From Sulfurimonas marina (GTDB lineage: Bacteria > Campylobacterota > Campylobacteria > Campylobacterales > Sulfurimonadaceae), in NCBI RefSeq assembly GCF_014905095.1, contig NZ_CP041165.1, positions 2,170,001 to 2,234,000 of the forward strand: a stretch of DNA of 64,000 nucleotides. The letters run 5' to 3'. Below, one piece after another: positions 1-64,000 of this stretch (positions are counted from its first letter, which is position 1; each line of letters opens with the position of its first letter). The position numbers and the translations under genes are program-made. The notes under the pieces were generated by a model that searched no databases, was not told the DNA's origin, and was given only the letters and a program-made list of their open reading frames with translations.

Positions 1-15
1 ATATAAGGAATAAAT

Positions 16-330
16 ATGTCAGCAATTAAAGTAAAAGCAAAATTAAAAGGCGGTGTAGTTTCTGTTAAAGCAATGGCTAAACACGAAATGTCTACATATA
101 ACATGGCTGAGAAAAAAACTGGTGATAGAGAAAATGCTAACTTCATTACTCATATCTCTGCTACAATCAACGGTGAAACTGTAATGGATATGTCAACTTC
201 TCAGTTCTTATCTAAAAACCCTATCTTTAAATTCGACCTTAAAGGTATCGGTGCTAAAGGTGACGCTCTTGAGATGGTTGCTGTTGATCGTAAAGGTAAC
301 ACTCTTAAAGGTAAAGGTAAAATTAAATAA
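16..330 (+). CDS. soxZ: SoxZ, sulfur-carrier partner of SoxY
   Basis: A 104-residue protein matching SoxZ in length and pattern. SoxZ binds SoxY in the periplasm, and the SoxYZ pair carries thiosulfate-derived sulfur on the SoxY cysteine while the other Sox enzymes oxidise it. No signal peptide is seen, which is usual because SoxZ is co-exported with SoxY. The start is the ATG preceded by AAGGAA about eight bases upstream. It lies at the window edge, so soxY and other sox genes are probably just to the left; that is inference. A hairpin follows the gene at 344-360. Identification rests on the whole-protein pattern, since SoxZ has no catalytic motif. Confidence 0.93.
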   Translation: MSAIKVKAKLKGGVVSVKAMAKHEMSTYNMAEKKTGDRENANFITHISATINGETVMDMSTSQFLSKNPIFKFDLKGIGAKGDALEMVAVDRKGNTLKGKGKIK

Positions 331-343
331 TTTTATCCTAAAA

Positions 344-360
344 TTCCCCCTCTTGGGGAA
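344..360 (+). terminator. hairpin after soxZ
   Basis: Inverted repeat TTCCCC / GGGGAA with a five-base loop, 14 bases after the soxZ stop. No clear T-run follows, so it may end transcription only partly or protect the sox mRNA 3' end. Confidence 0.5.
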
Positions 361-410
361 ACCTACTCTCTTCCCTAATAAAGCTTCCAAATTCCACAAG
401 GTTTAATTTT

Positions 411-938
411 ATGTTAAAAAAATCATTACTAAGTATTTTATATATTTTTATATTGTCAGTAACTCAACTCTCAGCAGAAATAATTGATATTGATAAAGCT
501 GTTCTTGCATCTAAAAAAAGTGGGAAAAACCCTCTTGTATATCTTCATAAAACAGGTTGTCCATACTGTGAAAGACTTGAGGAGTTTACTCTTGATGATG
601 ATGATGTAGATCAGTATATCAAAGATAATTTCACTTTTATTATAATTAACGTTTCACATAAAGAAGATATTGTTATATATGATCATGAACAAACAACAGC
701 AAAAGCATTTGCTGAAAACATCGGTTATAACTTCTACCCTTCTGTATTGTTTTTCAGTAATTCAGGTGAGCTTGATCACGGTAGTATCGGTTATATCGAA
801 GAGAAAGATTTTCTTATAATATTAAAGTATATGAAAACAGGCGCATTTAAAACAATGAGCATAGATGAGTATAAAAAGAAAATTGGTTTTGTTGAAGAGA
901 ATAACGGTGAACAAATAGATAAGAGACAAAAACTATGA
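411..938 (+). CDS. periplasmic thioredoxin-fold protein (SoxW-like)
   Basis: 175 residues. The first 22 form a signal peptide (basic start, hydrophobic core, cut probably after LSA). Residues 50-53 are CPYC inside a TGCPYC context, an active-site dithiol of the thioredoxin fold, with a YPSVLFF stretch about 60 residues later that fits the cis-proline loop. Role by family: periplasmic thiol-disulfide exchange. Its place after soxZ and its overlap (ATGA) with the MOSC gene suggest it keeps Sox or sulfur-transfer cysteines reduced, as SoxW does elsewhere. CPYC is more glutaredoxin-like than the CGPC of thioredoxin. The exact partner cannot be read from sequence. Confidence 0.8.
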   Translation: MLKKSLLSILYIFILSVTQLSAEIIDIDKAVLASKKSGKNPLVYLHKTGCPYCERLEEFTLDDDDVDQYIKDNFTFIIINVSHKEDIVIYDHEQTTAKAFAENIGYNFYPSVLFFSNSGELDHGSIGYIEEKDFLIILKYMKTGAFKTMSIDEYKKKIGFVEENNGEQIDKRQKL

Positions 939-1366
939 GTGGAAAAGTTTTAAAACTATTTGTTACATCTGATGATGAGCAAAAGACAAGATTAACTCCT
1001 GAAACTATTACAGTTGATAATGATGGTGTAGTAGAGGATAAATTTTATAAAAAAGATTTAATGCGAGCTATTCTAATTACATCTATAGACAGCTATAACT
1101 TAGCTAAAGAGAACGGTGTAGAGATAGAATATGGGCTTTTAGGTGAAAATATCCTTATTGATACAAACCCTTATGCATTAGTTCCCGGTCAAACTTTAAA
1201 AATAGGTGATACCATTTTAGAAATTACACAAAACTGTACCTTATGTAAAGGGTTATCTACAGTAAGTTCAAAACTACCAAAAATATTAAAAAATGATCGT
1301 GGTATCTTTGCAAAAGTAATAAGCGGAAAATCCTCAATCAAGATTGGTGATACTGTAGAAATCTAA
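935..1366 (+). CDS. MOSC domain protein
   Basis: 143 residues forming a single MOSC domain, the fold found at the C-terminus of molybdenum-cofactor sulfurases and in YiiM/YuaD proteins. MOSC proteins are thought to hold or pass on activated sulfur through a conserved cysteine. Here the cysteines are C101 and C104 (CTLC). The LLGENILID segment is the usual MOSC signature region. Its start overlaps the thioredoxin stop by four bases, so the two are translationally coupled. No signal peptide, so it is cytoplasmic while the thioredoxin is periplasmic. Function in sulfur metabolism is inferred from the neighbours only. Confidence 0.82.
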   Translation: MSGKVLKLFVTSDDEQKTRLTPETITVDNDGVVEDKFYKKDLMRAILITSIDSYNLAKENGVEIEYGLLGENILIDTNPYALVPGQTLKIGDTILEITQNCTLCKGLSTVSSKLPKILKNDRGIFAKVISGKSSIKIGDTVEI

Positions 1367-1470
1367 CTCTATTAATTAATTTTATTTATATCAAAAAAAT
1401 GTTACATTTCTTCAAAATAACACAATTGAAATCATTGTAAACTGCATATTGAAATAATAAAAGGAGATTT

Positions 1471-2220
1471 TTGAACTTATCAAATTTTTTAAATAAGTAT
1501 GGGGAAGAAGTTCCCGGATATGATGTAAGAGTTATTAACGAAAGAGAAGCAAGAGCTGCAGCAGGTATACTTGGTACCCTGGGAATCATGGTTATCTTTA
1601 TCGGTATAGGATTTAATCACATCATTGTAGCGAGAGTATATATTGCATTTTTATGGTTTGAATTTCTACTTAGAATTACAAAACCGAATTATGCACCATC
1701 TTTACTACTTGCAAGGTTTTTTGTACAAAATCAAAAGCCAGAGTATGTAGGTGCAGCACAAAAGCGTTTTGCATGGGCAATTGGCTGGTTAATCTCATTT
1801 CCTATGATCTATTGGTTTGTGCTTAATTGGGATATTACTTTTTACAAAGTTTTAATTTGTGTACTATGTGCAACTTTAATGTTTTTTGAAAGTGCTTTTT
1901 CAATATGTTTAGGATGTATGTTATACAAATATATCAAAAAAGAGGATCCTCACTATTGCCCAGGAGGAGTATGTGAGGTTCGTAAAAAAGAGCCTATACA
2001 AACGTTTAATCTTATGCAAAAGATTGTGGCAGCTGCGACTGCTATTGGTTTAACGGTAGGAATATATCTTTTCCTTGCATATACTGAACCTAAAACATTC
2101 TTCGGAGAGTTTCTCCATGAAGCAGTACTGACAGATGCACAGCTCCAAGCACAAAAAGATGCAGCTTATGAAGCTGAGATGGCAGCGGAATTTGGAGATG
2201 ATGAGGATGAAGAGGAATAA
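1471..2220 (+). CDS. DUF4395 membrane protein
   Basis: 249 residues with about five hydrophobic segments (roughly 31-50, 55-68, 100-118, 125-142, 185-205) and an acidic tail. It carries CLGC at 146-149 and C163/C168, matching DUF4395 proteins, whose function is unknown. The start is TTG with a strong AAGGAG eight bases upstream; no better start lies nearby. It sits 104 bases after the MOSC gene, so it may be in the same transcription unit or have its own promoter. Four conserved-looking cysteines near the membrane face suggest a redox or sulfur-handling role, which is inference. Confidence 0.75.
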   Translation: MNLSNFLNKYGEEVPGYDVRVINEREARAAAGILGTLGIMVIFIGIGFNHIIVARVYIAFLWFEFLLRITKPNYAPSLLLARFFVQNQKPEYVGAAQKRFAWAIGWLISFPMIYWFVLNWDITFYKVLICVLCATLMFFESAFSICLGCMLYKYIKKEDPHYCPGGVCEVRKKEPIQTFNLMQKIVAAATAIGLTVGIYLFLAYTEPKTFFGEFLHEAVLTDAQLQAQKDAAYEAEMAAEFGDDEDEEE

Positions 2221-2228
2221 TTCCTCTT
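2210..2228. terminator. bidirectional terminator hairpin
   Basis: AAGAGGAA / TTCCTCTT, an eight-base perfect stem with a TAA loop that is the stop codon of the DUF4395 gene. It lies between that gene and the oppositely oriented aroC and can serve both strands. Confidence 0.65.
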
Positions 2229-2232
2229 ATCC

Positions 2233-3306
2233 CTATTTATAATACTTTACAACTCCGTCCATCTTTGAACCCATATTTAAAAGTACCATATCTGCAATTA
2301 CAAGAGCAGCCATAGCCTCACAAACAATAGTTCCACGAATAGCTACACAAGGATCATGACGCCCTTTTAAAGAGAAGTCTACCTCCTCATTAGTCGTAGT
2401 GATAGTATGTTGTTCTTGAAAGATAGACGGTGTTGGTTTAAAGTACACGTTAAGTACAATATCATCACCGTTACTGATCCCGCCAAGAATTCCACCTGAG
2501 TGATTTGACTCAAATCCATTAGCACGTATTTGGTCATTGTTTTGCGAGCCTAGCGTTTTAGCACTCAAACACCCATCACCTATCTCAACAGCTTTTACGG
2601 CGTTTATACCCATCATAGCATCAGCTAAAACACCATCTAATTTATAATAAAGTGGTTGTCCTAATCCAATAGGTGCATTTTTAACAACAACACGGCTAAC
2701 ACCGCCAACAGAATCATGTCTCTTCTTAGCTTCTAAAATTGCATCTTTTTGTGCCTGTTCTACATCAGAATCAAGTGCATAAATAATACTATCCTTTACA
2801 CCTGCATAATTAAATTTCTCAGCTTTTATCCCTGCAACTTCACTAATACCACTTAACACTTCAACATCAAGCTCTTTAAGCATCAGTTTTGCAATTGCAC
2901 CTGCAGCTACACGAGCAGCTGTTTCTCTTGCAGAACTTCTTCCGCCGCCGCGGTAATCTCTTAGTCCATATTTATGAAAGTATGTAAAATCTGCATGTCC
3001 AGGGCGAAACACATCTTTAATATTTGAATAGTCTTTTGACTTTTGGTTTGTATTATAAATCACCATTGCAATAGGCGTACCTGTACTTTTTCCTTCAAAT
3101 ACACCGCTGAGTATCTCTACCTTATCAGCCTCTTTTCTTGCCGTTTCAAATTCACTTTTTCCCGGCTTTCTGCGGTCGAGTTCATTTTGTATAAATGCTT
3201 CATCGATCTCTAAACCTGCAGGTACACCATCAAGCACACATCCAAGTGCCGTCCCGTGGGATTCACCAAATGTTGAAAATCTTAATTTTTGACCAAAACT
3301 ATTCAA
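2233..3306 (-). CDS. aroC: chorismate synthase
   Basis: 357 residues, normal length. It makes chorismate from 5-enolpyruvylshikimate-3-phosphate using reduced FMN, the last step of the shikimate pathway. Visible signatures are FGESHG near residue 13, the GRSSARETAARVAAG stretch near 125-140 and GRHDPC near residue 315, all conserved in AroC. It is the last gene of a leftward operon and starts directly after the rnc stop with no gap. The same aroC-rnc-rnhA order is known in Helicobacter pylori, supporting a Campylobacterota origin. Confidence 0.97.
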   Translation of the reverse strand: MNSFGQKLRFSTFGESHGTALGCVLDGVPAGLEIDEAFIQNELDRRKPGKSEFETARKEADKVEILSGVFEGKSTGTPIAMVIYNTNQKSKDYSNIKDVFRPGHADFTYFHKYGLRDYRGGGRSSARETAARVAAGAIAKLMLKELDVEVLSGISEVAGIKAEKFNYAGVKDSIIYALDSDVEQAQKDAILEAKKRHDSVGGVSRVVVKNAPIGLGQPLYYKLDGVLADAMMGINAVKAVEIGDGCLSAKTLGSQNNDQIRANGFESNHSGGILGGISNGDDIVLNVYFKPTPSIFQEQHTITTTNEEVDFSLKGRHDPCVAIRGTIVCEAMAALVIADMVLLNMGSKMDGVVKYYK

Positions 3307-3987
3307 TTATTTTTCCTTCTTTAACATCTCTACTGCCAGCTTTGCCGCTTCCTGCTGAGCTATCTTTTTGCTTTTTCCGATAGCTCTTGCATACTCTTTA
3401 TCTTCAATGTATACACCAACTTCAAACTCTTTTTTATGATCAGGTCCGCGAGAAGCTAGTACTTTATACTCAGGTGTTATTCCAAAACGTGCTTGAGTAA
3501 GTTCTTGCAGAGTTGTTTTAAAATCTCTAAAAAGAGAATCTAAAGAGATCTCTTCATGATTCTCTTCAATCAATTTTATAGAGATCTCCTGCACTTTTTC
3601 TAATCCTGCTTCAAGATAAATCGCACCCATTATCGCTTCAAAAGCATTTGATAAAAGCGATGACTTTTCTCTTCCGCCGTTATTGTCTTCTGCATTCGAT
3701 AAAAGAATGTAGTCACCCAGTCTTAAAGCACGGGCTAATTTATCAAAACCTGTTTCATTTACAAGTGAAGCACGAATCTTTGAGAGTTTTCCCTCATCAG
3801 AATTTCTAAACTTTCTAAAAAGATACTCCCCTACCACAAGATCAAGTACAGCATCACCCAGAAACTCTAAACGCTCATTATCGTAGGGCTGTTTATAGCT
3901 TTTATGTGTCAGCGCTTCGATAATGAGATTTTTATCTTTAAACTCATACCCTAACTTTTTCTCTAACGTATCTATTTTCTTGTGCAT
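3307..3987 (-). CDS. rnc: ribonuclease III
   Basis: 226 residues. Cuts double-stranded RNA, including the stems around 16S and 23S rRNA that are visible at 34707-37655 and 37899-39661 here. The N-terminal nuclease domain has the NERLEFLGDAVLDLV signature near residues 37-51 with its acidic metal ligands, and the second acidic cluster NAFEAIMGAIYLEAG near 113-127. The C-terminal third is a double-stranded RNA-binding domain ending in the KKIAQQEAAKLAVEML pattern. It lies between rnhA and aroC in a tight operon, 10 bases after rnhA. Confidence 0.97.
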   Translation of the reverse strand: MHKKIDTLEKKLGYEFKDKNLIIEALTHKSYKQPYDNERLEFLGDAVLDLVVGEYLFRKFRNSDEGKLSKIRASLVNETGFDKLARALRLGDYILLSNAEDNNGGREKSSLLSNAFEAIMGAIYLEAGLEKVQEISIKLIEENHEEISLDSLFRDFKTTLQELTQARFGITPEYKVLASRGPDHKKEFEVGVYIEDKEYARAIGKSKKIAQQEAAKLAVEMLKKEK

Positions 3988-3997
3988 AATATCCTCA

Positions 3998-4426
3998 TTA
4001 TAAATTTTTCACTGCTTCGGCAGCATCACGAGCTAGTTTGTCACATCTCTCGTTTTCTATATGCCCATCATGTCCCCGAACCCAATGAGCATTAATCTTA
4101 TGTGGCTTTGAAACCTCAATATACTCTTGCCACAAATCAGGGTTTTTTACCTTTTTAAAGTTCCGTTTAACCCAGTTGTCTAACCATTCATTGATCCCTT
4201 TAACCACATAGGATGAATCACTCACGATTTCAACATCACAAGGTTGTTTTAGAGCTTTTAAGCCTTCTATAACACCTCGAAGTTCCATTCTATTGTTAGT
4301 AGTATGTTCTTCGCTTCCTACGATCTCTTTTTCTTTATCACCATAACGAAGAATTGCTCCAAAACCACCAGGTCCAGGATTACCTAAAGCACTTCCATCA
4401 CTGAAAAGAGTTACTTTCTTCACCAA
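3998..4426 (-). CDS. rnhA: ribonuclease HI
   Basis: 142 residues, standard length for bacterial RNase HI, which removes RNA from RNA-DNA hybrids. The four catalytic acids are all visible: Asp in FSDGSALGNPG near residue 9, Glu in NRMELRG near 47, Asp in VSDSSYV near 69 and Asp in NERCDKLARDAA near 130. Its start lies inside the end of the upstream TPR gene (29-base overlap), which implies translational coupling. It is followed after 10 bases by rnc. Confidence 0.96.
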   Translation of the reverse strand: MVKKVTLFSDGSALGNPGPGGFGAILRYGDKEKEIVGSEEHTTNNRMELRGVIEGLKALKQPCDVEIVSDSSYVVKGINEWLDNWVKRNFKKVKNPDLWQEYIEVSKPHKINAHWVRGHDGHIENERCDKLARDAAEAVKNL

Positions 4427-5444
4427 ACTCCCTCATATAATCACGGCTAAGCGAGATCTCTATAGTTGCACTATCTATTGCATGGCAAGCACTGCAACGA
4501 TTAAAAGCAAAAGGATACGTCCCCTTACAACTTGAACAGACATATTCAAATCCAAGTGTTGCATTCGCTTTTTTTTCAAGTTTAATAAGTATATCAAATT
4601 CAAATATAGAACTTGATTTTGCTAAACTTATATCACCCCGTGCACTATAAAGTTCTCTTAAATAACCACTTTTTGAAATTATATCTAAATTAAGGTCTTT
4701 ACTACGTAAATTCCATAATACCGGTACTAAAACATCAACTTTTGAATGATCTAAATTTTCCCAAGCCAGTTGAGGATTTACACGAAACAGATACTCAAAA
4801 ATCATATAAATTAAATTGTGATTTTGATTATAAATCTCTAGCAGTTTTTGCGCTTTAGTTTCACCATCCATCTTTGCATTGTTTAAAATCATAAGAGCAT
4901 TGAGATATTCACTATCTAAAGAGATATCCTCCTCTAACTCATCTAATGGTTCTAACACATCCATAGCCGACTTATAATCTCTCATATGTTCATAAACAAG
5001 TAAAAGATACTTTAACGCTTCGGGGGTGCGGGGATATTTTTTTAAAATCTCTAAAAAGATCTGTTTTGAACGCTCTAGAAAACCGGCCCTGAAATATGTT
5101 TTACCAAGTAAAAACATTGTTTCTTTAGTATTTGCACCCTTATTTACTTCCAGGATTTCATTATAGATCTCTATAGCTTTTTCATAATCACCGTTTTTAT
5201 AAAAAGAGTTTGCGAGTAAAAGCCACGATTTCTCAGAAAGCTCACCGCTTGAGATCAACACTTTGAGTTCATTTTTTGAAGGGAGTGTTTTAAACTGTTT
5301 TAAAAAGCGGTCTATATCTTTGTTATCCTCTTTTCGTTTATATCTTCCCCACCAGTAAGAGATAAACGTGATAACAAAAACAATGGAAAAGAAAATAATA
5401 ATAGAGAAAAGCGGATCACGAAACTCTATAAAAAAACTACCCAT
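4398..5444 (-). CDS. membrane-anchored TPR protein with C-terminal zinc ribbon (LapB/YciM-like)
   Basis: 348 residues. A single membrane segment lies at about residues 11-30. Residues from about 60 to 175 contain TPR-like helical pairs (for example NSFYKNGDYEKAIEIYNEIL). The tail has two Cys pairs, C303/C306 and C317/C320, forming a rubredoxin-like zinc ribbon. This order (one TM, TPRs, zinc ribbon) is that of LapB/YciM, which controls LpxC turnover in Enterobacteria. Sequence identity cannot be judged here, so the function is only suggested by architecture. It sits upstream of rnhA and overlaps it by 29 bases. Confidence 0.7.
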   Translation of the reverse strand: MGSFFIEFRDPLFSIIIFFSIVFVITFISYWWGRYKRKEDNKDIDRFLKQFKTLPSKNELKVLISSGELSEKSWLLLANSFYKNGDYEKAIEIYNEILEVNKGANTKETMFLLGKTYFRAGFLERSKQIFLEILKKYPRTPEALKYLLLVYEHMRDYKSAMDVLEPLDELEEDISLDSEYLNALMILNNAKMDGETKAQKLLEIYNQNHNLIYMIFEYLFRVNPQLAWENLDHSKVDVLVPVLWNLRSKDLNLDIISKSGYLRELYSARGDISLAKSSSIFEFDILIKLEKKANATLGFEYVCSSCKGTYPFAFNRCSACHAIDSATIEISLSRDYMREFGEESNSFQ

Positions 5445-5446
5445 TC

Positions 5447-5911
5447 TTAATACACCACAATCCCATAATCATTTTTGAGGTTATAAAAAGTACACTCGGG
5501 AGTAATCTCCAGATCTTTTGTACGTCCAAGTTGAATAAGAGCATTTTTGGGAACAAAAATACCGTTTTCTTTAAAAAATTTCTTGATATTTACAAACTTT
5601 ACATCTTCAACAAATTTATACTCAAATTCCTTATGAAGCTTCATTTTATCGGTTAAGAACAAGTGTTCATTTACATGAAGTTGATCTGATGCATACTTAA
5701 TAGGAAGGTACCCTGAAAGGTCTGTTAATATCTCTTCTACATGTTGATGTTTTTCGGGAAGTGTATTTTTTTGAATAAAAACATATTTATTGTTAAGTTT
5801 TAAAGTTGCAGAATTTTTCCAGTACTTATATGCCGGATTAGAGATGCCGAGCTTACCGTAAACTTCGCGCCAAAGCCAAAAAGAGTTAAGCGTATCTGGT
5901 AAAGCTGACAT
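5447..5911 (-). CDS. hypothetical protein heading the rnhA-rnc-aroC operon
   Basis: 154 residues, no signal peptide, no membrane segment and no motif I recognise. It is rich in Lys, Asn and aromatic residues and looks like a small soluble cytoplasmic protein. The ATG is preceded by AAAAGGGA, and a TATAAT lies about 30 bases upstream inside a large inverted repeat (5916-5978). It ends two bases before the TPR gene start, so it is probably the first gene of the operon running to aroC. The context gives no clear function. Confidence 0.75.
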   Translation of the reverse strand: MSALPDTLNSFWLWREVYGKLGISNPAYKYWKNSATLKLNNKYVFIQKNTLPEKHQHVEEILTDLSGYLPIKYASDQLHVNEHLFLTDKMKLHKEFEYKFVEDVKFVNIKKFFKENGIFVPKNALIQLGRTKDLEITPECTFYNLKNDYGIVVY

Positions 5912-5915
5912 ATAT

Positions 5916-5978
5916 TCCCTTTTAAAATCTATTTATTAGATTATATACTCTTTTATCAAATAGATTTATTAAAAGGGA
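5916..5978. repeat. 63-base inverted repeat with a promoter -10 box in its loop
   Basis: Arms at 5916-5934 and 5958-5977 pair over about 17 positions, with a few unpaired bases in the second arm. On the minus strand the loop holds TATAAT (5940-5945) and the downstream arm holds the AAAAGGGA ribosome site of the 5447-5911 gene. It could be the yeiH terminator on one side, or an operator or structured promoter region for the operon. Confidence 0.6.
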
Positions 5979-5987
5979 TTTTCACTA

Positions 5988-7055
5988 TTATGAAAATGTT
6001 GCTACTACAAGTTTAGTAACGATGAAACCACCGATTACCAACCATAGGAACATTGCACCCGCTGTATAAAGTGGTGCTAAACCTAAACCTTTAAATTTAG
6101 AGAAAATTGTCCCCATACCTAAAGCAGTCATTGCCATAGTAAGTAAGAATGTATCGATCTCGTTAATAACACTAACAACATCAGCCGGTACTAACTGAAG
6201 TGAGTTAAACCCTGCCATACCGATAAAGTAAACAGCAAACCAAGGTATAACAAGTTTTACACCACCTGCAGCAGAACCAGATTTTTTTGCTTCCATTGAA
6301 AGGTAGATTCCTAAAAGAATAAGCATTGGTGCGATCATAATAACACGAGTCATTTTTACAATTACCGCTGAGTTTGCCATATCAGTTGGAGTTCCTTGGA
6401 TAGAAGCAGGCACCGCAACAACTTGTGCAACTTCATGGATAGTACCACCAACATAGATACCGAACTCTTGAGGAGTCATATGTAAAAAGCCAGTTGCCGG
6501 TTCAATAACTGCCGCGTATAATACCGGATACAAAAACATTGAGATAGTACCGAAAAGTACAACCATAGAAACCGCAACTGCCGTTTTATGTCCTTCAGCT
6601 TTAAGTACAGGCTCTGTAGCAAGAACTGCCGCAGCACCACAAACAGAAGCACCAGAAGCTGTAAGCATTGATGTTTCTTTATCCATTTTAAAGATTTTAT
6701 ATCCAAGGTACGAACCAAGAATAAAAGTCGTTGCAAGCATGATTAGTGATACCATAAAACCACTCATACCTACATCCATAATCTCCTGGAATGTAATTCT
6801 AAAACCGTAAAATACGATCGCAAAACGAAGAATTTTTTTCCCAGAGAATGTTATACCAGTTCCCCAAGCACTTGGAACATGATTGTGTAAAGTGTTTGCA
6901 TAGAATATACCTAAAACGATACCGATTACCAGTGGAGATATACCTAAAGCTTTTACAGCAGCAATGTCTGCAATCATAGTTGCTGCCGCTGCGAAGATAG
7001 CAACAAATATAATTCCAGAGATTGTACCTTTTCTATTTTCTTTTGAAAAAGCCAT
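5988..7055 (-). CDS. YeiH-family (UPF0324) putative sulfate exporter
   Basis: 355 residues, almost entirely hydrophobic with about ten membrane helices, matching the YeiH/UPF0324 family of Pfam 'conserved hypothetical protein 698'. Family signatures seen are GIVLGIFYANTL near 45, GIKF-like SGKKILRFAIVFYGFRIT near 71-88 and SGASVCGAAAV near 132-142. Members are often annotated as sulfate exporters, but this is weakly supported experimentally. A sulfate-producing sulfur oxidiser would have a use for one. The start has an AAGGGT ribosome site. It stands alone between two inverted-repeat regions. Confidence 0.85.
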   Translation of the reverse strand: MAFSKENRKGTISGIIFVAIFAAAATMIADIAAVKALGISPLVIGIVLGIFYANTLHNHVPSAWGTGITFSGKKILRFAIVFYGFRITFQEIMDVGMSGFMVSLIMLATTFILGSYLGYKIFKMDKETSMLTASGASVCGAAAVLATEPVLKAEGHKTAVAVSMVVLFGTISMFLYPVLYAAVIEPATGFLHMTPQEFGIYVGGTIHEVAQVVAVPASIQGTPTDMANSAVIVKMTRVIMIAPMLILLGIYLSMEAKKSGSAAGGVKLVIPWFAVYFIGMAGFNSLQLVPADVVSVINEIDTFLLTMAMTALGMGTIFSKFKGLGLAPLYTAGAMFLWLVIGGFIVTKLVVATFS

Positions 7056-7106
7056 AATTTACCCTTATTTTATTTTAAGGCGCAATTATAACAAAAACAA
7101 CTAATA

Positions 7107-10100
7107 CTAATCATTTACTTTTATTTCTAAAGCATTTTTTACAACACCGTTTTCACTATCTTCTAACGGTTTTAACTCTAAATTTGTCACTCTTTGGGGG
7201 CTTAAAAGTTTCTCTTTAATTAAATAGTTTTCAATTACAAGCTGTCTATTTTTTGCAAGTGTTTCAAGTTCTGCCTGAGTCACTTCCTGAATCTCAATAT
7301 CCAATGCCAACAACTCTTTTTGATATACTCTCTCGAGCTCTTCACCCTTATACTCTTTTTCAAGTTTTTCCATCAGCTTTTCATCTCCGTCATCATCACG
7401 GAGATCTGCATAAATATCCTCTAAAAGATCAATTGTTAAAGCATTTTCTCTTTCATTAATGTTTTTTATACCGCTTTCTTCAACTACGATCGCTATTAAT
7501 TTTTCTCTTTTTAACGCAAAGAGATCCGCTTCTTTATCGTAAGTTGCAGAGATCCCTAAGTTAATTTTAGGACGTTTTTCCATCATTTTTACGATATTGT
7601 CCAGCTTCTCTCTTTGAGAAGGAGTAATCACTGTTTTTCCATTTTCAAACTCTATATACGACAACTCTTCACCTTCAATTCCCATCATAGAACCAAGGAG
7701 TGCAAACGGTGCCGTCACCGCCTTTGTTACAAGGTTTGTAAATGCTTTCCAGATAACTGTACCATATTTAAAGTCAGGTGCGTCAACATTACCCTCTACT
7801 GGTAAATTGAGATCAATTATCCCCTCGTTATCCTCAAGTAGCCCGATCACAAAACCAAGCGGTAGATGTGTCACGTTTTCATCCTCGATCTCATCACCGA
7901 GTATAATCTTGTTAATCACTAAATTATTTTTCCCTTGAAGTTCAGAGTTCAGGATCTTATACCCCAGATCAAGATAGAGTTTCCCCGAATCGATCTTATA
8001 TCCTGCAAATGTCGCACTGTAACCGCTTAAGGAGTTCAACTCTAAATTTTTAAAGTTAAAATCAAGGTCTGTATAGAGTTTTGGAGTTGCCGTATCTATA
8101 CTTCCGATAAGTGTAGTAGAACCGTATTTATCTACTTCGCCGAGTAAATTTATATAACTTGTTTCCCCCGGTTTAGAAGAGAGTACATAGATCACGCCGT
8201 TTAGATCATGAATATCTGTTTGAAATTTGATAGGTATAGAAAAATCTGCAAATTTAGCACTTCCGTTTGATACGTTCACCTTAACAATTTTTATATCTAA
8301 AGGTTCACCTTTTTTCGTCTCTTTAGTTTCGTTTGTATCTTCCTTTTTACTTAGTTTTGCAAAGTTGAGTGTTTTATTTTCATCTACAAAAGCATCCACA
8401 TAAAAAGAGTTAACATCAACTTCATCCACATAGAGTCTGTCAGGAGAGAGTTCATAAGTAAAATCTTTCACATCAAGTTTATTGAGTGAAAAAAGTAAAT
8501 TATTATCTAATGTATTATTAATAAACAGGGAACTAACAGCCAGTTTTCCTTTCACACTAAGGTCAGGATTCTTTTTCGATTTTGCATAGCTTGTTTTTCC
8601 GCTTAACGCCAATTTTCCGTCTTCAATTTTCACATATGCAGATTCATTGAGATAAGGATTTATATCTGCGATCGAAATATTTCTAATATTAAATTTTCCA
8701 GATTGTTTTAAAGGAGTGTGGCGCAGTTTTCCATCTGCATATACCCTCCCTCCTCTATTTACTCTCATAGAGGTTTTATATCTTAACCAGCTGTTTTTAT
8801 TACTGTCAATATTAAAAACGGAAATATTAATGTTTGAGATAGTTTGTTTTGATCTTTGCTCCAACATTCTGTCATAAAAGTCAACTCTTCCATCAGCAAC
8901 TTTAAACTCTTTAACATTAAGATGAAAATTGCTTTTGCCACTCTCTTTTTTTGCGGTTTTTGGAGCAGGTTTTGGGACAACAATGTTTTCAATGTTAAGT
9001 TTTCCGTTTTTATATCTTCTTAGATAAGGGTTGAATCCCTCTAAGTTGATTTTGCCAATTGCCACATCCTCTTTTACTAAATCAAAATCAACTCCTTCAA
9101 AAGTAAAAATATTAAACTTTAATAGACTCTCTTTAGTAGTTCTTTTTTTCAATTTAAAATCATTGAATGCAACTTTGGAATCATCCAGTTTCAGATTGAA
9201 AGTTCCGTTTTGATCGTAAACAAAAAGATTTAGATCCAAACTTGTAAGGAGTGAATCGAGTACAATATTGTATCGCTTCAATGAGCTACGTGCAGCTTGA
9301 TCGATATAAGGGTTGTAATGGGTAACATCAAAATCTTTACACACTATATGTGAAGAGATATCAAGTGGTTGTTGAATAATTTTACCGCCGATATTACATG
9401 AACTTTTCTCGTTTATTAAAGTAGAAAATTGATAAGGAAACGGCTTTGAAGAGTTCAGGTGAATATCTTTAGCACTCAGATTTAGGTCTCTTACCTTACT
9501 TGTAACACTCTTCTCGACAGTATAATCTCTAAATGTTGTAGAGATTTTCTTTAAATCTACATTATCGACAACTACACTCCATGGCTCTGACTCAGTTTTT
9601 GTTTGGTTTTGCTCATTTGTCGACTCAATAACAAAATATTTTTGCAGATCTATCTCACCGTTTTTAAATCTATTTACATTAAGATGTAAAGAGTTTAGTG
9701 AGACCCCTCCAATATGAAGCTGTTGCTTCATCGGTAAAAGATCAACATTACTCACTTGAAAATTTTGCAGGTTAATAATATCTTCTGACTTATCTTTTGG
9801 TTTTATTCTTAACTTATTAATTGCAAGATTTACATTCTCAACTTTTGTCTCATCTAATTTATCTAAGTTAACGCTAAAATCGGCATTGAATGATGCTTTT
9901 CCGTCAGCCACCTCAAAATTCAACATATCTTTTACATAAGTCCACTCCGTATAGAGCTGGTTCGCTTTGAAATCTATATGCCCGTGTAATGCTAACGGTT
10001 TGAAGCCGTCAATTTTGGTATTGATTCTTAAAAATGCACCATCACCCAAATTTGAATAAAAAGCAAAGAGACCGTTACTGCTATGAAAGTCATTCGTATC

Positions 10101-10637
10101 TATATTTTTCAAACCTAGGTCTATTCGATCAAACGTGAAATAAAAAGGCTCACTTCGTGTAAAATCAGCATAATGAATTTGTGCATCATCTATATCAAGC
10201 TCTTTGATTATGATCCTAGGAGCAGTGCTATTAGTATCCTCTTTTACCTCTTGTGTCGGCTCGTTTTGTGTACTCTTGATAATATTTAATAGATTAATCG
10301 TTTTATCTGCATTGTTTACAATATAAATATTTGGTTCGCTGATCTCTAATTTTGCAATATTAAAAGCACCGTAAATTAAAGAATACAGATCAATATCGAC
10401 AAAGAGTGAATCTATAGTCAAAAGAGGTTTCTCTTTTAGATCGTAAAGTTTAAGACCGTTAATTTTTGCCTTAAATAAAAAAGGATTAATGTAGACAAAG
10501 TCTATAGAAGCTTTTGTATGTGTATTTTGTTCAATTAATTTTGGGAGTTGGGATTTGACAACAAACGGAAGGATTAAAAAGCCTATAACAGCGTAAACAA
10601 GGGCACTATAAAGAAGATATTTTTTGATTGTTTTCAT
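7107..10637 (-). CDS. giant AsmA-like DUF748 protein
   Basis: About 1176 residues from the preferred ATG at 10637; an in-frame GTG at 10649 is the longer alternative. One N-terminal membrane anchor (about residues 8-28) is followed by over 1000 residues of repetitive beta-rich sequence typical of AsmA/DUF748 proteins, which by current models form long periplasmic grooves that move phospholipids between membranes. The 120 C-terminal residues are charged and helical (residues about 1050-1170). ATG is chosen because the hydrophobic anchor follows at once and GTGGAG lies nine bases upstream. It is downstream of ccoG on the same strand, separated by the inverted repeat at 10641-10671. Confidence 0.85.
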   Translation of the reverse strand: MKTIKKYLLYSALVYAVIGFLILPFVVKSQLPKLIEQNTHTKASIDFVYINPFLFKAKINGLKLYDLKEKPLLTIDSLFVDIDLYSLIYGAFNIAKLEISEPNIYIVNNADKTINLLNIIKSTQNEPTQEVKEDTNSTAPRIIIKELDIDDAQIHYADFTRSEPFYFTFDRIDLGLKNIDTNDFHSSNGLFAFYSNLGDGAFLRINTKIDGFKPLALHGHIDFKANQLYTEWTYVKDMLNFEVADGKASFNADFSVNLDKLDETKVENVNLAINKLRIKPKDKSEDIINLQNFQVSNVDLLPMKQQLHIGGVSLNSLHLNVNRFKNGEIDLQKYFVIESTNEQNQTKTESEPWSVVVDNVDLKKISTTFRDYTVEKSVTSKVRDLNLSAKDIHLNSSKPFPYQFSTLINEKSSCNIGGKIIQQPLDISSHIVCKDFDVTHYNPYIDQAARSSLKRYNIVLDSLLTSLDLNLFVYDQNGTFNLKLDDSKVAFNDFKLKKRTTKESLLKFNIFTFEGVDFDLVKEDVAIGKINLEGFNPYLRRYKNGKLNIENIVVPKPAPKTAKKESGKSNFHLNVKEFKVADGRVDFYDRMLEQRSKQTISNINISVFNIDSNKNSWLRYKTSMRVNRGGRVYADGKLRHTPLKQSGKFNIRNISIADINPYLNESAYVKIEDGKLALSGKTSYAKSKKNPDLSVKGKLAVSSLFINNTLDNNLLFSLNKLDVKDFTYELSPDRLYVDEVDVNSFYVDAFVDENKTLNFAKLSKKEDTNETKETKKGEPLDIKIVKVNVSNGSAKFADFSIPIKFQTDIHDLNGVIYVLSSKPGETSYINLLGEVDKYGSTTLIGSIDTATPKLYTDLDFNFKNLELNSLSGYSATFAGYKIDSGKLYLDLGYKILNSELQGKNNLVINKIILGDEIEDENVTHLPLGFVIGLLEDNEGIIDLNLPVEGNVDAPDFKYGTVIWKAFTNLVTKAVTAPFALLGSMMGIEGEELSYIEFENGKTVITPSQREKLDNIVKMMEKRPKINLGISATYDKEADLFALKREKLIAIVVEESGIKNINERENALTIDLLEDIYADLRDDDGDEKLMEKLEKEYKGEELERVYQKELLALDIEIQEVTQAELETLAKNRQLVIENYLIKEKLLSPQRVTNLELKPLEDSENGVVKNALEIKVND

Positions 10638-10640
10638 CGT

Positions 10641-10671
10641 ATACTCCACATACCGTATATATGTGGAGTAT
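10641..10671 (-). repeat. perfect 12-base inverted repeat over the DUF748 ribosome site
   Basis: ATACTCCACATA (10641-10652) and TATGTGGAGTAT (10660-10671) are perfect complements around a seven-base loop. On the minus strand the second arm contains GTGGAG, the likely Shine-Dalgarno site of the DUF748 gene. It can act as a ccoG terminator without T-run or as a structure that hides the ribosome site. Confidence 0.7.
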
Positions 10672-10695
10672 AGCTTATTTGATGTTAAAAGTGAA

Positions 10696-12135
10696 TTACT
10701 TTAACTGGTTTTTACTAGGATAGATAAAAGTTGAATTTCTGAAAACAGAAATTTTTTGACTTGGTTTTCCATCTTTATCTAATGCATAAGCATGAATCTT
10801 AATAGGGATGATCGTATCTTGAACATCACTTTTTCCAAGATCACCTACAGCTCTTAGTATTACGATTTTTTTCTTAATTTTATCCGGAGTTACATTAAAC
10901 GGTTTTAACGGTCTTACAACCTCAATTTTACCATTATAACCCTCAGGCATCACTACATCAAAATAGTACTTCATTTTCTCTCTTTGAGTATTTTGTACCA
11001 AGAATGTATATGAGTTTTCTACAGTATATTTATCCTGCTTTTTAGCAATACTATATGCTTGAGTCTCTTTATTGATATTTAAAAGCATATGCTCTTTTGT
11101 AGTACTCATTAAACCTAAAATAATAGTAATAACGATTAAGATCGCACCGTATGCTAAAACTTTAGGACGGAAGAACTGAGTTTTCCCTTTACGATCTACG
11201 ATCTCATAATCACTTGACCAAGTTACAAGAGACGGCTTACCAAGTTTACCCATAACAGTCGTACAAGCATCTACACATTCTAGACAGTTGATACACTCTA
11301 ACTGCAGACCTTTACGGATATCGATATGTGTAGGACAAACAGTTACACACTTCTCACAAGTTGTACACTCAGCATGCTCTTCAACTTTTTGAAGCTCTTT
11401 TTGTTTTGTAAAACCTTTATTTCCCTCTTCGTCATAAATATGACCACCACGGTGTTCATCATAAAGTGCCATAACCGTATGCTCATCATATAAAACTGAT
11501 TGTACACGAGAATAAGGACAAACATATACACAGAAGTTCTCTTTCATAAATACGATATCGTAAATTAAGAACAGTGCTACACCGATGACAAAACCGATCA
11601 TTACACCATGTTCAGCAGGGTTGTTTAAATAGTTAAAGAAATCTTCCGGCGGAACAAAGTACCACATAAAGTCTGCACCTGCAATAAGTGCTAAAACAGA
11701 CCAGATTAGAATAGCTATAACCTTCTTCACTTTATTCTCAGGTTTAGACATATCAGGCTCTTGCTGTTTATTTGCAATACGTTTTCTAAGCCCTAAAAGT
11801 TTTGTCTCAATTAAGTCACGATACACAACTCTAAAGATAGTCTGCGGACATAACCATCCACAAAACACACGACCACCTACAACCGTCATACCAAAGATAC
11901 TGATAAACAGTAACATTAGTAAAAATGGCATTAAATAAAGTTCTTGCATATCAAACTGAATAAATGCAAGGTGTAACTTCATCTTATCGAAGCTTAATAA
12001 AAATAAGTGGTTTCCATCTACCGATATCCAAGGGATCACTAAAGATACTATTGTTGCTAAAAGAAATACGTAATAACGCTTATATCTCCATGGTGAAGGT
12101 ATCTTAAAGTCCTTTTTTTCTGTTTCTTGACTCAT
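10696..12135 (-). CDS. ccoG: CcoG, cbb3 oxidase copper-assembly protein (FixG/RdxA)
   Basis: 479 residues. CcoG reduces copper so that it can be built into the CcoN subunit of cbb3-type cytochrome c oxidase. Seen: membrane segments near 21-37, 70-88, 140-160, 180-197 and 330-350; CGWLCPQ at 92-98; CVYVCPYSR near 208; two ferredoxin-type 4Fe-4S cysteine sets (CTTCEKCVTVCP and CINCLECVDAC) around 255-295; and a C-terminal Ig-like domain (DUF4124-type) facing the periplasm. No ccoNOPQ genes are in the window. The recombinase-like gene lies 36 bases upstream on the same strand and may be cotranscribed. Confidence 0.95.
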   Translation of the reverse strand: MSQETEKKDFKIPSPWRYKRYYVFLLATIVSLVIPWISVDGNHLFLLSFDKMKLHLAFIQFDMQELYLMPFLLMLLFISIFGMTVVGGRVFCGWLCPQTIFRVVYRDLIETKLLGLRKRIANKQQEPDMSKPENKVKKVIAILIWSVLALIAGADFMWYFVPPEDFFNYLNNPAEHGVMIGFVIGVALFLIYDIVFMKENFCVYVCPYSRVQSVLYDEHTVMALYDEHRGGHIYDEEGNKGFTKQKELQKVEEHAECTTCEKCVTVCPTHIDIRKGLQLECINCLECVDACTTVMGKLGKPSLVTWSSDYEIVDRKGKTQFFRPKVLAYGAILIVITIILGLMSTTKEHMLLNINKETQAYSIAKKQDKYTVENSYTFLVQNTQREKMKYYFDVVMPEGYNGKIEVVRPLKPFNVTPDKIKKKIVILRAVGDLGKSDVQDTIIPIKIHAYALDKDGKPSQKISVFRNSTFIYPSKNQLK

Positions 12136-12171
12136 ACAATTCTCCTAAAATTTAATCTCGTATAATCTCAG

Positions 12172-12807
12172 CTATTCTGGGCATACGATTGTATTTATAA
12201 TTTGTTCTTCTGCATTTTCCGGGGCTTTTGGTAGTAATGAACCAAAAGCTACTTGTTTAAGTTCACGTGATTCGACGTAATCTTTCAATGAGCTTCTGCT
12301 AACCCCTAGTAATCGTGCTATTTCACTTACACTTTTACCATCTTGTATATATTTAACAATCTCATTTATGTAAACATCAAACTTCGAACTAGATTTACTC
12401 CCTTTAGGTCTACCGATAGAACGCTTTGACTCCTCTTTAAGCTTTTGTCTTAGGTGATCCATAAGACCAAGTACCAACATCGCACTACTCTCTTTGGACA
12501 TTATAACATTTTGCTTGATAAAGTGAACATTAAAGTCGTTACGCAATAAACATGAAAACATCTGAATAAGATCTTCCATATTTGTTGTTAAAACCCAAAT
12601 ATCACTAACAAGTAAAGTAGAGCCAGATTGGGACTGGAAATAGTGTGTCACTTCTTGACGTTCATCCAAACGCTTGTTTTGAGAAGTGTAATCTATAAAT
12701 TCATCGTCAATAACTAAACCATTAGTTAAAGCATACGAATTTATAAGCTGCAACTGCTCATGAACAGCATCAAAGTTTTTCTCCGGTCTAATATAAGCAA
12801 GTATCAT
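12172..12807 (-). CDS. serine-recombinase-like protein without catalytic residues, with HTH (probable regulator)
   Basis: 211 residues with the resolvase/invertase layout: N-terminal catalytic-like domain (1-about 100), long helix (about 108-130), GRPKGSK linker (132-138) and a Hin-like helix-turn-helix (about 158-180, SEIARLLGVSRSSLKDYV). The active site is gone: where the family has Y-x-R-V-S it has YIRPE (residues 5-9, Glu for the nucleophilic Ser), and where it has the D-R-L-G-R pattern it has WVLTT (71-75). Recombination is therefore very unlikely; DNA binding remains plausible. A good sigma-70 promoter lies upstream at 12846-12875. No inverted-repeat recombination sites or transposon genes are nearby. 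Role as a regulator of ccoG is inference. Confidence 0.8.
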   Translation of the reverse strand: MILAYIRPEKNFDAVHEQLQLINSYALTNGLVIDDEFIDYTSQNKRLDERQEVTHYFQSQSGSTLLVSDIWVLTTNMEDLIQMFSCLLRNDFNVHFIKQNVIMSKESSAMLVLGLMDHLRQKLKEESKRSIGRPKGSKSSSKFDVYINEIVKYIQDGKSVSEIARLLGVSRSSLKDYVESRELKQVAFGSLLPKAPENAEEQIINTIVCPE

Positions 12808-12845
12808 TAGCGAATTAACTCCACATAAATTTGATTTTCATCGTC

Positions 12846-12875
12846 ATTATATCAGCTTCTGATGCAAAAAGTCAA
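12846..12875 (-). promoter_or_regulatory. sigma-70 promoter of the recombinase-like gene
   Basis: Minus-strand TTGACT (12870-12875) and TATAAT (12846-12851) with an 18-base spacer, about 40 bases upstream of the start at 12807. The spacer contains ATCAG-CTT-CTGAT, a small palindrome that could be an operator. Confidence 0.7.
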
Positions 12876-12940
12876 TAATTATATATGTTTTTTCGTCATT
12901 TTTATTTTTTTAGGATGATGAGAAGGGGAAAAATAGGGGT

Positions 12941-12963
12941 TTAAGAGGGGAAATCCCTCTTAA
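12941..12963 (-). terminator. hairpin after the outer-membrane protein gene
   Basis: TTAAGAGGG / CCCTCTTAA, a nine-base perfect stem with a five-base loop, starting right after the stop codon at 12964. No long T-run follows on the minus strand. Confidence 0.6.
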
Positions 12964-14145
12964 TTACCAACCGATACCAAGACCTACTACGTATCTGCGA
13001 TCTTCTAACTGACCGATTGTAGCACCAAGTTGCTCTTGGTATGTTGCTGCTTGCAGTTTTAATACTGCTAGTTGCATATCTATACCTGCCGTGTATGCAC
13101 CTTGATAAAGCCCTCCGTTTAATGTCATCATAAACCAAGAGTTATCGATAAGTCCAATAGTTGCACCAGCTCTTAAATGTTGCATCAATTCATAATTTGC
13201 ATCGATATTTTTATATGTTGTAACACCGCCTACAGTATCAATTGCACGTGCTTGTTGCGCATTGAAAATATCAACATAGTCAACTGAAAGTTTAAACATA
13301 TCAGTAAATGGAACTTCTGGTGCAATTGCAAGACCTGCATTACACGTCATCGGTTGTGCACCATAAGCATCAAAATCCAAGTTACCGATATTCATAACAC
13401 TAAAACCAATGCTAGTATTTAAACTGTCAATAGCGTCACTTATTTTTGGAGCATATAACAAACCTATATCTACACCAAATCCTGAGTTTTCCTCTTCATA
13501 AGTATCTCGTATATATGTTTCAAGGTCATCATTATGTGATGAGATCTCACCCGCATCTAATCCTGCTTCATAAGAGTATTGTGTAATATACTTAACACCT
13601 ACACCTATAGTAAGATTCCCAGGCAAAACATCATCAAACTTTTGTGCCGCACCTAAAACAACACCGCCGTATGCTCTTGAGTGTGTCTCTAAAACACCGT
13701 TTGCTCCACTGTTTGCATGTGGAATTAGATTAAGATCAGCTGCACCTAAAAGCCCTATACTAAATGCTAAATCATCTTCTGTATGGTATGAAACAGAACT
13801 GTAGTTAGATACGTTGGCATGAAATGCATCTCCAGAGTACTTCTTTGCTACATCGAGTACCTCTTGATCTGTATTCGCTTCATCGAGATCATCTATAAAA
13901 TCTTTTATACCGCTTGAAGCAGAAGCCGTTAGACCTAAAAGTTCTACCTCAACACCGTGACTTTTTTTGATGTTGATTAAACCTGCCGGATTGTAAAAAA
14001 CTGCCGTAGAGTACCCACCCACTGCAGTATTTGCAGAACCTGCACCTACAATTCTTGGGTCTTTATATAAAAACTCTTGTGTTGAGATATCTGCATATAC
14101 ACCTGTTGCAGCTGTTAGTAAAGCTAGTGATATTATTTTTTTCAT
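12964..14145 (-). CDS. outer-membrane beta-barrel protein, TraF-like (PF13729 type)
   Basis: 393 residues with a clear signal peptide (MKKIISLALLTAATGVYA) and a start resembling FadL/PorV and 'TraF' outer-membrane proteins: an early STAVFYNPAGL segment after the signal, then alternating-hydrophobic beta strands to a C-terminal aromatic-containing strand ending in GW. Database names call this family conjugal transfer protein TraF, but there is no conjugation gene here and the name is misleading. It lies 17 bases after the lipoprotein gene, and the two are probably made together. Substrate is unknown. Confidence 0.8.
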   Translation of the reverse strand: MKKIISLALLTAATGVYADISTQEFLYKDPRIVGAGSANTAVGGYSTAVFYNPAGLINIKKSHGVEVELLGLTASASSGIKDFIDDLDEANTDQEVLDVAKKYSGDAFHANVSNYSSVSYHTEDDLAFSIGLLGAADLNLIPHANSGANGVLETHSRAYGGVVLGAAQKFDDVLPGNLTIGVGVKYITQYSYEAGLDAGEISSHNDDLETYIRDTYEEENSGFGVDIGLLYAPKISDAIDSLNTSIGFSVMNIGNLDFDAYGAQPMTCNAGLAIAPEVPFTDMFKLSVDYVDIFNAQQARAIDTVGGVTTYKNIDANYELMQHLRAGATIGLIDNSWFMMTLNGGLYQGAYTAGIDMQLAVLKLQAATYQEQLGATIGQLEDRRYVVGLGIGW

Positions 14146-14162
14146 TCTCTATTCTCCAAAAT

Positions 14163-15221
14163 TTACTGGTTTAGGTAGTCTAAAATATCTTGAATTGTTA
14201 CATTTGCATCTGCACTAACATTCATATCTGTTTTAAATTCATCGATACTTTGTTGGATATCTGCATCATCTATTACACTTGAAATTGCATCTGTACCACC
14301 GTTTAGTGCATCTACTAACAGTTGTGTCATATCTTTTGTATCACCGTCACCAAAATCAACCGGACATGCATAACAAGCTAAAGATAGATTTGCATCATAA
14401 ATAGAACCATCTACATCTTCAATACCCTCACATGGAGTTGTACTTCCGTTTACATCGCAATACCCGCTAGTTACAACTGTAGAACCGTTTGTAGCATCGG
14501 GAGATATACTGCTTGCTAAACGATAGAAAGTTTTACCGTTTTGAAGAACCTCTAAATGTTTATAAACTGTACCGCTGATATTTACATCACTTGGAGTAAT
14601 AGTTGAACCATTTGGAAGTACACTACTTGTAGCCCAAGCAATAGCATCTAAACTTGCCTTCATATCATCCGGTGTTGTACCAGTACCATCTATAGATGCT
14701 ACAAGGCTATCTACATCAGTTGTCAAGTATGTCACACTTGTAGCAGTAGTGATCGCTTGATTGAAACCAACATATAGACATGCATTCTCTTCACGTTGTG
14801 TTCTATCTAGAACAACATTCGTACAATCTGCTATAGTTGCGTTTGGATCGATTGACATAAGAAAATAGCCTGCAGATTTATCTAATAACGGTAAAGCATT
14901 TACACTTTTATTGTCATTAACACTTTGCATAAAAGCTGAAAATGTATCCCCTGTACTATCACTTGCTGTAACAACCATACTCACAGCATCACTTACACCA
15001 AATCCTGATTGCCCCATATATGCAGATGCTAAATAAAAATATTTGTCACTATCACTAAAAGTAGTCGAGCACTCCCCCTCTAATTTAGTTATAGCTGTAG
15101 TAAAATCACCCTCGTCAATAGCCTGTTGTACATCTATACGACAACTTGTTTCATCATTTCCACAACCGGAAAATAGTAAAGAAGCTGTTAGTACTGACGC
15201 AGAAATAATCTGTTTATACAT
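14163..15221 (-). CDS. secreted lipoprotein of unknown function
   Basis: 352 residues with a lipoprotein signal peptide ending in the lipobox LFSGC, so Cys20 would be lipidated. Residues 30-70 resemble a TPR-like helical start (AIDEGDFTTAITKLEGEC). The rest is acidic and rich in Asp, Ser and Thr, with Cys pairs that could form disulfides (for example the CYACP stretch near residue 275). No family recognised. It precedes the beta-barrel gene by 17 bases, suggesting a lipoprotein and barrel that work together at the outer membrane. The promoter region lies between it and the divergent metH. Confidence 0.75.
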   Translation of the reverse strand: MYKQIISASVLTASLLFSGCGNDETSCRIDVQQAIDEGDFTTAITKLEGECSTTFSDSDKYFYLASAYMGQSGFGVSDAVSMVVTASDSTGDTFSAFMQSVNDNKSVNALPLLDKSAGYFLMSIDPNATIADCTNVVLDRTQREENACLYVGFNQAITTATSVTYLTTDVDSLVASIDGTGTTPDDMKASLDAIAWATSSVLPNGSTITPSDVNISGTVYKHLEVLQNGKTFYRLASSISPDATNGSTVVTSGYCDVNGSTTPCEGIEDVDGSIYDANLSLACYACPVDFGDGDTKDMTQLLVDALNGGTDAISSVIDDADIQQSIDEFKTDMNVSADANVTIQDILDYLNQ

Positions 15222-15379
15222 AGAATCTCCTATAAAAATTTTCGCAGATTATATCATTTTTGAATACATTTTGATTACAAGCTATTTCTTAAAAATATCA
15301 GACAATAAGTTGGCAAAGAGATCTTTATGTTCCTTTTAGATAGAATAAGAAAAAATATTTCATAGAAGATACAGCAGAT

Positions 15380-18300
15380 ATGACAACAAAACAATACATC
15401 TTAGAAACAATCAAAAAACGCCCATTAATTATTGACGGGGCAATGGGTACACAACTCCAACAACGTGACGAGCAAATCCCACAAGAGGCTTGGGAAGGCA
15501 ATGAAGGGTGTAACGAACTTTTAAACGTTACTGCACCTGAAGTGATGAACGATATTTTTAACGCTTACCTTACAGCCGGAGCTGACCTAATTACTACGAA
15601 CACTTTTGGCTCTTTCGCATGGGTTTTAGATGAATACGGTATCTCCGATCGTGCTTATGAGCTCACAAAGGCAGGAGCTGCACTTGTAAAAGCAAAATGT
15701 GAAGAGTTCTCGACACCTGAACAACCGAGATTTTGTTTAGGTTCAATTGGTCCGGGAACAAAACTACCATCACTCGGGCATATCACTTATGATGAGATGT
15801 ATGCAGGTTATACTGAATTTTGTTTAGGACTTATCGATGGTGGAGCAGATATCTTTTTACTAGAAACTGCTCAAGATCCTCTTCAGATCAAAGCGGCACT
15901 TCACGCCTGTCAAGAGGCGTGCAGACAACGTGACGTAGAGGTCCCTATTATGGTCTCAGTTACGATCGAGCTTAGCGGTACTATGCTTATAGGTACTGAT
16001 GCAAGTACAATTGCAGCCATCTTAGAGCCTTTTGATATCATCTCACTCGGTTTTAACTGTGGAACTGGGCCTGATCAGGTTGAAAAGCATGTAAAAACTT
16101 TAAGTGAACTTTGGGGTAAACCTATTAGTGTGCACGCTAATGCAGGTCTACCGCAAAACCGTGGAGGCTACACATACTACCCAATGGGACCTGACGAATT
16201 TGCAGATAAACAGGAAAACTTTTTACAGTATGACGGTGTAAGCTTTTTAGGTGGATGTTGTGGTACTACTCCACAGCATATCCGTGCACTTGTAGATCGT
16301 GTAAGTGAGATACAACCAAAAGCTCCAACAGGAAAACAACCGACATCTTTGGCATCTCTGTTTAACACGGTTGCTATCAAACAAGACCCAGCTCCGCTGC
16401 TTATCGGTGAGCGTAGTAATGCTACAGGTTCAAAAGCGTTCCGTGAACTTCTTTTAGATGAGGATTATGAGGGAACACTAAGTGTTGGTCAACAACAGGT
16501 TCGTGCCGGAGCTCATCTACTTGATGTTTCAGTCGGTTTTGCCGGACGTGATGAAACAAAAGATATGAACGAAGTTATGGGTCTTTATTCACAAAAGATC
16601 TCTATCCCACTAATGCCCGATTCAACACAATTACCTGCATTAGAGATTGCACTAAAAAACATTGGTGGAAAACCTATCATCAACTCTGTAAACCTTGAAG
16701 ATGGGATCGAGAAGTTTGATGCTGTATGTTCTTTGGCGAAAAAATTTGGAGCGTCATTAGTATGTCTTGTAATTGATGAAGTTGGTATGGCAAAAACTAC
16801 TGAGCGTAAACTTGAAGTTGCTGAGCGTATCTATCAACTAGCAACTCAGAAGCATGGCATCAATCCTGAAGATCTGGTATTTGACCTTCTTACATTTACA
16901 CTTGGTAGTGGTGATGAGGAATACGTTGATGCAGGTATTAATACGATCGAAGCTATTCGAGAATTTCAAAAACGTCACCCTGAAGTTGGAACAACACTCG
17001 GGCTTTCAAACATCTCGTTCGGACTAGATAAAGATGCGAGACCATATCTCAACTCGATGTTTTTACACCACTGTATAGAAGCGGGACTTACATCGGTAAT
17101 TATTAATGTAAAACACATTATCCCGATCAACAAAATCTCTGCTGAAGATCAAGAAATTTGTGACAACCTTATCTTTAACCGCGGAGAGGAACCGCTCTTT
17201 AAGTTCATAGAACACTTTAGTACTAAAGAAGCGGTTGATTCTGAAGCTGAAGATGCAGAATATCTTGCTATGAGTGATGAAGAGAAGATCAAAAAACTTC
17301 TAATGGACGGCGATAAAGAGCGTATGATCCCTCTTGTGGAAGAGGCTCGCCATAAGATTAAGCCAGAAGTGATCGTAAATGAGATTCTCATCGATGCTAT
17401 GAAAGTAGTCGGTGAACTATTCGGTTCGGGTCAGATGCAGCTTCCGTTTGTACTTCAATCAGCTGAGACTATGAAAAAGACTGTTGATCACCTCAACCCT
17501 TACTTGCCAAAAGTTGAAAAGAGTGTAGATACAACTTTAGCACTCGGAACGGTAAAAGGGGATGTTCACGATGTTGGTAAAAACCTTGTAGATATCATCC
17601 TCTCGAACAACGGTTATAAAGTGAAAAATCTTGGTATTAAAGTGGAACTTGAAGAGTTTATCAAAGAGATGGAAGCGGGACATATTTCAGCTCTTGGTAT
17701 GAGTGGTCTACTTGTAAAATCTACACAAGTGATGAAAGAGAATCTTGAAGAGTTGCAACGCCGCGGCATTAAGATCCCTATCCTTTTAGGTGGAGCAGCA
17801 CTGACTCGTAGCTTTATCGATGATTTCTGCCGTCCTATCTATGACGGGCCGATCTTCTACTGTAAAGATGCATTTGACGGTGTAACGGCAATGAGCCGTA
17901 TTGAAGCTGGAAACTTTGACACAAACTTACACCCTGATGCTCCTGAGATAGAACACAAAGAGAAAAAAGAGGTAGTGATTCCTCCATTTGCTGAACTCAA
18001 AATGCCTGATCGAAATGTAACTGTACCGACACCACCGTTTTGGGGAAGACGCGAGATCAAACTTACGCAACAACAAGTTGAGATGGCTTTTGAATGGATC
18101 AACCATAAAATACTTTTCAAACAAAGATGGGGTTATAACGCCAAGGGAATGAGCAAAGAGGCGTATGAGAAACAGCTTGAGGAAGTTGTATGGCCTGCGT
18201 ATGAAAAACTCAAACAAAGATTCCTGGATGAGAAACTGTTTGAGCCGACTATCCTTTACGGTTACTGGCCATGTAGAAGCGATGACAACTCTCTGCTTAT

Positions 18301-18862
18301 CTTTGATGAATCAGAAGGATACAACAGCGAAGATCAGATCAATCGTGAACCGCTTGAGCATGTAATGGGACGTGCTGAAGAGATACTCACTTTCCCTCGT
18401 CAAAGTAAACAACCACACCGTGCCCTTAGTGACTTTTTCCATTCAGATCGTCACGATGTAATTGCTATGACTTGTGTAAGTGCAGGAGCAAAACTAAGTG
18501 CTATTGAGAAAGAGATCTACGATCGCGGTGATTATACAGAGTATTATCAGGTTCACGGACTTGGCGTTGAGCTTGCAGAAGCATTAGCTGAAATCGCACA
18601 CAAACAGATTAGACTCGATCTAAACATTGCGGAGAATGAAGGTGCTACACTTGCTGATGTTCAAATGAACAAATATCAAGGCTCACGTTATTCATTCGGC
18701 TATCCTGCATGTCCTGATCTGGAACTTAACCGTCCACTATTTAATCTACTCAAACCTGAAGAGTTCGGAATAGAGCTCAGTGAGACATTCCAGATCCACC
18801 CTGAACAATCAACAAGTGCATTAGTTGTATATCACCCTAATGCGACTTATTACAATATATAG
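15380..18862 (+). CDS. metH: cobalamin-dependent methionine synthase
   Basis: 1160 residues with all four MetH modules in order. Homocysteine domain (about 1-330): zinc cysteines in LGFNCGTG and LGGCCGTT. Folate domain (about 340-620). Cobalamin domain (about 640-880): the DVHDVG motif near residue 730 supplies the cobalt-binding His. AdoMet reactivation domain (about 915-1160): the YPACPD signature near the C-terminus. It methylates homocysteine from methyltetrahydrofolate. The full activation domain means it should be repaired by a flavodoxin-type reductant. No cobalamin or SAM riboswitch is seen in the 158 bases upstream. It ends in a shared terminator with the HAD gene. Confidence 0.98.
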   Translation: MTTKQYILETIKKRPLIIDGAMGTQLQQRDEQIPQEAWEGNEGCNELLNVTAPEVMNDIFNAYLTAGADLITTNTFGSFAWVLDEYGISDRAYELTKAGAALVKAKCEEFSTPEQPRFCLGSIGPGTKLPSLGHITYDEMYAGYTEFCLGLIDGGADIFLLETAQDPLQIKAALHACQEACRQRDVEVPIMVSVTIELSGTMLIGTDASTIAAILEPFDIISLGFNCGTGPDQVEKHVKTLSELWGKPISVHANAGLPQNRGGYTYYPMGPDEFADKQENFLQYDGVSFLGGCCGTTPQHIRALVDRVSEIQPKAPTGKQPTSLASLFNTVAIKQDPAPLLIGERSNATGSKAFRELLLDEDYEGTLSVGQQQVRAGAHLLDVSVGFAGRDETKDMNEVMGLYSQKISIPLMPDSTQLPALEIALKNIGGKPIINSVNLEDGIEKFDAVCSLAKKFGASLVCLVIDEVGMAKTTERKLEVAERIYQLATQKHGINPEDLVFDLLTFTLGSGDEEYVDAGINTIEAIREFQKRHPEVGTTLGLSNISFGLDKDARPYLNSMFLHHCIEAGLTSVIINVKHIIPINKISAEDQEICDNLIFNRGEEPLFKFIEHFSTKEAVDSEAEDAEYLAMSDEEKIKKLLMDGDKERMIPLVEEARHKIKPEVIVNEILIDAMKVVGELFGSGQMQLPFVLQSAETMKKTVDHLNPYLPKVEKSVDTTLALGTVKGDVHDVGKNLVDIILSNNGYKVKNLGIKVELEEFIKEMEAGHISALGMSGLLVKSTQVMKENLEELQRRGIKIPILLGGAALTRSFIDDFCRPIYDGPIFYCKDAFDGVTAMSRIEAGNFDTNLHPDAPEIEHKEKKEVVIPPFAELKMPDRNVTVPTPPFWGRREIKLTQQQVEMAFEWINHKILFKQRWGYNAKGMSKEAYEKQLEEVVWPAYEKLKQRFLDEKLFEPTILYGYWPCRSDDNSLLIFDESEGYNSEDQINREPLEHVMGRAEEILTFPRQSKQPHRALSDFFHSDRHDVIAMTCVSAGAKLSAIEKEIYDRGDYTEYYQVHGLGVELAEALAEIAHKQIRLDLNIAENEGATLADVQMNKYQGSRYSFGYPACPDLELNRPLFNLLKPEEFGIELSETFQIHPEQSTSALVVYHPNATYYNI

Positions 18863-18876
18863 CCTCTTAGGCTATA
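18858..18876. terminator. bidirectional terminator between metH and HAD gene
   Basis: TATAGCC / GGCTATA, a seven-base perfect stem with a TCTTA loop. It contains or touches the stop codons of both convergent genes. Confidence 0.7.
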
Positions 18877-19511
18877 GAATTTAAAAGTTCCTGCAACTCA
18901 GAGAACTTGTTAATTTTGTAGCTAGCATCTGAAAAATCGTGTGTTCTAGTAAACTCATTGTGCACTATAACACACTCGATAGAAGCGTTTACAGCTGAAG
19001 AGAGCCCACGTTTTGAATCCTCAACAATGATACACTCCTCTTTTGTCGCACCGAAGAGTTCCATCCCTTTTAGATATGGATCGGGATGTGGTTTTGCTCG
19101 CGGATAATCCTCTACACATAAAACAAAATCCATAAACTCTGTTATCCCCCGTCCACTATGAGCAAGCTCGAAATCCACTCTTCTTGAAGTGGTAACAATT
19201 CCCATTCTATAGTTTTTGCTCAGCTCTTTAAGAGTATCTAAAACTCCCTCTATAGCTATCTCTTTTGTTTTTATATGCTCTTGATAATACTCATCTCTTT
19301 TTTCCCGGGCCTTTACGATCTCATCTTCACTTATCCCTATCTCTTCAGCTATAACCCAAGCACGCTGTCCTTTGGCCATAATCTCCATATAGCGCTCAAA
19401 AGTAAGTTCGAGATCAAAGAACTCTTTTAAAGCTCTCTTACTTGCTTCAAAGTACCACATTTCTGTTTCTATTAAAACACCGTCATTATCAAATAATATA
19501 TATTTTTTCAT
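18867..19511 (-). CDS. HAD-superfamily hydrolase (beta-phosphoglucomutase-like)
   Basis: 214 residues. HAD motif I is FDNDGV near residue 8, with the nucleophile Asp8 and the second Asp10; motif II is VTTSRR near 105; motif III/IV is KPHPDPYL near 140 and IIVEDSKRG near 163. The helical cap between motifs I and II gives subfamily IA, which includes phosphoglycolate phosphatases and beta-phosphoglucomutases. The substrate cannot be told. Its start lies one base from the yjbQ stop, so it is the last gene of the yifB-yjbQ-HAD operon. Confidence 0.88.
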   Translation of the reverse strand: MKKYILFDNDGVLIETEMWYFEASKRALKEFFDLELTFERYMEIMAKGQRAWVIAEEIGISEDEIVKAREKRDEYYQEHIKTKEIAIEGVLDTLKELSKNYRMGIVTTSRRVDFELAHSGRGITEFMDFVLCVEDYPRAKPHPDPYLKGMELFGATKEECIIVEDSKRGLSSAVNASIECVIVHNEFTRTHDFSDASYKINKFSELQELLNSIA

Positions 19512-19512
19512 C

Positions 19513-19929
19513 TTAATATTGCATTGTCAGAACCAAAGTTCGACCTCCTCCATGATCTCTATGCTCACCCAAATAAACTCCCTGCCAAATTCCCAGGTTC
19601 ATCTTGCCATCTGTAATAGGAATATTGAGTGAATTTCCTAGCAGAGAACTTTTTATATGCGCAGGTATATCATCCGCACCCTCATACGTATGAATATAGT
19701 ACGATTTATCATCAACCGTATCACAGAAAAATGCCTCCATATCCTCTCTTACAGACGGATCTGCATTTTCATTGATACTAAGTGAAGCGGATGTGTGTTT
19801 TAAAAATATATGTAATATCCCTTGACTTGCATCGGGAAATGAAGAAAGAGTATCTTCTATCTCTTTTGTGATCAGGTGAAACCCTCTTGGTTTTGGTGAA
19901 ATTTTTATTGTTTTTTGAAAAATAGACAT
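19513..19929 (-). CDS. YjbQ family protein (UPF0047)
   Basis: 138 residues, the typical size of YjbQ. The family signature HTSASLSINENADPSV near residues 48-63 and the C-terminal GEHRDHGGGRTLVLT pattern are both present; these His and Asp residues form a metal site in solved members. YjbQ proteins show weak thiamine-phosphate synthase activity in E. coli, but their real role is uncertain. It lies 13 bases after yifB and one base before the HAD gene. Confidence 0.92.
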   Translation of the reverse strand: MSIFQKTIKISPKPRGFHLITKEIEDTLSSFPDASQGILHIFLKHTSASLSINENADPSVREDMEAFFCDTVDDKSYYIHTYEGADDIPAHIKSSLLGNSLNIPITDGKMNLGIWQGVYLGEHRDHGGGRTLVLTMQY

Positions 19930-19942
19930 CCAAAATTATACT

Positions 19943-21451
19943 CTATCTTCTCCTATAACTCAAAGCCTCTAACATGTGCTCTTTTGTTATTAAAGTTGAT
20001 TGTTCCAAGTCTGCAATTGTTCGTGCAACTTTCTGTATCTTTTTAATACTTCTAAAACTGAGACTAAAACGATTTATAGCCATATCTAAGATAGGCTTTA
20101 CCTCCTCCTCCATCTTGCAAAACTGCTCGATCTCTTCATCGCTCATCTTTCCGTTAAAACTTTTTTGACCCCTTTGTTTTGCAAAAATCTGTGCCTCCAA
20201 AACCATTTTATGCATCTCTTTTGAACTGTACGAAGGTTGATCATTAGCTGCCACATTTTGCATAACTACATTTATATCTACACGATCTAAGAAAGGATCA
20301 CTCAAACGGTTTTTATACCTTTGAATATCTAACTCATTACAACGACACTCTTTTTTAGCATCTAGCAGATTACCACATGGACAAGGATTCATAGCCCCAA
20401 CAAATAAAAAGTTTGCCGGATAGTTCACTTTTGAATTTACGCGTGATATTCTTATCTTCCCATCTTGCATCGGTTCCCGTAAGGACTCTAAAACATTTTT
20501 CGAAAAATGGGGTAGTTCATCAAAGAAAAGAATTCCATTATGTGCAAGGCCAACTTCACCTATCTTCGCCTTATGACTCCCTCCCCCAAAGATGCTTGCC
20601 GATGTGGATGAGTGATGAGGATTTTTAAAACCTCTATGGGGTTTGAATGTTGGTTCATCACCCTCAAGTACATCAAGTTTTGCAATTTCCAAGATTTCGG
20701 AATTTTTGAGAGCCGGCAATATATATCTAAGCCGGTTTGCAATCATACTTTTCCCGCATCCAGGGCTCCCCTCTAAAATGATATTGTGAAACCCTGCCGC
20801 TGCAATGATCGAAGCACGTTTTGCTACCTCCTGCCCTTTTACGTCATAAAAATCCTCTTTATACTCTTTTATATAGTAAAACTTCTCTTTGTCTATCTCA
20901 AAGTTTGGATAGGGAAGCTCATTGCTTTGATTCTCAAATGTAAGATTCTCCTGCTCTTTTAAAAGTGCCACCGCTTCATTTAAACTCTCTACTCCAAAAA
21001 AAGTAACGTTAGGAATTTTTTGGAGTTTATCTAAAGCCTCTTTAGGGACTATAGCTTTTTGAATCAGATTTTGATTTGCCAGAGAGAGTATGAGGGGATA
21101 GAGTTGAATATTTTCCTTTACGCTCCCGTCAAGTCCAAGCTCCCCAAATACAAACCAGTCATGAAAATCTTCCTCTGCATCATTTAGAAGAATTAATAGT
21201 GCCATTGAGAGATCAAAATGACTACCCGATTTATTCATCTCCGAGGGGGCTAGTAAAAAGGTTATCCTCTTTGGGGGAAACTTATACTCGTTACTTAAAA
21301 GTGCGGACTTTATTCGCTCTTTTGCCTCTGTTATTGCAGTGGAAGCAAGTCCTACAATTGAAAAAGAGGGAAGTCCTTTTGTAAGTGTACACTCAACATC
21401 AACAACTCTAGCCTCTATTCCCTCTAACGTTGCGCAAGATATCTTTTTCAT
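19943..21451 (-). CDS. YifB/ComM-family Mg-chelatase-like AAA+ ATPase
   Basis: 502 residues. N-terminal ChlI-like domain (about 1-165), AAA+ core with Walker A GSPGCGKSM near residue 227, Walker B ILFFDEL near 308, the CPCG/CRC cysteine insert near 357-369, and a C-terminal Mg-chelatase C domain. ComM of Vibrio and Haemophilus is a helicase that promotes branch migration during natural transformation, and a similar role is possible here. In H. pylori the homologue lies next to def; here a 2OG oxygenase separates them. First gene of a three-gene leftward operon. Confidence 0.92.
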   Translation of the reverse strand: MKKISCATLEGIEARVVDVECTLTKGLPSFSIVGLASTAITEAKERIKSALLSNEYKFPPKRITFLLAPSEMNKSGSHFDLSMALLILLNDAEEDFHDWFVFGELGLDGSVKENIQLYPLILSLANQNLIQKAIVPKEALDKLQKIPNVTFFGVESLNEAVALLKEQENLTFENQSNELPYPNFEIDKEKFYYIKEYKEDFYDVKGQEVAKRASIIAAAGFHNIILEGSPGCGKSMIANRLRYILPALKNSEILEIAKLDVLEGDEPTFKPHRGFKNPHHSSTSASIFGGGSHKAKIGEVGLAHNGILFFDELPHFSKNVLESLREPMQDGKIRISRVNSKVNYPANFLFVGAMNPCPCGNLLDAKKECRCNELDIQRYKNRLSDPFLDRVDINVVMQNVAANDQPSYSSKEMHKMVLEAQIFAKQRGQKSFNGKMSDEEIEQFCKMEEEVKPILDMAINRFSLSFRSIKKIQKVARTIADLEQSTLITKEHMLEALSYRRR

Positions 21452-21534
21452 CTCAAAACCTTTGAAAATTTCAACTATCTTAACAACTTCATACCACCCT
21501 TTTTAGTTTTATTGCAAAATGAAATATTTTACTA

Positions 21535-21563
21535 TTGCTTTGTTGTAAAAAAAGGTGTAATAT
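21535..21563 (+). promoter_or_regulatory. probable promoter of the 2OG oxygenase gene
   Basis: TTGCTT (21535-21540) and TAATAT (21558-21563) with a 17-base spacer, 28 bases upstream of the TTG start at 21591. Confidence 0.5.
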
Positions 21564-21590
21564 GCGTAACTTTATACATAGAGGGTTTAA

Positions 21591-22313
21591 TTGATCCAAA
21601 TTAGTGAAAATATCTTTTTAGATAAACATATATTTGAGCTGGATATTCCAACTGCATTTCTTCCTAGTCCTTATAAGCCATTACCGTTTTTAGTAATAAA
21701 AAACTTTCTCAAACCTCACGAACTGCCTCTTTTTGTAGATGATATTTACCATGATGATGATGCTGAAACTGCGAAAGTAAAGTCTGAAGTTATTTTGGGT
21801 GTAGTTGAGGCAAAAGTTGTCAAAAAGTATCGTGATACAAAAATCTATGCTATCAGTGAATATCTAAATGAACTTTACCATACAAGATTTCAAGAGTATC
21901 AGTCACAAATAGAGGAGTATTTTAACATCGCCATCACTCTCTCTACTGAGATACAAGCTTTAGAGTATAAAAAAGGGGGCTTTTATGTGCAACATGCTGA
22001 TGATTCAAATGCTATTATCGATGAAAATAAAAACATTATAGCTTACCATCCCGTAGCACCTGAACGTAAAATGACAACTGTTTTGTTTGCGACATCTTAT
22101 AGTGATAATCCCGATAATAAACACTCTTTTAAAGGTGGTGAACTAATATTTAATTTTTTAAAAAATAAAGATGGTAAAACGATAGAATTTAAAGCAGATG
22201 CCGGAGATATTATTATATTTCCAAGTAATCCATACTTTTCACATGAAGTAAAAGAGGTGGAAGCAGGATATAGACTTACGCTTGTTCAATGGCATAATGC
22301 CATTTTGAACTAA
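21591..22313 (+). CDS. 2-oxoglutarate/Fe(II)-dependent oxygenase
   Basis: 240 residues. The double-stranded beta-helix iron site is visible: HAD (His and Asp, about residues 136-138) followed about 70 residues later by the distal His in YFSHEV and the 2OG-binding Arg in GYRLTLVQW. The pattern is that of prolyl-4-hydroxylase/PKHD-type enzymes, which hydroxylate proteins or small molecules. Starts at TTG with GAGG eight bases upstream; no ATG fits better. It stands alone, opposite to both neighbours, between def and yifB. The substrate is unknown. Confidence 0.85.
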   Translation: MIQISENIFLDKHIFELDIPTAFLPSPYKPLPFLVIKNFLKPHELPLFVDDIYHDDDAETAKVKSEVILGVVEAKVVKKYRDTKIYAISEYLNELYHTRFQEYQSQIEEYFNIAITLSTEIQALEYKKGGFYVQHADDSNAIIDENKNIIAYHPVAPERKMTTVLFATSYSDNPDNKHSFKGGELIFNFLKNKDGKTIEFKADAGDIIIFPSNPYFSHEVKEVEAGYRLTLVQWHNAILN

Positions 22314-22321
22314 AAGAGAAA

Positions 22322-22843
22322 CTATTTCCCTTTACGCTCTTTTTGTATTTTTTTATACTCTTTTTCAAACTTTTTACGTCTGGAGTATGAGAGTTTATCT
22401 ATAAAGAGTATCCCCTCTAAGTGATCCATCTCATGCTGAATAGCAATTGCTAAAAGTCCGTCAGCCTCTAATGATTGAGTATTGCCGTGGCGGTCTTGAT
22501 AGTTAATCTTTATCGTTTCATGACGTTTTACATCTTCATAAAACTGAGGAACGCTTAAACACCCCTCTTGATAAGTAGTTTCACCATCTTTTTCGATCAC
22601 TACCGGATTGATAATCTCGATAAGGTTTTCATCCGGCTGATTTCCCTCTTCATCAGGAATATTCAAAATCAATACTCGAACAGGATGTGCAACTTGAATA
22701 GCAGCTAATCCTATCCCGTTTGTTTCGATCATCATAGGATACATTGCATCTAAAAGTTTATGAAGTGTTTCATCAAAAGAGTTAACCTCTTTCGATTTTT
22801 CACGTAGTCTTTTATCTGGATATTCAACAATAGTTAAATTCAT
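22322..22843 (-). CDS. def: peptide deformylase
   Basis: 173 residues. Removes formyl groups from new proteins. All three family motifs are present: GIGLAAIQV (motif I, near 43), EGCLSVP (II, near 93, metal Cys) and QHEMDHLEG (III, near 135, two metal His and catalytic Glu). The C-terminal basic tail is typical. It is the last gene of the glmM-lspA-tig-clpP-GGDEF-def operon and starts seven bases after the GGDEF gene. Confidence 0.97.
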   Translation of the reverse strand: MNLTIVEYPDKRLREKSKEVNSFDETLHKLLDAMYPMMIETNGIGLAAIQVAHPVRVLILNIPDEEGNQPDENLIEIINPVVIEKDGETTYQEGCLSVPQFYEDVKRHETIKINYQDRHGNTQSLEADGLLAIAIQHEMDHLEGILFIDKLSYSRRKKFEKEYKKIQKERKGK

Positions 22844-22850
22844 TTTTTCC

Positions 22851-23906
22851 CTATCTTAAAGAGACAGCGTAGTCAGTCTTTTTATCTTCATATGCTTTTT
22901 GTATTCCGTCTAACGCCGAAACAACAATCTCTTCAACAGAGTAGTTGCTATCTATATTTGTAATACCTATAGATATTTTCAACTGAATCTCACGATCCGC
23001 TAAGAAGAAGTTGGAATTAGATACCAGTTCACTTAAACGGATAGCTGCACGTTTTGCATTATCTAGGTCTGTATGTTTTAAAAGCATAGAGAATACTCCG
23101 CCGCCGTAATGAGAAACAATATCACTACGTCTAGAAGTTTTTAATAATAATCTTGCAATCGTTCTAGTCATAAGGACAATTGCTTTCTCATTTTTAACAC
23201 TTTTTTTCAAAGTACCGTCTAGTTCAATCATCATCAGAGAACTTTTATGTTTAAACTCTGAAATCAGACTAATCTCTTGCTCTATTTTAGTTAATAGATA
23301 ACGTTTATTGTACACACCAAACTTGTTATCAAAAATAGTTTCATTCTCTACGGTTTTAACAATTGTTGCCGTCTCATCGTAGATATCTTTCATCTTAGAA
23401 CTTTGAGTTTTTAGAATAGAGTTAAGCTTTGAAACATCACCCTCTAATACACCTATTACACTAAGTGCTTCTTTGGCATCAGGGCTAGCTGAAAGTTCAT
23501 CTTTTCTTTTCTCAAGTATCTTATTCATAAGAGCCATATTTTTGTATAAATTGGCAGTCACTCCAAGAATACTTTTAATAGATAAAAATCCCTGCTTCAG
23601 ATTTTGTTCTAAAGCGATAGTGTTTTCATCATCATTACTCTCTTCTAGTTCTAACATAGAATGTATCTGACGTCTGAGATTTTCACTTTTATCTTCTAAA
23701 AGTCTGTCGAAATAGAGTGAAAAGTTATTTGGTGTCGGTGGCAGATTATCCGCAATTAATGATGCTAAGACCTCTTTTGCATAGATCTCAACATCACTTG
23801 ACGGATTATCAATATCGAAAGGTTCTACTGTAGGCATCTCCTCAGTTTTAGCTTCTTCAGGTTCGTCTAGATTTCTTCTAGCTCTTTTTCTCAGTGTGCC
23901 TGACAT
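22851..23906 (-). CDS. degenerate GGDEF-domain protein
   Basis: 351 residues. The N-terminal half (1-about 185) is helical and charged; the C-terminal half (about 186-351) has the GGDEF fold, starting at FDNKFGVYNKRYL and with MIELDG near 226-231. The active-site signature is GGGVF at 268-272 in place of GGDEF, so the catalytic acid is missing and diguanylate cyclase activity is doubtful. The domain may bind GTP or c-di-GMP or act as a scaffold. No signal peptide or membrane segment. It sits inside a protein-quality-control operon between clpP (nine-base gap) and def (seven-base gap). Confidence 0.85.
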   Translation of the reverse strand: MSGTLRKRARRNLDEPEEAKTEEMPTVEPFDIDNPSSDVEIYAKEVLASLIADNLPPTPNNFSLYFDRLLEDKSENLRRQIHSMLELEESNDDENTIALEQNLKQGFLSIKSILGVTANLYKNMALMNKILEKRKDELSASPDAKEALSVIGVLEGDVSKLNSILKTQSSKMKDIYDETATIVKTVENETIFDNKFGVYNKRYLLTKIEQEISLISEFKHKSSLMMIELDGTLKKSVKNEKAIVLMTRTIARLLLKTSRRSDIVSHYGGGVFSMLLKHTDLDNAKRAAIRLSELVSNSNFFLADREIQLKISIGITNIDSNYSVEEIVVSALDGIQKAYEDKKTDYAVSLR

Positions 23907-23915
23907 AGTATCCCC

Positions 23916-24506
23916 CTATTCTCTCTCACTCTTAGTCAATACTTCATCGATCATACCATACTCTTTTGCTTCTTCGGCACTCATAAAGTTATCGCGATCA
24001 GTATCTTTTTCAACAGTTGTGATTTTTTGCCCTGTATTTTTGGCTAAAATCTCATTTAACTCTTTTTTCATACGTAAAATCTCTTTAGCTTGGATCTCAA
24101 TATCAGTAGCCTGACCTTGAGCACCGCCAAGAGGTTGATGGATCATAATTCTAGCATGAGGAAGAGCATAACGCTTCCCTTTTTCACCAGAACTAAGTAA
24201 AAAAGCACCCATTGATGCAGCTTGACCTATACAGATTGTTACTACATTTGGGCGGATATAATTCATAGTATCATATATAGCCATACCAGCAGTAACAACA
24301 CCACCCGGTGAATTGATATAAAAATAGATATCTTTTTCCGGATCTTCAGCCTCTAAAAAAAGTAGTTGCGCTACAATTGTTGAAGAAACGGCATCGTTTA
24401 CTTCACCGCTTAACATAACGATTCTATCTTTTAAAAGACGTGAATAGATATCATAACTTCTCTCTCCACGACCGGTTTTTTCTATTACATATGGTATGTA
24501 GCTCAT
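23916..24506 (-). CDS. clpP: ATP-dependent Clp protease proteolytic subunit
   Basis: 196 residues. Serine protease that works with Clp ATPases. Catalytic residues are visible: Ser in [10 protein letters not shown] near 99, His in MIHQPLGG near 124 and the Asp about 50 residues later (TDRDNFM). The N-terminal [14 protein letters not shown] region is the usual ClpP start. It begins one base after the tig stop, an order also known in other Campylobacterota. Confidence 0.98.
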
Positions 24507-24507
24507 A

Positions 24508-25806
24508 TTACTCTTCTATTTTTTTATTTAATAAAGTTGTTAAAACTCTATCTTCTACCATTGACATTTGTACTGCAGGTAGGTATCCAGCTTCTTTATA
24601 TTGCTCATATACTTTTTGTGGATCTTGACCCATTTGCATAGCTTCGAAGTAGATAGTTTGCATTAACTCTTGCTCATTTACAGAAACACCCATATCTTGT
24701 GCTAAAGCATCGATAATAAATGTAGCTTTTACACTTCTTGCAGCTTCATCACGGAAAGTTTCACGTAACTCTTTTAATTTATCAGCATTTTCACGAAGTT
24801 CATTGATCTCATCTTCGCTCATCTCTCTAGCTTTTTTGTTTACAGCCATATCGATCTCTTGCTCAACAACGAAATCAGGAAGATCGAAGTTTAAAGAATC
24901 AACAAGTTTTTCTAAAAGTTTCGGTTTTAACTCTTCATTGTAAAGTTTTCCTAACTCTTCTTGCTCCATAGCTTTTTTAACTTCTGAAGTCAGTTTTTCT
25001 AAATTAGCTTCTTCATCACCCGGAAGGAATTTTTTTGCTAGTTCATCATCAATTTCAACTTCACCTTTTACTTTAATGTCGTTTACTTTTACTTTGAACA
25101 TTACAGGTTTACCAGCAAGTTTATCTGAACCGTAGTTTTCTGGGAAAGTTACGTTAATTTCAACTTCTTCATCACGTTTAACACCGATAAGTTGATCTTC
25201 AAAACCTGGAATAAATTGACCGCTACCAAGTAATAGTTCGTGACCTTGTGCAGCACCGCCATCAAAAGCTTCACCATCAAGGAAACCTTCAAAATCGATA
25301 ACAGCAGTATCACCCTCTTTCATTTTACGGTTACGTTTTACACTCTCTAAAGGTGCTTGACCTTCTGCAAGTTCTTTGATTCTAGCTGTAACGTCTTTAT
25401 CTTTGATTTCTGGTTTTTTGAAATCAGGTGTACAAGCGTCAACATCACCAAGTTCGATAGCTGGACGTGTAGCAATTTTGATCGCTACTTCGATTTTATC
25501 GTCAGACTTGTCAAATTTTGAAATTGTTGGCTCACCGATAAGCTCTTCATTTTTAATACCTAGCTCATCTAAACCTTGGTTAAGTACTTGACGTAAAGAC
25601 TCAGACTCTGCATCTTCTACAAGTTTTTGTCCATACTGTTGTTTGATAACTGCTACAGGTACTTTCCCTTTTCTAAAACCTTGAACGTTAGCAGTTTTAG
25701 ATAATTGCTTTGCTATTTTCTCAACGTTTGCACTTACCTCATCAGTAGAGATAGTTGCCGTGATTTCAGCATTAGCACCGTTAATTTTGTTTGATTTGAT
25801 ATCCAT
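24508..25806 (-). CDS. tig: trigger factor
   Basis: 432 residues from the ATG at 25806, which has AAAGGAAA six bases upstream; a GTG at 25821 is in frame but has no ribosome site. Ribosome-bound chaperone and prolyl isomerase. N-terminal ribosome-binding domain contains GFRKGKVP near residue 43 (family signature GFRxGKxP). The FKBP domain (about 150-240) has the [15 protein letters not shown] pattern. The C-terminal arm is helical. It lies between lspA and clpP in the same leftward operon. Confidence 0.97.
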
Positions 25807-25869
25807 CAATTTCCTTTGCACTATTATATAATTTTAGGCAATCATACCAAAAATGTACTTTTATTACGA

Positions 25870-26328
25870 TTAATTTTTACACAAATGCGTTTTAAGGTTT
25901 AATATCAAGAGCCATAAGACCCCTATATCTATCACTACATCCGCAAAGTTAAATACGGCAAAATCAAATCCGCAGTGCCAATAAACCATATCAACTACAC
26001 CGCCGTGAATAAAACGATCATAGATATTTGAGAGCGCTCCACCGATAATAATTCCCGTAGGAAAAGCGTAACATAGTTTTTTGAGATAGATGATATATCC
26101 AAAAACACCTAGTACCAAAACCAGCTGAATATATTTGAGATATTCACCCAGTGATGCAAACATTGAAAACGCTACACCTTTGTTGTATACCAAAATAAAA
26201 TCTATACACTCTGTATAGTAACGAAAACCTTCTACAAAAAGAGTTTTTATATTTTGGTCAACTATAAATACTCCCGCAATACTAAAAAGGAGTATAGCCC
26301 ATAATCTTATTTGCAAGTTTTTATCCAT
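25870..26328 (-). CDS. lspA: lipoprotein signal peptidase
   Basis: 152 residues, four membrane helices. Cuts the signal peptide of lipoproteins after lipidation of the Cys. The two catalytic Asp residues are in [14 protein letters not shown] (near 103-116) and [10 protein letters not shown] (near 127-136). Overlaps the end of glmM by eight bases. Lipoprotein substrates are present in the window, for example the 14163-15221 product. Confidence 0.95.
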
Positions 26329-27661
26329 TTAACGCTTTTTGAAAGAATGCTGCAAGTTCATCCATTCTTTTCTCCATTAATTTCGCATCACTTGCCTCTA
26401 ATAAGAGACGTAATTTATTTTCCGTACCGCTGTATCTGATAAGATGACGAATATTCTCACCCTCTAAATCTTTTAACAGCTTCTCTAATCCCTCGATCTG
26501 GTCTAAAGGCTTTTTCTCTTTAACATTCAGATTTACAAGTTTTTGTGGATGAAGATCAAACGGACGTAACACTTCTGATGCTTTTTTCCCTTTTGAAAGG
26601 ATAAGTGCAAGTACCTGAAGTGCTGAAACAAGACCGTCTCCCGTCTTGGCAAAATCGTTCATTATTACATGACCGCTTTGCTCGCCACCGAAGTTGATCC
26701 CCTCTTTTTTCATAATCTCTAAAACATTTTTATCGCCAACGTTTGAGCGTAATAGTTTAAGGCCATGCTCCTGCATAAAATTATCCAAAGCACCGTTACT
26801 CATAACAGTTGCAACAATACCTCCTCCTTTTAAACACGATTTTTCATGTAAAAAAAGTCCTAATGCACCGAGTAATTGATCACCGTCAACTGTTTCACCC
26901 TCTTCATCAACTATTACAAGTCTGTCTGCATCACCGTCTAAAGCTATTCCAAGATCAGCTCTGTATTTAACTACATTATATTTTAGATCTTTTGTATGTA
27001 AAGCTCCACAATCTTCATTGATGTTATAGCCGTTTGGTTCATTATGTAATACAACAACTTCAGCACCTAATTCTTCAAGTACCGTCGGCCCAACTTTATA
27101 TGCTGCACCGTTAGCAGCATCAAGAACGATTCTCATCCCCTGCAATGTCAACTCTACAGGAAAAGAGTTTTTAAGTTGAACAATATAACGACCAACGACA
27201 TCATCTATTCTTTTTGCTTTTCCTATCTCTTTTCCGGTAACCTGAGCTTCTTGTATCTTTTCATCGTTAAAATATATATCTTCAATTTTTTGTTCTACTT
27301 CAGAGGGAAACTTATCTCCGTGGGCATCAAAAAATTTAATACCGTTGTCTTCAAATGAATTGTGAGAAGCAGAGATCATAATTCCGGCATCACAGCGCAT
27401 ATTCTCTGTAATAAAGGCAATAGCAGGTGTCGGCATTGGACCAATTTGGATAACATCGTATCCGATAGCTGTTAATCCACATACGATCGCATTTTCGATC
27501 ATATATCCGCTTTTACGTGTATCTTTTCCAACTAAGATCTTATTTGTAACCGATTTCTCTTTTAAGTAGATACCTGCTGCCATTGCAACACGCATCGCTA
27601 CCTGAGCACTTAAAAAGCCGCCAGCCTCACCACGTACACCATCCGTTCCAAATAATTCCAT
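26321..27661 (-). CDS. glmM: phosphoglucosamine mutase
   Basis: 446 residues, standard length. Converts glucosamine-6-phosphate to glucosamine-1-phosphate for peptidoglycan and LPS. Phosphoserine loop [12 protein letters not shown] near residue 100, metal loop LDGDADR near 241-247 and phosphate-binding [10 protein letters not shown] near 405 are intact. This makes a useful contrast with the related but inactive-looking domain in the fusion gene at 55077-57581. First gene of the operon running through lspA, tig and clpP to def. Confidence 0.98.
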
Positions 27662-27819
27662 CGTTTTTATCCTAGTTTTAATACTTTTTTATCATTATAT
27701 CTGTTAGTTTGTTAGATTTCAAAGTTTAAAAAACATAATTTTTTCAATTTTAAAATCCCTGTTTTCTGTAAAGATAGATATTTTAACACCACTTAACTTA
27801 ATTTTAATTATTTTTAAGG

Positions 27820-27825
27820 TAAAAT
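27820..27825 (+). promoter_or_regulatory. -10 box of rpsT-prfA
   Basis: TAAAAT 33 bases upstream of the rpsT start, in a T-rich stretch and without a clear -35, as is common in Campylobacterota. Confidence 0.5.
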
Positions 27826-27858
27826 TTCGCACTTAAATTCCCAAGAAGGATAAAACAA

Positions 27859-28119
27859 ATGGCAAATCACAAGTCATCAGTTAAGAGAATTCGCCAAACT
27901 ATCGTTCGTGCTGAACGTAATCGTTTCTACAGAACTCGTCTTAAAAATATCGTTAAAGATGTTCGTGCTGCAATCGATGCAGGGAACAAAGAAGAAGCTG
28001 CTGCTGCATTAAAAGTAGCTAACCAACAAATTCACAAATTTGTAAGCAAAGGTATTCTTAAAAAAGAAACTGCTGCTAGAAAAGTAAGCCGTCTACACAA
28101 AGCTGTAAACGCTATATAA
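27859..28119 (+). CDS. rpsT: 30S ribosomal protein S20
   Basis: 86 residues, highly basic, two long helices; starts [13 protein letters not shown] as S20 proteins do. Binds 16S rRNA in the small subunit. Ribosome site AAGAAGGA nine bases before the ATG. Followed 12 bases later by prfA, a pairing conserved in Campylobacterota. Confidence 0.98.
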
Positions 28120-28131
28120 GGCTAACTCCAC

Positions 28132-29199
28132 ATGTTAGCAGATAAACTTACTCCGTTTATCAATCGCTATGATGAACTTAGCAAATTGCTAAGTTCACCT
28201 GATATCACTTCTGACATCAAAAAGATGACAGAACTTTCAAAAGAACAATCTTCACTTTTACCAATCGTAGAAAAAGCAAAAGAGTATCAAGCACTTGTTC
28301 AAGAGATTGCAGATTCTAAAGAGATGCTGGCAGATCCTGAAATGGCTGAAATGGCTAAAGAGGAGCTCAAAGAGTTAGAACCTCAAGTACCTGTTTTAGA
28401 AGAAGAGATCAAAATGCTTATGCTTCCAAAAGATCCAAATGATGATAGAAATATTATTATAGAGCTTCGTGCCGGAGCCGGTGGTGATGAAGCTGCTATC
28501 TTTGTTGGAGATATGTTTGATGCATATACTCGTTACGCCGAACTTAAAGGTTGGAAGATCGAGATAATGAATACATCTGCTTCTGAAGCAGGTGGATACA
28601 AAGAGGTTGTTGCACTTATTAAAGGTGAGCAGGTTTATAGTAGATTGAAGTATGAAGGTGGAACACACCGTGTTCAACGTGTTCCGGCAACAGAATCACA
28701 GGGTCGTGTACATACATCGGCAATTACAGTAGCAATTATGCCTGAAGTTGATGATGTTGAGATTCAGATCAATGAAAATGATCTTAAAATCGATGTTATG
28801 CGTTCAAGTGGTTGTGGTGGTCAATCTGTAAATACTACAGACTCTGCTGTACGTATCACTCACTTACCAAGTGGTATAGTAGTAACCAACCAAGACCAAA
28901 AATCTCAGCATAAAAATAAAGAAAAGGCTATGAAAGTATTGAAGTCTAGACTTTATGAGTTAGAGATGCAGGCACAACAATCTGAAAATGCAGCTGAGCG
29001 TGCTGCACAAGTGGGGACAGGTGACAGAAGTGGTCGTATTCGTACATACAACTATCCTCAAAACCGTATAAGTGATCATAGAATTAACTTAACGCTTTAT
29101 AGATTAAATGAGATTATGGGTGGTGGTCTTTTTGATGAGATTATCGATCCGCTAATCGCAGATACTCAAGCTAAAATTGTTGAAGCGGCTGGGCTTTAA
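28132..29199 (+). CDS. prfA: peptide chain release factor 1
   Basis: 355 residues. Ends translation at UAA and UAG. The codon-recognising PAT tripeptide is in [10 protein letters not shown] near residue 185, and the catalytic GGQ is in [16 protein letters not shown] near 230. Cotranscribed with rpsT. Ends at a hairpin (29188-29207) facing dapF on the other strand. Confidence 0.98.
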
Positions 29200-29207
29200 G
29201 CCTCAGC
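29188..29207. terminator. hairpin at the prfA/dapF junction
   Basis: GCTGGGCTT pairs with AAGCC-T-CAGC (one bulged T), spanning the prfA stop. The convergent dapF ends 20 bases further on. Confidence 0.5.
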
Positions 29208-29226
29208 TCTTCACATTCTTACGAAT

Positions 29227-29988
29227 TTAAATTTCCCAATCCGTTTCAAACGTCTTTTTAACTCTACCTTTAAACGTAATTGTTTGTCCATTATATCCAA
29301 GATATAAAGTATCTTTACTTGTAGGATACACTTCAATGTTGTTTTGTACTTTTTCTTCCAAATAAGCTCTATAAAAACACGCAGACATGCCTGTACCGCA
29401 AGCTAAAGTTTCATCTTCAACACCGCGTTCATATGTACGAACATTTAAATTTCCATCTTCAGTAACACTACAAATATTTACATTTGCATTATAAATAAAT
29501 CTAAGCTCTCTAGCTTCTTCAATATCAAACTCTTCTACATCATCTTGCAGGCATATTAAGTGGGGTACACCTGTATTAATCAGCCACCAAGTTTTTCCAT
29601 TATACTCTATTGCTTGATCAATAATCTCAGGAGGTGTAAGCTCACTTAAAACCATCCCCTCTTTTGGACTATTATCGCTTACTTCAGCATTGATTACACC
29701 TGCACCTGTTAAAAAACTCATTTTTTGTGGAGCTAAATCATTATTGTAAGCATAGTGTGCACATGCACGGCTTCCGTTTCCACACATATCTGCATGACTT
29801 CCGTCTGAGTTGTAAAACTCCCATTCGAAATCATATTTTTCATGAGGTACTACTACGATCAAACCATCAGCACCAATCCCGTCTTGACGATGGCATAACT
29901 CACGAGCAAGTTCATTACGCTCTTTTTTAGAATCATCATGAAAGATTACAAAATCGTTTCCATTTGCACTATATTTAGCTATACGCAT
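29227..29988 (-). CDS. dapF: diaminopimelate epimerase
   Basis: 253 residues. Converts LL- to meso-diaminopimelate for lysine and peptidoglycan. Both catalytic cysteines are present: DMCGNGSRAC near residue 68-77 and ETLACGTGMSAC near 193-204. N-terminal KYSANGNDFVIF is the usual start. Last gene of the SpeE-like-coaE-dapF operon; 11 bases after coaE. Confidence 0.97.
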   Translation of the reverse strand: MRIAKYSANGNDFVIFHDDSKKERNELARELCHRQDGIGADGLIVVVPHEKYDFEWEFYNSDGSHADMCGNGSRACAHYAYNNDLAPQKMSFLTGAGVINAEVSDNSPKEGMVLSELTPPEIIDQAIEYNGKTWWLINTGVPHLICLQDDVEEFDIEEARELRFIYNANVNICSVTEDGNLNVRTYERGVEDETLACGTGMSACFYRAYLEEKVQNNIEVYPTSKDTLYLGYNGQTITFKGRVKKTFETDWEI

Positions 29989-29999
29989 TGGTTCCTCTC

Positions 30000-30599
30000 C
30001 TATTTATTGTATATCTTTTTAATCTTCTCTACAAAAAGTTCCACTTCGTTTTGCAGATGTTTAAGATCTTTTGAATTATCAATCACCCAAGTAGCACGTT
30101 TTTTCTTCTCTTCGATCGGAAGTTGCGAAGCTATTCTTCTTCGTGATTCCTCTTCACTATACCCATTACGTTTCATAAAACGCTCTAGTTGTAAGTCACT
30201 CGGAGTATATACTACGACACTATCTTTTATATCGTAGTTATTATTTTCAAAAAAGAGGGGAATATCGATCAGATACGGGAACTTAAAACTATCCTGTTTT
30301 TCACTCTGTTTTTCTATCTCAGCTTTGATCTTTGGATGTAGAAACTCTTCAAGTTTTTGTTTTGCCTCAGGTGTTGCAAAAATATAAGCACCCAACTTTG
30401 GACGATCAACTTTATTTACACCTTTAACATACTCTTCACCGAAAGTCTCTTTGACCCACTGGGATGACGCATCAAGTATCTTGTGTGAAATGGTATCGGC
30501 ATCAATAACCCTCATGCCGTTTAAAGCGAGCAAAGAAGCAACAGTGCTTTTACCTGTTGCAATACCACCAGTTAACGCAATGGCATATTCGAATGCCAT
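30000..30599 (-). CDS. coaE: dephospho-CoA kinase
   Basis: 199 residues. Last step of coenzyme A synthesis. Walker A GGIATGKSTV near residues 11-20, the DAD motif (RVIDADTISH near 33-40) and the lid-region RRRIASQLP near 147. Overlaps the SpeE-like gene by one base and precedes dapF. Confidence 0.96.
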   Translation of the reverse strand: MAFEYAIALTGGIATGKSTVASLLALNGMRVIDADTISHKILDASSQWVKETFGEEYVKGVNKVDRPKLGAYIFATPEAKQKLEEFLHPKIKAEIEKQSEKQDSFKFPYLIDIPLFFENNNYDIKDSVVVYTPSDLQLERFMKRNGYSEEESRRRIASQLPIEEKKKRATWVIDNSKDLKHLQNEVELFVEKIKKIYNK

Positions 30600-31150
30600 T
30601 AGTTTTTAATAATTCCTAAATATTCTTTACGGATATAGTTACCCATAGCAAATGCTGCCGGATGAACATCAGAATTATAATAATTTAAATTATCTAACAT
30701 ATCTGCACGATGTAAGATAATGTCTGCCGTTGGATGGTACGCTTTTGAAGCAAGTAATGCAGTTTCACAGTTACCTAAGTTGTATGGCATAATGATTTTT
30801 GCATATTTCCCTAAAATCTCCATCATTTGCTTGTTAGCATCTACATCATCTAAAGACGGATGTTTTGTTACAAGTAAACCCTCTTCGTTTAAAACACGGT
30901 TATAGTGTGCTAAAACAGCAGCGTCGCTATCAAGTTCTGAGATAACAACATCGTAAGCGTTATCTGCAACATCTCTTAAAAGATTAATATTTGCAGAGAT
31001 TACATCACAATCAATCCCGTCATGTTTCTCGATTTCACCAATCATACCGCTTGCATTATCACTAATAATCAGTACTTTCTTTGGATCTTTATGTGTACAT
31101 AATGGTACATGTACCATCATTTCGTTGTAAATAAATTCTTTTGTATTCAT
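30599..31150 (-). CDS. short SpeE-like (spermidine synthase family) protein, probably degenerate
   Basis: 183 residues, about 100 fewer than a normal spermidine synthase. The Rossmann core is recognisable (VLIISDN near 27-33, CDVISAN near 48-54, YDVVISELDSD near 65-75), but the SpeE GGGDGG loop reads SDNASGMIG and the catalytic Asp motif (YD-x-I-x-x-D) is changed. The N-terminal beta domain of SpeE is mostly missing. It may be a small methyltransferase-fold protein with another role. The coaE gene overlaps it by one base. Upstream is the long inverted repeat at 31172-31249. Confidence 0.7.
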   Translation of the reverse strand: MNTKEFIYNEMMVHVPLCTHKDPKKVLIISDNASGMIGEIEKHDGIDCDVISANINLLRDVADNAYDVVISELDSDAAVLAHYNRVLNEEGLLVTKHPSLDDVDANKQMMEILGKYAKIIMPYNLGNCETALLASKAYHPTADIILHRADMLDNLNYYNSDVHPAAFAMGNYIRKEYLGIIKN

Positions 31151-31171
31151 TATATATTTTCCTTCAAAATA

Positions 31172-31249
31172 GACTTATAAGCTTAGCTTAAACAAGGGGC
31201 TCAGACCGCAGGGAGGATTCGTCCCCGTTTTAAGTTAAGATTATAAGTC
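31172..31249. ncRNA. candidate structured RNA: 78-base inverted repeat with GC-rich core
   Basis: Arms 31172-31195 and 31226-31249 pair over about 19 of 21 positions, beginning GACTTATAA / TTATAAGTC. The loop of about 30 bases is strikingly GC-rich for this genome and adds a GGGG/CCCC pairing (31196-31199 with 31222-31225). It lies between the SpeE-like gene (minus) and the DUF2892 gene (plus), so it is either a 5' leader of the former or a separate small RNA. I do not recognise a known RNA family. Confidence 0.55.
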
Positions 31250-31303
31250 CTTTAAACCCACCGCGATTTTATCTACTTTTGGATTAATTTTACTTAATAT
31301 TGA

Positions 31304-31309
31304 TATAAT
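31304..31309 (+). promoter_or_regulatory. -10 box of the DUF2892-purM unit
   Basis: TATAAT (in TGATATAATT) 28 bases upstream of the start at 31338, with an AT-rich region in front and no clear -35. Confidence 0.6.
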
Positions 31310-31337
31310 TACAAAATATTTAAGCTAAAGGTATAAA

Positions 31338-31535
31338 ATGGACTTAAACAAAGTTAGAAAATTTTGTAGAGTGTTTCGTATAGTTGTTGGACTTGCACTG
31401 ATTATTACAGGTGTTATTTTAGATAATGCATGGTTCTACCTAGGTGTTATTCCATTACTTGCTGGACTTACAAACTTTTGTCCCCTTTGTATCGTTACAA
31501 AAAAATGTGATTTACCACAAGATAAGCAGGATTAA
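31338..31535 (+). CDS. DUF2892 small membrane protein
   Basis: 65 residues with two membrane helices (about 11-27 and 30-46) and a short cytoplasmic tail with CPLC (about 48-51) and a further Cys. This is the DUF2892 pattern, often found fused to or near rhodaneses (YgaP). Function unknown. Two bases separate it from purM, so the two share a transcript. Confidence 0.85.
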
Positions 31536-31537
31536 TT

Positions 31538-32536
31538 ATGAGCCAAATTTCTTATAAAGACGCAGGTGTAGATATAGATGCTGGAAACAGCTTTGTTGAG
31601 AATATTAAACCATTAGTAAAAGCTACTAGAGTTGAAGGTGTAATGGGTGGTATTGGTTCATTTGCAGGTGCATTTGAACTACCTAAAGGGTTTAATGAGC
31701 CTGTAATGCTTGCAGCGACTGACGGTGTAGGTACAAAGCTAAAATTAGCAATTGACAGCGGTATTCATAATACTGTAGGTATTGACTTAGTTGCTATGTG
31801 TGTAAATGACCTTATCTGTAATTTCGGTACACCTTCATTTTTCCTAGATTACTATGCTACAGGTAAACTTGATGTTGAAATCGCTACAAACGTTGTAGCA
31901 GGTATTGCTGAGGGTTGTAAACAAAGCGAATGTGCATTAATCGGTGGTGAAACTGCTGAAATGCCTGGTATGTACTCTGAAGACGATTATGACCTAGCCG
32001 GTTTTGCAGTTGGTGTAGCTGAGAAGTCTGAAATGGATAGAGTAAGTCTTGTAAAAGCAGGACATAAACTTATCGCTCTTCCATCTTCAGGATTACACTC
32101 AAATGGATTCAGCTTAGCTAGAAAAGTACTGTTTGAGAAAATGGGAATGAAATTTGAAGATGATTTCAATGGTAAACCGTTAATCGAGACTCTTTTAACT
32201 CCGACAAACATCTATGTAAAAACATTTAAAGCGCTTAAAAACGAGATCGTTGCTATGGCACACATCACAGGCGGTGGAATCGTAGAAAACCTTCCACGTG
32301 TACTTCCTGAGAACTTAATGGCAGAAGTAAAAGAAGACGCTGTCAAAGTTCTTCCAATCTTTGAGCTAATGAGTGAGCACGTTGCACGCAATGAGATGTT
32401 TAGAGCATTCAATATGGGTGTAGGTATGATACTTGTTGTTGAAGAATCTAACGTTGATAAAGTTTTAGCTACAGCTCCTGGTTCTTACCTTGTAGGTGAG
32501 ATCAAAGAGGGCCCAAGAGAAGCTAAACTCGTATAA
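31538..32536 (+). CDS. purM: phosphoribosylformylglycinamidine cyclo-ligase (AIR synthetase)
   Basis: 332 residues. Fifth step of purine synthesis. Signatures: [12 protein letters not shown] near residue 60, [11 protein letters not shown] near 136-146 and [13 protein letters not shown] near 240-252. Complete at both ends. Ends at a strong terminator. Confidence 0.98.
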
Positions 32537-32542
32537 TCAATA

Positions 32543-32566
32543 GAAAAGCCTTTTAAAAGGTTTTTC
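32543..32566 (+). terminator. purM terminator
   Basis: GAAAAgCCTTTT / AAAAGGtTTTTC, a stem of up to 12 base pairs with one mismatch and a T-rich 3' side, six bases after the purM stop. Confidence 0.75.
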
Positions 32567-32716
32567 TAACTCCCTATTTCCTTTTCCTACTCTAACTATT
32601 AATTCCATTCAAATACTTTTATCGATCTAAAATATATCTACTATATCTCATCTAAGTTCTTATTACTATTTTATTTATTATGATTGATTTTGTTTTCAAT
32701 TGAAAAGAGAAAAGAG

Positions 32717-32736
32717 TGTCACCCAAAAGGGTGACA
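32717..32736 (-). terminator. terminator of the FadL-type gene
   Basis: TGTCACCC / GGGTGACA with a four-base loop, followed on the minus strand by CTCTTTTCTCTTTTC. About 36 bases beyond the stop at 32773. Confidence 0.8.
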
Positions 32737-32772
32737 GATAAAGAAAGGAGAATTTCTTTTTGCTAGCTAATA

Positions 32773-33999
32773 TTAGAAAGCGAAGTTAACTTGTGCACTT
32801 ACACCAGTTTGGCTATGTTTAACTGTCATGTCACCAGCACCACCACCAAATGCAGCATTAAAGTTTTCGTATGTATTTGTTACTTCTGGAGCATAAGTTA
32901 ATCCTAAGTCTAAAGAAGTAACTTCACTTACATTATATGTAGCACCGATTGCATAATGAGATTCAACAATTGCAGGGAAACCTAAAAGATTAAATGTGTT
33001 AACAACACCTGCAGCTAAATTAGCTGAATTAGCACCAGCATAAGTTTGTTCACTAATTGGACTAGATGCATAATTATAACCAGCTCTTAAAGCCCAAGAA
33101 TTTGTAGCATATTCATAACCAATTGCAATTACATTTTGATCATCCCATTCAAAATCTTCATAACCTTTACATGATGACCATTTGATTTGTTTATAATCGA
33201 TTGCTACAGTATGTTCACCCATTGCGTAAGATGCACCAATACCAATCTCTGCAGGAGTTGACAATTTATCATTAGTGTATCCAGCACCACCTGTAAAAGG
33301 AGTAACTACAGCATCAAACCCTTTGTATTGCATATCGATTTGAGATTTATATACAGCACCAACAGTTAAACCAGACATTTCGTAAGATAAACCAAGATTA
33401 TAACCAAATGCTAAATCTTGGGCAATCCCCATTCCAGTATTACCACCAAAATTATAGTTAATATCTAAAGCACCATATTGTAAAATTGGAGTAACTGCTA
33501 CGCTAAAACTATCCATTTTGTATGCTAATGGAAGACCAAATTGCATAAGTTGAAGGTTTGTAACCATTTGTAATTGAGTATCTGTTGCAGCATCAGCATC
33601 ACGATAATCTGTACCCATACCAGCAGTACCCCAAATACCTACACCCATATAAAAGTTATCTGTAACTTTTGATGCTATAGAAACTGAAGGAATAACATTC
33701 ATATCAGCTGCACTTGTATTTGTAGCAGTCGTACCACCAAGACCTGTCATATCATTTGTATTTTTAACATCTGGCATAAATAATGTACCACCAAATGAAA
33801 CTTCAGTACCTTTAACAGAAGTAATTAAAGCAGGATTCACTAGAGCTGATTCAGCACCATGAGTCATACCTATACCAGTACCAGCCATACCACGAGCTTT
33901 TGCTCCCACACCGATTAAAGCAGAACCGTTTGTTGCGAATGCAGATGTTGCACCTAGAGCTAAAGCAGCTACTACTGCTAATTTGATTGTTTTTTTCAT
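32773..33999 (-). CDS. FadL/OmpP1-family outer-membrane transporter
   Basis: 408 residues. Signal peptide of about 22 residues ending SAFA, then GSALIGVGAKARGMAGTGIG and ESALVNPALI, which are the N-terminal hatch signatures of FadL/OmpP1/TodX proteins that let hydrophobic molecules cross the outer membrane. The rest is beta-barrel in pattern and ends in QVNFAF, a classic outer-membrane C-terminus with terminal Phe. A sigma-70 -10 box lies at 34056-34061. Monocistronic, with its own terminator. The substrate is unknown. Confidence 0.9.
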   Translation of the reverse strand: MKKTIKLAVVAALALGATSAFATNGSALIGVGAKARGMAGTGIGMTHGAESALVNPALITSVKGTEVSFGGTLFMPDVKNTNDMTGLGGTTATNTSAADMNVIPSVSIASKVTDNFYMGVGIWGTAGMGTDYRDADAATDTQLQMVTNLQLMQFGLPLAYKMDSFSVAVTPILQYGALDINYNFGGNTGMGIAQDLAFGYNLGLSYEMSGLTVGAVYKSQIDMQYKGFDAVVTPFTGGAGYTNDKLSTPAEIGIGASYAMGEHTVAIDYKQIKWSSCKGYEDFEWDDQNVIAIGYEYATNSWALRAGYNYASSPISEQTYAGANSANLAAGVVNTFNLLGFPAIVESHYAIGATYNVSEVTSLDLGLTYAPEVTNTYENFNAAFGGGAGDMTVKHSQTGVSAQVNFAF

Positions 34000-34055
34000 T
34001 TTCTCCCCTTAAGAGCTTTTAAATATAGAAACAAGAGTTTGTTTCGATTGCAGTC

Positions 34056-34082
34056 ATTATATGTGATAAAATTTTAACTCAA
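34056..34082 (-). promoter_or_regulatory. promoter of the FadL-type gene
   Basis: Minus-strand TATAAT at 34056-34061 and a possible TTGAGT at 34077-34082, spacer 15 bases (short). It gives a leader of about 50 bases. Confidence 0.55.
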
Positions 34083-34263
34083 CCTTAATAGAAAGAATAT
34101 AAGTATAAAAAAATATTATATTAATAGTTATTAAAACAGCTAAATATTTGAAATATTATAGATTTGTATAATGATATATTATTATTAGTAGTAAAAAAGG
34201 ATAGATATTAAACAATTTTATAGAATTTATCAAAAAAATAAAACAGTTACTTATAATATAAAT

Positions 34264-34312
34264 TTGTGATAATTTTTTAATAATGTGCATTTTTGTAACA
34301 TTATTATCACAA
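34264..34312. repeat. 49-base imperfect hairpin downstream of 5S rRNA
   Basis: TTGTGATAAT (34264-34273) and ATTATCACAA (34303-34312) are perfect complements, and the inner AATAATGT / ACATTATT extends the pairing if a T-rich bulge is allowed. Possible rRNA operon terminator or regulator site. Confidence 0.55.
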
Positions 34313-34471
34313 AAAACATATATATACCCTAATTATAGACCAAAATATAATAAAAATAATCAAAGAGACAAAAATAATAGAAGTAAAAGGGTAAAAGTAA
34401 GTATATAAATAGTTAGTGATTAAGTAAAAAATGGATTGATAAGATAGATTAGAATGGATAATTGATCCGAA

Positions 34472-34587
34472 CTAGGCAGCGACCTACATTCCCACACCTG
34501 AAAGATGCAGTATTATCAGCGATGAGAGGCTTAGCTTCTGGGTTCGGAATGGGGCCAGGCGTTTCCCTCTCTCTATAGCCACCTAGA
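34472..34587 (-). rRNA. rrf: 5S ribosomal RNA
   Basis: About 116 bases; the minus strand reads CCTGGCCCCATTCCGAACCC and AGAAGCTAAGCCTCTC, the conserved 5S loops, and the ends pair (CTAGGTGGC with GTCGCTGCCTAG). Last gene of the rRNA operon. Confidence 0.93.
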
Positions 34588-34706
34588 CAAGATCAAGTGT
34601 AAAAGTATTGTTTGATACTCTTACAGTTGACCTTTAAGATCATAGATAAGAAGATTAAAAAAGTTAAAGTCAACTAAACAACTCAAGGATTACTTCATTT
34701 AATGAT

Positions 34707-34730
34707 ATACACTAAATAAGGTAGTGAAGC
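34707..34730 (-). repeat. 3' arm of the 23S rRNA processing stem
   Basis: Complementary to 37632-37655 over 24 bases with one mismatch. The two arms flank the mature 23S sequence and form the usual RNase III cutting stem. Confidence 0.8.
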
Positions 34731-34734
34731 TTTT

Positions 34735-37628
<2,894 letters not shown>

Positions 37629-37631
37629 TTC

Positions 37632-37655
37632 GCTTCACTACCTTATTTAATGTAT
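37632..37655 (-). repeat. 5' arm of the 23S rRNA processing stem
   Basis: Pairs with 34707-34730. Lies immediately before the mature 23S 5' end. Confidence 0.8.
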
Positions 37656-37794
37656 CTCTACACTAAACTCAGTAGTCCTTGTAATTGTAGTTATTTAGTT
37701 GTTGACTTTAACAATGTTAATTTAATGATCGTTTTGGTTTAAAAACCAAATATAAACTCTCATTTGAAAGCTTATATTTGATTTTTTACAAAAA

Positions 37795-37871
37795 TGGTGG
37801 GCCTACCAGGACTTGAACCTGGGACCTCACCCTTATCAGGGGTGCACTCTAACCAGCTGAGCTATAGGCCC
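37795..37871 (-). tRNA. tRNA-Ile (GAT anticodon)
   Basis: 77 bases including an encoded CCA. Acceptor stem GGGCCTA / TAGGCCC, anticodon loop CTGATAA with GAT, and TTCAAGTC in the T arm. It is the only tRNA in the 16S-23S spacer; the tRNA-Ala usual in this place is absent. Confidence 0.97.
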
Positions 37872-37898
37872 TTGTACACTTGTAATTCTAATGAACTT

Positions 37899-37920
37899 AG
37901 ATCACTGAAAACTAAGCAAG
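37899..37920 (-). repeat. 3' arm of the 16S rRNA processing stem
   Basis: Complementary to 39640-39661 over 22 bases with one mismatch. Together the arms flank the mature 16S gene. Confidence 0.8.
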
Positions 37921-37997
37921 AAGAGACAAGAAATAATACTTTGTTGAATCGTGAGATTCTTTAGTGAGCCAATCAAACGAATGATTGCTCTTTACTC

Positions 37998-39518
<1,521 letters not shown>

Positions 39519-39639
39519 TGAATTGTTTAATCTTTAGCCCAAGATTTAAAAATCATTGGCTTTATCTTAAAGTTATCTACTAACCTATTAAAAGTTAATA
39601 GACGGTTGTTGTATTATTAGTTATTATCTCAAGCTCTCG

Positions 39640-39661
39640 CTTGCTTAGTTTTCAATGATCT
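39640..39661 (-). repeat. 5' arm of the 16S rRNA processing stem
   Basis: Pairs with 37899-37920; about 120 bases upstream of mature 16S. Confidence 0.8.
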
Positions 39662-39737
39662 CAAACGTTAATCAGTAGCTTCAACTCGAAGTACCTCTGA
39701 CCCTCTTTCGATGGCCTCTCATCGTTTGTGGACGGGA

Positions 39738-39743
39738 ATTATA
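39738..39743 (-). promoter_or_regulatory. -10 box of the rRNA operon
   Basis: Minus-strand TATAAT in CTCCTATAATTCCCGTCC, about 220 bases upstream of 16S. GC-rich sequence directly after it resembles a stringent-control discriminator. No clear -35. Confidence 0.6.
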
Positions 39744-39869
39744 GGAGAAGTATACTTAGAAGAAGCTTAACTATTTGGGGAATTGGAAATAAATTTGCAA
39801 ATTTGTTTCTTTTAGAATTTCAATCTATATAAAATAGTAATAATAATATCTATAAATACCATCTTATAT

Positions 39870-39875
39870 TATAAT
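39870..39875 (+). promoter_or_regulatory. -10 box of the Bax-inhibitor-1 gene
   Basis: TATAAT in TTATATTATAATGTAT, about 90 bases upstream of the ATG at 39966. Confidence 0.5.
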
Positions 39876-39965
39876 GTATAGATATTAACATCTATGTTGC
39901 TACCTGTTTACCTTTTCGCTATAAAATTCTTTTTAAATTCATATTTCGTATATAAAGGAATAAAT

Positions 39966-40667
39966 ATGGGACTTTACGATCGTGACTATGCTAGAGAGCA
40001 TAATACTTACGCTTATGGAAGTGCTCATCGTAGTGAAGCGCAGATAGTATCTTTTGTAAAAGAGACTTATAAACTATTTGCTGCATCTATGATGGCCGGT
40101 GCTGTTGGTGCATATGTTGGTATCCCATTAGCTGGTGCAATACATGCAATGTTTTGGCCTCTTTTCATTTTAGAAATTGGTCTATTAATTGGTTTACATT
40201 TTGTTAAACATAAACCAGGTATCAATTTAGTTGTAATGTTTGGCTTTGTTTTTATGACAGGTCTTATGTTAGCACCTTTACTTTCACACACTTTAGGACT
40301 TAACGGCGGTGCGACAATTATTGGTAATGCATTCGCTATGACTTCTGTTGTATTTGGAGCAATGAGCTTCTATGCTGTTAAAACTACAAAAGATTTTACA
40401 GGGTACGGGAAACCTTTAATGATTGCTCTTTTAGTGATCATCGGTTTTTCTATCTTAAATATCTTTTTAGGCAACCCAATGCTTCACGTAATGTTAAGTG
40501 GAGCTGTTGTTATACTGTTTAGTATCTTAGTTATTTATGATACTCAAAACATTATGCAAGGTGCATATGAAACACCAATTGACGGTGCTATTGCACTTTA
40601 TCTTGACTTCTTAAATATCTTTACTGCATTACTGCAGCTATTTGGTATCTTCGGAAGTGAAGACTAA
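39966..40667 (+). CDS. Bax inhibitor-1/YccA family membrane protein
   Basis: 233 residues from the ATG at 39966, which has AAAGGAA five bases upstream; an earlier in-frame start at 39894 lacks a ribosome site and would add 24 unlikely residues. Seven membrane helices, with the BI-1 C-terminal pattern VIYDTQNIMQGAYETPIDGAI and LYLDFLNIFTALLQLFG. YccA proteins modulate FtsH proteolysis in E. coli, and BI-1 proteins conduct Ca2+ or H+; the role here is not established. The next gene overlaps it by 26 bases. Confidence 0.92.
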   Translation: MGLYDRDYAREHNTYAYGSAHRSEAQIVSFVKETYKLFAASMMAGAVGAYVGIPLAGAIHAMFWPLFILEIGLLIGLHFVKHKPGINLVVMFGFVFMTGLMLAPLLSHTLGLNGGATIIGNAFAMTSVVFGAMSFYAVKTTKDFTGYGKPLMIALLVIIGFSILNIFLGNPMLHVMLSGAVVILFSILVIYDTQNIMQGAYETPIDGAIALYLDFLNIFTALLQLFGIFGSED

Positions 40668-41070
40668 TACCAATTTATCGCCCGAACTTTTTCGGGTGAT
40701 AGATGCCAACCTCAATCGTCTTAAAGAGGGTATCCGTGTTGTTGAGGATATACTTCGCTACAAAGAGAATAATAAAACACTTTCTTCAAAACTCAAATCG
40801 CTTCGTCATCAGGCTGTAACTGATAATACAAAAGAGTTACTTCAGTATCGTGACAGTATCAATGATGTACTACGTCCATCTACTACAAGTGAACAGACAC
40901 GTGATAATTTAGAAGGGATTATTATTGCTAATCTAAAGCGTGCACAGGAATCATCAAGGGTGTTAGAGGAGTTATATAAGCTTGAAAGTATTAGTGAAAG
41001 TGAAAAGTTTAAACATATTCGCTATGAGTTATACGATCTCGAAAAAGAGATCCTTCTAACTCAAGAGTAG
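40642..41070 (+). CDS. stand-alone ThiD2-like domain (thiamine biosynthesis)
   Basis: 142 residues, all helical. The RVIDANLNRLKEGIRVVEDI signature (about 18-37) matches the N-terminal domain fused to ThiE in cyanobacteria and others, now called ThiD2, a kinase for hydroxymethylpyrimidine phosphate. Databases often label this protein thiamine-phosphate pyrophosphorylase, but the ThiE barrel itself is absent. The start is uncertain: TTG at 40642 or GTG at 40657, both inside the end of the BI-1 gene and without a strong ribosome site, suggesting translational coupling. Its end overlaps the convergent methyltransferase gene by 10 bases. Confidence 0.7.
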   Translation: MVSSEVKTNTNLSPELFRVIDANLNRLKEGIRVVEDILRYKENNKTLSSKLKSLRHQAVTDNTKELLQYRDSINDVLRPSTTSEQTRDNLEGIIIANLKRAQESSRVLEELYKLESISESEKFKHIRYELYDLEKEILLTQE

Positions 41071-41744
41071 ATATAAGCCACCTCAAACTCTAAATAGTTT
41101 AATGGGTACTCATCCATCAGCTTTTTCGTTTCTTTAAACGAGAGGGCATTTCTAGAGCCGCTGACACCACTCTTTTTTATATATCGAAACATCTCCCTTG
41201 TATTTTCGAATTCAAGACGATAATTTACAACTTCAAAATTCACATCAAAATATTTTTTCTGTATTGTGTATATTTCATCTTTTGAAAGCAGCAATGGTTC
41301 TAATGATGCTGTTTTATGAAGTGTTTCAAAAGTTCCGGATGTAAAGATAGCTAAAGAGATCTGCGTATCCAAACTTTTAATATTACTAAAGACCTTCTCT
41401 AGATCTTGTGCCCATTGCAATGCTGAAGAGGATAGTACATAGTCAAAATTGTATTGTTTTAGTGTTTTATAGAGTCCATCATCATTAAAATCACCATATA
41501 TACACTCTATTATTTTGGATTTCGGATGCAATTCCAGCATCCCTTTTGCAAAATCAACACCTACAAAACGATTATATTCCCAATCTATCTTCTCTACGAG
41601 GGCACCGTGACCACATCCCAGATCTAAAATATTTTTCGGCTTGTTATTCACATGGGAAAGCAGTTTTACAGCCACTTTTTCTTGAATAACATTATAGCTC
41701 CCATAATGGGCAGCATATTTTGAAAATTCTGAATCTATTCTCAT
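41061..41744 (-). CDS. BioC-like SAM-dependent methyltransferase
   Basis: 227 residues. N-terminal FSKYAAHYGSYNVIQEKVA is the pattern of BioC, malonyl-ACP methyltransferase of biotin synthesis (F-x4-Y...Q). SAM-binding motif I is LDLGCGHGALVEKID near 39-53, and SSSALQWAQDL near 104-114 is also BioC-like, as is the later KKSGVSG. No bio genes are adjacent. The gene overlaps znuB by four bases and ends 10 bases into the convergent ThiD2-like gene. Other small-molecule methyltransferase functions are possible. Confidence 0.75.
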   Translation of the reverse strand: MRIDSEFSKYAAHYGSYNVIQEKVAVKLLSHVNNKPKNILDLGCGHGALVEKIDWEYNRFVGVDFAKGMLELHPKSKIIECIYGDFNDDGLYKTLKQYNFDYVLSSSALQWAQDLEKVFSNIKSLDTQISLAIFTSGTFETLHKTASLEPLLLSKDEIYTIQKKYFDVNFEVVNYRLEFENTREMFRYIKKSGVSGSRNALSFKETKKLMDEYPLNYLEFEVAYIYS

Positions 41745-42538
41745 TTTCTATTGAGCACCAATGAGATAACAAAGAGTAAAATAATACTCAGTACTATAGT
41801 AGCACCTGAAGGGAGTGAGAAGTGATAAGAGACTACCATACCTAACACAACACTAAAGATCGCAAAAAACAGTGCAAGCAGAAGCGTCTGTTTAAATCCT
41901 ACTCTGTATTGTAAAGCCGATACTGCAGGAATCACCATCAAAGCACCGATCAGTAGACTTCCCACAACCCGAATAGATAGGGCAATAATAATAGCAACTA
42001 CACTTACAAGTAAAAAGTTTAACAGTTTTACTTTTAGTCCGCTTGTTTTTGCTACCTCTTCATCATAAGCTATAAAATAAAGCTCTTTTGCAAACAGCAG
42101 TAAGAAACTCAGTGCTATTGCCCCAAAGATAAGGATTGTATAAAGGTCTTCAGTCGTAACCGCTAAAATCGAACCAAAAAGATAGGAAAATAAAGAATTG
42201 TTAAATGAACCGCCGACAGAAACTATAATCACAGACAACGCCAGAGCCCCTGAGAGTATAATTGAGAGTATTGCATCGGAATACAAAGAAAACGAACTTC
42301 TAAGATACTCTATAAGCCATGCAAACATTACAGCAACTACTACCGCTACCCACATTGGATTATATCCTGCTACCAAACCTACAGCAACACCGACTAAAGC
42401 AGAATGAGCCAAAGTCTCACTAATAAGTGAATAGCGTTTAAGGACTACAAATGTTCCACCTATAGAGGCTAAAATAGCTATAAATATCCCTGCTATAAAA
42501 GCACGCTGCATAAAATCATAATCAAACATCTCTAACAT
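41741..42538 (-). CDS. znuB: zinc/manganese ABC transporter permease
   Basis: 265 residues with about eight membrane helices; ABC-3 family. Contains the GVAVGLVAGYNP and GSLLIGALMVIPAVSA stretches typical of ZnuB/MntB. Membrane channel of the importer encoded with znuC and znuA. Nine bases after znuC; overlaps the methyltransferase gene. Confidence 0.92.
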   Translation of the reverse strand: MLEMFDYDFMQRAFIAGIFIAILASIGGTFVVLKRYSLISETLAHSALVGVAVGLVAGYNPMWVAVVVAVMFAWLIEYLRSSFSLYSDAILSIILSGALALSVIIVSVGGSFNNSLFSYLFGSILAVTTEDLYTILIFGAIALSFLLLFAKELYFIAYDEEVAKTSGLKVKLLNFLLVSVVAIIIALSIRVVGSLLIGALMVIPAVSALQYRVGFKQTLLLALFFAIFSVVLGMVVSYHFSLPSGATIVLSIILLFVISLVLNRK

Positions 42539-42547
42539 ATTAATATC

Positions 42548-43318
42548 CTAATGCTCATGCTTATGCATATGAATCAGATGGGCATCGATCCCGTAAAGTT
42601 CACTCATCTCTTCACAAGAAAGCGCTTCTTTAGGGTTATTGCAGATTGTCGCTTTTTGGTTGATCGTAAAAAGTCTTGCAATATCATCTGCGATCACCCC
42701 GATGTCGTGTGTAATAAACAAAATAGTGATTCCATCCTCTTTATTTAACTTACGTAAAAGCTCGTAAAATCTTTGTTGCGACTTTACATCTACACCTGTA
42801 TTTGGTTCATCAAGAATTAAAATCTTTGGAGAAGAAGCCAAAGCACGTGCAATCATCACACGCTGACGCTGACCACCTGAAAGAGTACCCACCATCTTGT
42901 CTTTTAGATGTGTAATATCCATCTTATCCATTGCATCTTCCACCGCTTGTATATCTTCTAAAGATGTTCTTGAAAAAAGTTTTCTCTTGGCAACTCTTCC
43001 CATCTTTACAATATCTTCAACCGTAGCAGGAAAATTTTGATCAACCAGCGATGCACGTTGAGGCACATACCCGATCTTGTACCACTCTTTAAATTTTTTT
43101 TGCTCTTTTCCAAATATCTTGATAGTTCCGGATGTTGCTTTTTCTAGCCCAAGCAATGTACGGATAAGTGTCGTTTTTCCGCCACCGTTTGGTCCTATAA
43201 TAGCAATATATTCCCCGCTAAAAATATGAAAACTGATATTACTGAGTATCTTTTGGTCCATAACCTCAAAACAGAGATTTTTTACATCAAAAATAGGAAC
43301 TTTAAACTTTAACGGCAC
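42548..43318 (-). CDS. znuC: zinc ABC transporter ATP-binding protein
   Basis: 256 residues. Walker A GPNGGGKTT near residue 43, signature LSGGQRQR near 144, Walker B ILILDEPNTGVD near 165 and the H-loop THDIG near 203. The C-terminus is His-rich (HMHKHEH), as often in ZnuC. Overlaps the end of znuA by 10 bases. Confidence 0.94.
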   Translation of the reverse strand: MPLKFKVPIFDVKNLCFEVMDQKILSNISFHIFSGEYIAIIGPNGGGKTTLIRTLLGLEKATSGTIKIFGKEQKKFKEWYKIGYVPQRASLVDQNFPATVEDIVKMGRVAKRKLFSRTSLEDIQAVEDAMDKMDITHLKDKMVGTLSGGQRQRVMIARALASSPKILILDEPNTGVDVKSQQRFYELLRKLNKEDGITILFITHDIGVIADDIARLFTINQKATICNNPKEALSCEEMSELYGIDAHLIHMHKHEH

Positions 43319-44256
43319 TGCATAGCCTCAGCAATTTTGTCTAAATTTATCTTCATAATATCAATATAGTCCAGTTTAAGAGTCATCTCTTCCCCCGTTA
43401 TATTCCCAAGCGGTTGTAAACTATCGATCTTTATACCCGTATCATCAGCAATTGTTTGAATATTTTTATTGTTGGCAAAATTTTCAAAAAATATAATCTG
43501 TATATTTTTCTCTTTTATTTCCTGAAGTAAATGTTTTACATCCTCTGCACTCGGCTGTGCTTCTGTTGAAAGCCCTGTTAAAGATTCAACTTTAAAGCCG
43601 TATCTCTCAGCTAAATAAGAAAATGCATTATGAGTCACAATAATTGTATCTAGCTTACATTCAAGTAATTGTTGTTTATATAAACCGTCAAGTTGATCTA
43701 ATTGCTGAATATACTGCTCTTTATTTTTTTCAAAAAAATGTTTGTTTTTTGGGTCTATCTTACTAAGCTGTTCAGTTACTACAAGAGAAAGTTGTTTCAT
43801 ATTCTCAATATCAAGCCAATAATGGGGATCGTATGCTCCATGATGGTGGTGATGATGTTCATGCTCCTCATGATCTTCACCGTGTTCCTCATCCTCATCA
43901 TCTTCTAAAGTTTTAAGAGTAACATACTTACTCATATCAAGTTTATGTACCTCAGAGGCAAGATGCTGGGTCCATGGTTCCAAAACATCACCGCTATAAA
44001 GAAAAAGCTTACTTTTTTCAAGTTTGGCAACAATCTTTGGAGTAGGCTCAAAACTATGCGGATCTACCCCAAAAGGTAAAATATTGATCAACTCTATTTT
44101 ATCACCACCGATATTTTTTGTAAGGTCATAGATAGCAAAGTTACTTGTTGCCACAAGCGGTTTTGAAGAAAGCTTTTGTTCCTTTGAGCCTGTTGTTAGG
44201 ATTAGAACAACTACTATGAGGGAAAGTAGCGCTAAAACTATCTTCAAATTTTTCAC
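43309..44256 (-). CDS. znuA: zinc-binding periplasmic protein of ABC importer
   Basis: 315 residues. N-terminal membrane/signal segment (about 5-22). Metal ligands: His in GVDPHSFEPTP near residue 66, His in YDPHYWLD near 147 and the later TLSTEA/FFENFANN region. An acidic, His-rich loop (about 120-143, with a run of six His) is the hallmark of zinc-specific rather than manganese-specific members. First gene of znuABC; a palindrome over its promoter (44276-44290) is a candidate Zur site. Confidence 0.93.
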   Translation of the reverse strand: MKNLKIVLALLSLIVVVLILTTGSKEQKLSSKPLVATSNFAIYDLTKNIGGDKIELINILPFGVDPHSFEPTPKIVAKLEKSKLFLYSGDVLEPWTQHLASEVHKLDMSKYVTLKTLEDDEDEEHGEDHEEHEHHHHHHGAYDPHYWLDIENMKQLSLVVTEQLSKIDPKNKHFFEKNKEQYIQQLDQLDGLYKQQLLECKLDTIIVTHNAFSYLAERYGFKVESLTGLSTEAQPSAEDVKHLLQEIKEKNIQIIFFENFANNKNIQTIADDTGIKIDSLQPLGNITGEEMTLKLDYIDIMKINLDKIAEAMQCR

Positions 44257-44275
44257 TTTACATCCTTATATAAAT

Positions 44276-44290
44276 TATAATGCAATTATA
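44276..44290 (-). promoter_or_regulatory. palindrome over the znuA promoter, candidate Zur/Fur site
   Basis: TATAAT-TGC-ATTATA, perfect six-base arms, 20 bases upstream of the znuA start. It overlaps the only obvious -10 box, so a repressor bound there would block transcription. Assignment to Zur is inferred from the gene it precedes. Confidence 0.5.
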
Positions 44291-44317
44291 CCCTCTTTTA
44301 TTTTTCGTGTCAGATTT

Positions 44318-46240
44318 CTACGACATTTTTTGTAAATAGAGTACGCTTAGCGGCGCTAAATTAAGGCTGATCATATTTTTTCTTCCATGATAACTTTTTG
44401 GAGTCGTTTTTAAAACATCTTTATTCAAGCTTCCACTCCCTCCAAAAGATTTATCCTCAGAGTTAAAGATCTCTTTATATTCTCCACGTTTTGGCATTCC
44501 CAGCATATATCCTATATGTGCTTTATCGGAAAAATTACATACGATAATCAACGGTTTCTCTTTTATATTGCCCTTACGTATAAATGCAATAACGTTTGCC
44601 CTGTAATCGTTCTCATCGATCCATTCAAAACCGTTACTCTCTACATCGTTTTTATAAAGTGCGGGCTCTTTTTTATAAAGGGTATTGAGCGTATATATAA
44701 GTTTTTTCACCCCTGAATGATTTTCATTCTCTAAAAGATGCCAATCAAGACTTTGTGAGAAATTCCACTCTGCAAACTGGGCGAACTCTCCACCCATAAA
44801 TAGAAGTTTTTTCCCGGGATGCGCATACATCAGACTGTAAAGTGCTCGAAGATTTGCAAATTTTTTGTGATACTCTCCGGGCATCTTATTGATCAAAGAA
44901 CCTTTCATATGCACAACTTCATCGTGACTCAGAGGCAAAACATAGTTTTCGTTATACATATAGACAAAACTGAAAGTGAGGTTTTTATGGTGATGTTGTC
45001 TGTTAATTGGATCATTTTTCATATATTTGAGAATGTCGTGCATCCATCCCATATTCCATTTATATCCAAACCCAAGTCCCCCGTCACTCACAGCACCGCT
45101 TACCATCGGATAGTTTGTAGACTCCTCGGCAAACATCATAATATCTTTATGCTCTGCGTATGCACTGATATTGAGATGGCGTAAAAACTCTACGGCACCC
45201 TTGTTTATGTTACCGCCGTCCTCATTTGGCAGCCACTCCCCATCCTCTCTTGCATAGTTAAGATAAAGCATAGAAGCGACAGCATCGACTCGTATGCCGT
45301 CAAGATGGTATTTATCAAGCCAAAACATTGCAGAACTTACCAGAAATGCGCGTACTTCATTTCGATCGTAGTTGAAAATCGCACTTCCCCATTCCGGATG
45401 GTACCCTTTTCTTGGATCGTGATGTTCATACAAACACGTACCGTCAAAAGTAATCAGCCCGTGCCCGTCAGTTACAAAGTGGGAAGGGACCCAGTCTAAA
45501 ATTACTCCGATATCGTGATTGTGCATAATATTTACAAACTCTTTAAACTGCTCAGGTGTACCGTATCTGGCAGTGGGTGCAAAATAACCAGTTACCTGAT
45601 ACCCCCATGAACCTTCAAAAGGGTATTCAGTAATCGGCAGCAGTTCCACATGGGTAAAACCTAGTTCTTTAATATAGTGTGCAAGTTCATTCGCAGCTTC
45701 CGTATAATTTAAAAAACGGTTGTCCTCTTCAACTTTTCTTCTCCATGAACCCAGATGGATCTCATAGATACTTATGGGTGCTTTATGGGAGTTGTGTTTT
45801 TTACGTTTTTTCATCCATGCATCATCATCCCAAGAAAAAACATTAAGATTCCAAACTTTTGATGCGGATTTCGGAGCAACTTCGGCATAAAATGCAAAAG
45901 GATCTGCTTTTTCTTTACTTACCTGTTCATTATCTGAATCTACATAGTATTTGTAAAGTGTTTCAATACTAACATCACTAACAAACACTTCCCAGATCCC
46001 GGAACCGTCTTGGCGCATCTTTAACGGATGGGTTTGATTATTGAAATTATTAAAATCGGCTATTAAAGAAATTCCCTTTGCACTCGGTGCCCACACAGCA
46101 AAGTAAACACCCTCTTGACCGTTTCTTACATAAGGGTGTGCACCTAGATGCTCATAGAGTTTTGTATGTGTACCCTCTTTAAAAAGGTAGATATCAAACT
46201 CGCTAAAAAGAGTTACATCGTAAAAAGATTCATAGTTCAT
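44318..46240 (-). CDS. glgB: 1,4-alpha-glucan branching enzyme (GH13)
   Basis: 640 residues. Makes alpha-1,6 branches in glycogen. N-terminal CBM48 domain (about 27-125), then the GH13 barrel: DWVPSHF near 245, nucleophile Asp in GIRVDAVASML near 319, acid/base Glu in MFAEEST near 371 and SHDEVVHMKGSL near 440. It lacks the extra N1 domain of the E. coli enzyme (728 residues), as many bacterial GlgBs do. Overlaps glgA by four bases (ATGA). Last gene of the glycogen cluster. Confidence 0.97.
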   Translation of the reverse strand: MNYESFYDVTLFSEFDIYLFKEGTHTKLYEHLGAHPYVRNGQEGVYFAVWAPSAKGISLIADFNNFNNQTHPLKMRQDGSGIWEVFVSDVSIETLYKYYVDSDNEQVSKEKADPFAFYAEVAPKSASKVWNLNVFSWDDDAWMKKRKKHNSHKAPISIYEIHLGSWRRKVEEDNRFLNYTEAANELAHYIKELGFTHVELLPITEYPFEGSWGYQVTGYFAPTARYGTPEQFKEFVNIMHNHDIGVILDWVPSHFVTDGHGLITFDGTCLYEHHDPRKGYHPEWGSAIFNYDRNEVRAFLVSSAMFWLDKYHLDGIRVDAVASMLYLNYAREDGEWLPNEDGGNINKGAVEFLRHLNISAYAEHKDIMMFAEESTNYPMVSGAVSDGGLGFGYKWNMGWMHDILKYMKNDPINRQHHHKNLTFSFVYMYNENYVLPLSHDEVVHMKGSLINKMPGEYHKKFANLRALYSLMYAHPGKKLLFMGGEFAQFAEWNFSQSLDWHLLENENHSGVKKLIYTLNTLYKKEPALYKNDVESNGFEWIDENDYRANVIAFIRKGNIKEKPLIIVCNFSDKAHIGYMLGMPKRGEYKEIFNSEDKSFGGSGSLNKDVLKTTPKSYHGRKNMISLNLAPLSVLYLQKMS

Positions 46241-47715
46241 TGCTTTGGTCTCTCATTATTTGCAGGGTCTAAAATGTAGCGATAGACCGCTTCGTAATCC
46301 TTTGCCGCATCATCCCAGCTAAAATGTTCGCTCATAGCACGTCGTTGCATATCTAAAAAGGCCTCTTTGTCATTGTAATATATACTCATAGCCCATAAAA
46401 CAGTATAGTATAGTGCTTCGGAAGTGGCATCGTAAAACTTAAAACCGTTACCGTGGCGATGATGTTCATCGAAATTCACTATAGTATCGTCAAGCCCTCC
46501 CGTTGCACGTACTATCGGCAAAGTACCGTAGCGCAAACTGTAGATCTGGTTCAGCCCGCAAGGCTCAAAGAGAGAAGGCATTAAAAACATATCACATCCC
46601 GCTTCTATTTGATGTGCAAGAGCTTCACTGTATCCGACATGCAAACCGAAATTACCTCTATGGTGTGCAACATCCGAGAAAAAACCTTCCGCCCACTTCT
46701 CACCGGTTCCAAGCATTACGATCTGCAGATCATTGTCCAAAATTCCGTTAATAGCACTTGAAATAAGTCCTATCCCTTTTTGTTCTGCAAAACGGCCGAC
46801 AAAGCCTATAAGTGGAACATCATCACGCTGTTCTAAATTAAAGTGCTTTTGGATTGCACGTTTACACGCTCTTTTTCCCTTCATCTGATCGCGGTCGAAA
46901 GTTTGCGCTATATAAGTGTCTTTTGAAGGATTCCATTCATCATAATCCACACCATTTAAAATCCCAAAAATTTTCTCTCTATGAGCCCAAAGATGTCCAT
47001 CTAGTCCAAAACCAAACTCCGCTGTCTGGATCTCTCTGGCATAACGTTTTGAGACGGTAGTTACTGCATCGGCATGCATTATACCCCCTTTTAGCATATT
47101 GAGATGATTAAAACTTTCAAACTCATGTGCATTGAAATGCTCCCAGCCAATCTCTAAAAGATCCATCAGCCCTTTGTGAAAAACACCCTGATGCTGCATA
47201 TTGTGAATCGTAAACACTGTTTTGGCATGGGCAAAATCATGTACAAAACGGGTTTTGGCTAAAATAGGCAACAGTGCAGTATGCCAATCGTTAGCGTGGA
47301 TAATATCGGGAGTAAAATGAAGCATCTTACACAACTGCAATGCCGCTTTTGAAAAGAAAACAAAACGCTCACCGTTATCTTTGTATGAGCGGTTATCCTC
47401 CTCGTAAAATCCGGCTCTACCGAAATAGTTTTCATGATCGATAAAATAAACCTGCACACCACTTTGTGGCAAAGTAGTTGTGTAAACTGCAGCCCACAGC
47501 TCACCTATACTTCCCATCGGTACCCCAAGCGGTGTTTCTAATTTTGTAAGATTTTCTTTATCGATCTTGTAATATCTAGGCAGTACAAGGATGATCTCAT
47601 GCCCAAGCTTCTCGATAGCTTTTGGAAGAGCCCCCGCTACATCTGCCAAACCGCCCGTTTTTGCAAAAGGAACCGCTTCTGAAGCGGCAAAAAGGATTTT
47701 TAGTTTTCGTTTCAT
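46237..47715 (-). CDS. glgA: glycogen synthase (GT5), copy 2
   Basis: 492 residues. Adds glucose from a sugar nucleotide to glycogen. N-terminal KTGGLADVAGALP near residue 20 (nucleotide-sugar binding) and C-terminal PSLFEPCGLNQIYSLRYG with the Glu pair of GT-B retaining transferases. One of two GT5 synthases in the cluster; their matching motif regions differ clearly (for example GLNQIYSLRYG here, GLAQMIAMRYG in the other), so they are not recent duplicates. An 88-base gap separates it from the ROK gene, room for a separate promoter. Confidence 0.95.
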   Translation of the reverse strand: MKRKLKILFAASEAVPFAKTGGLADVAGALPKAIEKLGHEIILVLPRYYKIDKENLTKLETPLGVPMGSIGELWAAVYTTTLPQSGVQVYFIDHENYFGRAGFYEEDNRSYKDNGERFVFFSKAALQLCKMLHFTPDIIHANDWHTALLPILAKTRFVHDFAHAKTVFTIHNMQHQGVFHKGLMDLLEIGWEHFNAHEFESFNHLNMLKGGIMHADAVTTVSKRYAREIQTAEFGFGLDGHLWAHREKIFGILNGVDYDEWNPSKDTYIAQTFDRDQMKGKRACKRAIQKHFNLEQRDDVPLIGFVGRFAEQKGIGLISSAINGILDNDLQIVMLGTGEKWAEGFFSDVAHHRGNFGLHVGYSEALAHQIEAGCDMFLMPSLFEPCGLNQIYSLRYGTLPIVRATGGLDDTIVNFDEHHRHGNGFKFYDATSEALYYTVLWAMSIYYNDKEAFLDMQRRAMSEHFSWDDAAKDYEAVYRYILDPANNERPKQ

Positions 47716-47797
47716 AGATTCTCCTACTAATAAATCTCATATAATCCGAACAAAGTCCAGATTATATTCAGTCACTAAAGCTCTGCCTTATGGCAAG

Positions 47798-47818
47798 AAG
47801 GAGTCATTTTAACTCCTT
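47798..47818 (-). terminator. hairpin at the end of the ROK gene
   Basis: AAGGAGT / ACTCCTT with a seven-base loop, overlapping the ROK stop. No T-run follows, so termination may be partial before the glgA-glgB pair. Confidence 0.45.
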
Positions 47819-48643
47819 TAAAAGCGATGCACCTTGCAGCACTGCGTTTTGTAGTTTTGTTTTAACAATACGAAGCCCTTGTGTACTTTGTAGCATACTA
47901 AACTCTCTATAGCGTGCTAAAACCGTTTCAAAAATAGTTTCATCGTCTGCAACGATCCCTCCCCCTAAAACTAAAACTTCAGGATTAAAAAGAGTTATCA
48001 CCACTCCAACTGCATCTAAAAGAGCCTCTTCAAACTCTTTATAAAGCTCATTGTGCTCTGTAAGTGTAGAATCTCTAAGTTCTTGAAGTGTAAGGGCTTC
48101 ATCAATTTGCAAATAACGTTTAAACTTTTTAAGCCCCGATCCCGAAGCAAAAAGCTCTATACAGTTGTCTTTACCGCAACCGCAGAAAAAGGGGGCTTTT
48201 TTATAAGGGATATGTCCAATCTCTCCAGCTAACGCGTTATACCCCTCTAATAAACTTCCGTTAGTAATAACCCCCAGTCCAAGACCGCTCCCTACATAGA
48301 GTGCACAGATCTCCTCTGTCTGGAAATATTTTGCTTCTGCCAAAACGGCACAGGAGAGATCGTTTTGTATCAAAAACTCCACATCGTATCTGCTTTGAAA
48401 ATAGTTTTTAATATTTGGCTCTGTCACTTCTATATTTGGAGCGCCAAGAATTATTCCATCTTTTACCTGTCCTGCATACCCTACGGCTATTGTTTTTACA
48501 ACTTTATATCTTTGCAGCAGCTTTTCGATCCAAGATATAAAACCAATACCGTTGCACTTTTCACTCCCTGTGTCTAGCTCTTGCTCCCCATTATAAAGAG
48601 CGTAACGGAAATATGTCCCTCCGGCATCTATACACAGCTTCAA
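47804..48643 (-). CDS. ROK-family sugar kinase (probable glucokinase)
   Basis: 279 residues. ATP-binding DAGGTYFRYALY near residue 6; sugar-binding GEIGHIPY near 145; ROK zinc motif CGCGKDNCIE near 157-166. Phosphorylating free glucose released by glucan breakdown fits its place in the cluster. Starts four bases before the end of the upstream glgA. Substrate inferred from context. Confidence 0.88.
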   Translation of the reverse strand: MKLCIDAGGTYFRYALYNGEQELDTGSEKCNGIGFISWIEKLLQRYKVVKTIAVGYAGQVKDGIILGAPNIEVTEPNIKNYFQSRYDVEFLIQNDLSCAVLAEAKYFQTEEICALYVGSGLGLGVITNGSLLEGYNALAGEIGHIPYKKAPFFCGCGKDNCIELFASGSGLKKFKRYLQIDEALTLQELRDSTLTEHNELYKEFEEALLDAVGVVITLFNPEVLVLGGGIVADDETIFETVLARYREFSMLQSTQGLRIVKTKLQNAVLQGASLLKELK

Positions 48644-50031
48644 AACAAACTCTCATACAGCTTCATATAGCTCTTTGCGCCTCTCTCAAAAGAGAAATCG
48701 CACTCCATATTAAAAACCACCGACTCCCTAAAAGCCTCTGTATCTTTTTTAAGTTTAAAAGCCCGCTCTATCGCCTTGGAAAACTCTTTTTTCGTAAACT
48801 TTTCAAACACAATTCCTCTGCCACATCCATTTTTCTTTTCATGGACACTGTCTTTTAAGCCACCTGTTGCATGGACAATGGGGATAGCTCCGTATCGCAT
48901 AGCTATCATCTGTGCTAAACCGCAAGGCTCAAACAAAGAGGGCATTACAAAAAAATCTGCCGCAGCGTATGCTTTATGGGAAAGTACCTCATCGTAAACG
49001 TTTTGAAATTCAAGGTTTGCGTGCTTAGAAGACAGAGCATTAAGTTTGTTAGTATAAAGCTCTTTCCCCTCTCCGAGAACAAAAACATTGATCTTTTTTT
49101 CCAACATCTCAGGAAGCACTTTTATCAAAAGTTCGATCCCTTTTTGCTCCACTAATCTTGAGAGTACTACAAACAGAGTTTTTCTCGGATCTTTAAGTTT
49201 GGTTGTTTTTAAAAATGCAACTTTGTTTTTATACTTGTTCTCTAATGTAGTGCTGTCGTAACACTCTTGAAGATGAGGATCGCTTGCAGGGTCAAAAACT
49301 TCCGTATTGATTCCGTTTAATATACCGCTTAACTTATCACTATGGTAGCTTAAAAATCCATCCAAGCCACAGCCAAATTCGCCGGTGAGGATCTCTTGTG
49401 CATAACTGGGGCTGACCGTTGTCACGGCATCGGAGTATGCGATCCCCCCTTTCATAGAGTTGAGCTGTCCATAAAATTCTAAAGCATCCATATTAAAGTA
49501 ACTAGGCTCTATCCCAAGGCGTTCACACGACTCTTGTGAAAATATTCCCTGATAAGCAAGATTATGGATAGTAAAAACGGTTTTTATCGCTAATGATCTT
49601 TGCTCTATGAAAAGAGCTGCTAAAGCAGTATGCCAGTCATTGAGATGAAGAAGATCAATCTTTAGTCTTACAGCCAACTCTACAATGCTTGCACTAAAGA
49701 TCCCAAAACGCAGATCGTTGTTTGCATAATCAATATCGTTATAACCATAAAGGTGCTGCGTAGTACTTAAAAGGGGCGCTTTTATAAAATAAACACCCAA
49801 CCCCTCTTGCAGAGTAAAATAGACTTCAATACTATACGAAATTCCGCCCAGTTCAAGTTCAAAATCCTCAACTTTTTCTAGGTTCTGCAGCTCTAAAAAA
49901 CCATACAAAGGGAGCACGACAGAGATATCTGTATATTTTTTCAGTGCTCTTGGAAGTGCATCTGCAACATCTGCAAGTCCCCCCGTTTTCACATAAGGTA
50001 GCATCTCACTCGCAGCAAATAATACCCTCAT
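48640..50031 (-). CDS. glgA: glycogen synthase (GT5), copy 1
   Basis: 463 residues from the ATG at 50031, chosen because GGAGGAG lies five bases upstream and the ATG overlaps the galT stop (ATGA); a longer reading from 50061 adds unlikely residues. KTGGLADVADALP near residue 15 and PSLFEPCGLAQMIAMRYG near 365. Full-length GT5 fold. Overlaps the ROK gene by four bases. Possible division of labour with copy 2 is unknown. Confidence 0.93.
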   Translation of the reverse strand: MRVLFAASEMLPYVKTGGLADVADALPRALKKYTDISVVLPLYGFLELQNLEKVEDFELELGGISYSIEVYFTLQEGLGVYFIKAPLLSTTQHLYGYNDIDYANNDLRFGIFSASIVELAVRLKIDLLHLNDWHTALAALFIEQRSLAIKTVFTIHNLAYQGIFSQESCERLGIEPSYFNMDALEFYGQLNSMKGGIAYSDAVTTVSPSYAQEILTGEFGCGLDGFLSYHSDKLSGILNGINTEVFDPASDPHLQECYDSTTLENKYKNKVAFLKTTKLKDPRKTLFVVLSRLVEQKGIELLIKVLPEMLEKKINVFVLGEGKELYTNKLNALSSKHANLEFQNVYDEVLSHKAYAAADFFVMPSLFEPCGLAQMIAMRYGAIPIVHATGGLKDSVHEKKNGCGRGIVFEKFTKKEFSKAIERAFKLKKDTEAFRESVVFNMECDFSFERGAKSYMKLYESLF

Positions 50032-51050
50032 AGCTCCTCCCCTCGCAGTAGCCTTGCACACTCTTCTGGCTCCATACAGTTAATAGCCATACCGCTTGAG
50101 AGCTCAAAGCCTCCTATATTATAGATCCTAGGAATTATTCGCAAAGTAAAACGGAAATTTTGTTCTAAAAGTGCCATATAGCTTTCGTTTTCAAAGTTTT
50201 GATTGAGAGGTGCCTGCATAAAGGCCAAATTATAATCAAAAGAACCCAGCTGTTTTGAGAGTTTTGCAAATATCGATTTTACTAAAACTCCCAGCTCCTC
50301 CAACTCTTTTTTAGTGGCTTTATGCAGTGAGATGATATTGTTCACGGGAGAGATCATCACCTCAAAAGGATAACTGCTTGCAAAAGGACAAAAAGCAACA
50401 AAATTTTGTGTCTGTGTAATAAGTCGTTTTTTAAACAAGATCTCATTATGCAAAATATCTTCAACTATCCCTCTGCCGTGTCTTTGATAATAAAGCATAT
50501 TTCTGCTCAAAAAATAGATCGCATCTTTTGGCATCACCGGCAAAGCAATAATTTGAGTATGTGGATGCTGCTGCGTAGCACCCGCATCTTTGCCTACATT
50601 TTTAAATACACTTATATAAACCAAGCGCTTATCTTTTTGAAGGTCTTCCATTCTCGTTACTATTGTTTTTATCCAGTTTTGCACATCGTTCTCATCTAGG
50701 TCTTCCATATTACAAGAGTGGCAAGGATTATCTATAACAATCTCATGGGCTCCAAGTCCCGGAACTGACTCAAACATTCCGTCACGCTTTGAGCTCTCAC
50801 TCGCTTCTATCTGTACCGCTTTATAGAGATTTGGTACAACACGAGTCTTCCAACCTGACATATTTGGCTCGTTTTTACGCAATGCAAAGATCTCTGCGGG
50901 AGTAAGATGCTCGTTACCTTCACAAAAAGGGCAATTACTTTGTGGAGTTTCAAGAGATTTTGAAGCTGTTACACTATTTGGTCTTCGAAGCCTTTCAGGA
51001 GCTATGATCACATACTGATTAGCAATTCTATCGTGTCTTATCTCAGACAT
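50028..51050 (-). CDS. galT: galactose-1-phosphate uridylyltransferase
   Basis: 340 residues. Two HIT-like domains. Zinc cysteines CPFC at 40-43 and a second CHSC at 110-113; the active-site His is in QQHPHTQI near 161-167 (HxHxQ, with Thr where many have Gly). It exchanges UMP between UDP-glucose and hexose-1-phosphate. In a glucan cluster without other Leloir genes it may act on glucose-1-phosphate or other nucleotide sugars, which is inference. Overlaps the GH57 gene by eight bases. Confidence 0.92.
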   Translation of the reverse strand: MSEIRHDRIANQYVIIAPERLRRPNSVTASKSLETPQSNCPFCEGNEHLTPAEIFALRKNEPNMSGWKTRVVPNLYKAVQIEASESSKRDGMFESVPGLGAHEIVIDNPCHSCNMEDLDENDVQNWIKTIVTRMEDLQKDKRLVYISVFKNVGKDAGATQQHPHTQIIALPVMPKDAIYFLSRNMLYYQRHGRGIVEDILHNEILFKKRLITQTQNFVAFCPFASSYPFEVMISPVNNIISLHKATKKELEELGVLVKSIFAKLSKQLGSFDYNLAFMQAPLNQNFENESYMALLEQNFRFTLRIIPRIYNIGGFELSSGMAINCMEPEECARLLRGEEL

Positions 51051-53037
51051 CGCATATCTCCAAGCTTATATGTAAATCTAGTTTTTGTTCCATAGAGAAG
51101 CTACAAAAAAGTGTTAGTTGCTGGGGTGTTTTATCGTATCCGCTTTCGCTTTTTGCAATACTGCTTGCTATATATGCATGCACATCACACTCCTGCTGAC
51201 TTTGTAAACGCACTGATTTGTTTGTAAAATCATCATACAATGCTATCTCCCTGCAATTTTTTTGACTGAACCCTTCAGCTATTTTTTCCCCGTTAAGTGT
51301 AAGTGTCGAGAGATGAGCGAAATGAAGGTTAAACTCTAAAGCATAATAGAGCCGATCTTCTAACTCACTAAAGAGCTGCAGATCGAGATGAAGTGCTTTA
51401 TCTTTGACTCTGTATCTCTTTTCTATCTGCACATTTGCATGCTCAAAAACACTCCCTTGTGTAAAAAACAATATATTACCCTTTTGTAACTTACATTCAG
51501 CAGCACTTTGCACTCTTTTAATCTCTTGAGAGCCCTCTCTCAAATGCTCTAATACGAAAGGTTTTTTTGAAAAACAATCGATAAAAGAGTACCTAGGGAT
51601 AGAGTCAAACACAAGCTCTTTTTTAAGCAGCTCATCCATAACCATCCCATCGTGGATCGACTCAAGCTCTTTTGTCTCTTCTAAAAGTTCGGGCTGAAAA
51701 TGGTAACTCTCCTCTTTTCTCATCAGAGTGTTTTGCCAGTTAAAAAGTGTTTCAAAAGAGCCAAACTCCATAAGGGTTCCCCCCTCTTTTAAGGAGAATA
51801 CCAAAGAGAGTTCATCTGTTCTTACTTTGAGTTCTTCATATCCATCTTGATCGATATCTAAAAACTCCTTCTCTTTACGCTCAAATCCTCTTTCAATCTC
51901 TAAAAGATATCTGTAGGCATTATCTCGTAAGTTCGGCAAGTAGATCCCGCCGAATACACCATGCCAAAAGACATCGTTTGTTTGAAGTTTATACAGAGCC
52001 TCTTTTTGTACCTTGGAGAAACTCTCACTTTGTTTGCTAAGCCATAACATCCGTTTGTGCAAATAATTGCTCTCGGGATATTTCACAAAAAAGTTTTTCC
52101 ATATCCCCCCTTTTACAAATGCTATCCCTTTTTTCTCCATATACTCTTGACCAAGATACTTTTGCAGGGCATGCAACTCTTTTGCATCCTCATTATTTAA
52201 ACTCCACTCACCCATCTCAAAGTAAGAGGTGTTATTAAGATAAGCAATCCCCAAAGAGTGATGCTCTTGCATATACTCTTTATAGTGTTGCGTTACAATT
52301 AACTGTTCGTCCAATACTAAACGTACAAACTTCTCAAGCCAACCCTGCTCGTACACCCATTCAAAAGTGTTAGGCCACAGTCCAAACTTCTCTGCATCAT
52401 CGAAAAAAACAGCAGCTGAACCATCTCTGTTTCTATATCCGAGTACACTCTCTATCGCTTTTTCAACGTTAGAAAAAGGAAGATCGTAGCGAAGCGGCTT
52501 GGAGATAGGAAACAGTGCACACTTAGCTCCACCCTCTTCGGTTGTATAATACCCGTCAAGCTTCTTAGCCGGAAATCCGCTGCTTAAAAAGTGGTAGTCA
52601 TCCACTACTACATACTCAATTCCACATTGTACAAGGTCTGGAATCAAAGTACTCTCCCATACTCGCTCAGTGAGCCAAAGCCCTTTTGGACGAACTCCAA
52701 AATGTTTTTTTAAAAACCTGTTTAACTTTTTCACTTGTGCTATGCGATCGTTTGAGGGAATAGCACTGAGTACCGGTTCATAGTATCCCGCTGTCAACCA
52801 CTCGATGGAACCTTTTTGTGTAAGTAGTTTCATCACGTTAAAAAGTTCAGGGTATTTTTTCCTAATCTCGTTAAGGAGCCATCCGCTGCAATGCAAAGAG
52901 AATTTAAACTCCGGATAACGCATCATCACGTCAAAAAAAGGTTTATAACTTTTCGCTACAGCCTCTGCTATACACTCGCTGAAATTATCTACCGGTTGGT
53001 GCATATGTACGCCAAAAAGTAAAGTAACTTTTTCCAT
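51043..53037 (-). CDS. GH57 4-alpha-glucanotransferase
   Basis: 664 residues from the ATG at 53037; a GTG at 53058 inside the upstream gene is less likely. GH57 motifs: HMHQP at 11-15, catalytic nucleophile Glu124 in WLTERVWES and acid/base Asp in FFDDAEKFGLW at 211-221. These match the position and context of Thermococcus litoralis 4-alpha-glucanotransferase. The C-terminal half is the beta-sandwich DUF1926-type domain. It rearranges maltodextrins during glucan metabolism. Cytoplasmic. Confidence 0.92.
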   Translation of the reverse strand: MEKVTLLFGVHMHQPVDNFSECIAEAVAKSYKPFFDVMMRYPEFKFSLHCSGWLLNEIRKKYPELFNVMKLLTQKGSIEWLTAGYYEPVLSAIPSNDRIAQVKKLNRFLKKHFGVRPKGLWLTERVWESTLIPDLVQCGIEYVVVDDYHFLSSGFPAKKLDGYYTTEEGGAKCALFPISKPLRYDLPFSNVEKAIESVLGYRNRDGSAAVFFDDAEKFGLWPNTFEWVYEQGWLEKFVRLVLDEQLIVTQHYKEYMQEHHSLGIAYLNNTSYFEMGEWSLNNEDAKELHALQKYLGQEYMEKKGIAFVKGGIWKNFFVKYPESNYLHKRMLWLSKQSESFSKVQKEALYKLQTNDVFWHGVFGGIYLPNLRDNAYRYLLEIERGFERKEKEFLDIDQDGYEELKVRTDELSLVFSLKEGGTLMEFGSFETLFNWQNTLMRKEESYHFQPELLEETKELESIHDGMVMDELLKKELVFDSIPRYSFIDCFSKKPFVLEHLREGSQEIKRVQSAAECKLQKGNILFFTQGSVFEHANVQIEKRYRVKDKALHLDLQLFSELEDRLYYALEFNLHFAHLSTLTLNGEKIAEGFSQKNCREIALYDDFTNKSVRLQSQQECDVHAYIASSIAKSESGYDKTPQQLTLFCSFSMEQKLDLHISLEICDV

Positions 53038-53045
53038 CTTTTTAC

Positions 53046-55067
53046 CTATACAAACCACTCGTGGGAATAATCATCGTAAAGATTAATTTTCAACTCCCCA
53101 AAACTCGGTAATATCTGCACCACTTTTCCATCTTTTTCAATCTCAAAACGGATTAGGATCTCGTTTGAATCCAGATTCTCTTTTGTAATACTCATCTCTA
53201 AAAGCTCATCACACACGCTGAAAATCTCCACCTCATCAATAACAATCGTCTCGTTGGGCAGTGTGATTTTTCCGTGAATATTGCCCGGTTCAAGAATAAT
53301 TTCTAAACTATCGTTTTCACATAAGCTTTCCATATCCGCTTCAAAAGAAAAGTAAAGTTTCTTTTTATCTTGTCCGTAAAAGATCTTATTTATCGGACCC
53401 CTTGCCATATCCATTGTAGAGAACACTTTTGTTTCATCCACTACCCCGCAACCTATCCATTCAAAGAATGAATCACGTTTGCCGTTGATCATCGGGGAGA
53501 TATCAGATTTTGGATGTAACCAAAAGTTTTGTGTACTTTTATGCTGTGTAATCGGTATATACAGATCTGCAGGGGGTGCTATCTCTAAAAGGTTATAAAT
53601 AGTAATCAAATGATTTCTAAATAGTTCATCAAACTCCTCTTCAAACTCACTAAAATGATCATCACCGTACCACCAAAACCAATCTGAACACTCCGCTGCT
53701 AAAAAGTGCTGTGTTATCAACTCTTGTTTCTTGGGCTCAAGCTGCTCTTTATGGTGCTCATAATCCTGCTTTGTCATAAAAAGAAGCTCCCAGCCTCTTG
53801 TTTTTTCACTACCCCCTACCCAGGTATTAAACTCGCCATGTATCCAACTTCCGGGAGCTAAATGTTCAAGTTTTTTCGCAGGAAGCTGACACACCTCATC
53901 CATCGTCAGGGTTTGGCACCATGAAAGAGATTGCAGTTTTGTATAGAGGCTTTGAAAGAATTCGTATCCGTTTGCTTTATAAAACTCCCAAGCATTTTCC
54001 CCGTCTAAAATAACACAGACAAGCGGATCGCTGTTTTTAGACTCTATTTTTTGCAACTCTTTAATAAAATCTACGGCCGCGCTCTCGGCATTTTTATGAC
54101 GATAGGTAAAACCGATAAGATCACTTAGATAGTGATCCCTAAAACAGATCCTCATCCCGTTATATATATAAGGATAATAAAGCAGCTCTTTGTCTGTTTT
54201 GTTTAAAGATTTAAAAAGTATCGCCTCATCTGTTGCGATCCAGCCTACACTTTGAGAGTTATAAAGCGCTACACTTTTTTGATCTACTGCCCCCTCAGCC
54301 GGCCAGAAACCGCTTGGTTTAAAACCAAAAACATCCTCAAAGATCTCTTGTGCCCTTTGGACCTGTAAACGAGCATCCTCCTCTAGAGAAATATGGTTTT
54401 TTGGAATGTTTGTCATGGGATGGGCATCTAAAGCATTATTCATATCAAGAAGTAAAGGTAAGATAGGATGATTTAGCGGTGTTGTAGAAAAGCTGATTGA
54501 ACCTTTGGCAGCCAGCTCTTTAAAATAGTCAAAAATTCCTCTCATAAAATTTTGTAACTCATCTAAGAGATGTTTTTTATCATACTCGTTATAGTCTCTT
54601 TCTTTTTCTAACAACTCTTGTACAACACTGCTGTTTTGACGCAAATAATTCCCGCACCACGACAAAATAAACAAAACCTCAAGTTCTATCAGTTCACAAC
54701 GGTTATAGTCATACTGAGCAAAAAGCTCTTTATATCGCTTAAACGGTTTAATCATTGTCTCGTAGTTGGAGCTTTTACATATTTTTACGATCCAAGCCTT
54801 CTCTTCATCTTGCAGTTTTGCCGTGTCGTCTCGTAAAAGAGTTAAGAACTTATCGTTTTTGCTTAGATCGTTTGCATAAAGCTGCAACTGTTTTATAAGT
54901 GAAGGGGTGATATTAAAAGTTGCTTTAAGCCCCTCTTTACCCTCTACTATCCAAGGCATATCGTAATAATCTTTTATAGCATGCAAAAATACCCAAGGCA
55001 ACTGCATTACACCGCTTGCATCTGTATAATCAGGCTGATGCATATGCCATAAAAAACTCAACTTCAT
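53046..55067 (-). CDS. GH57 alpha-amylase-type enzyme
   Basis: 673 residues. GH57 motifs: HMHQPDY at 8-14, nucleophile Glu258 in GFWPAEGAVD, and acid/base Asp in LDGENAWEF near 352. It resembles the AmyA/amylopullulanase-like group, with a C-terminal beta domain from about residue 500. No signal peptide, so it acts on internal glucan. Nine bases after the fusion gene and probably cotranscribed with the other GH57 gene. Exact specificity cannot be set from sequence. Confidence 0.9.
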   Translation of the reverse strand: MKLSFLWHMHQPDYTDASGVMQLPWVFLHAIKDYYDMPWIVEGKEGLKATFNITPSLIKQLQLYANDLSKNDKFLTLLRDDTAKLQDEEKAWIVKICKSSNYETMIKPFKRYKELFAQYDYNRCELIELEVLFILSWCGNYLRQNSSVVQELLEKERDYNEYDKKHLLDELQNFMRGIFDYFKELAAKGSISFSTTPLNHPILPLLLDMNNALDAHPMTNIPKNHISLEEDARLQVQRAQEIFEDVFGFKPSGFWPAEGAVDQKSVALYNSQSVGWIATDEAILFKSLNKTDKELLYYPYIYNGMRICFRDHYLSDLIGFTYRHKNAESAAVDFIKELQKIESKNSDPLVCVILDGENAWEFYKANGYEFFQSLYTKLQSLSWCQTLTMDEVCQLPAKKLEHLAPGSWIHGEFNTWVGGSEKTRGWELLFMTKQDYEHHKEQLEPKKQELITQHFLAAECSDWFWWYGDDHFSEFEEEFDELFRNHLITIYNLLEIAPPADLYIPITQHKSTQNFWLHPKSDISPMINGKRDSFFEWIGCGVVDETKVFSTMDMARGPINKIFYGQDKKKLYFSFEADMESLCENDSLEIILEPGNIHGKITLPNETIVIDEVEIFSVCDELLEMSITKENLDSNEILIRFEIEKDGKVVQILPSFGELKINLYDDYSHEWFV

Positions 55068-55076
55068 TGCTCTGTC

Positions 55077-57581
55077 CTATTGGGCGATCCACTGCGCCAT
55101 TTTTTCTTTATACTGCTTAAAGAGATTCTCACCGGCAACATCATCTTTAGCCTGAATATAAAGATTTAAATACTCTCCGTATTGGTTTGGAATCATAAGG
55201 ATCCAGTCTGTCTCGTTCTCCCAGATCTTCACCCCGTCTAAATGGGAAGACTTTTTCCCTTTGGCACTCTCTAAAAATTTTCTCATCATCTTCGCTTTTA
55301 AAGATTGAGGGCACTCCACTTTTGTTGTTTTGTAATAAAAATAATCGATCTCTTTTGCTACTTCGGAGAGTTTTAAACCGCTGACAGTAAGAAGTTCAAG
55401 AATTTTTAATGTTGAATAAAGAGCATCACGAGTATAGTTAAACTCACTAAAGGTATAGTTTCCATCAACCGTAGCTATAAAATCGTATCGCTTTAACTGT
55501 TCTACCGTAAAGTCGGTATATTTTCCCCTCTCTATAATTAAGTTGTCAAACTCCAGTACATCGGGTGCCCAAGTGGGTAAAAATACTTTCTTTTTCTCAT
55601 CCGGTTTTGTAGTGATACTTAGAAGATATAATACACAATGAAGTGACTTGATCTTGTTTAACACCTCACCCAGATCAGTAACTAACGTAATTATTTGAGC
55701 ATTTGGAGCTATCAATACCCCCATATCATGCCCTAAACTTTGCACAATTTTTGAAATATTCTCCGTCGAGCGTTTTTTCATTACGACGAAATTTGAAAGC
55801 TTTTGCTCATCATAGTAGGAGTTGAGAACTATATTTTCTATTCCCAATTCATTTAAAATTGTAGGAAAAACTTTTGCGGAATTTCCATGCATAAGGTCAA
55901 CGGCTATTCTCAGATTACTTTGTCGGATACCCACCTGATCTAAACACTTCTCAATACTGTTCTTATAATCTAAACACTCTTCACAATAATTACTCTCAAA
56001 TATCTCACCGATACTCGCATGTTCAACGCGTCTGAACTTCTCGATAAAAAATGCCTTTTCTATCACCTTTGCCGCTGAAGTATTTATACGTACAGCATGC
56101 TCGTCAAAAAGTGTGATCTCGGAATTACGAGGATCATTAATACAGCGTTTAAACTGAGCACCCCCTACATATTTTGAACTATTTGCCAAGGTATAGCGCA
56201 GCAGTGGCTGCGGTATGCTTTTTAAATCATGTACATGTACACCGGCTGAGAGCAATCCTCCTAAAAAAGCGCGTTTAAGCATACGTGAATTTTTATCATC
56301 ATCCCGTCCCACAAGTACCGTTGAACCCACAGGTAATTGCGAAGCAAACGCTTCGGCAAGTTTTGTCGCCATCTCACAAGAGAGCTCTACGTTACTTGTA
56401 CCGATTACGCTTCCATTTTCAAAAATCGAGTTTTTGTATCTGCTTCCTAACACTATATTGTGGCTCACTATAGAAGCTGCCTCGATCTTTTTATCCGGCC
56501 AGACCGTAATATCACGTTCAAAAGAGCTTAACTCTCCAATCTCACACCCCTCGGCCAAAATAAGTCCCGCTTTTACACTGACATTTTTGCCGATAGTATT
56601 GTTGTTACAAATTACTGCGTTATCGAGTTTTGTTTTTTTACCTATAAAAACATTTTCCCAGATCACACTGTTCCTGATTTTAGAATCCGCATCGATCACA
56701 ACATTATCTGATATTACGCTGTTATAGAGCTTGACACCGTTGTTAAGAGTCACTTTTTTACCTAAAACAACCGTCCCAGTAATCTCGATGGATGGATCCA
56801 AACTATACGGTTTTTCCGAATACAACACACCGTCTGGAAATAGCTGTTTGTGTCCGTCAAGCAGAAAATCGACATGGTGAGCCAAAATATCTTCATACAC
56901 TTCGCGATAACTCTCCGGATTTCCAACATCTCTCCAGTAGCCACTTAGGTTACATCCCATAAGATCAACCTTTTGCTGCATCAATAACGGAAATAGATCC
57001 TTTCCAAAATCGAAGTTCTCGTTTTTCGGTATATACTCCAAAATCTCCGGTTCAATCACATAGATTCCAGTATTGATAGTATCACTAAACACCTCACCCC
57101 AGCTCGGTTTTTCCAAAAACTTTTCAATTACACCCTCTTCATTGACAATCACCACTCCAAATTGCAAAGGGTTATCTACAGAGGTTAAGCCTATGGAGAG
57201 TTTTGAGTTTTTCTCTTTATGGAAAGCAAAAAGGTTTTTAAAATCAAAATCTGTAACAAGATCGCCGCTGATTACAATAAAGTTTTCATCACCTATATGC
57301 TCTTGAGCAAGTTTAACAGCTCCCGCCGTTCCGTAATCATCATCAGGAAGTACATAGGTGATCTTGATCCCAAAGTCACTTCCGTCTTTAAAGTAGTCTT
57401 TTATAATCTCAGGTTTAAAATAGAGCAGTACGATAAATTCTGTTATGCCGATCTCTTTGAGCATCATCATCGTATGCTCCATCATCGGTTTATTCATTAT
57501 TGGCAGCATCGGTTTTGGTTTGGAGTTTGTCAAAGGTTGAATCCTTGTACCAAACCCTCCGGCCATCACAACAGCTTTCAT
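55077..57581 (-). CDS. sugar-nucleotide transferase fused to an inactive phosphomutase domain
   Basis: 834 residues. Residues 1-235: nucleotidyltransferase, with GGFGTRIQPLT at 8-18 and SGDLVTDFDF at 105-114. Residues about 255-390: left-handed hexapeptide repeats. Residues about 395-834: phosphomannomutase/phosphoglucomutase fold. In the last part the phosphoserine loop TASHNP is replaced (GGAQFKRCINDP, 473-484) and the DGDxDR metal loop reads APNAQIIT (625-632), so mutase activity is not expected. Known relatives are annotated mannose-1-phosphate guanylyltransferase. In this cluster it may supply the glycosyl donor, as no glgC is present. Starts immediately after the phosphorylase gene. Confidence 0.88.
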   Translation of the reverse strand: MKAVVMAGGFGTRIQPLTNSKPKPMLPIMNKPMMEHTMMMLKEIGITEFIVLLYFKPEIIKDYFKDGSDFGIKITYVLPDDDYGTAGAVKLAQEHIGDENFIVISGDLVTDFDFKNLFAFHKEKNSKLSIGLTSVDNPLQFGVVIVNEEGVIEKFLEKPSWGEVFSDTINTGIYVIEPEILEYIPKNENFDFGKDLFPLLMQQKVDLMGCNLSGYWRDVGNPESYREVYEDILAHHVDFLLDGHKQLFPDGVLYSEKPYSLDPSIEITGTVVLGKKVTLNNGVKLYNSVISDNVVIDADSKIRNSVIWENVFIGKKTKLDNAVICNNNTIGKNVSVKAGLILAEGCEIGELSSFERDITVWPDKKIEAASIVSHNIVLGSRYKNSIFENGSVIGTSNVELSCEMATKLAEAFASQLPVGSTVLVGRDDDKNSRMLKRAFLGGLLSAGVHVHDLKSIPQPLLRYTLANSSKYVGGAQFKRCINDPRNSEITLFDEHAVRINTSAAKVIEKAFFIEKFRRVEHASIGEIFESNYCEECLDYKNSIEKCLDQVGIRQSNLRIAVDLMHGNSAKVFPTILNELGIENIVLNSYYDEQKLSNFVVMKKRSTENISKIVQSLGHDMGVLIAPNAQIITLVTDLGEVLNKIKSLHCVLYLLSITTKPDEKKKVFLPTWAPDVLEFDNLIIERGKYTDFTVEQLKRYDFIATVDGNYTFSEFNYTRDALYSTLKILELLTVSGLKLSEVAKEIDYFYYKTTKVECPQSLKAKMMRKFLESAKGKKSSHLDGVKIWENETDWILMIPNQYGEYLNLYIQAKDDVAGENLFKQYKEKMAQWIAQ

Positions 57582-59246
57582 CTAGTCCTTCCCTCCCTCT
57601 TCTATTTTATATTCATAGAGCAATTCATAATACTCTTTGGCCATTCTGGTAGAATCAAATTCCAAATCGATTTCAGTCATCGCATTTTTCATAATTTTTG
57701 TCCATTTTTTTGGATTTTCATAGTATGTAGGGAGAATCTTTTGCTCTAAAATATCCATCATATTTTTGTTATCTATCCTGTCTTGTTCATCGTGACCTAA
57801 AAGGTGGTCAACTGGCGGGATAGTAAAAGCATTTCTTCGATCCCTTGCAAATTCCGGATGCCATCCATCATCGATCGAAAAATGGATAGAGCCGTTCATA
57901 CTGGCACTCATTCCACTTGTACCGCTTGCCTCTCTTGTAATACGCGGAGTATTCAGCCAAAGATCACTGCCCTGTTTCAGGAGTCTTGAAAGACTGAGCT
58001 CATACCCTATCAATACGGCGATATTTTTATATCTGTGACTCATATAAATAAGATCATTAAAAAGACTCACAGCTCCGCTATCTGTCGGGTAAGGTTTGCC
58101 CGCCCATATAATTTGAACCGGCATTTGCGTATTTGCAAGCAGCTTTTCAAATCTTCTAAGGTCATACTTTAAAAGCCCCGGTCTTTTATATTCTGCAAAA
58201 CGTCTTGCCCATACAATCGTAAATATATCGGGATCAAACATCTTTCCTGACTGGTTGGCAACTTCGTCAAAAAGAATTTTTTTCAGGTGTTTTTTTCGCG
58301 CTTGGAGTTCATAATCTTCATGCTCATCAAGGGCACGTATAAGCGTCTTATCGGTCCAGTATTTTTTATTTTGGGCATTGGTAATTGAGATAATTTCACA
58401 GCTGTCTGGAACCTCTTTCCACATATGTTGTGCAACTTTTTTATGGATTTTTGAAACGGCATTGGAACGTTTAGAATTTCTCAAAGCTTCTACTGTGAGG
58501 TTAAGTTTCTCTTTATGGCAACTGCAAAGTGAAGCTACCTCCTCTTTTGTCAGTGAACTGAAAAACCCCATCTCTTCTAAAAAATCAACCCTGTGTGTTT
58601 CATTTCCTGCTGCTTCTGGAGTATGGGTTGTAAAGACTACATGCTCTTTTACTTTTTGTGTATCTTTTAAACGTGAATGTAACTCATAGACAAGCGGAAG
58701 GGAGTGCCCTTCGTTCATATGGTAGACATCCACCTTTCTGTTCATAGCTTCAAGAACCTTAAGTCCCCCGATTCCTAGAACAATCTCCTGTGCTATACGT
58801 GTTCGTTCATTGGAGTCGTAAAGTTTATGGGTAATAGTTCTTGAGAGGTAATCGTTTTCGTCAATGTCAGTGGAGAGTAAAAGGATAGGTGCGGTTCCGA
58901 AAACTTCGGGATGGAGTAAAAAGGCTTTTATAACAACATCACTGTTTTCTATTCGGACAGTAACTTTTTGTTCAAGCTCTTCTAAAAAGTAGTAGAACTT
59001 TCTTAAATAATTGGGTTTCAATGTCCTGTCTTCATTTCTTCCCTGATCGTAGTAGCCGAAACTCCATAATATTCCTATCCCTACGATATTTTGTTTGAGG
59101 TCATATGCACTTCGCATATGAGAGCCGGCTAAAAAGCCGAGACCTCCAGAATAGATTTTTAAAGCCTGGTCAACAGCGAACTCCATAGAGAAGTAAGCAA
59201 CACTTGTTTTATAGTTCTTGTTTATATCGTAGGAATGCAGTTTCAT
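57582..59246 (-). CDS. alpha-glucan phosphorylase-like GT35 protein lacking the PLP lysine
   Basis: 554 residues, the short (archaeal/Thermotoga) phosphorylase form. YFSMEFAVDQALKIYSGGLG near 18-37 and the MNEGHSLPLVYE region near 170 are family features, as is the EASGTSG segment near residue 439. The PLP-bearing Lys of GTSGMK is Ser447 here (GTSGMSASMNG). Without PLP, classical phosphorolysis is not expected, so the protein may be a non-phosphorolytic glycosyltransferase or a regulator. A good ribosome site (AAAGGG) precedes the ATG. First gene of the cluster. Confidence 0.87.
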   Translation of the reverse strand: MKLHSYDINKNYKTSVAYFSMEFAVDQALKIYSGGLGFLAGSHMRSAYDLKQNIVGIGILWSFGYYDQGRNEDRTLKPNYLRKFYYFLEELEQKVTVRIENSDVVIKAFLLHPEVFGTAPILLLSTDIDENDYLSRTITHKLYDSNERTRIAQEIVLGIGGLKVLEAMNRKVDVYHMNEGHSLPLVYELHSRLKDTQKVKEHVVFTTHTPEAAGNETHRVDFLEEMGFFSSLTKEEVASLCSCHKEKLNLTVEALRNSKRSNAVSKIHKKVAQHMWKEVPDSCEIISITNAQNKKYWTDKTLIRALDEHEDYELQARKKHLKKILFDEVANQSGKMFDPDIFTIVWARRFAEYKRPGLLKYDLRRFEKLLANTQMPVQIIWAGKPYPTDSGAVSLFNDLIYMSHRYKNIAVLIGYELSLSRLLKQGSDLWLNTPRITREASGTSGMSASMNGSIHFSIDDGWHPEFARDRRNAFTIPPVDHLLGHDEQDRIDNKNMMDILEQKILPTYYENPKKWTKIMKNAMTEIDLEFDSTRMAKEYYELLYEYKIEEGGKD

Positions 59247-59388
59247 GCAAAGCCCTTTATCTTTTGTAAAAGTTTATATAACAATACAAAAAGTGTTTTT
59301 TATTGTGTTATATGAGTTTATAGTATCTAATCTTAGTTTTTTATAAACTGTAAAAAAAGAGTTATTTGATAATACAGCTTTTTTTAGA

Positions 59389-59394
59389 TATAAT
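59389..59394 (+). promoter_or_regulatory. -10 box of secG-frr
   Basis: TATAAT in TTAGATATAATTCACC, 29 bases upstream of the secG start. Confidence 0.6.
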
Positions 59395-59423
59395 TCACCA
59401 CTTTTTATTTAGGAAAATATGAT

Positions 59424-59738
59424 ATGACAACCAGTCTTTTACTTATCGTACAAATTGTTTTAGTGATTATCTTAACTATTGCAGTTTTATTACAAAAAAG
59501 CTCAAGCATAGGTCTTGGTGCATATAGCGGTTCAAACGAGTCTGTTTTTGGTGCAAAAGGTCCAAACAGTTTCTTGGCAAAAACAACTTTTCTTATCGGT
59601 TTTTTATTTGTTGTAAACACGATCGCTTTGGGTTACATGTATTCAAAAGCTTCAGAGTCTTCAGTAGTTGATGAGATAGTTGAAAACACTGCGGTAACTG
59701 CACCGGCAGTAAAAGTTGAAACAAACACTACAAAATAA
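59424..59738 (+). CDS. secG: SecG, protein-export membrane subunit
   Basis: 104 residues. Two membrane helices (about 3-21 and 52-70) around the family loop QKSSSIGLGAYSGSNESVFGAKG. Part of the SecYEG translocon. The C-terminal tail is longer and Thr/Val/Glu-rich. Twelve bases before frr, a pairing seen in other Campylobacterota. Confidence 0.95.
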   Translation: MTTSLLLIVQIVLVIILTIAVLLQKSSSIGLGAYSGSNESVFGAKGPNSFLAKTTFLIGFLFVVNTIALGYMYSKASESSVVDEIVENTAVTAPAVKVETNTTK

Positions 59739-59750
59739 GGAGGGTACATA

Positions 59751-60308
59751 ATGGTAAACGAAATTTTTGACACTTGTGAACAAAAAATGAAAGCTAGCAT
59801 AGAGCATATGCTAAAAGAGTTTAAAACACTAAGAACAGGTAAAGTAAACACTGCTGTTTTAGATAATGTAAAAGTGGACTATTACGGTACTCCGACTCCA
59901 CTTGATCAAGTTGGTTCAGTGATCGCAACTGATGCAACTACTATCGTAGTTAACCCTTGGGAGAAAAACCTTTTAGGTGATATTGAAACTGCAATTGCTG
60001 CTGCAAATATCGGTGTAAACCCAAACAATGACGGTGACCAAATTAAACTTTTCTTCCCTCCAATGACAGTTGATCAAAGACAAGAGACTGTTAAACAGAT
60101 GAAAGGTATGGGTGAAAAAGCGAAAGTTTCAGTAAGAAACGACAGACGTGATGCTAACGATAAAGTAAAAAAACTTGAAAAAGATAAAGAGATCACACAA
60201 GATGATTCTAAATCTGCTCAAGACAATATTCAAAAACTAACAGACAAATATATTGCAGAGATCGACAATATTTTAAAAGATAAAGAAGCAGAAATACTAA
60301 AAGTTTAA
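59751..60308 (+). CDS. frr: ribosome recycling factor
   Basis: 185 residues, standard length. Splits the post-termination ribosome with [25 protein letters not shown] near 27-48 and the [25 protein letters not shown] stretch (about 104-128) are family hallmarks. Follows secG. Confidence 0.97.
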
Positions 60309-60312
60309 TCAC

Positions 60313-60389
60313 GTAAAAGGAAATAACTCCTTTTACTACGCTAACGCTTGGTTCTCTTCAGTAGAGAGCCCTCGCACCCTTGGTGCTCT
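60313..60389 (+). promoter_or_regulatory. three-hairpin leader of pyrE with alternative pairing
   Basis: Hairpin A: GTAAAAGGA / TCCTTTTAC (60313-60336). Hairpin B: GGTTCTCT / AGAGAGCC (60350-60370, one G-T pair). Hairpin C: GCACC / GGTGC (60374-60386). AGAGC in the 3' arm of B (60365-60369) can instead pair with GCTCT (60385-60389). The layout suggests an attenuator or switch between frr and pyrE, but no clear T-run follows. Confidence 0.5.
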
Positions 60390-60423
60390 TATAAAAACCT
60401 TACTAACACTCAAGGAACAATCA

Positions 60424-61032
60424 ATGGATATCAAAAAAATCTACATGGATGCAAACGCTCTTTTAGAGGGGCACTTCAAACTTAGTTCTGGAAATCATTC
60501 CCAATACTACTTACAATCTGCAAAAGTTTTAGAAGATCCTAAAACTGCAACACTTTTAGCAACTGAATTGGCAAAACAAATCAAAGCAAGCGGTTTAGAG
60601 ATAGATACTGTGTGTGCACCTGCTCTTGGCGGTCTTATTGCCGGTTATGCTTTAGCACAGGCTTTGGATGTAAGATATATCTTTGCTGAGCGTGTAAACG
60701 GTGAGATGTCTATACGTCGCGGTTTTGAAGTAAGTAAAGGTGAAAAGGTACTTATGTGTGAAGATATCATCACAACTGGTGGTTCTGCTATGGAAGCTGC
60801 AGCTGTTGTAAAAGAGCTTGGCGGTGAGATCGTAGGTGTAGCAGCACTAGCTAACCGTGGTTTTTGTCATAGAGAAAACAGTGATGTTGAAACAAAACCA
60901 AACTGTAAACTTCCACAAGATATCCCATTTTTCGCATTAGCTGATTTTACTTTTGAGATGTATTCACCTGAAGATTGTCCATTATGTAAAGATGGTTCTG
61001 AAGCTATCAAACCAGGTTCAAGAGGCAACTAA
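60424..61032 (+). CDS. pyrE: orotate phosphoribosyltransferase
   Basis: 202 residues. Makes OMP from orotate and PRPP. The PRPP-binding motif [16 protein letters not shown] near 108-123 is intact. It belongs to the longer form with a Cys-containing C-terminal extension (CPLCKDGSE). Ribosome site CAAGGAACA. Ends seven bases from the convergent flagellin gene, with a shared hairpin. Confidence 0.97.
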
Positions 61033-61039
61033 ACCTCTT
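61020..61039. terminator. shared hairpin of pyrE and flagellin genes
   Basis: AAGAGG / CCTCTT with an eight-base loop containing the pyrE stop, followed on the plus strand by TATTTG. Confidence 0.5.
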
Positions 61040-61851
61040 TATTTGAGCAAGCGCATAACACTAGCAAGTGATGTATTCGCTTGCGCTTGAGCAAATGAAC
61101 CCGCTTGGGTCATAATATTTTGTTGTGAAAAATTCATACTCTCTTTCGCAAAATCAACATCTCTTATCTGCGATTCTGCTGATGCTATATTAATCTGTGA
61201 CTGTGATATATTTCTAAACGTTGATTCAAGTTGATTTTGAGAAGCTCCAATTGTAGCCTGAGTAGAATTGATCTGCTCCATAGCACTATCAATGCTATCA
61301 AGTGCATTCGATCTTCCTGTAACTGTTGTAACATCGATGCTTCCAACTAAATTTGCAGTACTCATATCTGGAATATTTAACCTTTGTGTTTCACCACTAT
61401 TAGCACCTATCTGTAAAGTAAGTGATTCTGAACCGTCTAAAAGATTTTTTCCATTGAATGATGTTCCCTGAACAATACTATCCATAGATTTTAAAACGCC
61501 ATCTATCTCTTTTTGAATAATTGCCCTATCACTGTCATTTAATGTTCCATTTGATGCTTGCAGAGTCAATGTTCTAATTCTATTTAAATTATCATTTAAT
61601 CCTTGTACAGCACCATCCGCAGTTTGTACTAATCCAATCCCATCATTGATATTCATCATAGCTTGACCATACCCAGATACCTGTGCAGAGAGTCCATCAG
61701 AGATAGCTAATCCTGCTGCATCATTTGCAGCATTTGCCAATGCATCCCCAGATGCCAACATAGCTAACGTTCTATCTAAGGCTTTTTGACTGTTCTGTGT
61801 TGAAAGATTTGTATATAAGGACGAGACATTTGTATTTATTTTAAAACCCAT
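61039..61851 (-). CDS. flagellin (short form, D0/D1 only)
   Basis: 270 residues, against about 570 for Campylobacter or Helicobacter flagellin. Conserved N-terminal domain (INTNVSSLYTNLSTQNSQKAL, 5-25) and C-terminal domain (MTQAGSFAQAQANTSLASVMRLL) flank a very short middle, so the outer D2/D3 domains are missing. The NRIRTLTLQASNGTLN region is closer to the beta/gamma-type flagellin pattern than to Campylobacter FlaA. It stands alone, away from flagellar genes; no sigma-28 promoter is convincing. Likely an accessory or main filament subunit. Confidence 0.92.
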   Translation of the reverse strand: MGFKINTNVSSLYTNLSTQNSQKALDRTLAMLASGDALANAANDAAGLAISDGLSAQVSGYGQAMMNINDGIGLVQTADGAVQGLNDNLNRIRTLTLQASNGTLNDSDRAIIQKEIDGVLKSMDSIVQGTSFNGKNLLDGSESLTLQIGANSGETQRLNIPDMSTANLVGSIDVTTVTGRSNALDSIDSAMEQINSTQATIGASQNQLESTFRNISQSQINIASAESQIRDVDFAKESMNFSQQNIMTQAGSFAQAQANTSLASVMRLLK

Positions 61852-61907
61852 AACAGATCCTTTCTTTGAAGATAATATCCTTCTTTTACTATTCTAACAC
61901 TTTACTA

Positions 61908-63539
61908 TTAAGAGTGTTTTAAACTTTTTAATTGACAACTTACCATTCTCTCAACTAATACACGTGCTACTTCCACTTTTCCATCAACAATCGATGTAAT
62001 CGGTAACATTGCCAACTTAGCCTGTTCTTGCAGAGATGTAACTTTTACAATAACATTAGCATCTTTTGAGTGTGCCAGTACCGCTTCACAAATATTATAT
62101 TTTTTCTCTACATTATCAAGTGTAATAATGATTGCAGCCGCCTTATCTATGTTAATCGCATCTAATATACTTGTTTTAGACGCATCCCCCAAATAAGCTT
62201 CTCTGCCATGCTTTAAAGCCTTAATAACGTTTTTGTTAGAGTTATCAATAACAATAAAGCTTGCTCCGATTTTCTCAAGCTCTTCGGCAACAAACTTACC
62301 CACTACACCATATCCACAAACAATAACATGATTCTCTTTTCCTGCAATTGTAGAGAAATCTGTTTGTACAACTTTTTCCCTGATAAATCTGTTTACAAAT
62401 GGACTGATCTTAGAGATAAAAAACGGTGTAATCATCATAGAGAAGATAACGATTAAAACCAAGAACATTGATAGCTGCTCATCAAGCAATCCACCGCTTG
62501 TAGCAAGTGCAAAAATTACAAAAGAGAATTCACCTACTTGTGAGAGTGAAAGAGCGGTTTTTAATGATTTAGAGCTGCTTGAAGAGAGTTTTACGACAAC
62601 AAAAGTGATGATACTCTTCAAAATAAAAACAAGTGCAAACAATAAAACAATCGTACCCACATGTCCAAAGAAGAATTCGATGTCGATCTTCATCCCAACC
62701 GTGATAAAGAAAGTCCCAAGCAAAAGATCTTTAAAAGGTGCAATATCAGCTTCAACTTTATGGTGATACTTTGTTTCAGCAATAATCATCCCCACAACAA
62801 AAGCACCGAGTGAATATGTAAAGCCCATAAATGCAGCAAATAACGATGCACCGATAACTATAAAAAGTACACTTCCCATAAAAAGCTCGTCAAGTTCTGA
62901 AGAAGCCGAGAAATGCAACAGCCATGATACGACTCTTTTTCCGACAATAAATAAAAGTCCCACAACAATTACGGCACTGCTAAACGTATGCCATAAAATT
63001 GTCCCTACACTCTGATCCCCTTCAGTAGTTAAAAAACCGATTAGAATTAAGATCGGGATTACAGCAATATCTTGGAAAATCAAAATTCCCGTTGCCTTTT
63101 GCCCGTAAGGTCTGTGAATCTCTTTTGAACTTTTTAAATAGCTCAAAACAACTGCGGTTGAAGAGAGAGAAAATGCAAGTGCGATCATCAGTGATGATAC
63201 AGAATCAAGCTCAAATAGATAATGCCCTATCGCATAAAAAACTGCCGAGGTGATCCCAACCTGTAAAATACCGTTGCCGAAGATCTCTTTTCTCATGCTG
63301 TTCATCTTCGCCAAAGAGATCTCTAGCCCAATCGTAAACATCAAAAATACGATTCCAAATTCACCAACAAGTTCCAATTCGTGTGAATGACTTGCGTCCC
63401 TTAAATCAAATGCGTATACGATGATCGTACCCGTTATGATATACCCTATGATCTGTGATATTCCGATCTTTTTTAGAAATATATTAACGACAATAGATAT
63501 CCCTAAAGCCATAATAATATAAAGAAGTGTGTTTTCCAT
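61908..63539 (-). CDS. CPA2-family K+/H+ antiporter with TrkA-N domain (KefB-like)
   Basis: 543 residues. About twelve membrane helices (1-390) of the Na+/H+ exchanger fold, then a TrkA-N Rossmann domain with nucleotide motif VIVCGYGVVGKFVAEEL near 408-424. Family role: K+ or Na+ efflux in exchange for protons, gated by NAD(H) or glutathione conjugates in KefB/KefC. Complete. It lies 56 bases upstream of the flagellin gene on the same strand, and its end overlaps a weak hairpin. Confidence 0.9.
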   Translation of the reverse strand: MENTLLYIIMALGISIVVNIFLKKIGISQIIGYIITGTIIVYAFDLRDASHSHELELVGEFGIVFLMFTIGLEISLAKMNSMRKEIFGNGILQVGITSAVFYAIGHYLFELDSVSSLMIALAFSLSSTAVVLSYLKSSKEIHRPYGQKATGILIFQDIAVIPILILIGFLTTEGDQSVGTILWHTFSSAVIVVGLLFIVGKRVVSWLLHFSASSELDELFMGSVLFIVIGASLFAAFMGFTYSLGAFVVGMIIAETKYHHKVEADIAPFKDLLLGTFFITVGMKIDIEFFFGHVGTIVLLFALVFILKSIITFVVVKLSSSSSKSLKTALSLSQVGEFSFVIFALATSGGLLDEQLSMFLVLIVIFSMMITPFFISKISPFVNRFIREKVVQTDFSTIAGKENHVIVCGYGVVGKFVAEELEKIGASFIVIDNSNKNVIKALKHGREAYLGDASKTSILDAINIDKAAAIIITLDNVEKKYNICEAVLAHSKDANVIVKVTSLQEQAKLAMLPITSIVDGKVEVARVLVERMVSCQLKSLKHS

Positions 63540-63574
63540 TGCAAACTTTCATAATTTAATAAGTGATTATATTA

Positions 63575-63580
63575 TATAAT
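63575..63580 (+). promoter_or_regulatory. -10 box of pyrG
   Basis: TATAAT in ATTATATAATCGC, 35 bases upstream of the start at 63616. Confidence 0.55.
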
Positions 63581-63615
63581 CGCATTTATATTTATAAATA
63601 TGTGGAGATTTTTAG

Positions 63616-64000
63616 ATGACTAAATACATTTTTGTTACCGGTGGGGTTTTAAGTTCTCTTGGTAAGGGGATCACAGCAGCGAGTATTGGTACACTTTTAA
63701 AGCACTCTGGTAAAAAAGTGGGTATGTTAAAAATAGATCCATATATCAATGTTGACCCTGGTACTATGTCACCGTTAGAGCATGGAGAGGTTTTTGTAAC
63801 AAAAGACGGAGCTGAAACCGACTTAGATATCGGAAACTATGAAAGATTTTTAGATACATCGTATCTTAAAACTTCAAACTTCACAACAGGACAAGTATAC
63901 TCAAGCGTAATTGAGCGTGAACGTGCAGGTGGATACTTAGGGCAAACTATTCAGGTTATTCCACATATCGTTGGAGAGATCGTTAACCGTATCAAAGCTG
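63616..64000 (+). CDS. pyrG: CTP synthase, N-terminal part (cut by window end)
   Basis: 128 codons are visible and the frame stays open to the window edge. It begins [20 protein letters not shown], the invariant start of CTP synthases with the P-loop GKG, and continues with [15 protein letters not shown] and HGEVFV, both in the UTP/ATP-binding synthetase domain. ATG follows GTGGAG. Makes CTP from UTP and glutamine. Confidence 0.97.

Follow-up and report, generated by a model that had tools for sequence, protein, structure and literature searches.

A domesticated serine recombinase as a probable autoregulated transcription factor of a small ccoG regulon in Campylobacterota

In the window, by which we mean the whole 64,000-nucleotide stretch of Sulfurimonas marina DNA analysed here, the gene preceding ccoG encodes a 211-aa protein with the fold of a small serine recombinase (Table 1). 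We consider it probable, at roughly 85%, that this protein is a domesticated serine recombinase acting as an autoregulated transcription factor of a small ccoG regulon through TGACG-N29-CGTCA operators. The fold, the loss of catalytic residues, the synteny, and an operator that is conserved and co-occurs with the gene are computed, and from them we infer DNA binding, the sign of regulation and the signal. A first-pass annotation had already proposed a domesticated regulator of ccoG, and the phylum-wide adjacency of the two genes, a conserved operator in their shared promoter and the conservation of the DNA-binding domain all support that proposal.

Table 1. Features of the regulator-ccoG locus, in window coordinates
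Feature	Position	Strand	Evidence or remark
Dead small serine recombinase, proposed transcription factor, 211 aa	12172..12807	-	Pfam Resolvase and HTH_7; Foldseek
Glu9 codon, position of the nucleophile Ser	12781..12783	-	D or E in 50/50 family sequences; Ser in 0/85 ccoG-linked sequences
Residues 71-75, WVLTT replacing D-R-x-x-R	12583..12597	-	Alignment to Tn3 resolvase
Cys86 codon, candidate sensor residue	12550..12552	-	Invariant in 85/85 ccoG-linked members
GRPK arm and helix-turn-helix, residues 131-185	12253..12417	-	Most conserved part of the protein
ccoG, cytochrome oxidase accessory protein / cupric reductase family	10696..12135	-	TIGR02745, 463.5 bits (cut-off 316.7)
Operator 1, putative, TGACGAAAAAACATATATAATTATTGACTTTTTGCATCA, 39-bp inverted repeat of TGACG...CGTCA type	12860..12898	-	35.9 bits, best profile match in the genome
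-35 hexamer TTGACT, within operator 1	12870..12875	-	Conserved between genomes
-10 hexamer TATAAT	12846..12851	-	Promoter match
Extra TGACG half-site, overlapping the -10 at its end	12842..12846	-	Distance to the first half-site about 52 bp in most of the genus

Fold, former active site and selection

The reading frame opens with ATG, and its product matches the Pfam Resolvase N-domain (1.6e-7) and HTH_7 (3.1e-5), both above the gathering scores. When an AlphaFold2 model of the protein (mean pLDDT 73.7) is searched with Foldseek, the best matches are full-length Tn3 and gamma-delta resolvases. Together, these sources describe a resolvase fold with a long dimer helix and a C-terminal helix-turn-helix, in agreement with the first-pass reading that the GRPK linker, dimer helix and helix-turn-helix are kept. 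The best NCBIfam match is to the Mpi family master DNA invertase (NF009949, residues 1-184), at 50 bits far below the cut-off of 272, and the protein is thus not a member of that family. With the Tn3/gamma-delta resolvases and the Hin/Gin invertases (PF00239 and PF02796), it has in common the whole-protein fold and domain order, the GRPK/GRPR-type arm, the dimer helix, the C-terminal helix-turn-helix and, as a prediction, the binding of an inverted repeat. Unlike them, it lacks the catalytic serine and D-R-x-x-R, its putative site, an inverted repeat of 39 bp, forms one unit with a promoter, no crossover site is seen, and its gene is linked to ccoG rather than to a mobile element.

In the alignment, Tn3 resolvase has DRLGR where the window protein has WVLTT, and W71 is invariant within the genus. 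The catalytic serine of the N-terminal R-x-S motif is missing from all 85 ccoG-linked sequences; across members, this position holds D, E, K, M, L, Q, V or other residues, D-R-x-x-R is retained in none, and both positions differ between families. The two substitutions first read from the window, Ser to Glu9 and D-R-x-x-R to W-V-x-x-T, are therefore confirmed. The accompanying statement that every catalytic residue had been lost is an overstatement, since Arg7 and Gln18 (Arg8 and Gln19 of gamma-delta resolvase) are retained and invariant in the genus. Among close relatives, we find none that still has its catalytic residues together with invertible DNA beside the gene; as far as operator-type sites and gene order are concerned, there is one such site near the gene and the adjacency to ccoG is stable. 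A still-active recombinase, using an unusual nucleophile or a partner enzyme, would be in keeping with the intact fold and the retained Arg7 and Gln18. However, the free variation of the nucleophile position, the loss of D-R-x-x-R in all members and the occurrence of the site at a constant geometry inside a promoter, without a visible partner site for crossover, make such activity very improbable.

Among distant members, mean pairwise identity is 61% in the DNA-binding domain (residues 131-185) versus 32% in the former catalytic domain (residues 1-105), and G132, R133, P134, R171, S173, D176, S180 and R181 are invariant. The equivalent of Cys86 is E, R, D or K in six relatives not linked to ccoG. 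Estimates of dN/dS against the two nearest relatives are about 0.03-0.04 (nearest, about 0.03), and the reading frame is intact in nearly all members. As judged from these sequences, the family is ancient and under purifying selection. A non-functional relic carried beside ccoG would account for the loss of catalytic residues and for several gene losses within the genus, but it is scarcely credible given the low dN/dS, the intact frames and the retention of the gene across the phylum together with a conserved operator.

Linkage to ccoG and distribution in the phylum

The ORF coordinates and the TIGR02745 match place ccoG 36 bases downstream of the regulator on the same strand, as the first-pass annotation had it. 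Full-length orthologs (61-97% identity) occur in 46/100 genus genomes, and the gene is found in most sampled genera of the window's family. In the phylum as a whole, it is found in 69/298 well-covered Campylobacterota genomes, or about 25/58 genera, a count that takes in a few weak matches of 43-51 bits to other recombinase-like proteins and one fragment (L153-L157). Nearly all of the 298 genomes (287) encode CcoG. At every Sulfurimonas locus examined, ccoG directly follows the regulator on the same strand, and this neighbourhood, whose conservation the first-pass annotation had suggested checking, is also kept beyond the genus: all 35 ccoG-type members from other genera and families lie directly upstream of ccoG in the same orientation, with one (L133) adjoining a broken ccoG. 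At that locus (G328, 6560-9266), ccoG and an SQR-like gene by the intact regulator seem broken into several frames, reflecting decay or sequencing errors, and an intact ccoG sits elsewhere in the genome with a ccoNOP-like cluster (L184).

Relatives without the regulator retain ccoG, and the regulator is cleanly absent from them; some share the two genes upstream in the window, and others have metH upstream. On the CcoG tree, we count about 4 changes of regulator state, with rows that lack the gene placed within groups that carry it, a pattern in the sequences that fits repeated loss of the regulator. A scan of viral contigs with two patterns returned no viral relatives. In a number of regulator-less genomes (L165-L180), the ccoG promoter region has an AT-rich, Fur-box-like TAATTATTATAATTATTAT-type sequence and no TGACG operator.

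Relatives not linked to ccoG (L082-L085 and L154-L157) are other recombinase-like proteins and are left out of the counts for the ccoG-linked family. They include a second degenerate recombinase-like family, from another bacterial family of the phylum (f7; L154, 5518-6189, plus strand; L155, 5212-5853, minus strand), in which R-V-N or R-I-N replaces R-V-S. Its genes have ubiX-coaD-tmk-like neighbours instead of ccoG and may represent a separate exaptation. In another genome (G332), two near-identical copies with R-V-G at the nucleophile position (L156, 5315-6001; L157, 5423-6109) adjoin repetitive surface-protein-like ORFs.

Operators in the shared promoter and at further genes

The element in the regulator's own promoter has the form TGACG-N29-CGTCA, with a length of 39 bp and a fixed geometry; in the window, the right half is CATCA. 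Matches to TGACG-N28-30-CRTCA occur in 91/109 distinct regulator upstream regions (57/60 in the genus, 15/17 in other genera of the family and 19/32 in other families), versus about 0.04 expected from shuffled sequence, and several of the distant regions without a CRTCA right half have CGCCA. A conserved operator is thus present where an autoregulated factor would be expected to have one, and its end lies 8 bp from the -10 hexamer in 64/73 cases. The strong promoter claimed at first pass is recovered as TTGACT-18-TATAAT (12875-12846, minus strand), TG-extended and with 11/12 consensus matches. Shuffles of the region yield an average of 1.4 equally good matches, so the promoter is better supported by its conservation between genomes. 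Rfam finds no known RNA element in the leader of the gene. Members of two other families (f4 and f11; L115-L120, L128) have, in addition to the inverted repeat, 2-3 direct TGACGAAAATA-type repeats about 20 bp apart upstream of the regulator, which suggests cooperative binding.

A sequence-only profile built from 42 own-promoter sites was run on 30 genomes with 150 candidates scored per genome, and weak sites may therefore be missed. In nearly all genomes, the number of genome-wide matches to the bare pattern TGACG-N28-30-CRTCA does not rise above background, and for this reason we use only recurrent, positioned sites. The best profile match is the own promoter in most regulator-bearing genomes (about 24-43 bits), with the exceptions of one in which a second site, operator 2, scores higher (G125) and one in which the own promoter reaches only 19.2 bits (G349); in two others (G246 and G247), the profile misses the own promoter. 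Across nine regulator-less genomes, the maximum is 18.9 bits, from partial matches. One genome (G125) has 65 forward and 65 reverse matches to the bare pattern versus 12 and 6 for a control pattern, an unexplained excess that may come from a family of repeats or from a larger set of sites.

Operator 2 is the profile's recurrent second match and lies before a gene for a protein of about 70 aa with a single membrane helix, followed by genes for an M48 protease and prmC. Scored by its two half-sites in 50 genus genomes, it is found in 23/33 regulator-bearing and 0/17 regulator-lacking genomes (Fisher p = 1.5e-6 with kinship ignored), and it thereby tracks the presence of the regulator over few independent events: the CcoG tree has about 4 changes of regulator state, and only 2 independent pairs are informative for operator 2, neither of them contradictory but too few to give a sign test any power. 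In the other 10 regulator-bearing genomes, it is decayed or undetected. The copy in the window's genome, TGACGTAAAAATAAAATAAAAAAAAGACTTAAGACGTCG, is slightly degenerate (17.1 bits). Operator 2 ends 42 bp from a -10-like hexamer in 19/24 cases and 41 bp in 4/24; the intervening sequence is poorly conserved, and the promoter has no clear -35.

A third operator precedes a gene for an SQR-like Pyr_redox_2 flavoprotein in five genomes (G011, G093, G149, G100 and G125), is decayed in two (G115 and G128) and is absent from the window's own genome. In families f4 and f8, the operon order is regulator, ccoG, one gene, small membrane protein and SQR-like oxidoreductase, or parts of this. The f4 small proteins are homologous to those behind operator 2 in family f1 (single-comparison E of 1e-11 and 6e-13), while the equivalence of the f4/f8 flavoproteins to the operator-3 gene product rests on a common N-terminal sequence. 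Genes of these two kinds are thus joined to the regulator by an operon in some families and by a common DNA site in others. The cbb3 oxidase genes, named as alternative targets in the first-pass annotation, are rejected as a direct target because the 350 bp upstream of ccoN contain no TGACG...CGTCA pair in the 10 genomes searched.

Co-distribution by itself would not separate the recombinase gene from a second gene lost with it, and the tree offers only about 4 state changes. The operator could then belong to another regulator lost together with this gene, the dead recombinase being architectural or accessory. We consider this unlikely, as the site lies in the gene's own promoter across families diverged at the order level, the region of the recognition helix is nearly invariant over the same range, and the spacing and orientation of the half-sites suit a dimeric binder.

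Proposed mechanism, precedents and significance

For the 211-aa protein as an autoregulated factor, the most likely mode of action is that a dimer binds TGACG-N29-CGTCA through its GRPK arm and helix-turn-helix. In its own promoter, the site would extend from about -59 to -20, a repressor-like position that takes in the -35 and the spacer. The expected effect is lower transcription of regulator and ccoG by negative autoregulation. In relatives, it would also control the genes for the small membrane protein and the SQR-like flavoprotein; the position of operator 2, which ends 41-42 bp ahead of a -10 with no clear -35, suggests activation there. Signal sensing probably takes place in the former catalytic domain, with the invariant Cys86 as a more speculative candidate, and would couple copper or redox state to CcoG supply. 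Since CcoG is a cupric reductase and Campylobacter jejuni deleted for ccoG loses about half of its oxidase activity (PMC8267372), such control is a natural guess. The more specific picture is tentative, and we think it rather doubtful as a whole: a phylum-wide sensor-regulator family in which the former catalytic domain senses redox state or copper at Cys86 and accordingly makes the dimer a repressor where sites overlap promoters or an activator where they lie upstream, so that CcoG and a few membrane redox partners are tuned.

Tn3 resolvase, too, acts as a repressor where its sites overlap promoters. Known small serine recombinase sites, at about 26-34 bp, are shorter than the 39-bp element, which counts against our preferred reading. 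Regulators of host genes derived from nuclease-dead TnpB provide a precedent for a mobile-element enzyme that has lost catalysis and been turned into a host-gene regulator. Unlike those RNA-guided proteins, the 211-aa protein has an unrelated fold and should read DNA by its own helix-turn-helix. In the open-access papers searched, we found no paper connecting a serine recombinase with ccoG and no dead serine recombinase described as a host transcription factor; likewise, the portion consulted of a review of recruited mobile-element genes contains no case of a dead serine recombinase as a regulator.

If our reading is correct, this exaptation would be old and widespread, and because its operator is known and its regulon small and well delimited, it would be readily testable. 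It would connect CcoG with two hitherto unstudied proteins, the membrane protein of 70 aa and the SQR-like flavoprotein, and it would provide a handle on the control of a cbb3 oxidase assembly factor in free-living Campylobacterota.

Follow-up and report, generated by a model that had tools for sequence, protein, structure and literature searches.

What does a GT35-type protein do when the lysine that should hold its pyridoxal phosphate (PLP) is missing? The question is raised by the first gene of the glycogen operon in the window, the 64,000-nucleotide stretch of the Sulfurimonas marina genome analysed here. Its product, a TIGR02094/GT35-type protein of 554 amino acids, carries a serine at the PLP-lysine position; we call it the S-form, and its lysine-bearing relatives Lys-forms. 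The operon comprises the following genes:

57582..59246, minus strand: S-form GT35-like protein without the PLP lysine (TIGR02094, PF00343, AlphaFold2 model)
55077..57581, minus strand: nucleotidyltransferase-phosphomannomutase/phosphoglucomutase-like fusion, directly downstream of the S-form (PF00483 plus PGM_PMM I/II)
53046..55067, minus strand: GH57 protein (PF03065)
51043..53058, minus strand: GH57 alpha-amylase/4-alpha-glucanotransferase (PF03065, PF09094, PF09095)
50028..51050, minus strand: GalT-like nucleotidyltransferase (PF01087/PF02744)
48640..50061, minus strand: GlgA2, GT5 glycogen synthase (TIGR02095, 500.7 bits)
47804..48643, minus strand: ROK-family sugar kinase (PF00480)
46237..47715, minus strand: GlgA1, GT5 glycogen synthase (TIGR02095, 558 bits at G000:C1:2216276-2217700)
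44318..46240, minus strand: GlgB, branching enzyme (TIGR01515, 829.8 bits)

With GlgA1, GlgA2, GlgB and GH57 genes downstream, the S-form gene does open a full glycogen cluster, as the initial annotation had stated. GlgC is absent from the operon; the fusion gene at 55077-57581 stands there instead and reaches 138 bits against the GlgC cut-off of 425, and its nucleotide and sugar specificity would show which NDP-glucose the pathway uses. The two GT5 GlgA paralogues flank the ROK kinase (46237-50061), and both are present in many S-form relatives. The GalT-like protein (50028-51050) is kept in nearly all glycogen clusters compared. In plants, an ADP-glucose phosphorylase is found among the GalT-like proteins, and by analogy the GalT-like protein of the operon may interconvert NDP-glucose and glucose-1-phosphate. 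Elsewhere in the window, positions 61039-61851 encode a short flagellin-like protein of 270 amino acids.

The reading of codon 447 as AGT, a serine in place of the PLP lysine, is borne out by the DNA (GCA AGC GGT ACA AGT GGA ATG AGT GCC AGT ATG AAC) and by a profile alignment with enterobacterial GlgP, in which Ser447 falls on the PLP-lysine column (REASGTSGMSASMNG versus TEASGTSNMKFALNG). The S-form exceeds the cut-offs of TIGR02094 (436.8 bits, cut-off 191.7) and PF00343 (49 bits, cut-off 27) and stays far below those of the classical GlgP/MalP model TIGR02093 (42.2 bits, cut-off 552.9) and of the GT5 GlgA model TIGR02095 (38.1 bits, cut-off 328.45). Judged by its sequence, the S-form is thus related by descent to GT35, with full-length similarity to TIGR02094 and to the structure 9l6i (Z 34.9), yet it departs from the family in lacking the PLP-binding lysine of GTxxMK. 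A PF00343 search of the single-contig 2.26 Mb genome matched the S-form gene only; it is the sole GT35 protein of its genome, which rules out a second canonical phosphorylase elsewhere.

The substitution extends far beyond S. marina. The initial annotation had guessed that it may be a subfamily trait shared with other phyla, and this proved an understatement: the main finding is a subfamily-wide loss of the PLP lysine. Among 146 non-redundant sequences of the S-form branch the position is occupied by Thr (98), Ser (46) or Ala (2) and never by Lys, so that the cofactor column, which the initial annotation had wished to see aligned, offers a lysine in none of them; all 26 sampled relatives outside the branch carry Lys in the joint alignment. 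The branch spans four phyla, namely Campylobacterota, Bacteroidota, Verrucomicrobiota and Pseudomonadota (Halopseudomonas). In a survey of 397 Campylobacterota genomes the short form (~550 amino acids) was readable at 67 places (S 37, T 28, A 2, K 0), and a separate long form (~710 amino acids) with GTSGMK was found in 16 genomes. A search through 84,980 species genomes for the conserved peptides VFTTHTPE and EASGTSGM, both of which end before the residue in question, yielded 80 further loci in other genomes of Bacteroidota, Verrucomicrobiota, Pseudomonadota and Campylobacterota (T 70, S 10, K 0). Two plasmid-borne Bacteroidota S-forms have Thr at the position, and Lys was found in the remaining plasmid-encoded GT35 proteins that were examined, among them short ones of 560-564 amino acids. 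Among viruses, one pattern match was obtained and none encoded a relative.

Serine is encoded at position 447 by both AGY and TCN codons and threonine by all four ACN codons, which indicates that a small hydroxyl residue is maintained. Six pairs give dN/dS values of 0.025-0.059 (with dS saturated in one of them), so the gene evolves under strong purifying selection, in agreement with the earlier view that it is under use and not decaying. Clade-wide conservation, the multiple codons and the dN/dS values together rule out a sequencing error, decay or a private mutation. In the GT35 tree, which had also been proposed at the outset, the S-forms make up one side of an edge with SH-aLRT 100, separated from the Lys-forms by a stem of ~2.4 changes per site; because long branches meet here, as a warning of the tree program notes, the placement of the S-form group among the Lys-forms is uncertain and the tree leaves the ancestral state of the lysine undecided. 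The Sulfurimonas locus L159 clusters in this tree with loci from the window's own genus. In one relative, the intact gene is preceded, just upstream, by a second copy of the S-form start, 48 residues long (G143:C3:274437-274580).

The rest of the active site is retained. Three stretches of the gene, in addition to codon 447, are of importance here:

57906..57908, minus strand (read 57908-57906): codon 447, AGT, Ser at the PLP-lysine position (DNA read and alignments)
57930..57932, minus strand: Glu439, which opens the E-x7-(E/K) pair, equivalent of Glu672 of rabbit glycogen phosphorylase (GP); invariant in 146/146
57975..57977, minus strand: Lys424, candidate alternative cofactor lysine (K in 146/146 S-forms versus V in 19/26 Lys-forms)
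58185..58202, minus strand: R349-x4-K354 phosphate-binding motif (RFAEYK), invariant in 146/146; aligns with KRIHEYKR of GlgP

No variation is seen across the 146 S-forms and 26 Lys-forms at Gly34, Gly35, Leu36, Gly37, His208, Asn290 and Trp297, nor at Arg349, Tyr353, Lys354, Glu439, Gly442 and Thr443. Their counterparts in rabbit phosphorylase, mapped via the GlgP alignment, are G134, G135, L136, G137, H377, N484 and W491 for the first seven and R569, Y573, K574, E672, G675 and T676 for the others, all belonging to the glucosyl and phosphate subsites; the glucosyl/phosphate residues by which GT35 is recognised (GP G134, G135, H377, N484, R569, Y573, K574, E672, G675 and T676) are thus present in 146/146. 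Other positions are invariant or nearly so in the S-form branch and differ from the Lys-form: K30, S42, Q52, W61, Y66, Q292, K318, Q332, V345-W346, P385-Y386, E416, S420 and K424. Three of these are lysines (Lys30, Lys318 and Lys424) that never vary in the branch and are absent or rare in the Lys-form, and Lys424 lies in a helix just past the PLP-contact segment Y415-E416. The PLP side of the cleft therefore appears, from these alignments, to have been rebuilt, and the sugar-phosphate side to have been retained.

An AlphaFold2 model built from an alignment of 57 S-forms (pLDDT 91.8, pTM 0.92) has the phosphorylase fold, in line with the initial remark that the fold looks intact. The best structural matches are the Segatella copri glycogen phosphorylase 9l6i (Z 34.9) and MalP (Z 32.8). 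The former is a TIGR02094 protein, homologous over the full length (30% identity over 541 residues), which has the E, H, N and R-x4-K site in common with the S-form; it differs in keeping the lysine (GTSGEKAEMNG) where the S-form has Ser/Thr, in ~300 extra residues and in lacking ~20 other invariant residues specific to the S-form branch. Classical GlgP/MalP proteins share the GT-B fold, the GTSxM loop and the phosphate-site residues with the S-form, whereas the S-form lacks their PLP lysine and reaches only 42 of the 553 bits required by TIGR02093.

The genomic neighbourhood points to a place in glycogen metabolism that is otherwise taken by the Lys-form. The glycogen cluster of the window recurs in most of 17 stretches from 14 relatives. 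In two genomes (G006, G224) a Lys-form lies immediately upstream of the nucleotidyltransferase-phosphohexomutase fusion gene, which is the slot of the S-form in the window. Three others (G013, G029, G031) have both forms at the head of the operon, in the order Lys-form, pgm, pgi, S-form, fusion gene, GH57 and so on, where pgm (phosphoglucomutase) and pgi (glucose-6-phosphate isomerase) were identified by reading the sequences, without a profile search. The 73 Campylobacterota genomes with GlgA divide into 57 with the S-form only, 5 with the Lys-form only, 10 with both and 1 with neither; the two forms tend toward mutual exclusion (Fisher p ~0.001 over the 73 genomes, with relatedness ignored). 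One or both forms therefore occur in 72 of the 73, and outside the GlgA set in only two genomes, one with a decayed Lys-form (G053) and one with a fragmented assembly (G346), so that Campylobacterota that make glycogen nearly always carry one. Conversely, GlgA is found in 72 of the 74 Campylobacterota genomes with either form, which rules out the S-form as a simple replacement of GlgA in this phylum. Over all 115 S-form genomes, the S-form is the sole GT35 protein in 101. The broken Lys-form-like GT35 gene of G053 (G053:C1:456693-458225) lies in a genome without GlgA and is consistent with decay following loss of the pathway.

The lysine is lost throughout the clade, the rest of the site and the fold are kept under purifying selection, and the S-form shares its slot with the Lys-form. 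We infer that the S-form is most likely catalytic, that its reaction is most likely phosphorolysis and that PLP is most likely not bound covalently. In its complete form our preferred explanation, to which we would tentatively give somewhat less than an even chance, is that the S-form is an alpha-glucan-active GT-B enzyme in the phosphorylase slot that carries out phosphorolysis by inorganic phosphate without Schiff-base PLP; it is preferred because the S-form shares this slot with the Lys-form. The S-form would phosphorolyse alpha-1,4-glucan ends to glucose-1-phosphate, and the inorganic phosphate, held by the invariant R349 and K354, would itself perform the proton transfer. The part of the PLP phosphate could be taken by a second phosphate or by a loosely bound phosphate ester.

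Among GT4 enzymes, the retaining trehalose phosphorylase is not known to use PLP. The reaction of the S-form would be a front-face (SNi-like) one like that of this enzyme, which has an R-x4-K motif (PMC12018205); for GT4 and GT35 phosphorylases alike, a front-face mechanism with the phosphate itself as proton donor is thought to apply (PMC8950772). The Schizophyllum commune enzyme carries out retaining phosphorolysis with R-x4-K (PMC12018205; PMC8950772), and R349-x4-K354 is invariant in the S-form; it belongs to another family with another substrate and is likened here as a mechanistic precedent only. An early case of rescue by phosphate analogues is the pyridoxal-reconstituted phosphorylase (Parrish 1977, as cited in PMC12018205). 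Against full redundancy of the two forms, S-form and Lys-form coexist in one operon in some genomes, which implies that they are not fully interchangeable. The invariant differences at V345-W346, P385-Y386, E416, S420, K424, Q292 and K30 would fit another donor or cofactor equally well.

Such a donor is at the centre of the strongest alternative, which we consider rather improbable, namely that the S-form is a nucleotide-sugar-dependent, or at least nucleotide-accepting, alpha-glucan glucosyltransferase in which a nucleotide would sit where PLP otherwise does, as it does in the GT5/GT3 glycogen synthases, and which would act in synthesis or, running in reverse, in breakdown. The E-x7-E pair is a known feature of retaining GT-B enzymes, and position 447 is its second position (E439+8). 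The two GlgA proteins of the window have neither Lys nor Glu there (FEPCGLNQIY, FEPCGLAQMI), and GT5 synthases such as EcGS (2qzs) and SSIV (6gne) resemble the S-form in this as well as in the catalytic set of H, N, R, K and E residues. The model matches the ADP-bound GT5 starch/glycogen synthases with Z 31.6-31.7, close to the range for phosphorylases (Z 31-35); this likeness of fold, however, extends to all GT-B glucan enzymes, a global hhalign comparison of the S-form profile with GlgA gave no useful alignment, and the S-form scores 38 bits against the TIGR02095 cut-off of 328. Moreover, most S-form genomes own a GlgA, those of Campylobacterota nearly always one or two, and a phosphorylase role is indicated by the slot that the S-form shares with the Lys-form and by the partial exclusion of one form by the other. 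It has also been proposed that PLP entered a proto-GT35 enzyme that used NDP-sugars (PMC11046441), which would speak for a nucleotide.

The S-form genomes outside Campylobacterota bear on the same question. In 44 of 47 no canonical GT35 protein was found; 2 have a Lys-type TIGR02094 protein, as judged by length and score, and 1 a classical TIGR02093 phosphorylase. A full-length GT5 GlgA above the cut-off is present in 28 of the 47, GlgC in 26, GT3 in 5 and branching enzyme in 46 (47 of 48 among all genomes searched); GlgE was found in 7 of 22 searched, and several Verrucomicrobiota have weaker full-length GlgA-like proteins. A glucan synthase of one kind or another was found in most. Three Algoriphagus (G404, G406, G414) and two Akkermansia genomes (G431, G439) combine the S-form with a branching enzyme, and no full-length GT5, GT3, GlgE or GlgC was found in them at the thresholds applied. 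The S-form is the only chain-elongation candidate found in these five, which would fit a synthetic role better and provide the best argument for it; the genomes are partly drafts or metagenome bins, and GT4-type glucan synthases may be present in them.

In Bacteroidota and Verrucomicrobiota the genes around the S-form mostly have no link to glycogen and, apart from GlgB in some, gave no functional hint. The Pontibacter plasmid S-form adjoins type II GAPDH and DUF1622, as short Lys-forms do, and the Runella plasmid S-form lies close to YihY/BrkB, again as short Lys-forms do. In Runella rosea a gene of the pyridoxamine 5'-phosphate oxidase family directly follows the S-form (L083:10639-11079), possibly by coincidence. 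Chitinophagaceae loci (L097, L101, L104, L107, L110, L119 and others) have a conserved lipoprotein-like gene upstream, with an Nramp-like transporter and a DtxR-type regulator nearby, all named by eye. Proteins of ~275 amino acids that match only the N-terminal half of GlgA occur in Bacteroidota, including genomes without a full GlgA (G399, G404, G406, G407, G414, G418, G419, G422, G428, G438 and others); a conserved GlgA-GT5 fragment is also mentioned in a review (PMC11046441).

Another, unlikely reading keeps the S-form as an ordinary phosphorylase, in which PLP would be bound either without a covalent link or through a Schiff base with a different lysine, for example Lys424. Phosphorylase catalysis relies on the 5'-phosphate of PLP and not on its aldehyde; all branch members have Lys424, which apparently sits one helical turn past a PLP-contact residue, and they retain Trp297, Tyr415 and the phosphate site. 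However, throughout the branch several positions invariant in the Lys-form carry other residues, which points to a remodelled pocket, beyond the loss of one bond. That the S-form is a pseudo-enzyme, binding glucan or regulating glycogen metabolism, is very improbable: it lacks a residue long considered essential, has a minimal length (~550 amino acids) without the terminal extensions of the Lys-form and coexists with the latter in 10-11 genomes, but the glucosyl and phosphate residues checked are fully conserved in 146 sequences from four phyla, which makes a mere binding protein less likely, and in most genomes it is the sole GT35 protein.

Phosphorolysis by phosphate alone and a nucleotide in the PLP pocket would both amount to PLP-less turnover of alpha-glucan by a clade inside the GT35 fold, in at least four phyla, and this broader statement we regard as reasonably probable. 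GT35 is said to require PLP uniquely among phosphorylases and to contain phosphorylases only (PMC4336185). PLP has been discussed as a late addition to an ancestor that used NDP-sugars, and how it came to occupy the nucleotide site of other GT-B enzymes is an open question (PMC11046441), which a natural, conserved branch without the lysine makes directly testable. We found no description of such a branch in the open-access literature, to which our search extended. Annotation is affected as well, since the TIGR02094 model accepts these proteins, and S-forms of Pontibacter and Runella are labelled glgP, 'alpha-glucan family phosphorylase'.

In this textbook family of B6-dependent glycogen breakdown, a large branch in at least four bacterial phyla has the cofactor lysine always replaced, and its proteins probably handle glycogen by a different chemistry. 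For most glycogen-storing Campylobacterota and many Bacteroidota, the S-form stands alone as a candidate for glycogen phosphorolysis. If PLP-less turnover holds true, GT35 would no longer uniquely require PLP, and the clade would constitute a living model of a PLP-less phosphorylase.
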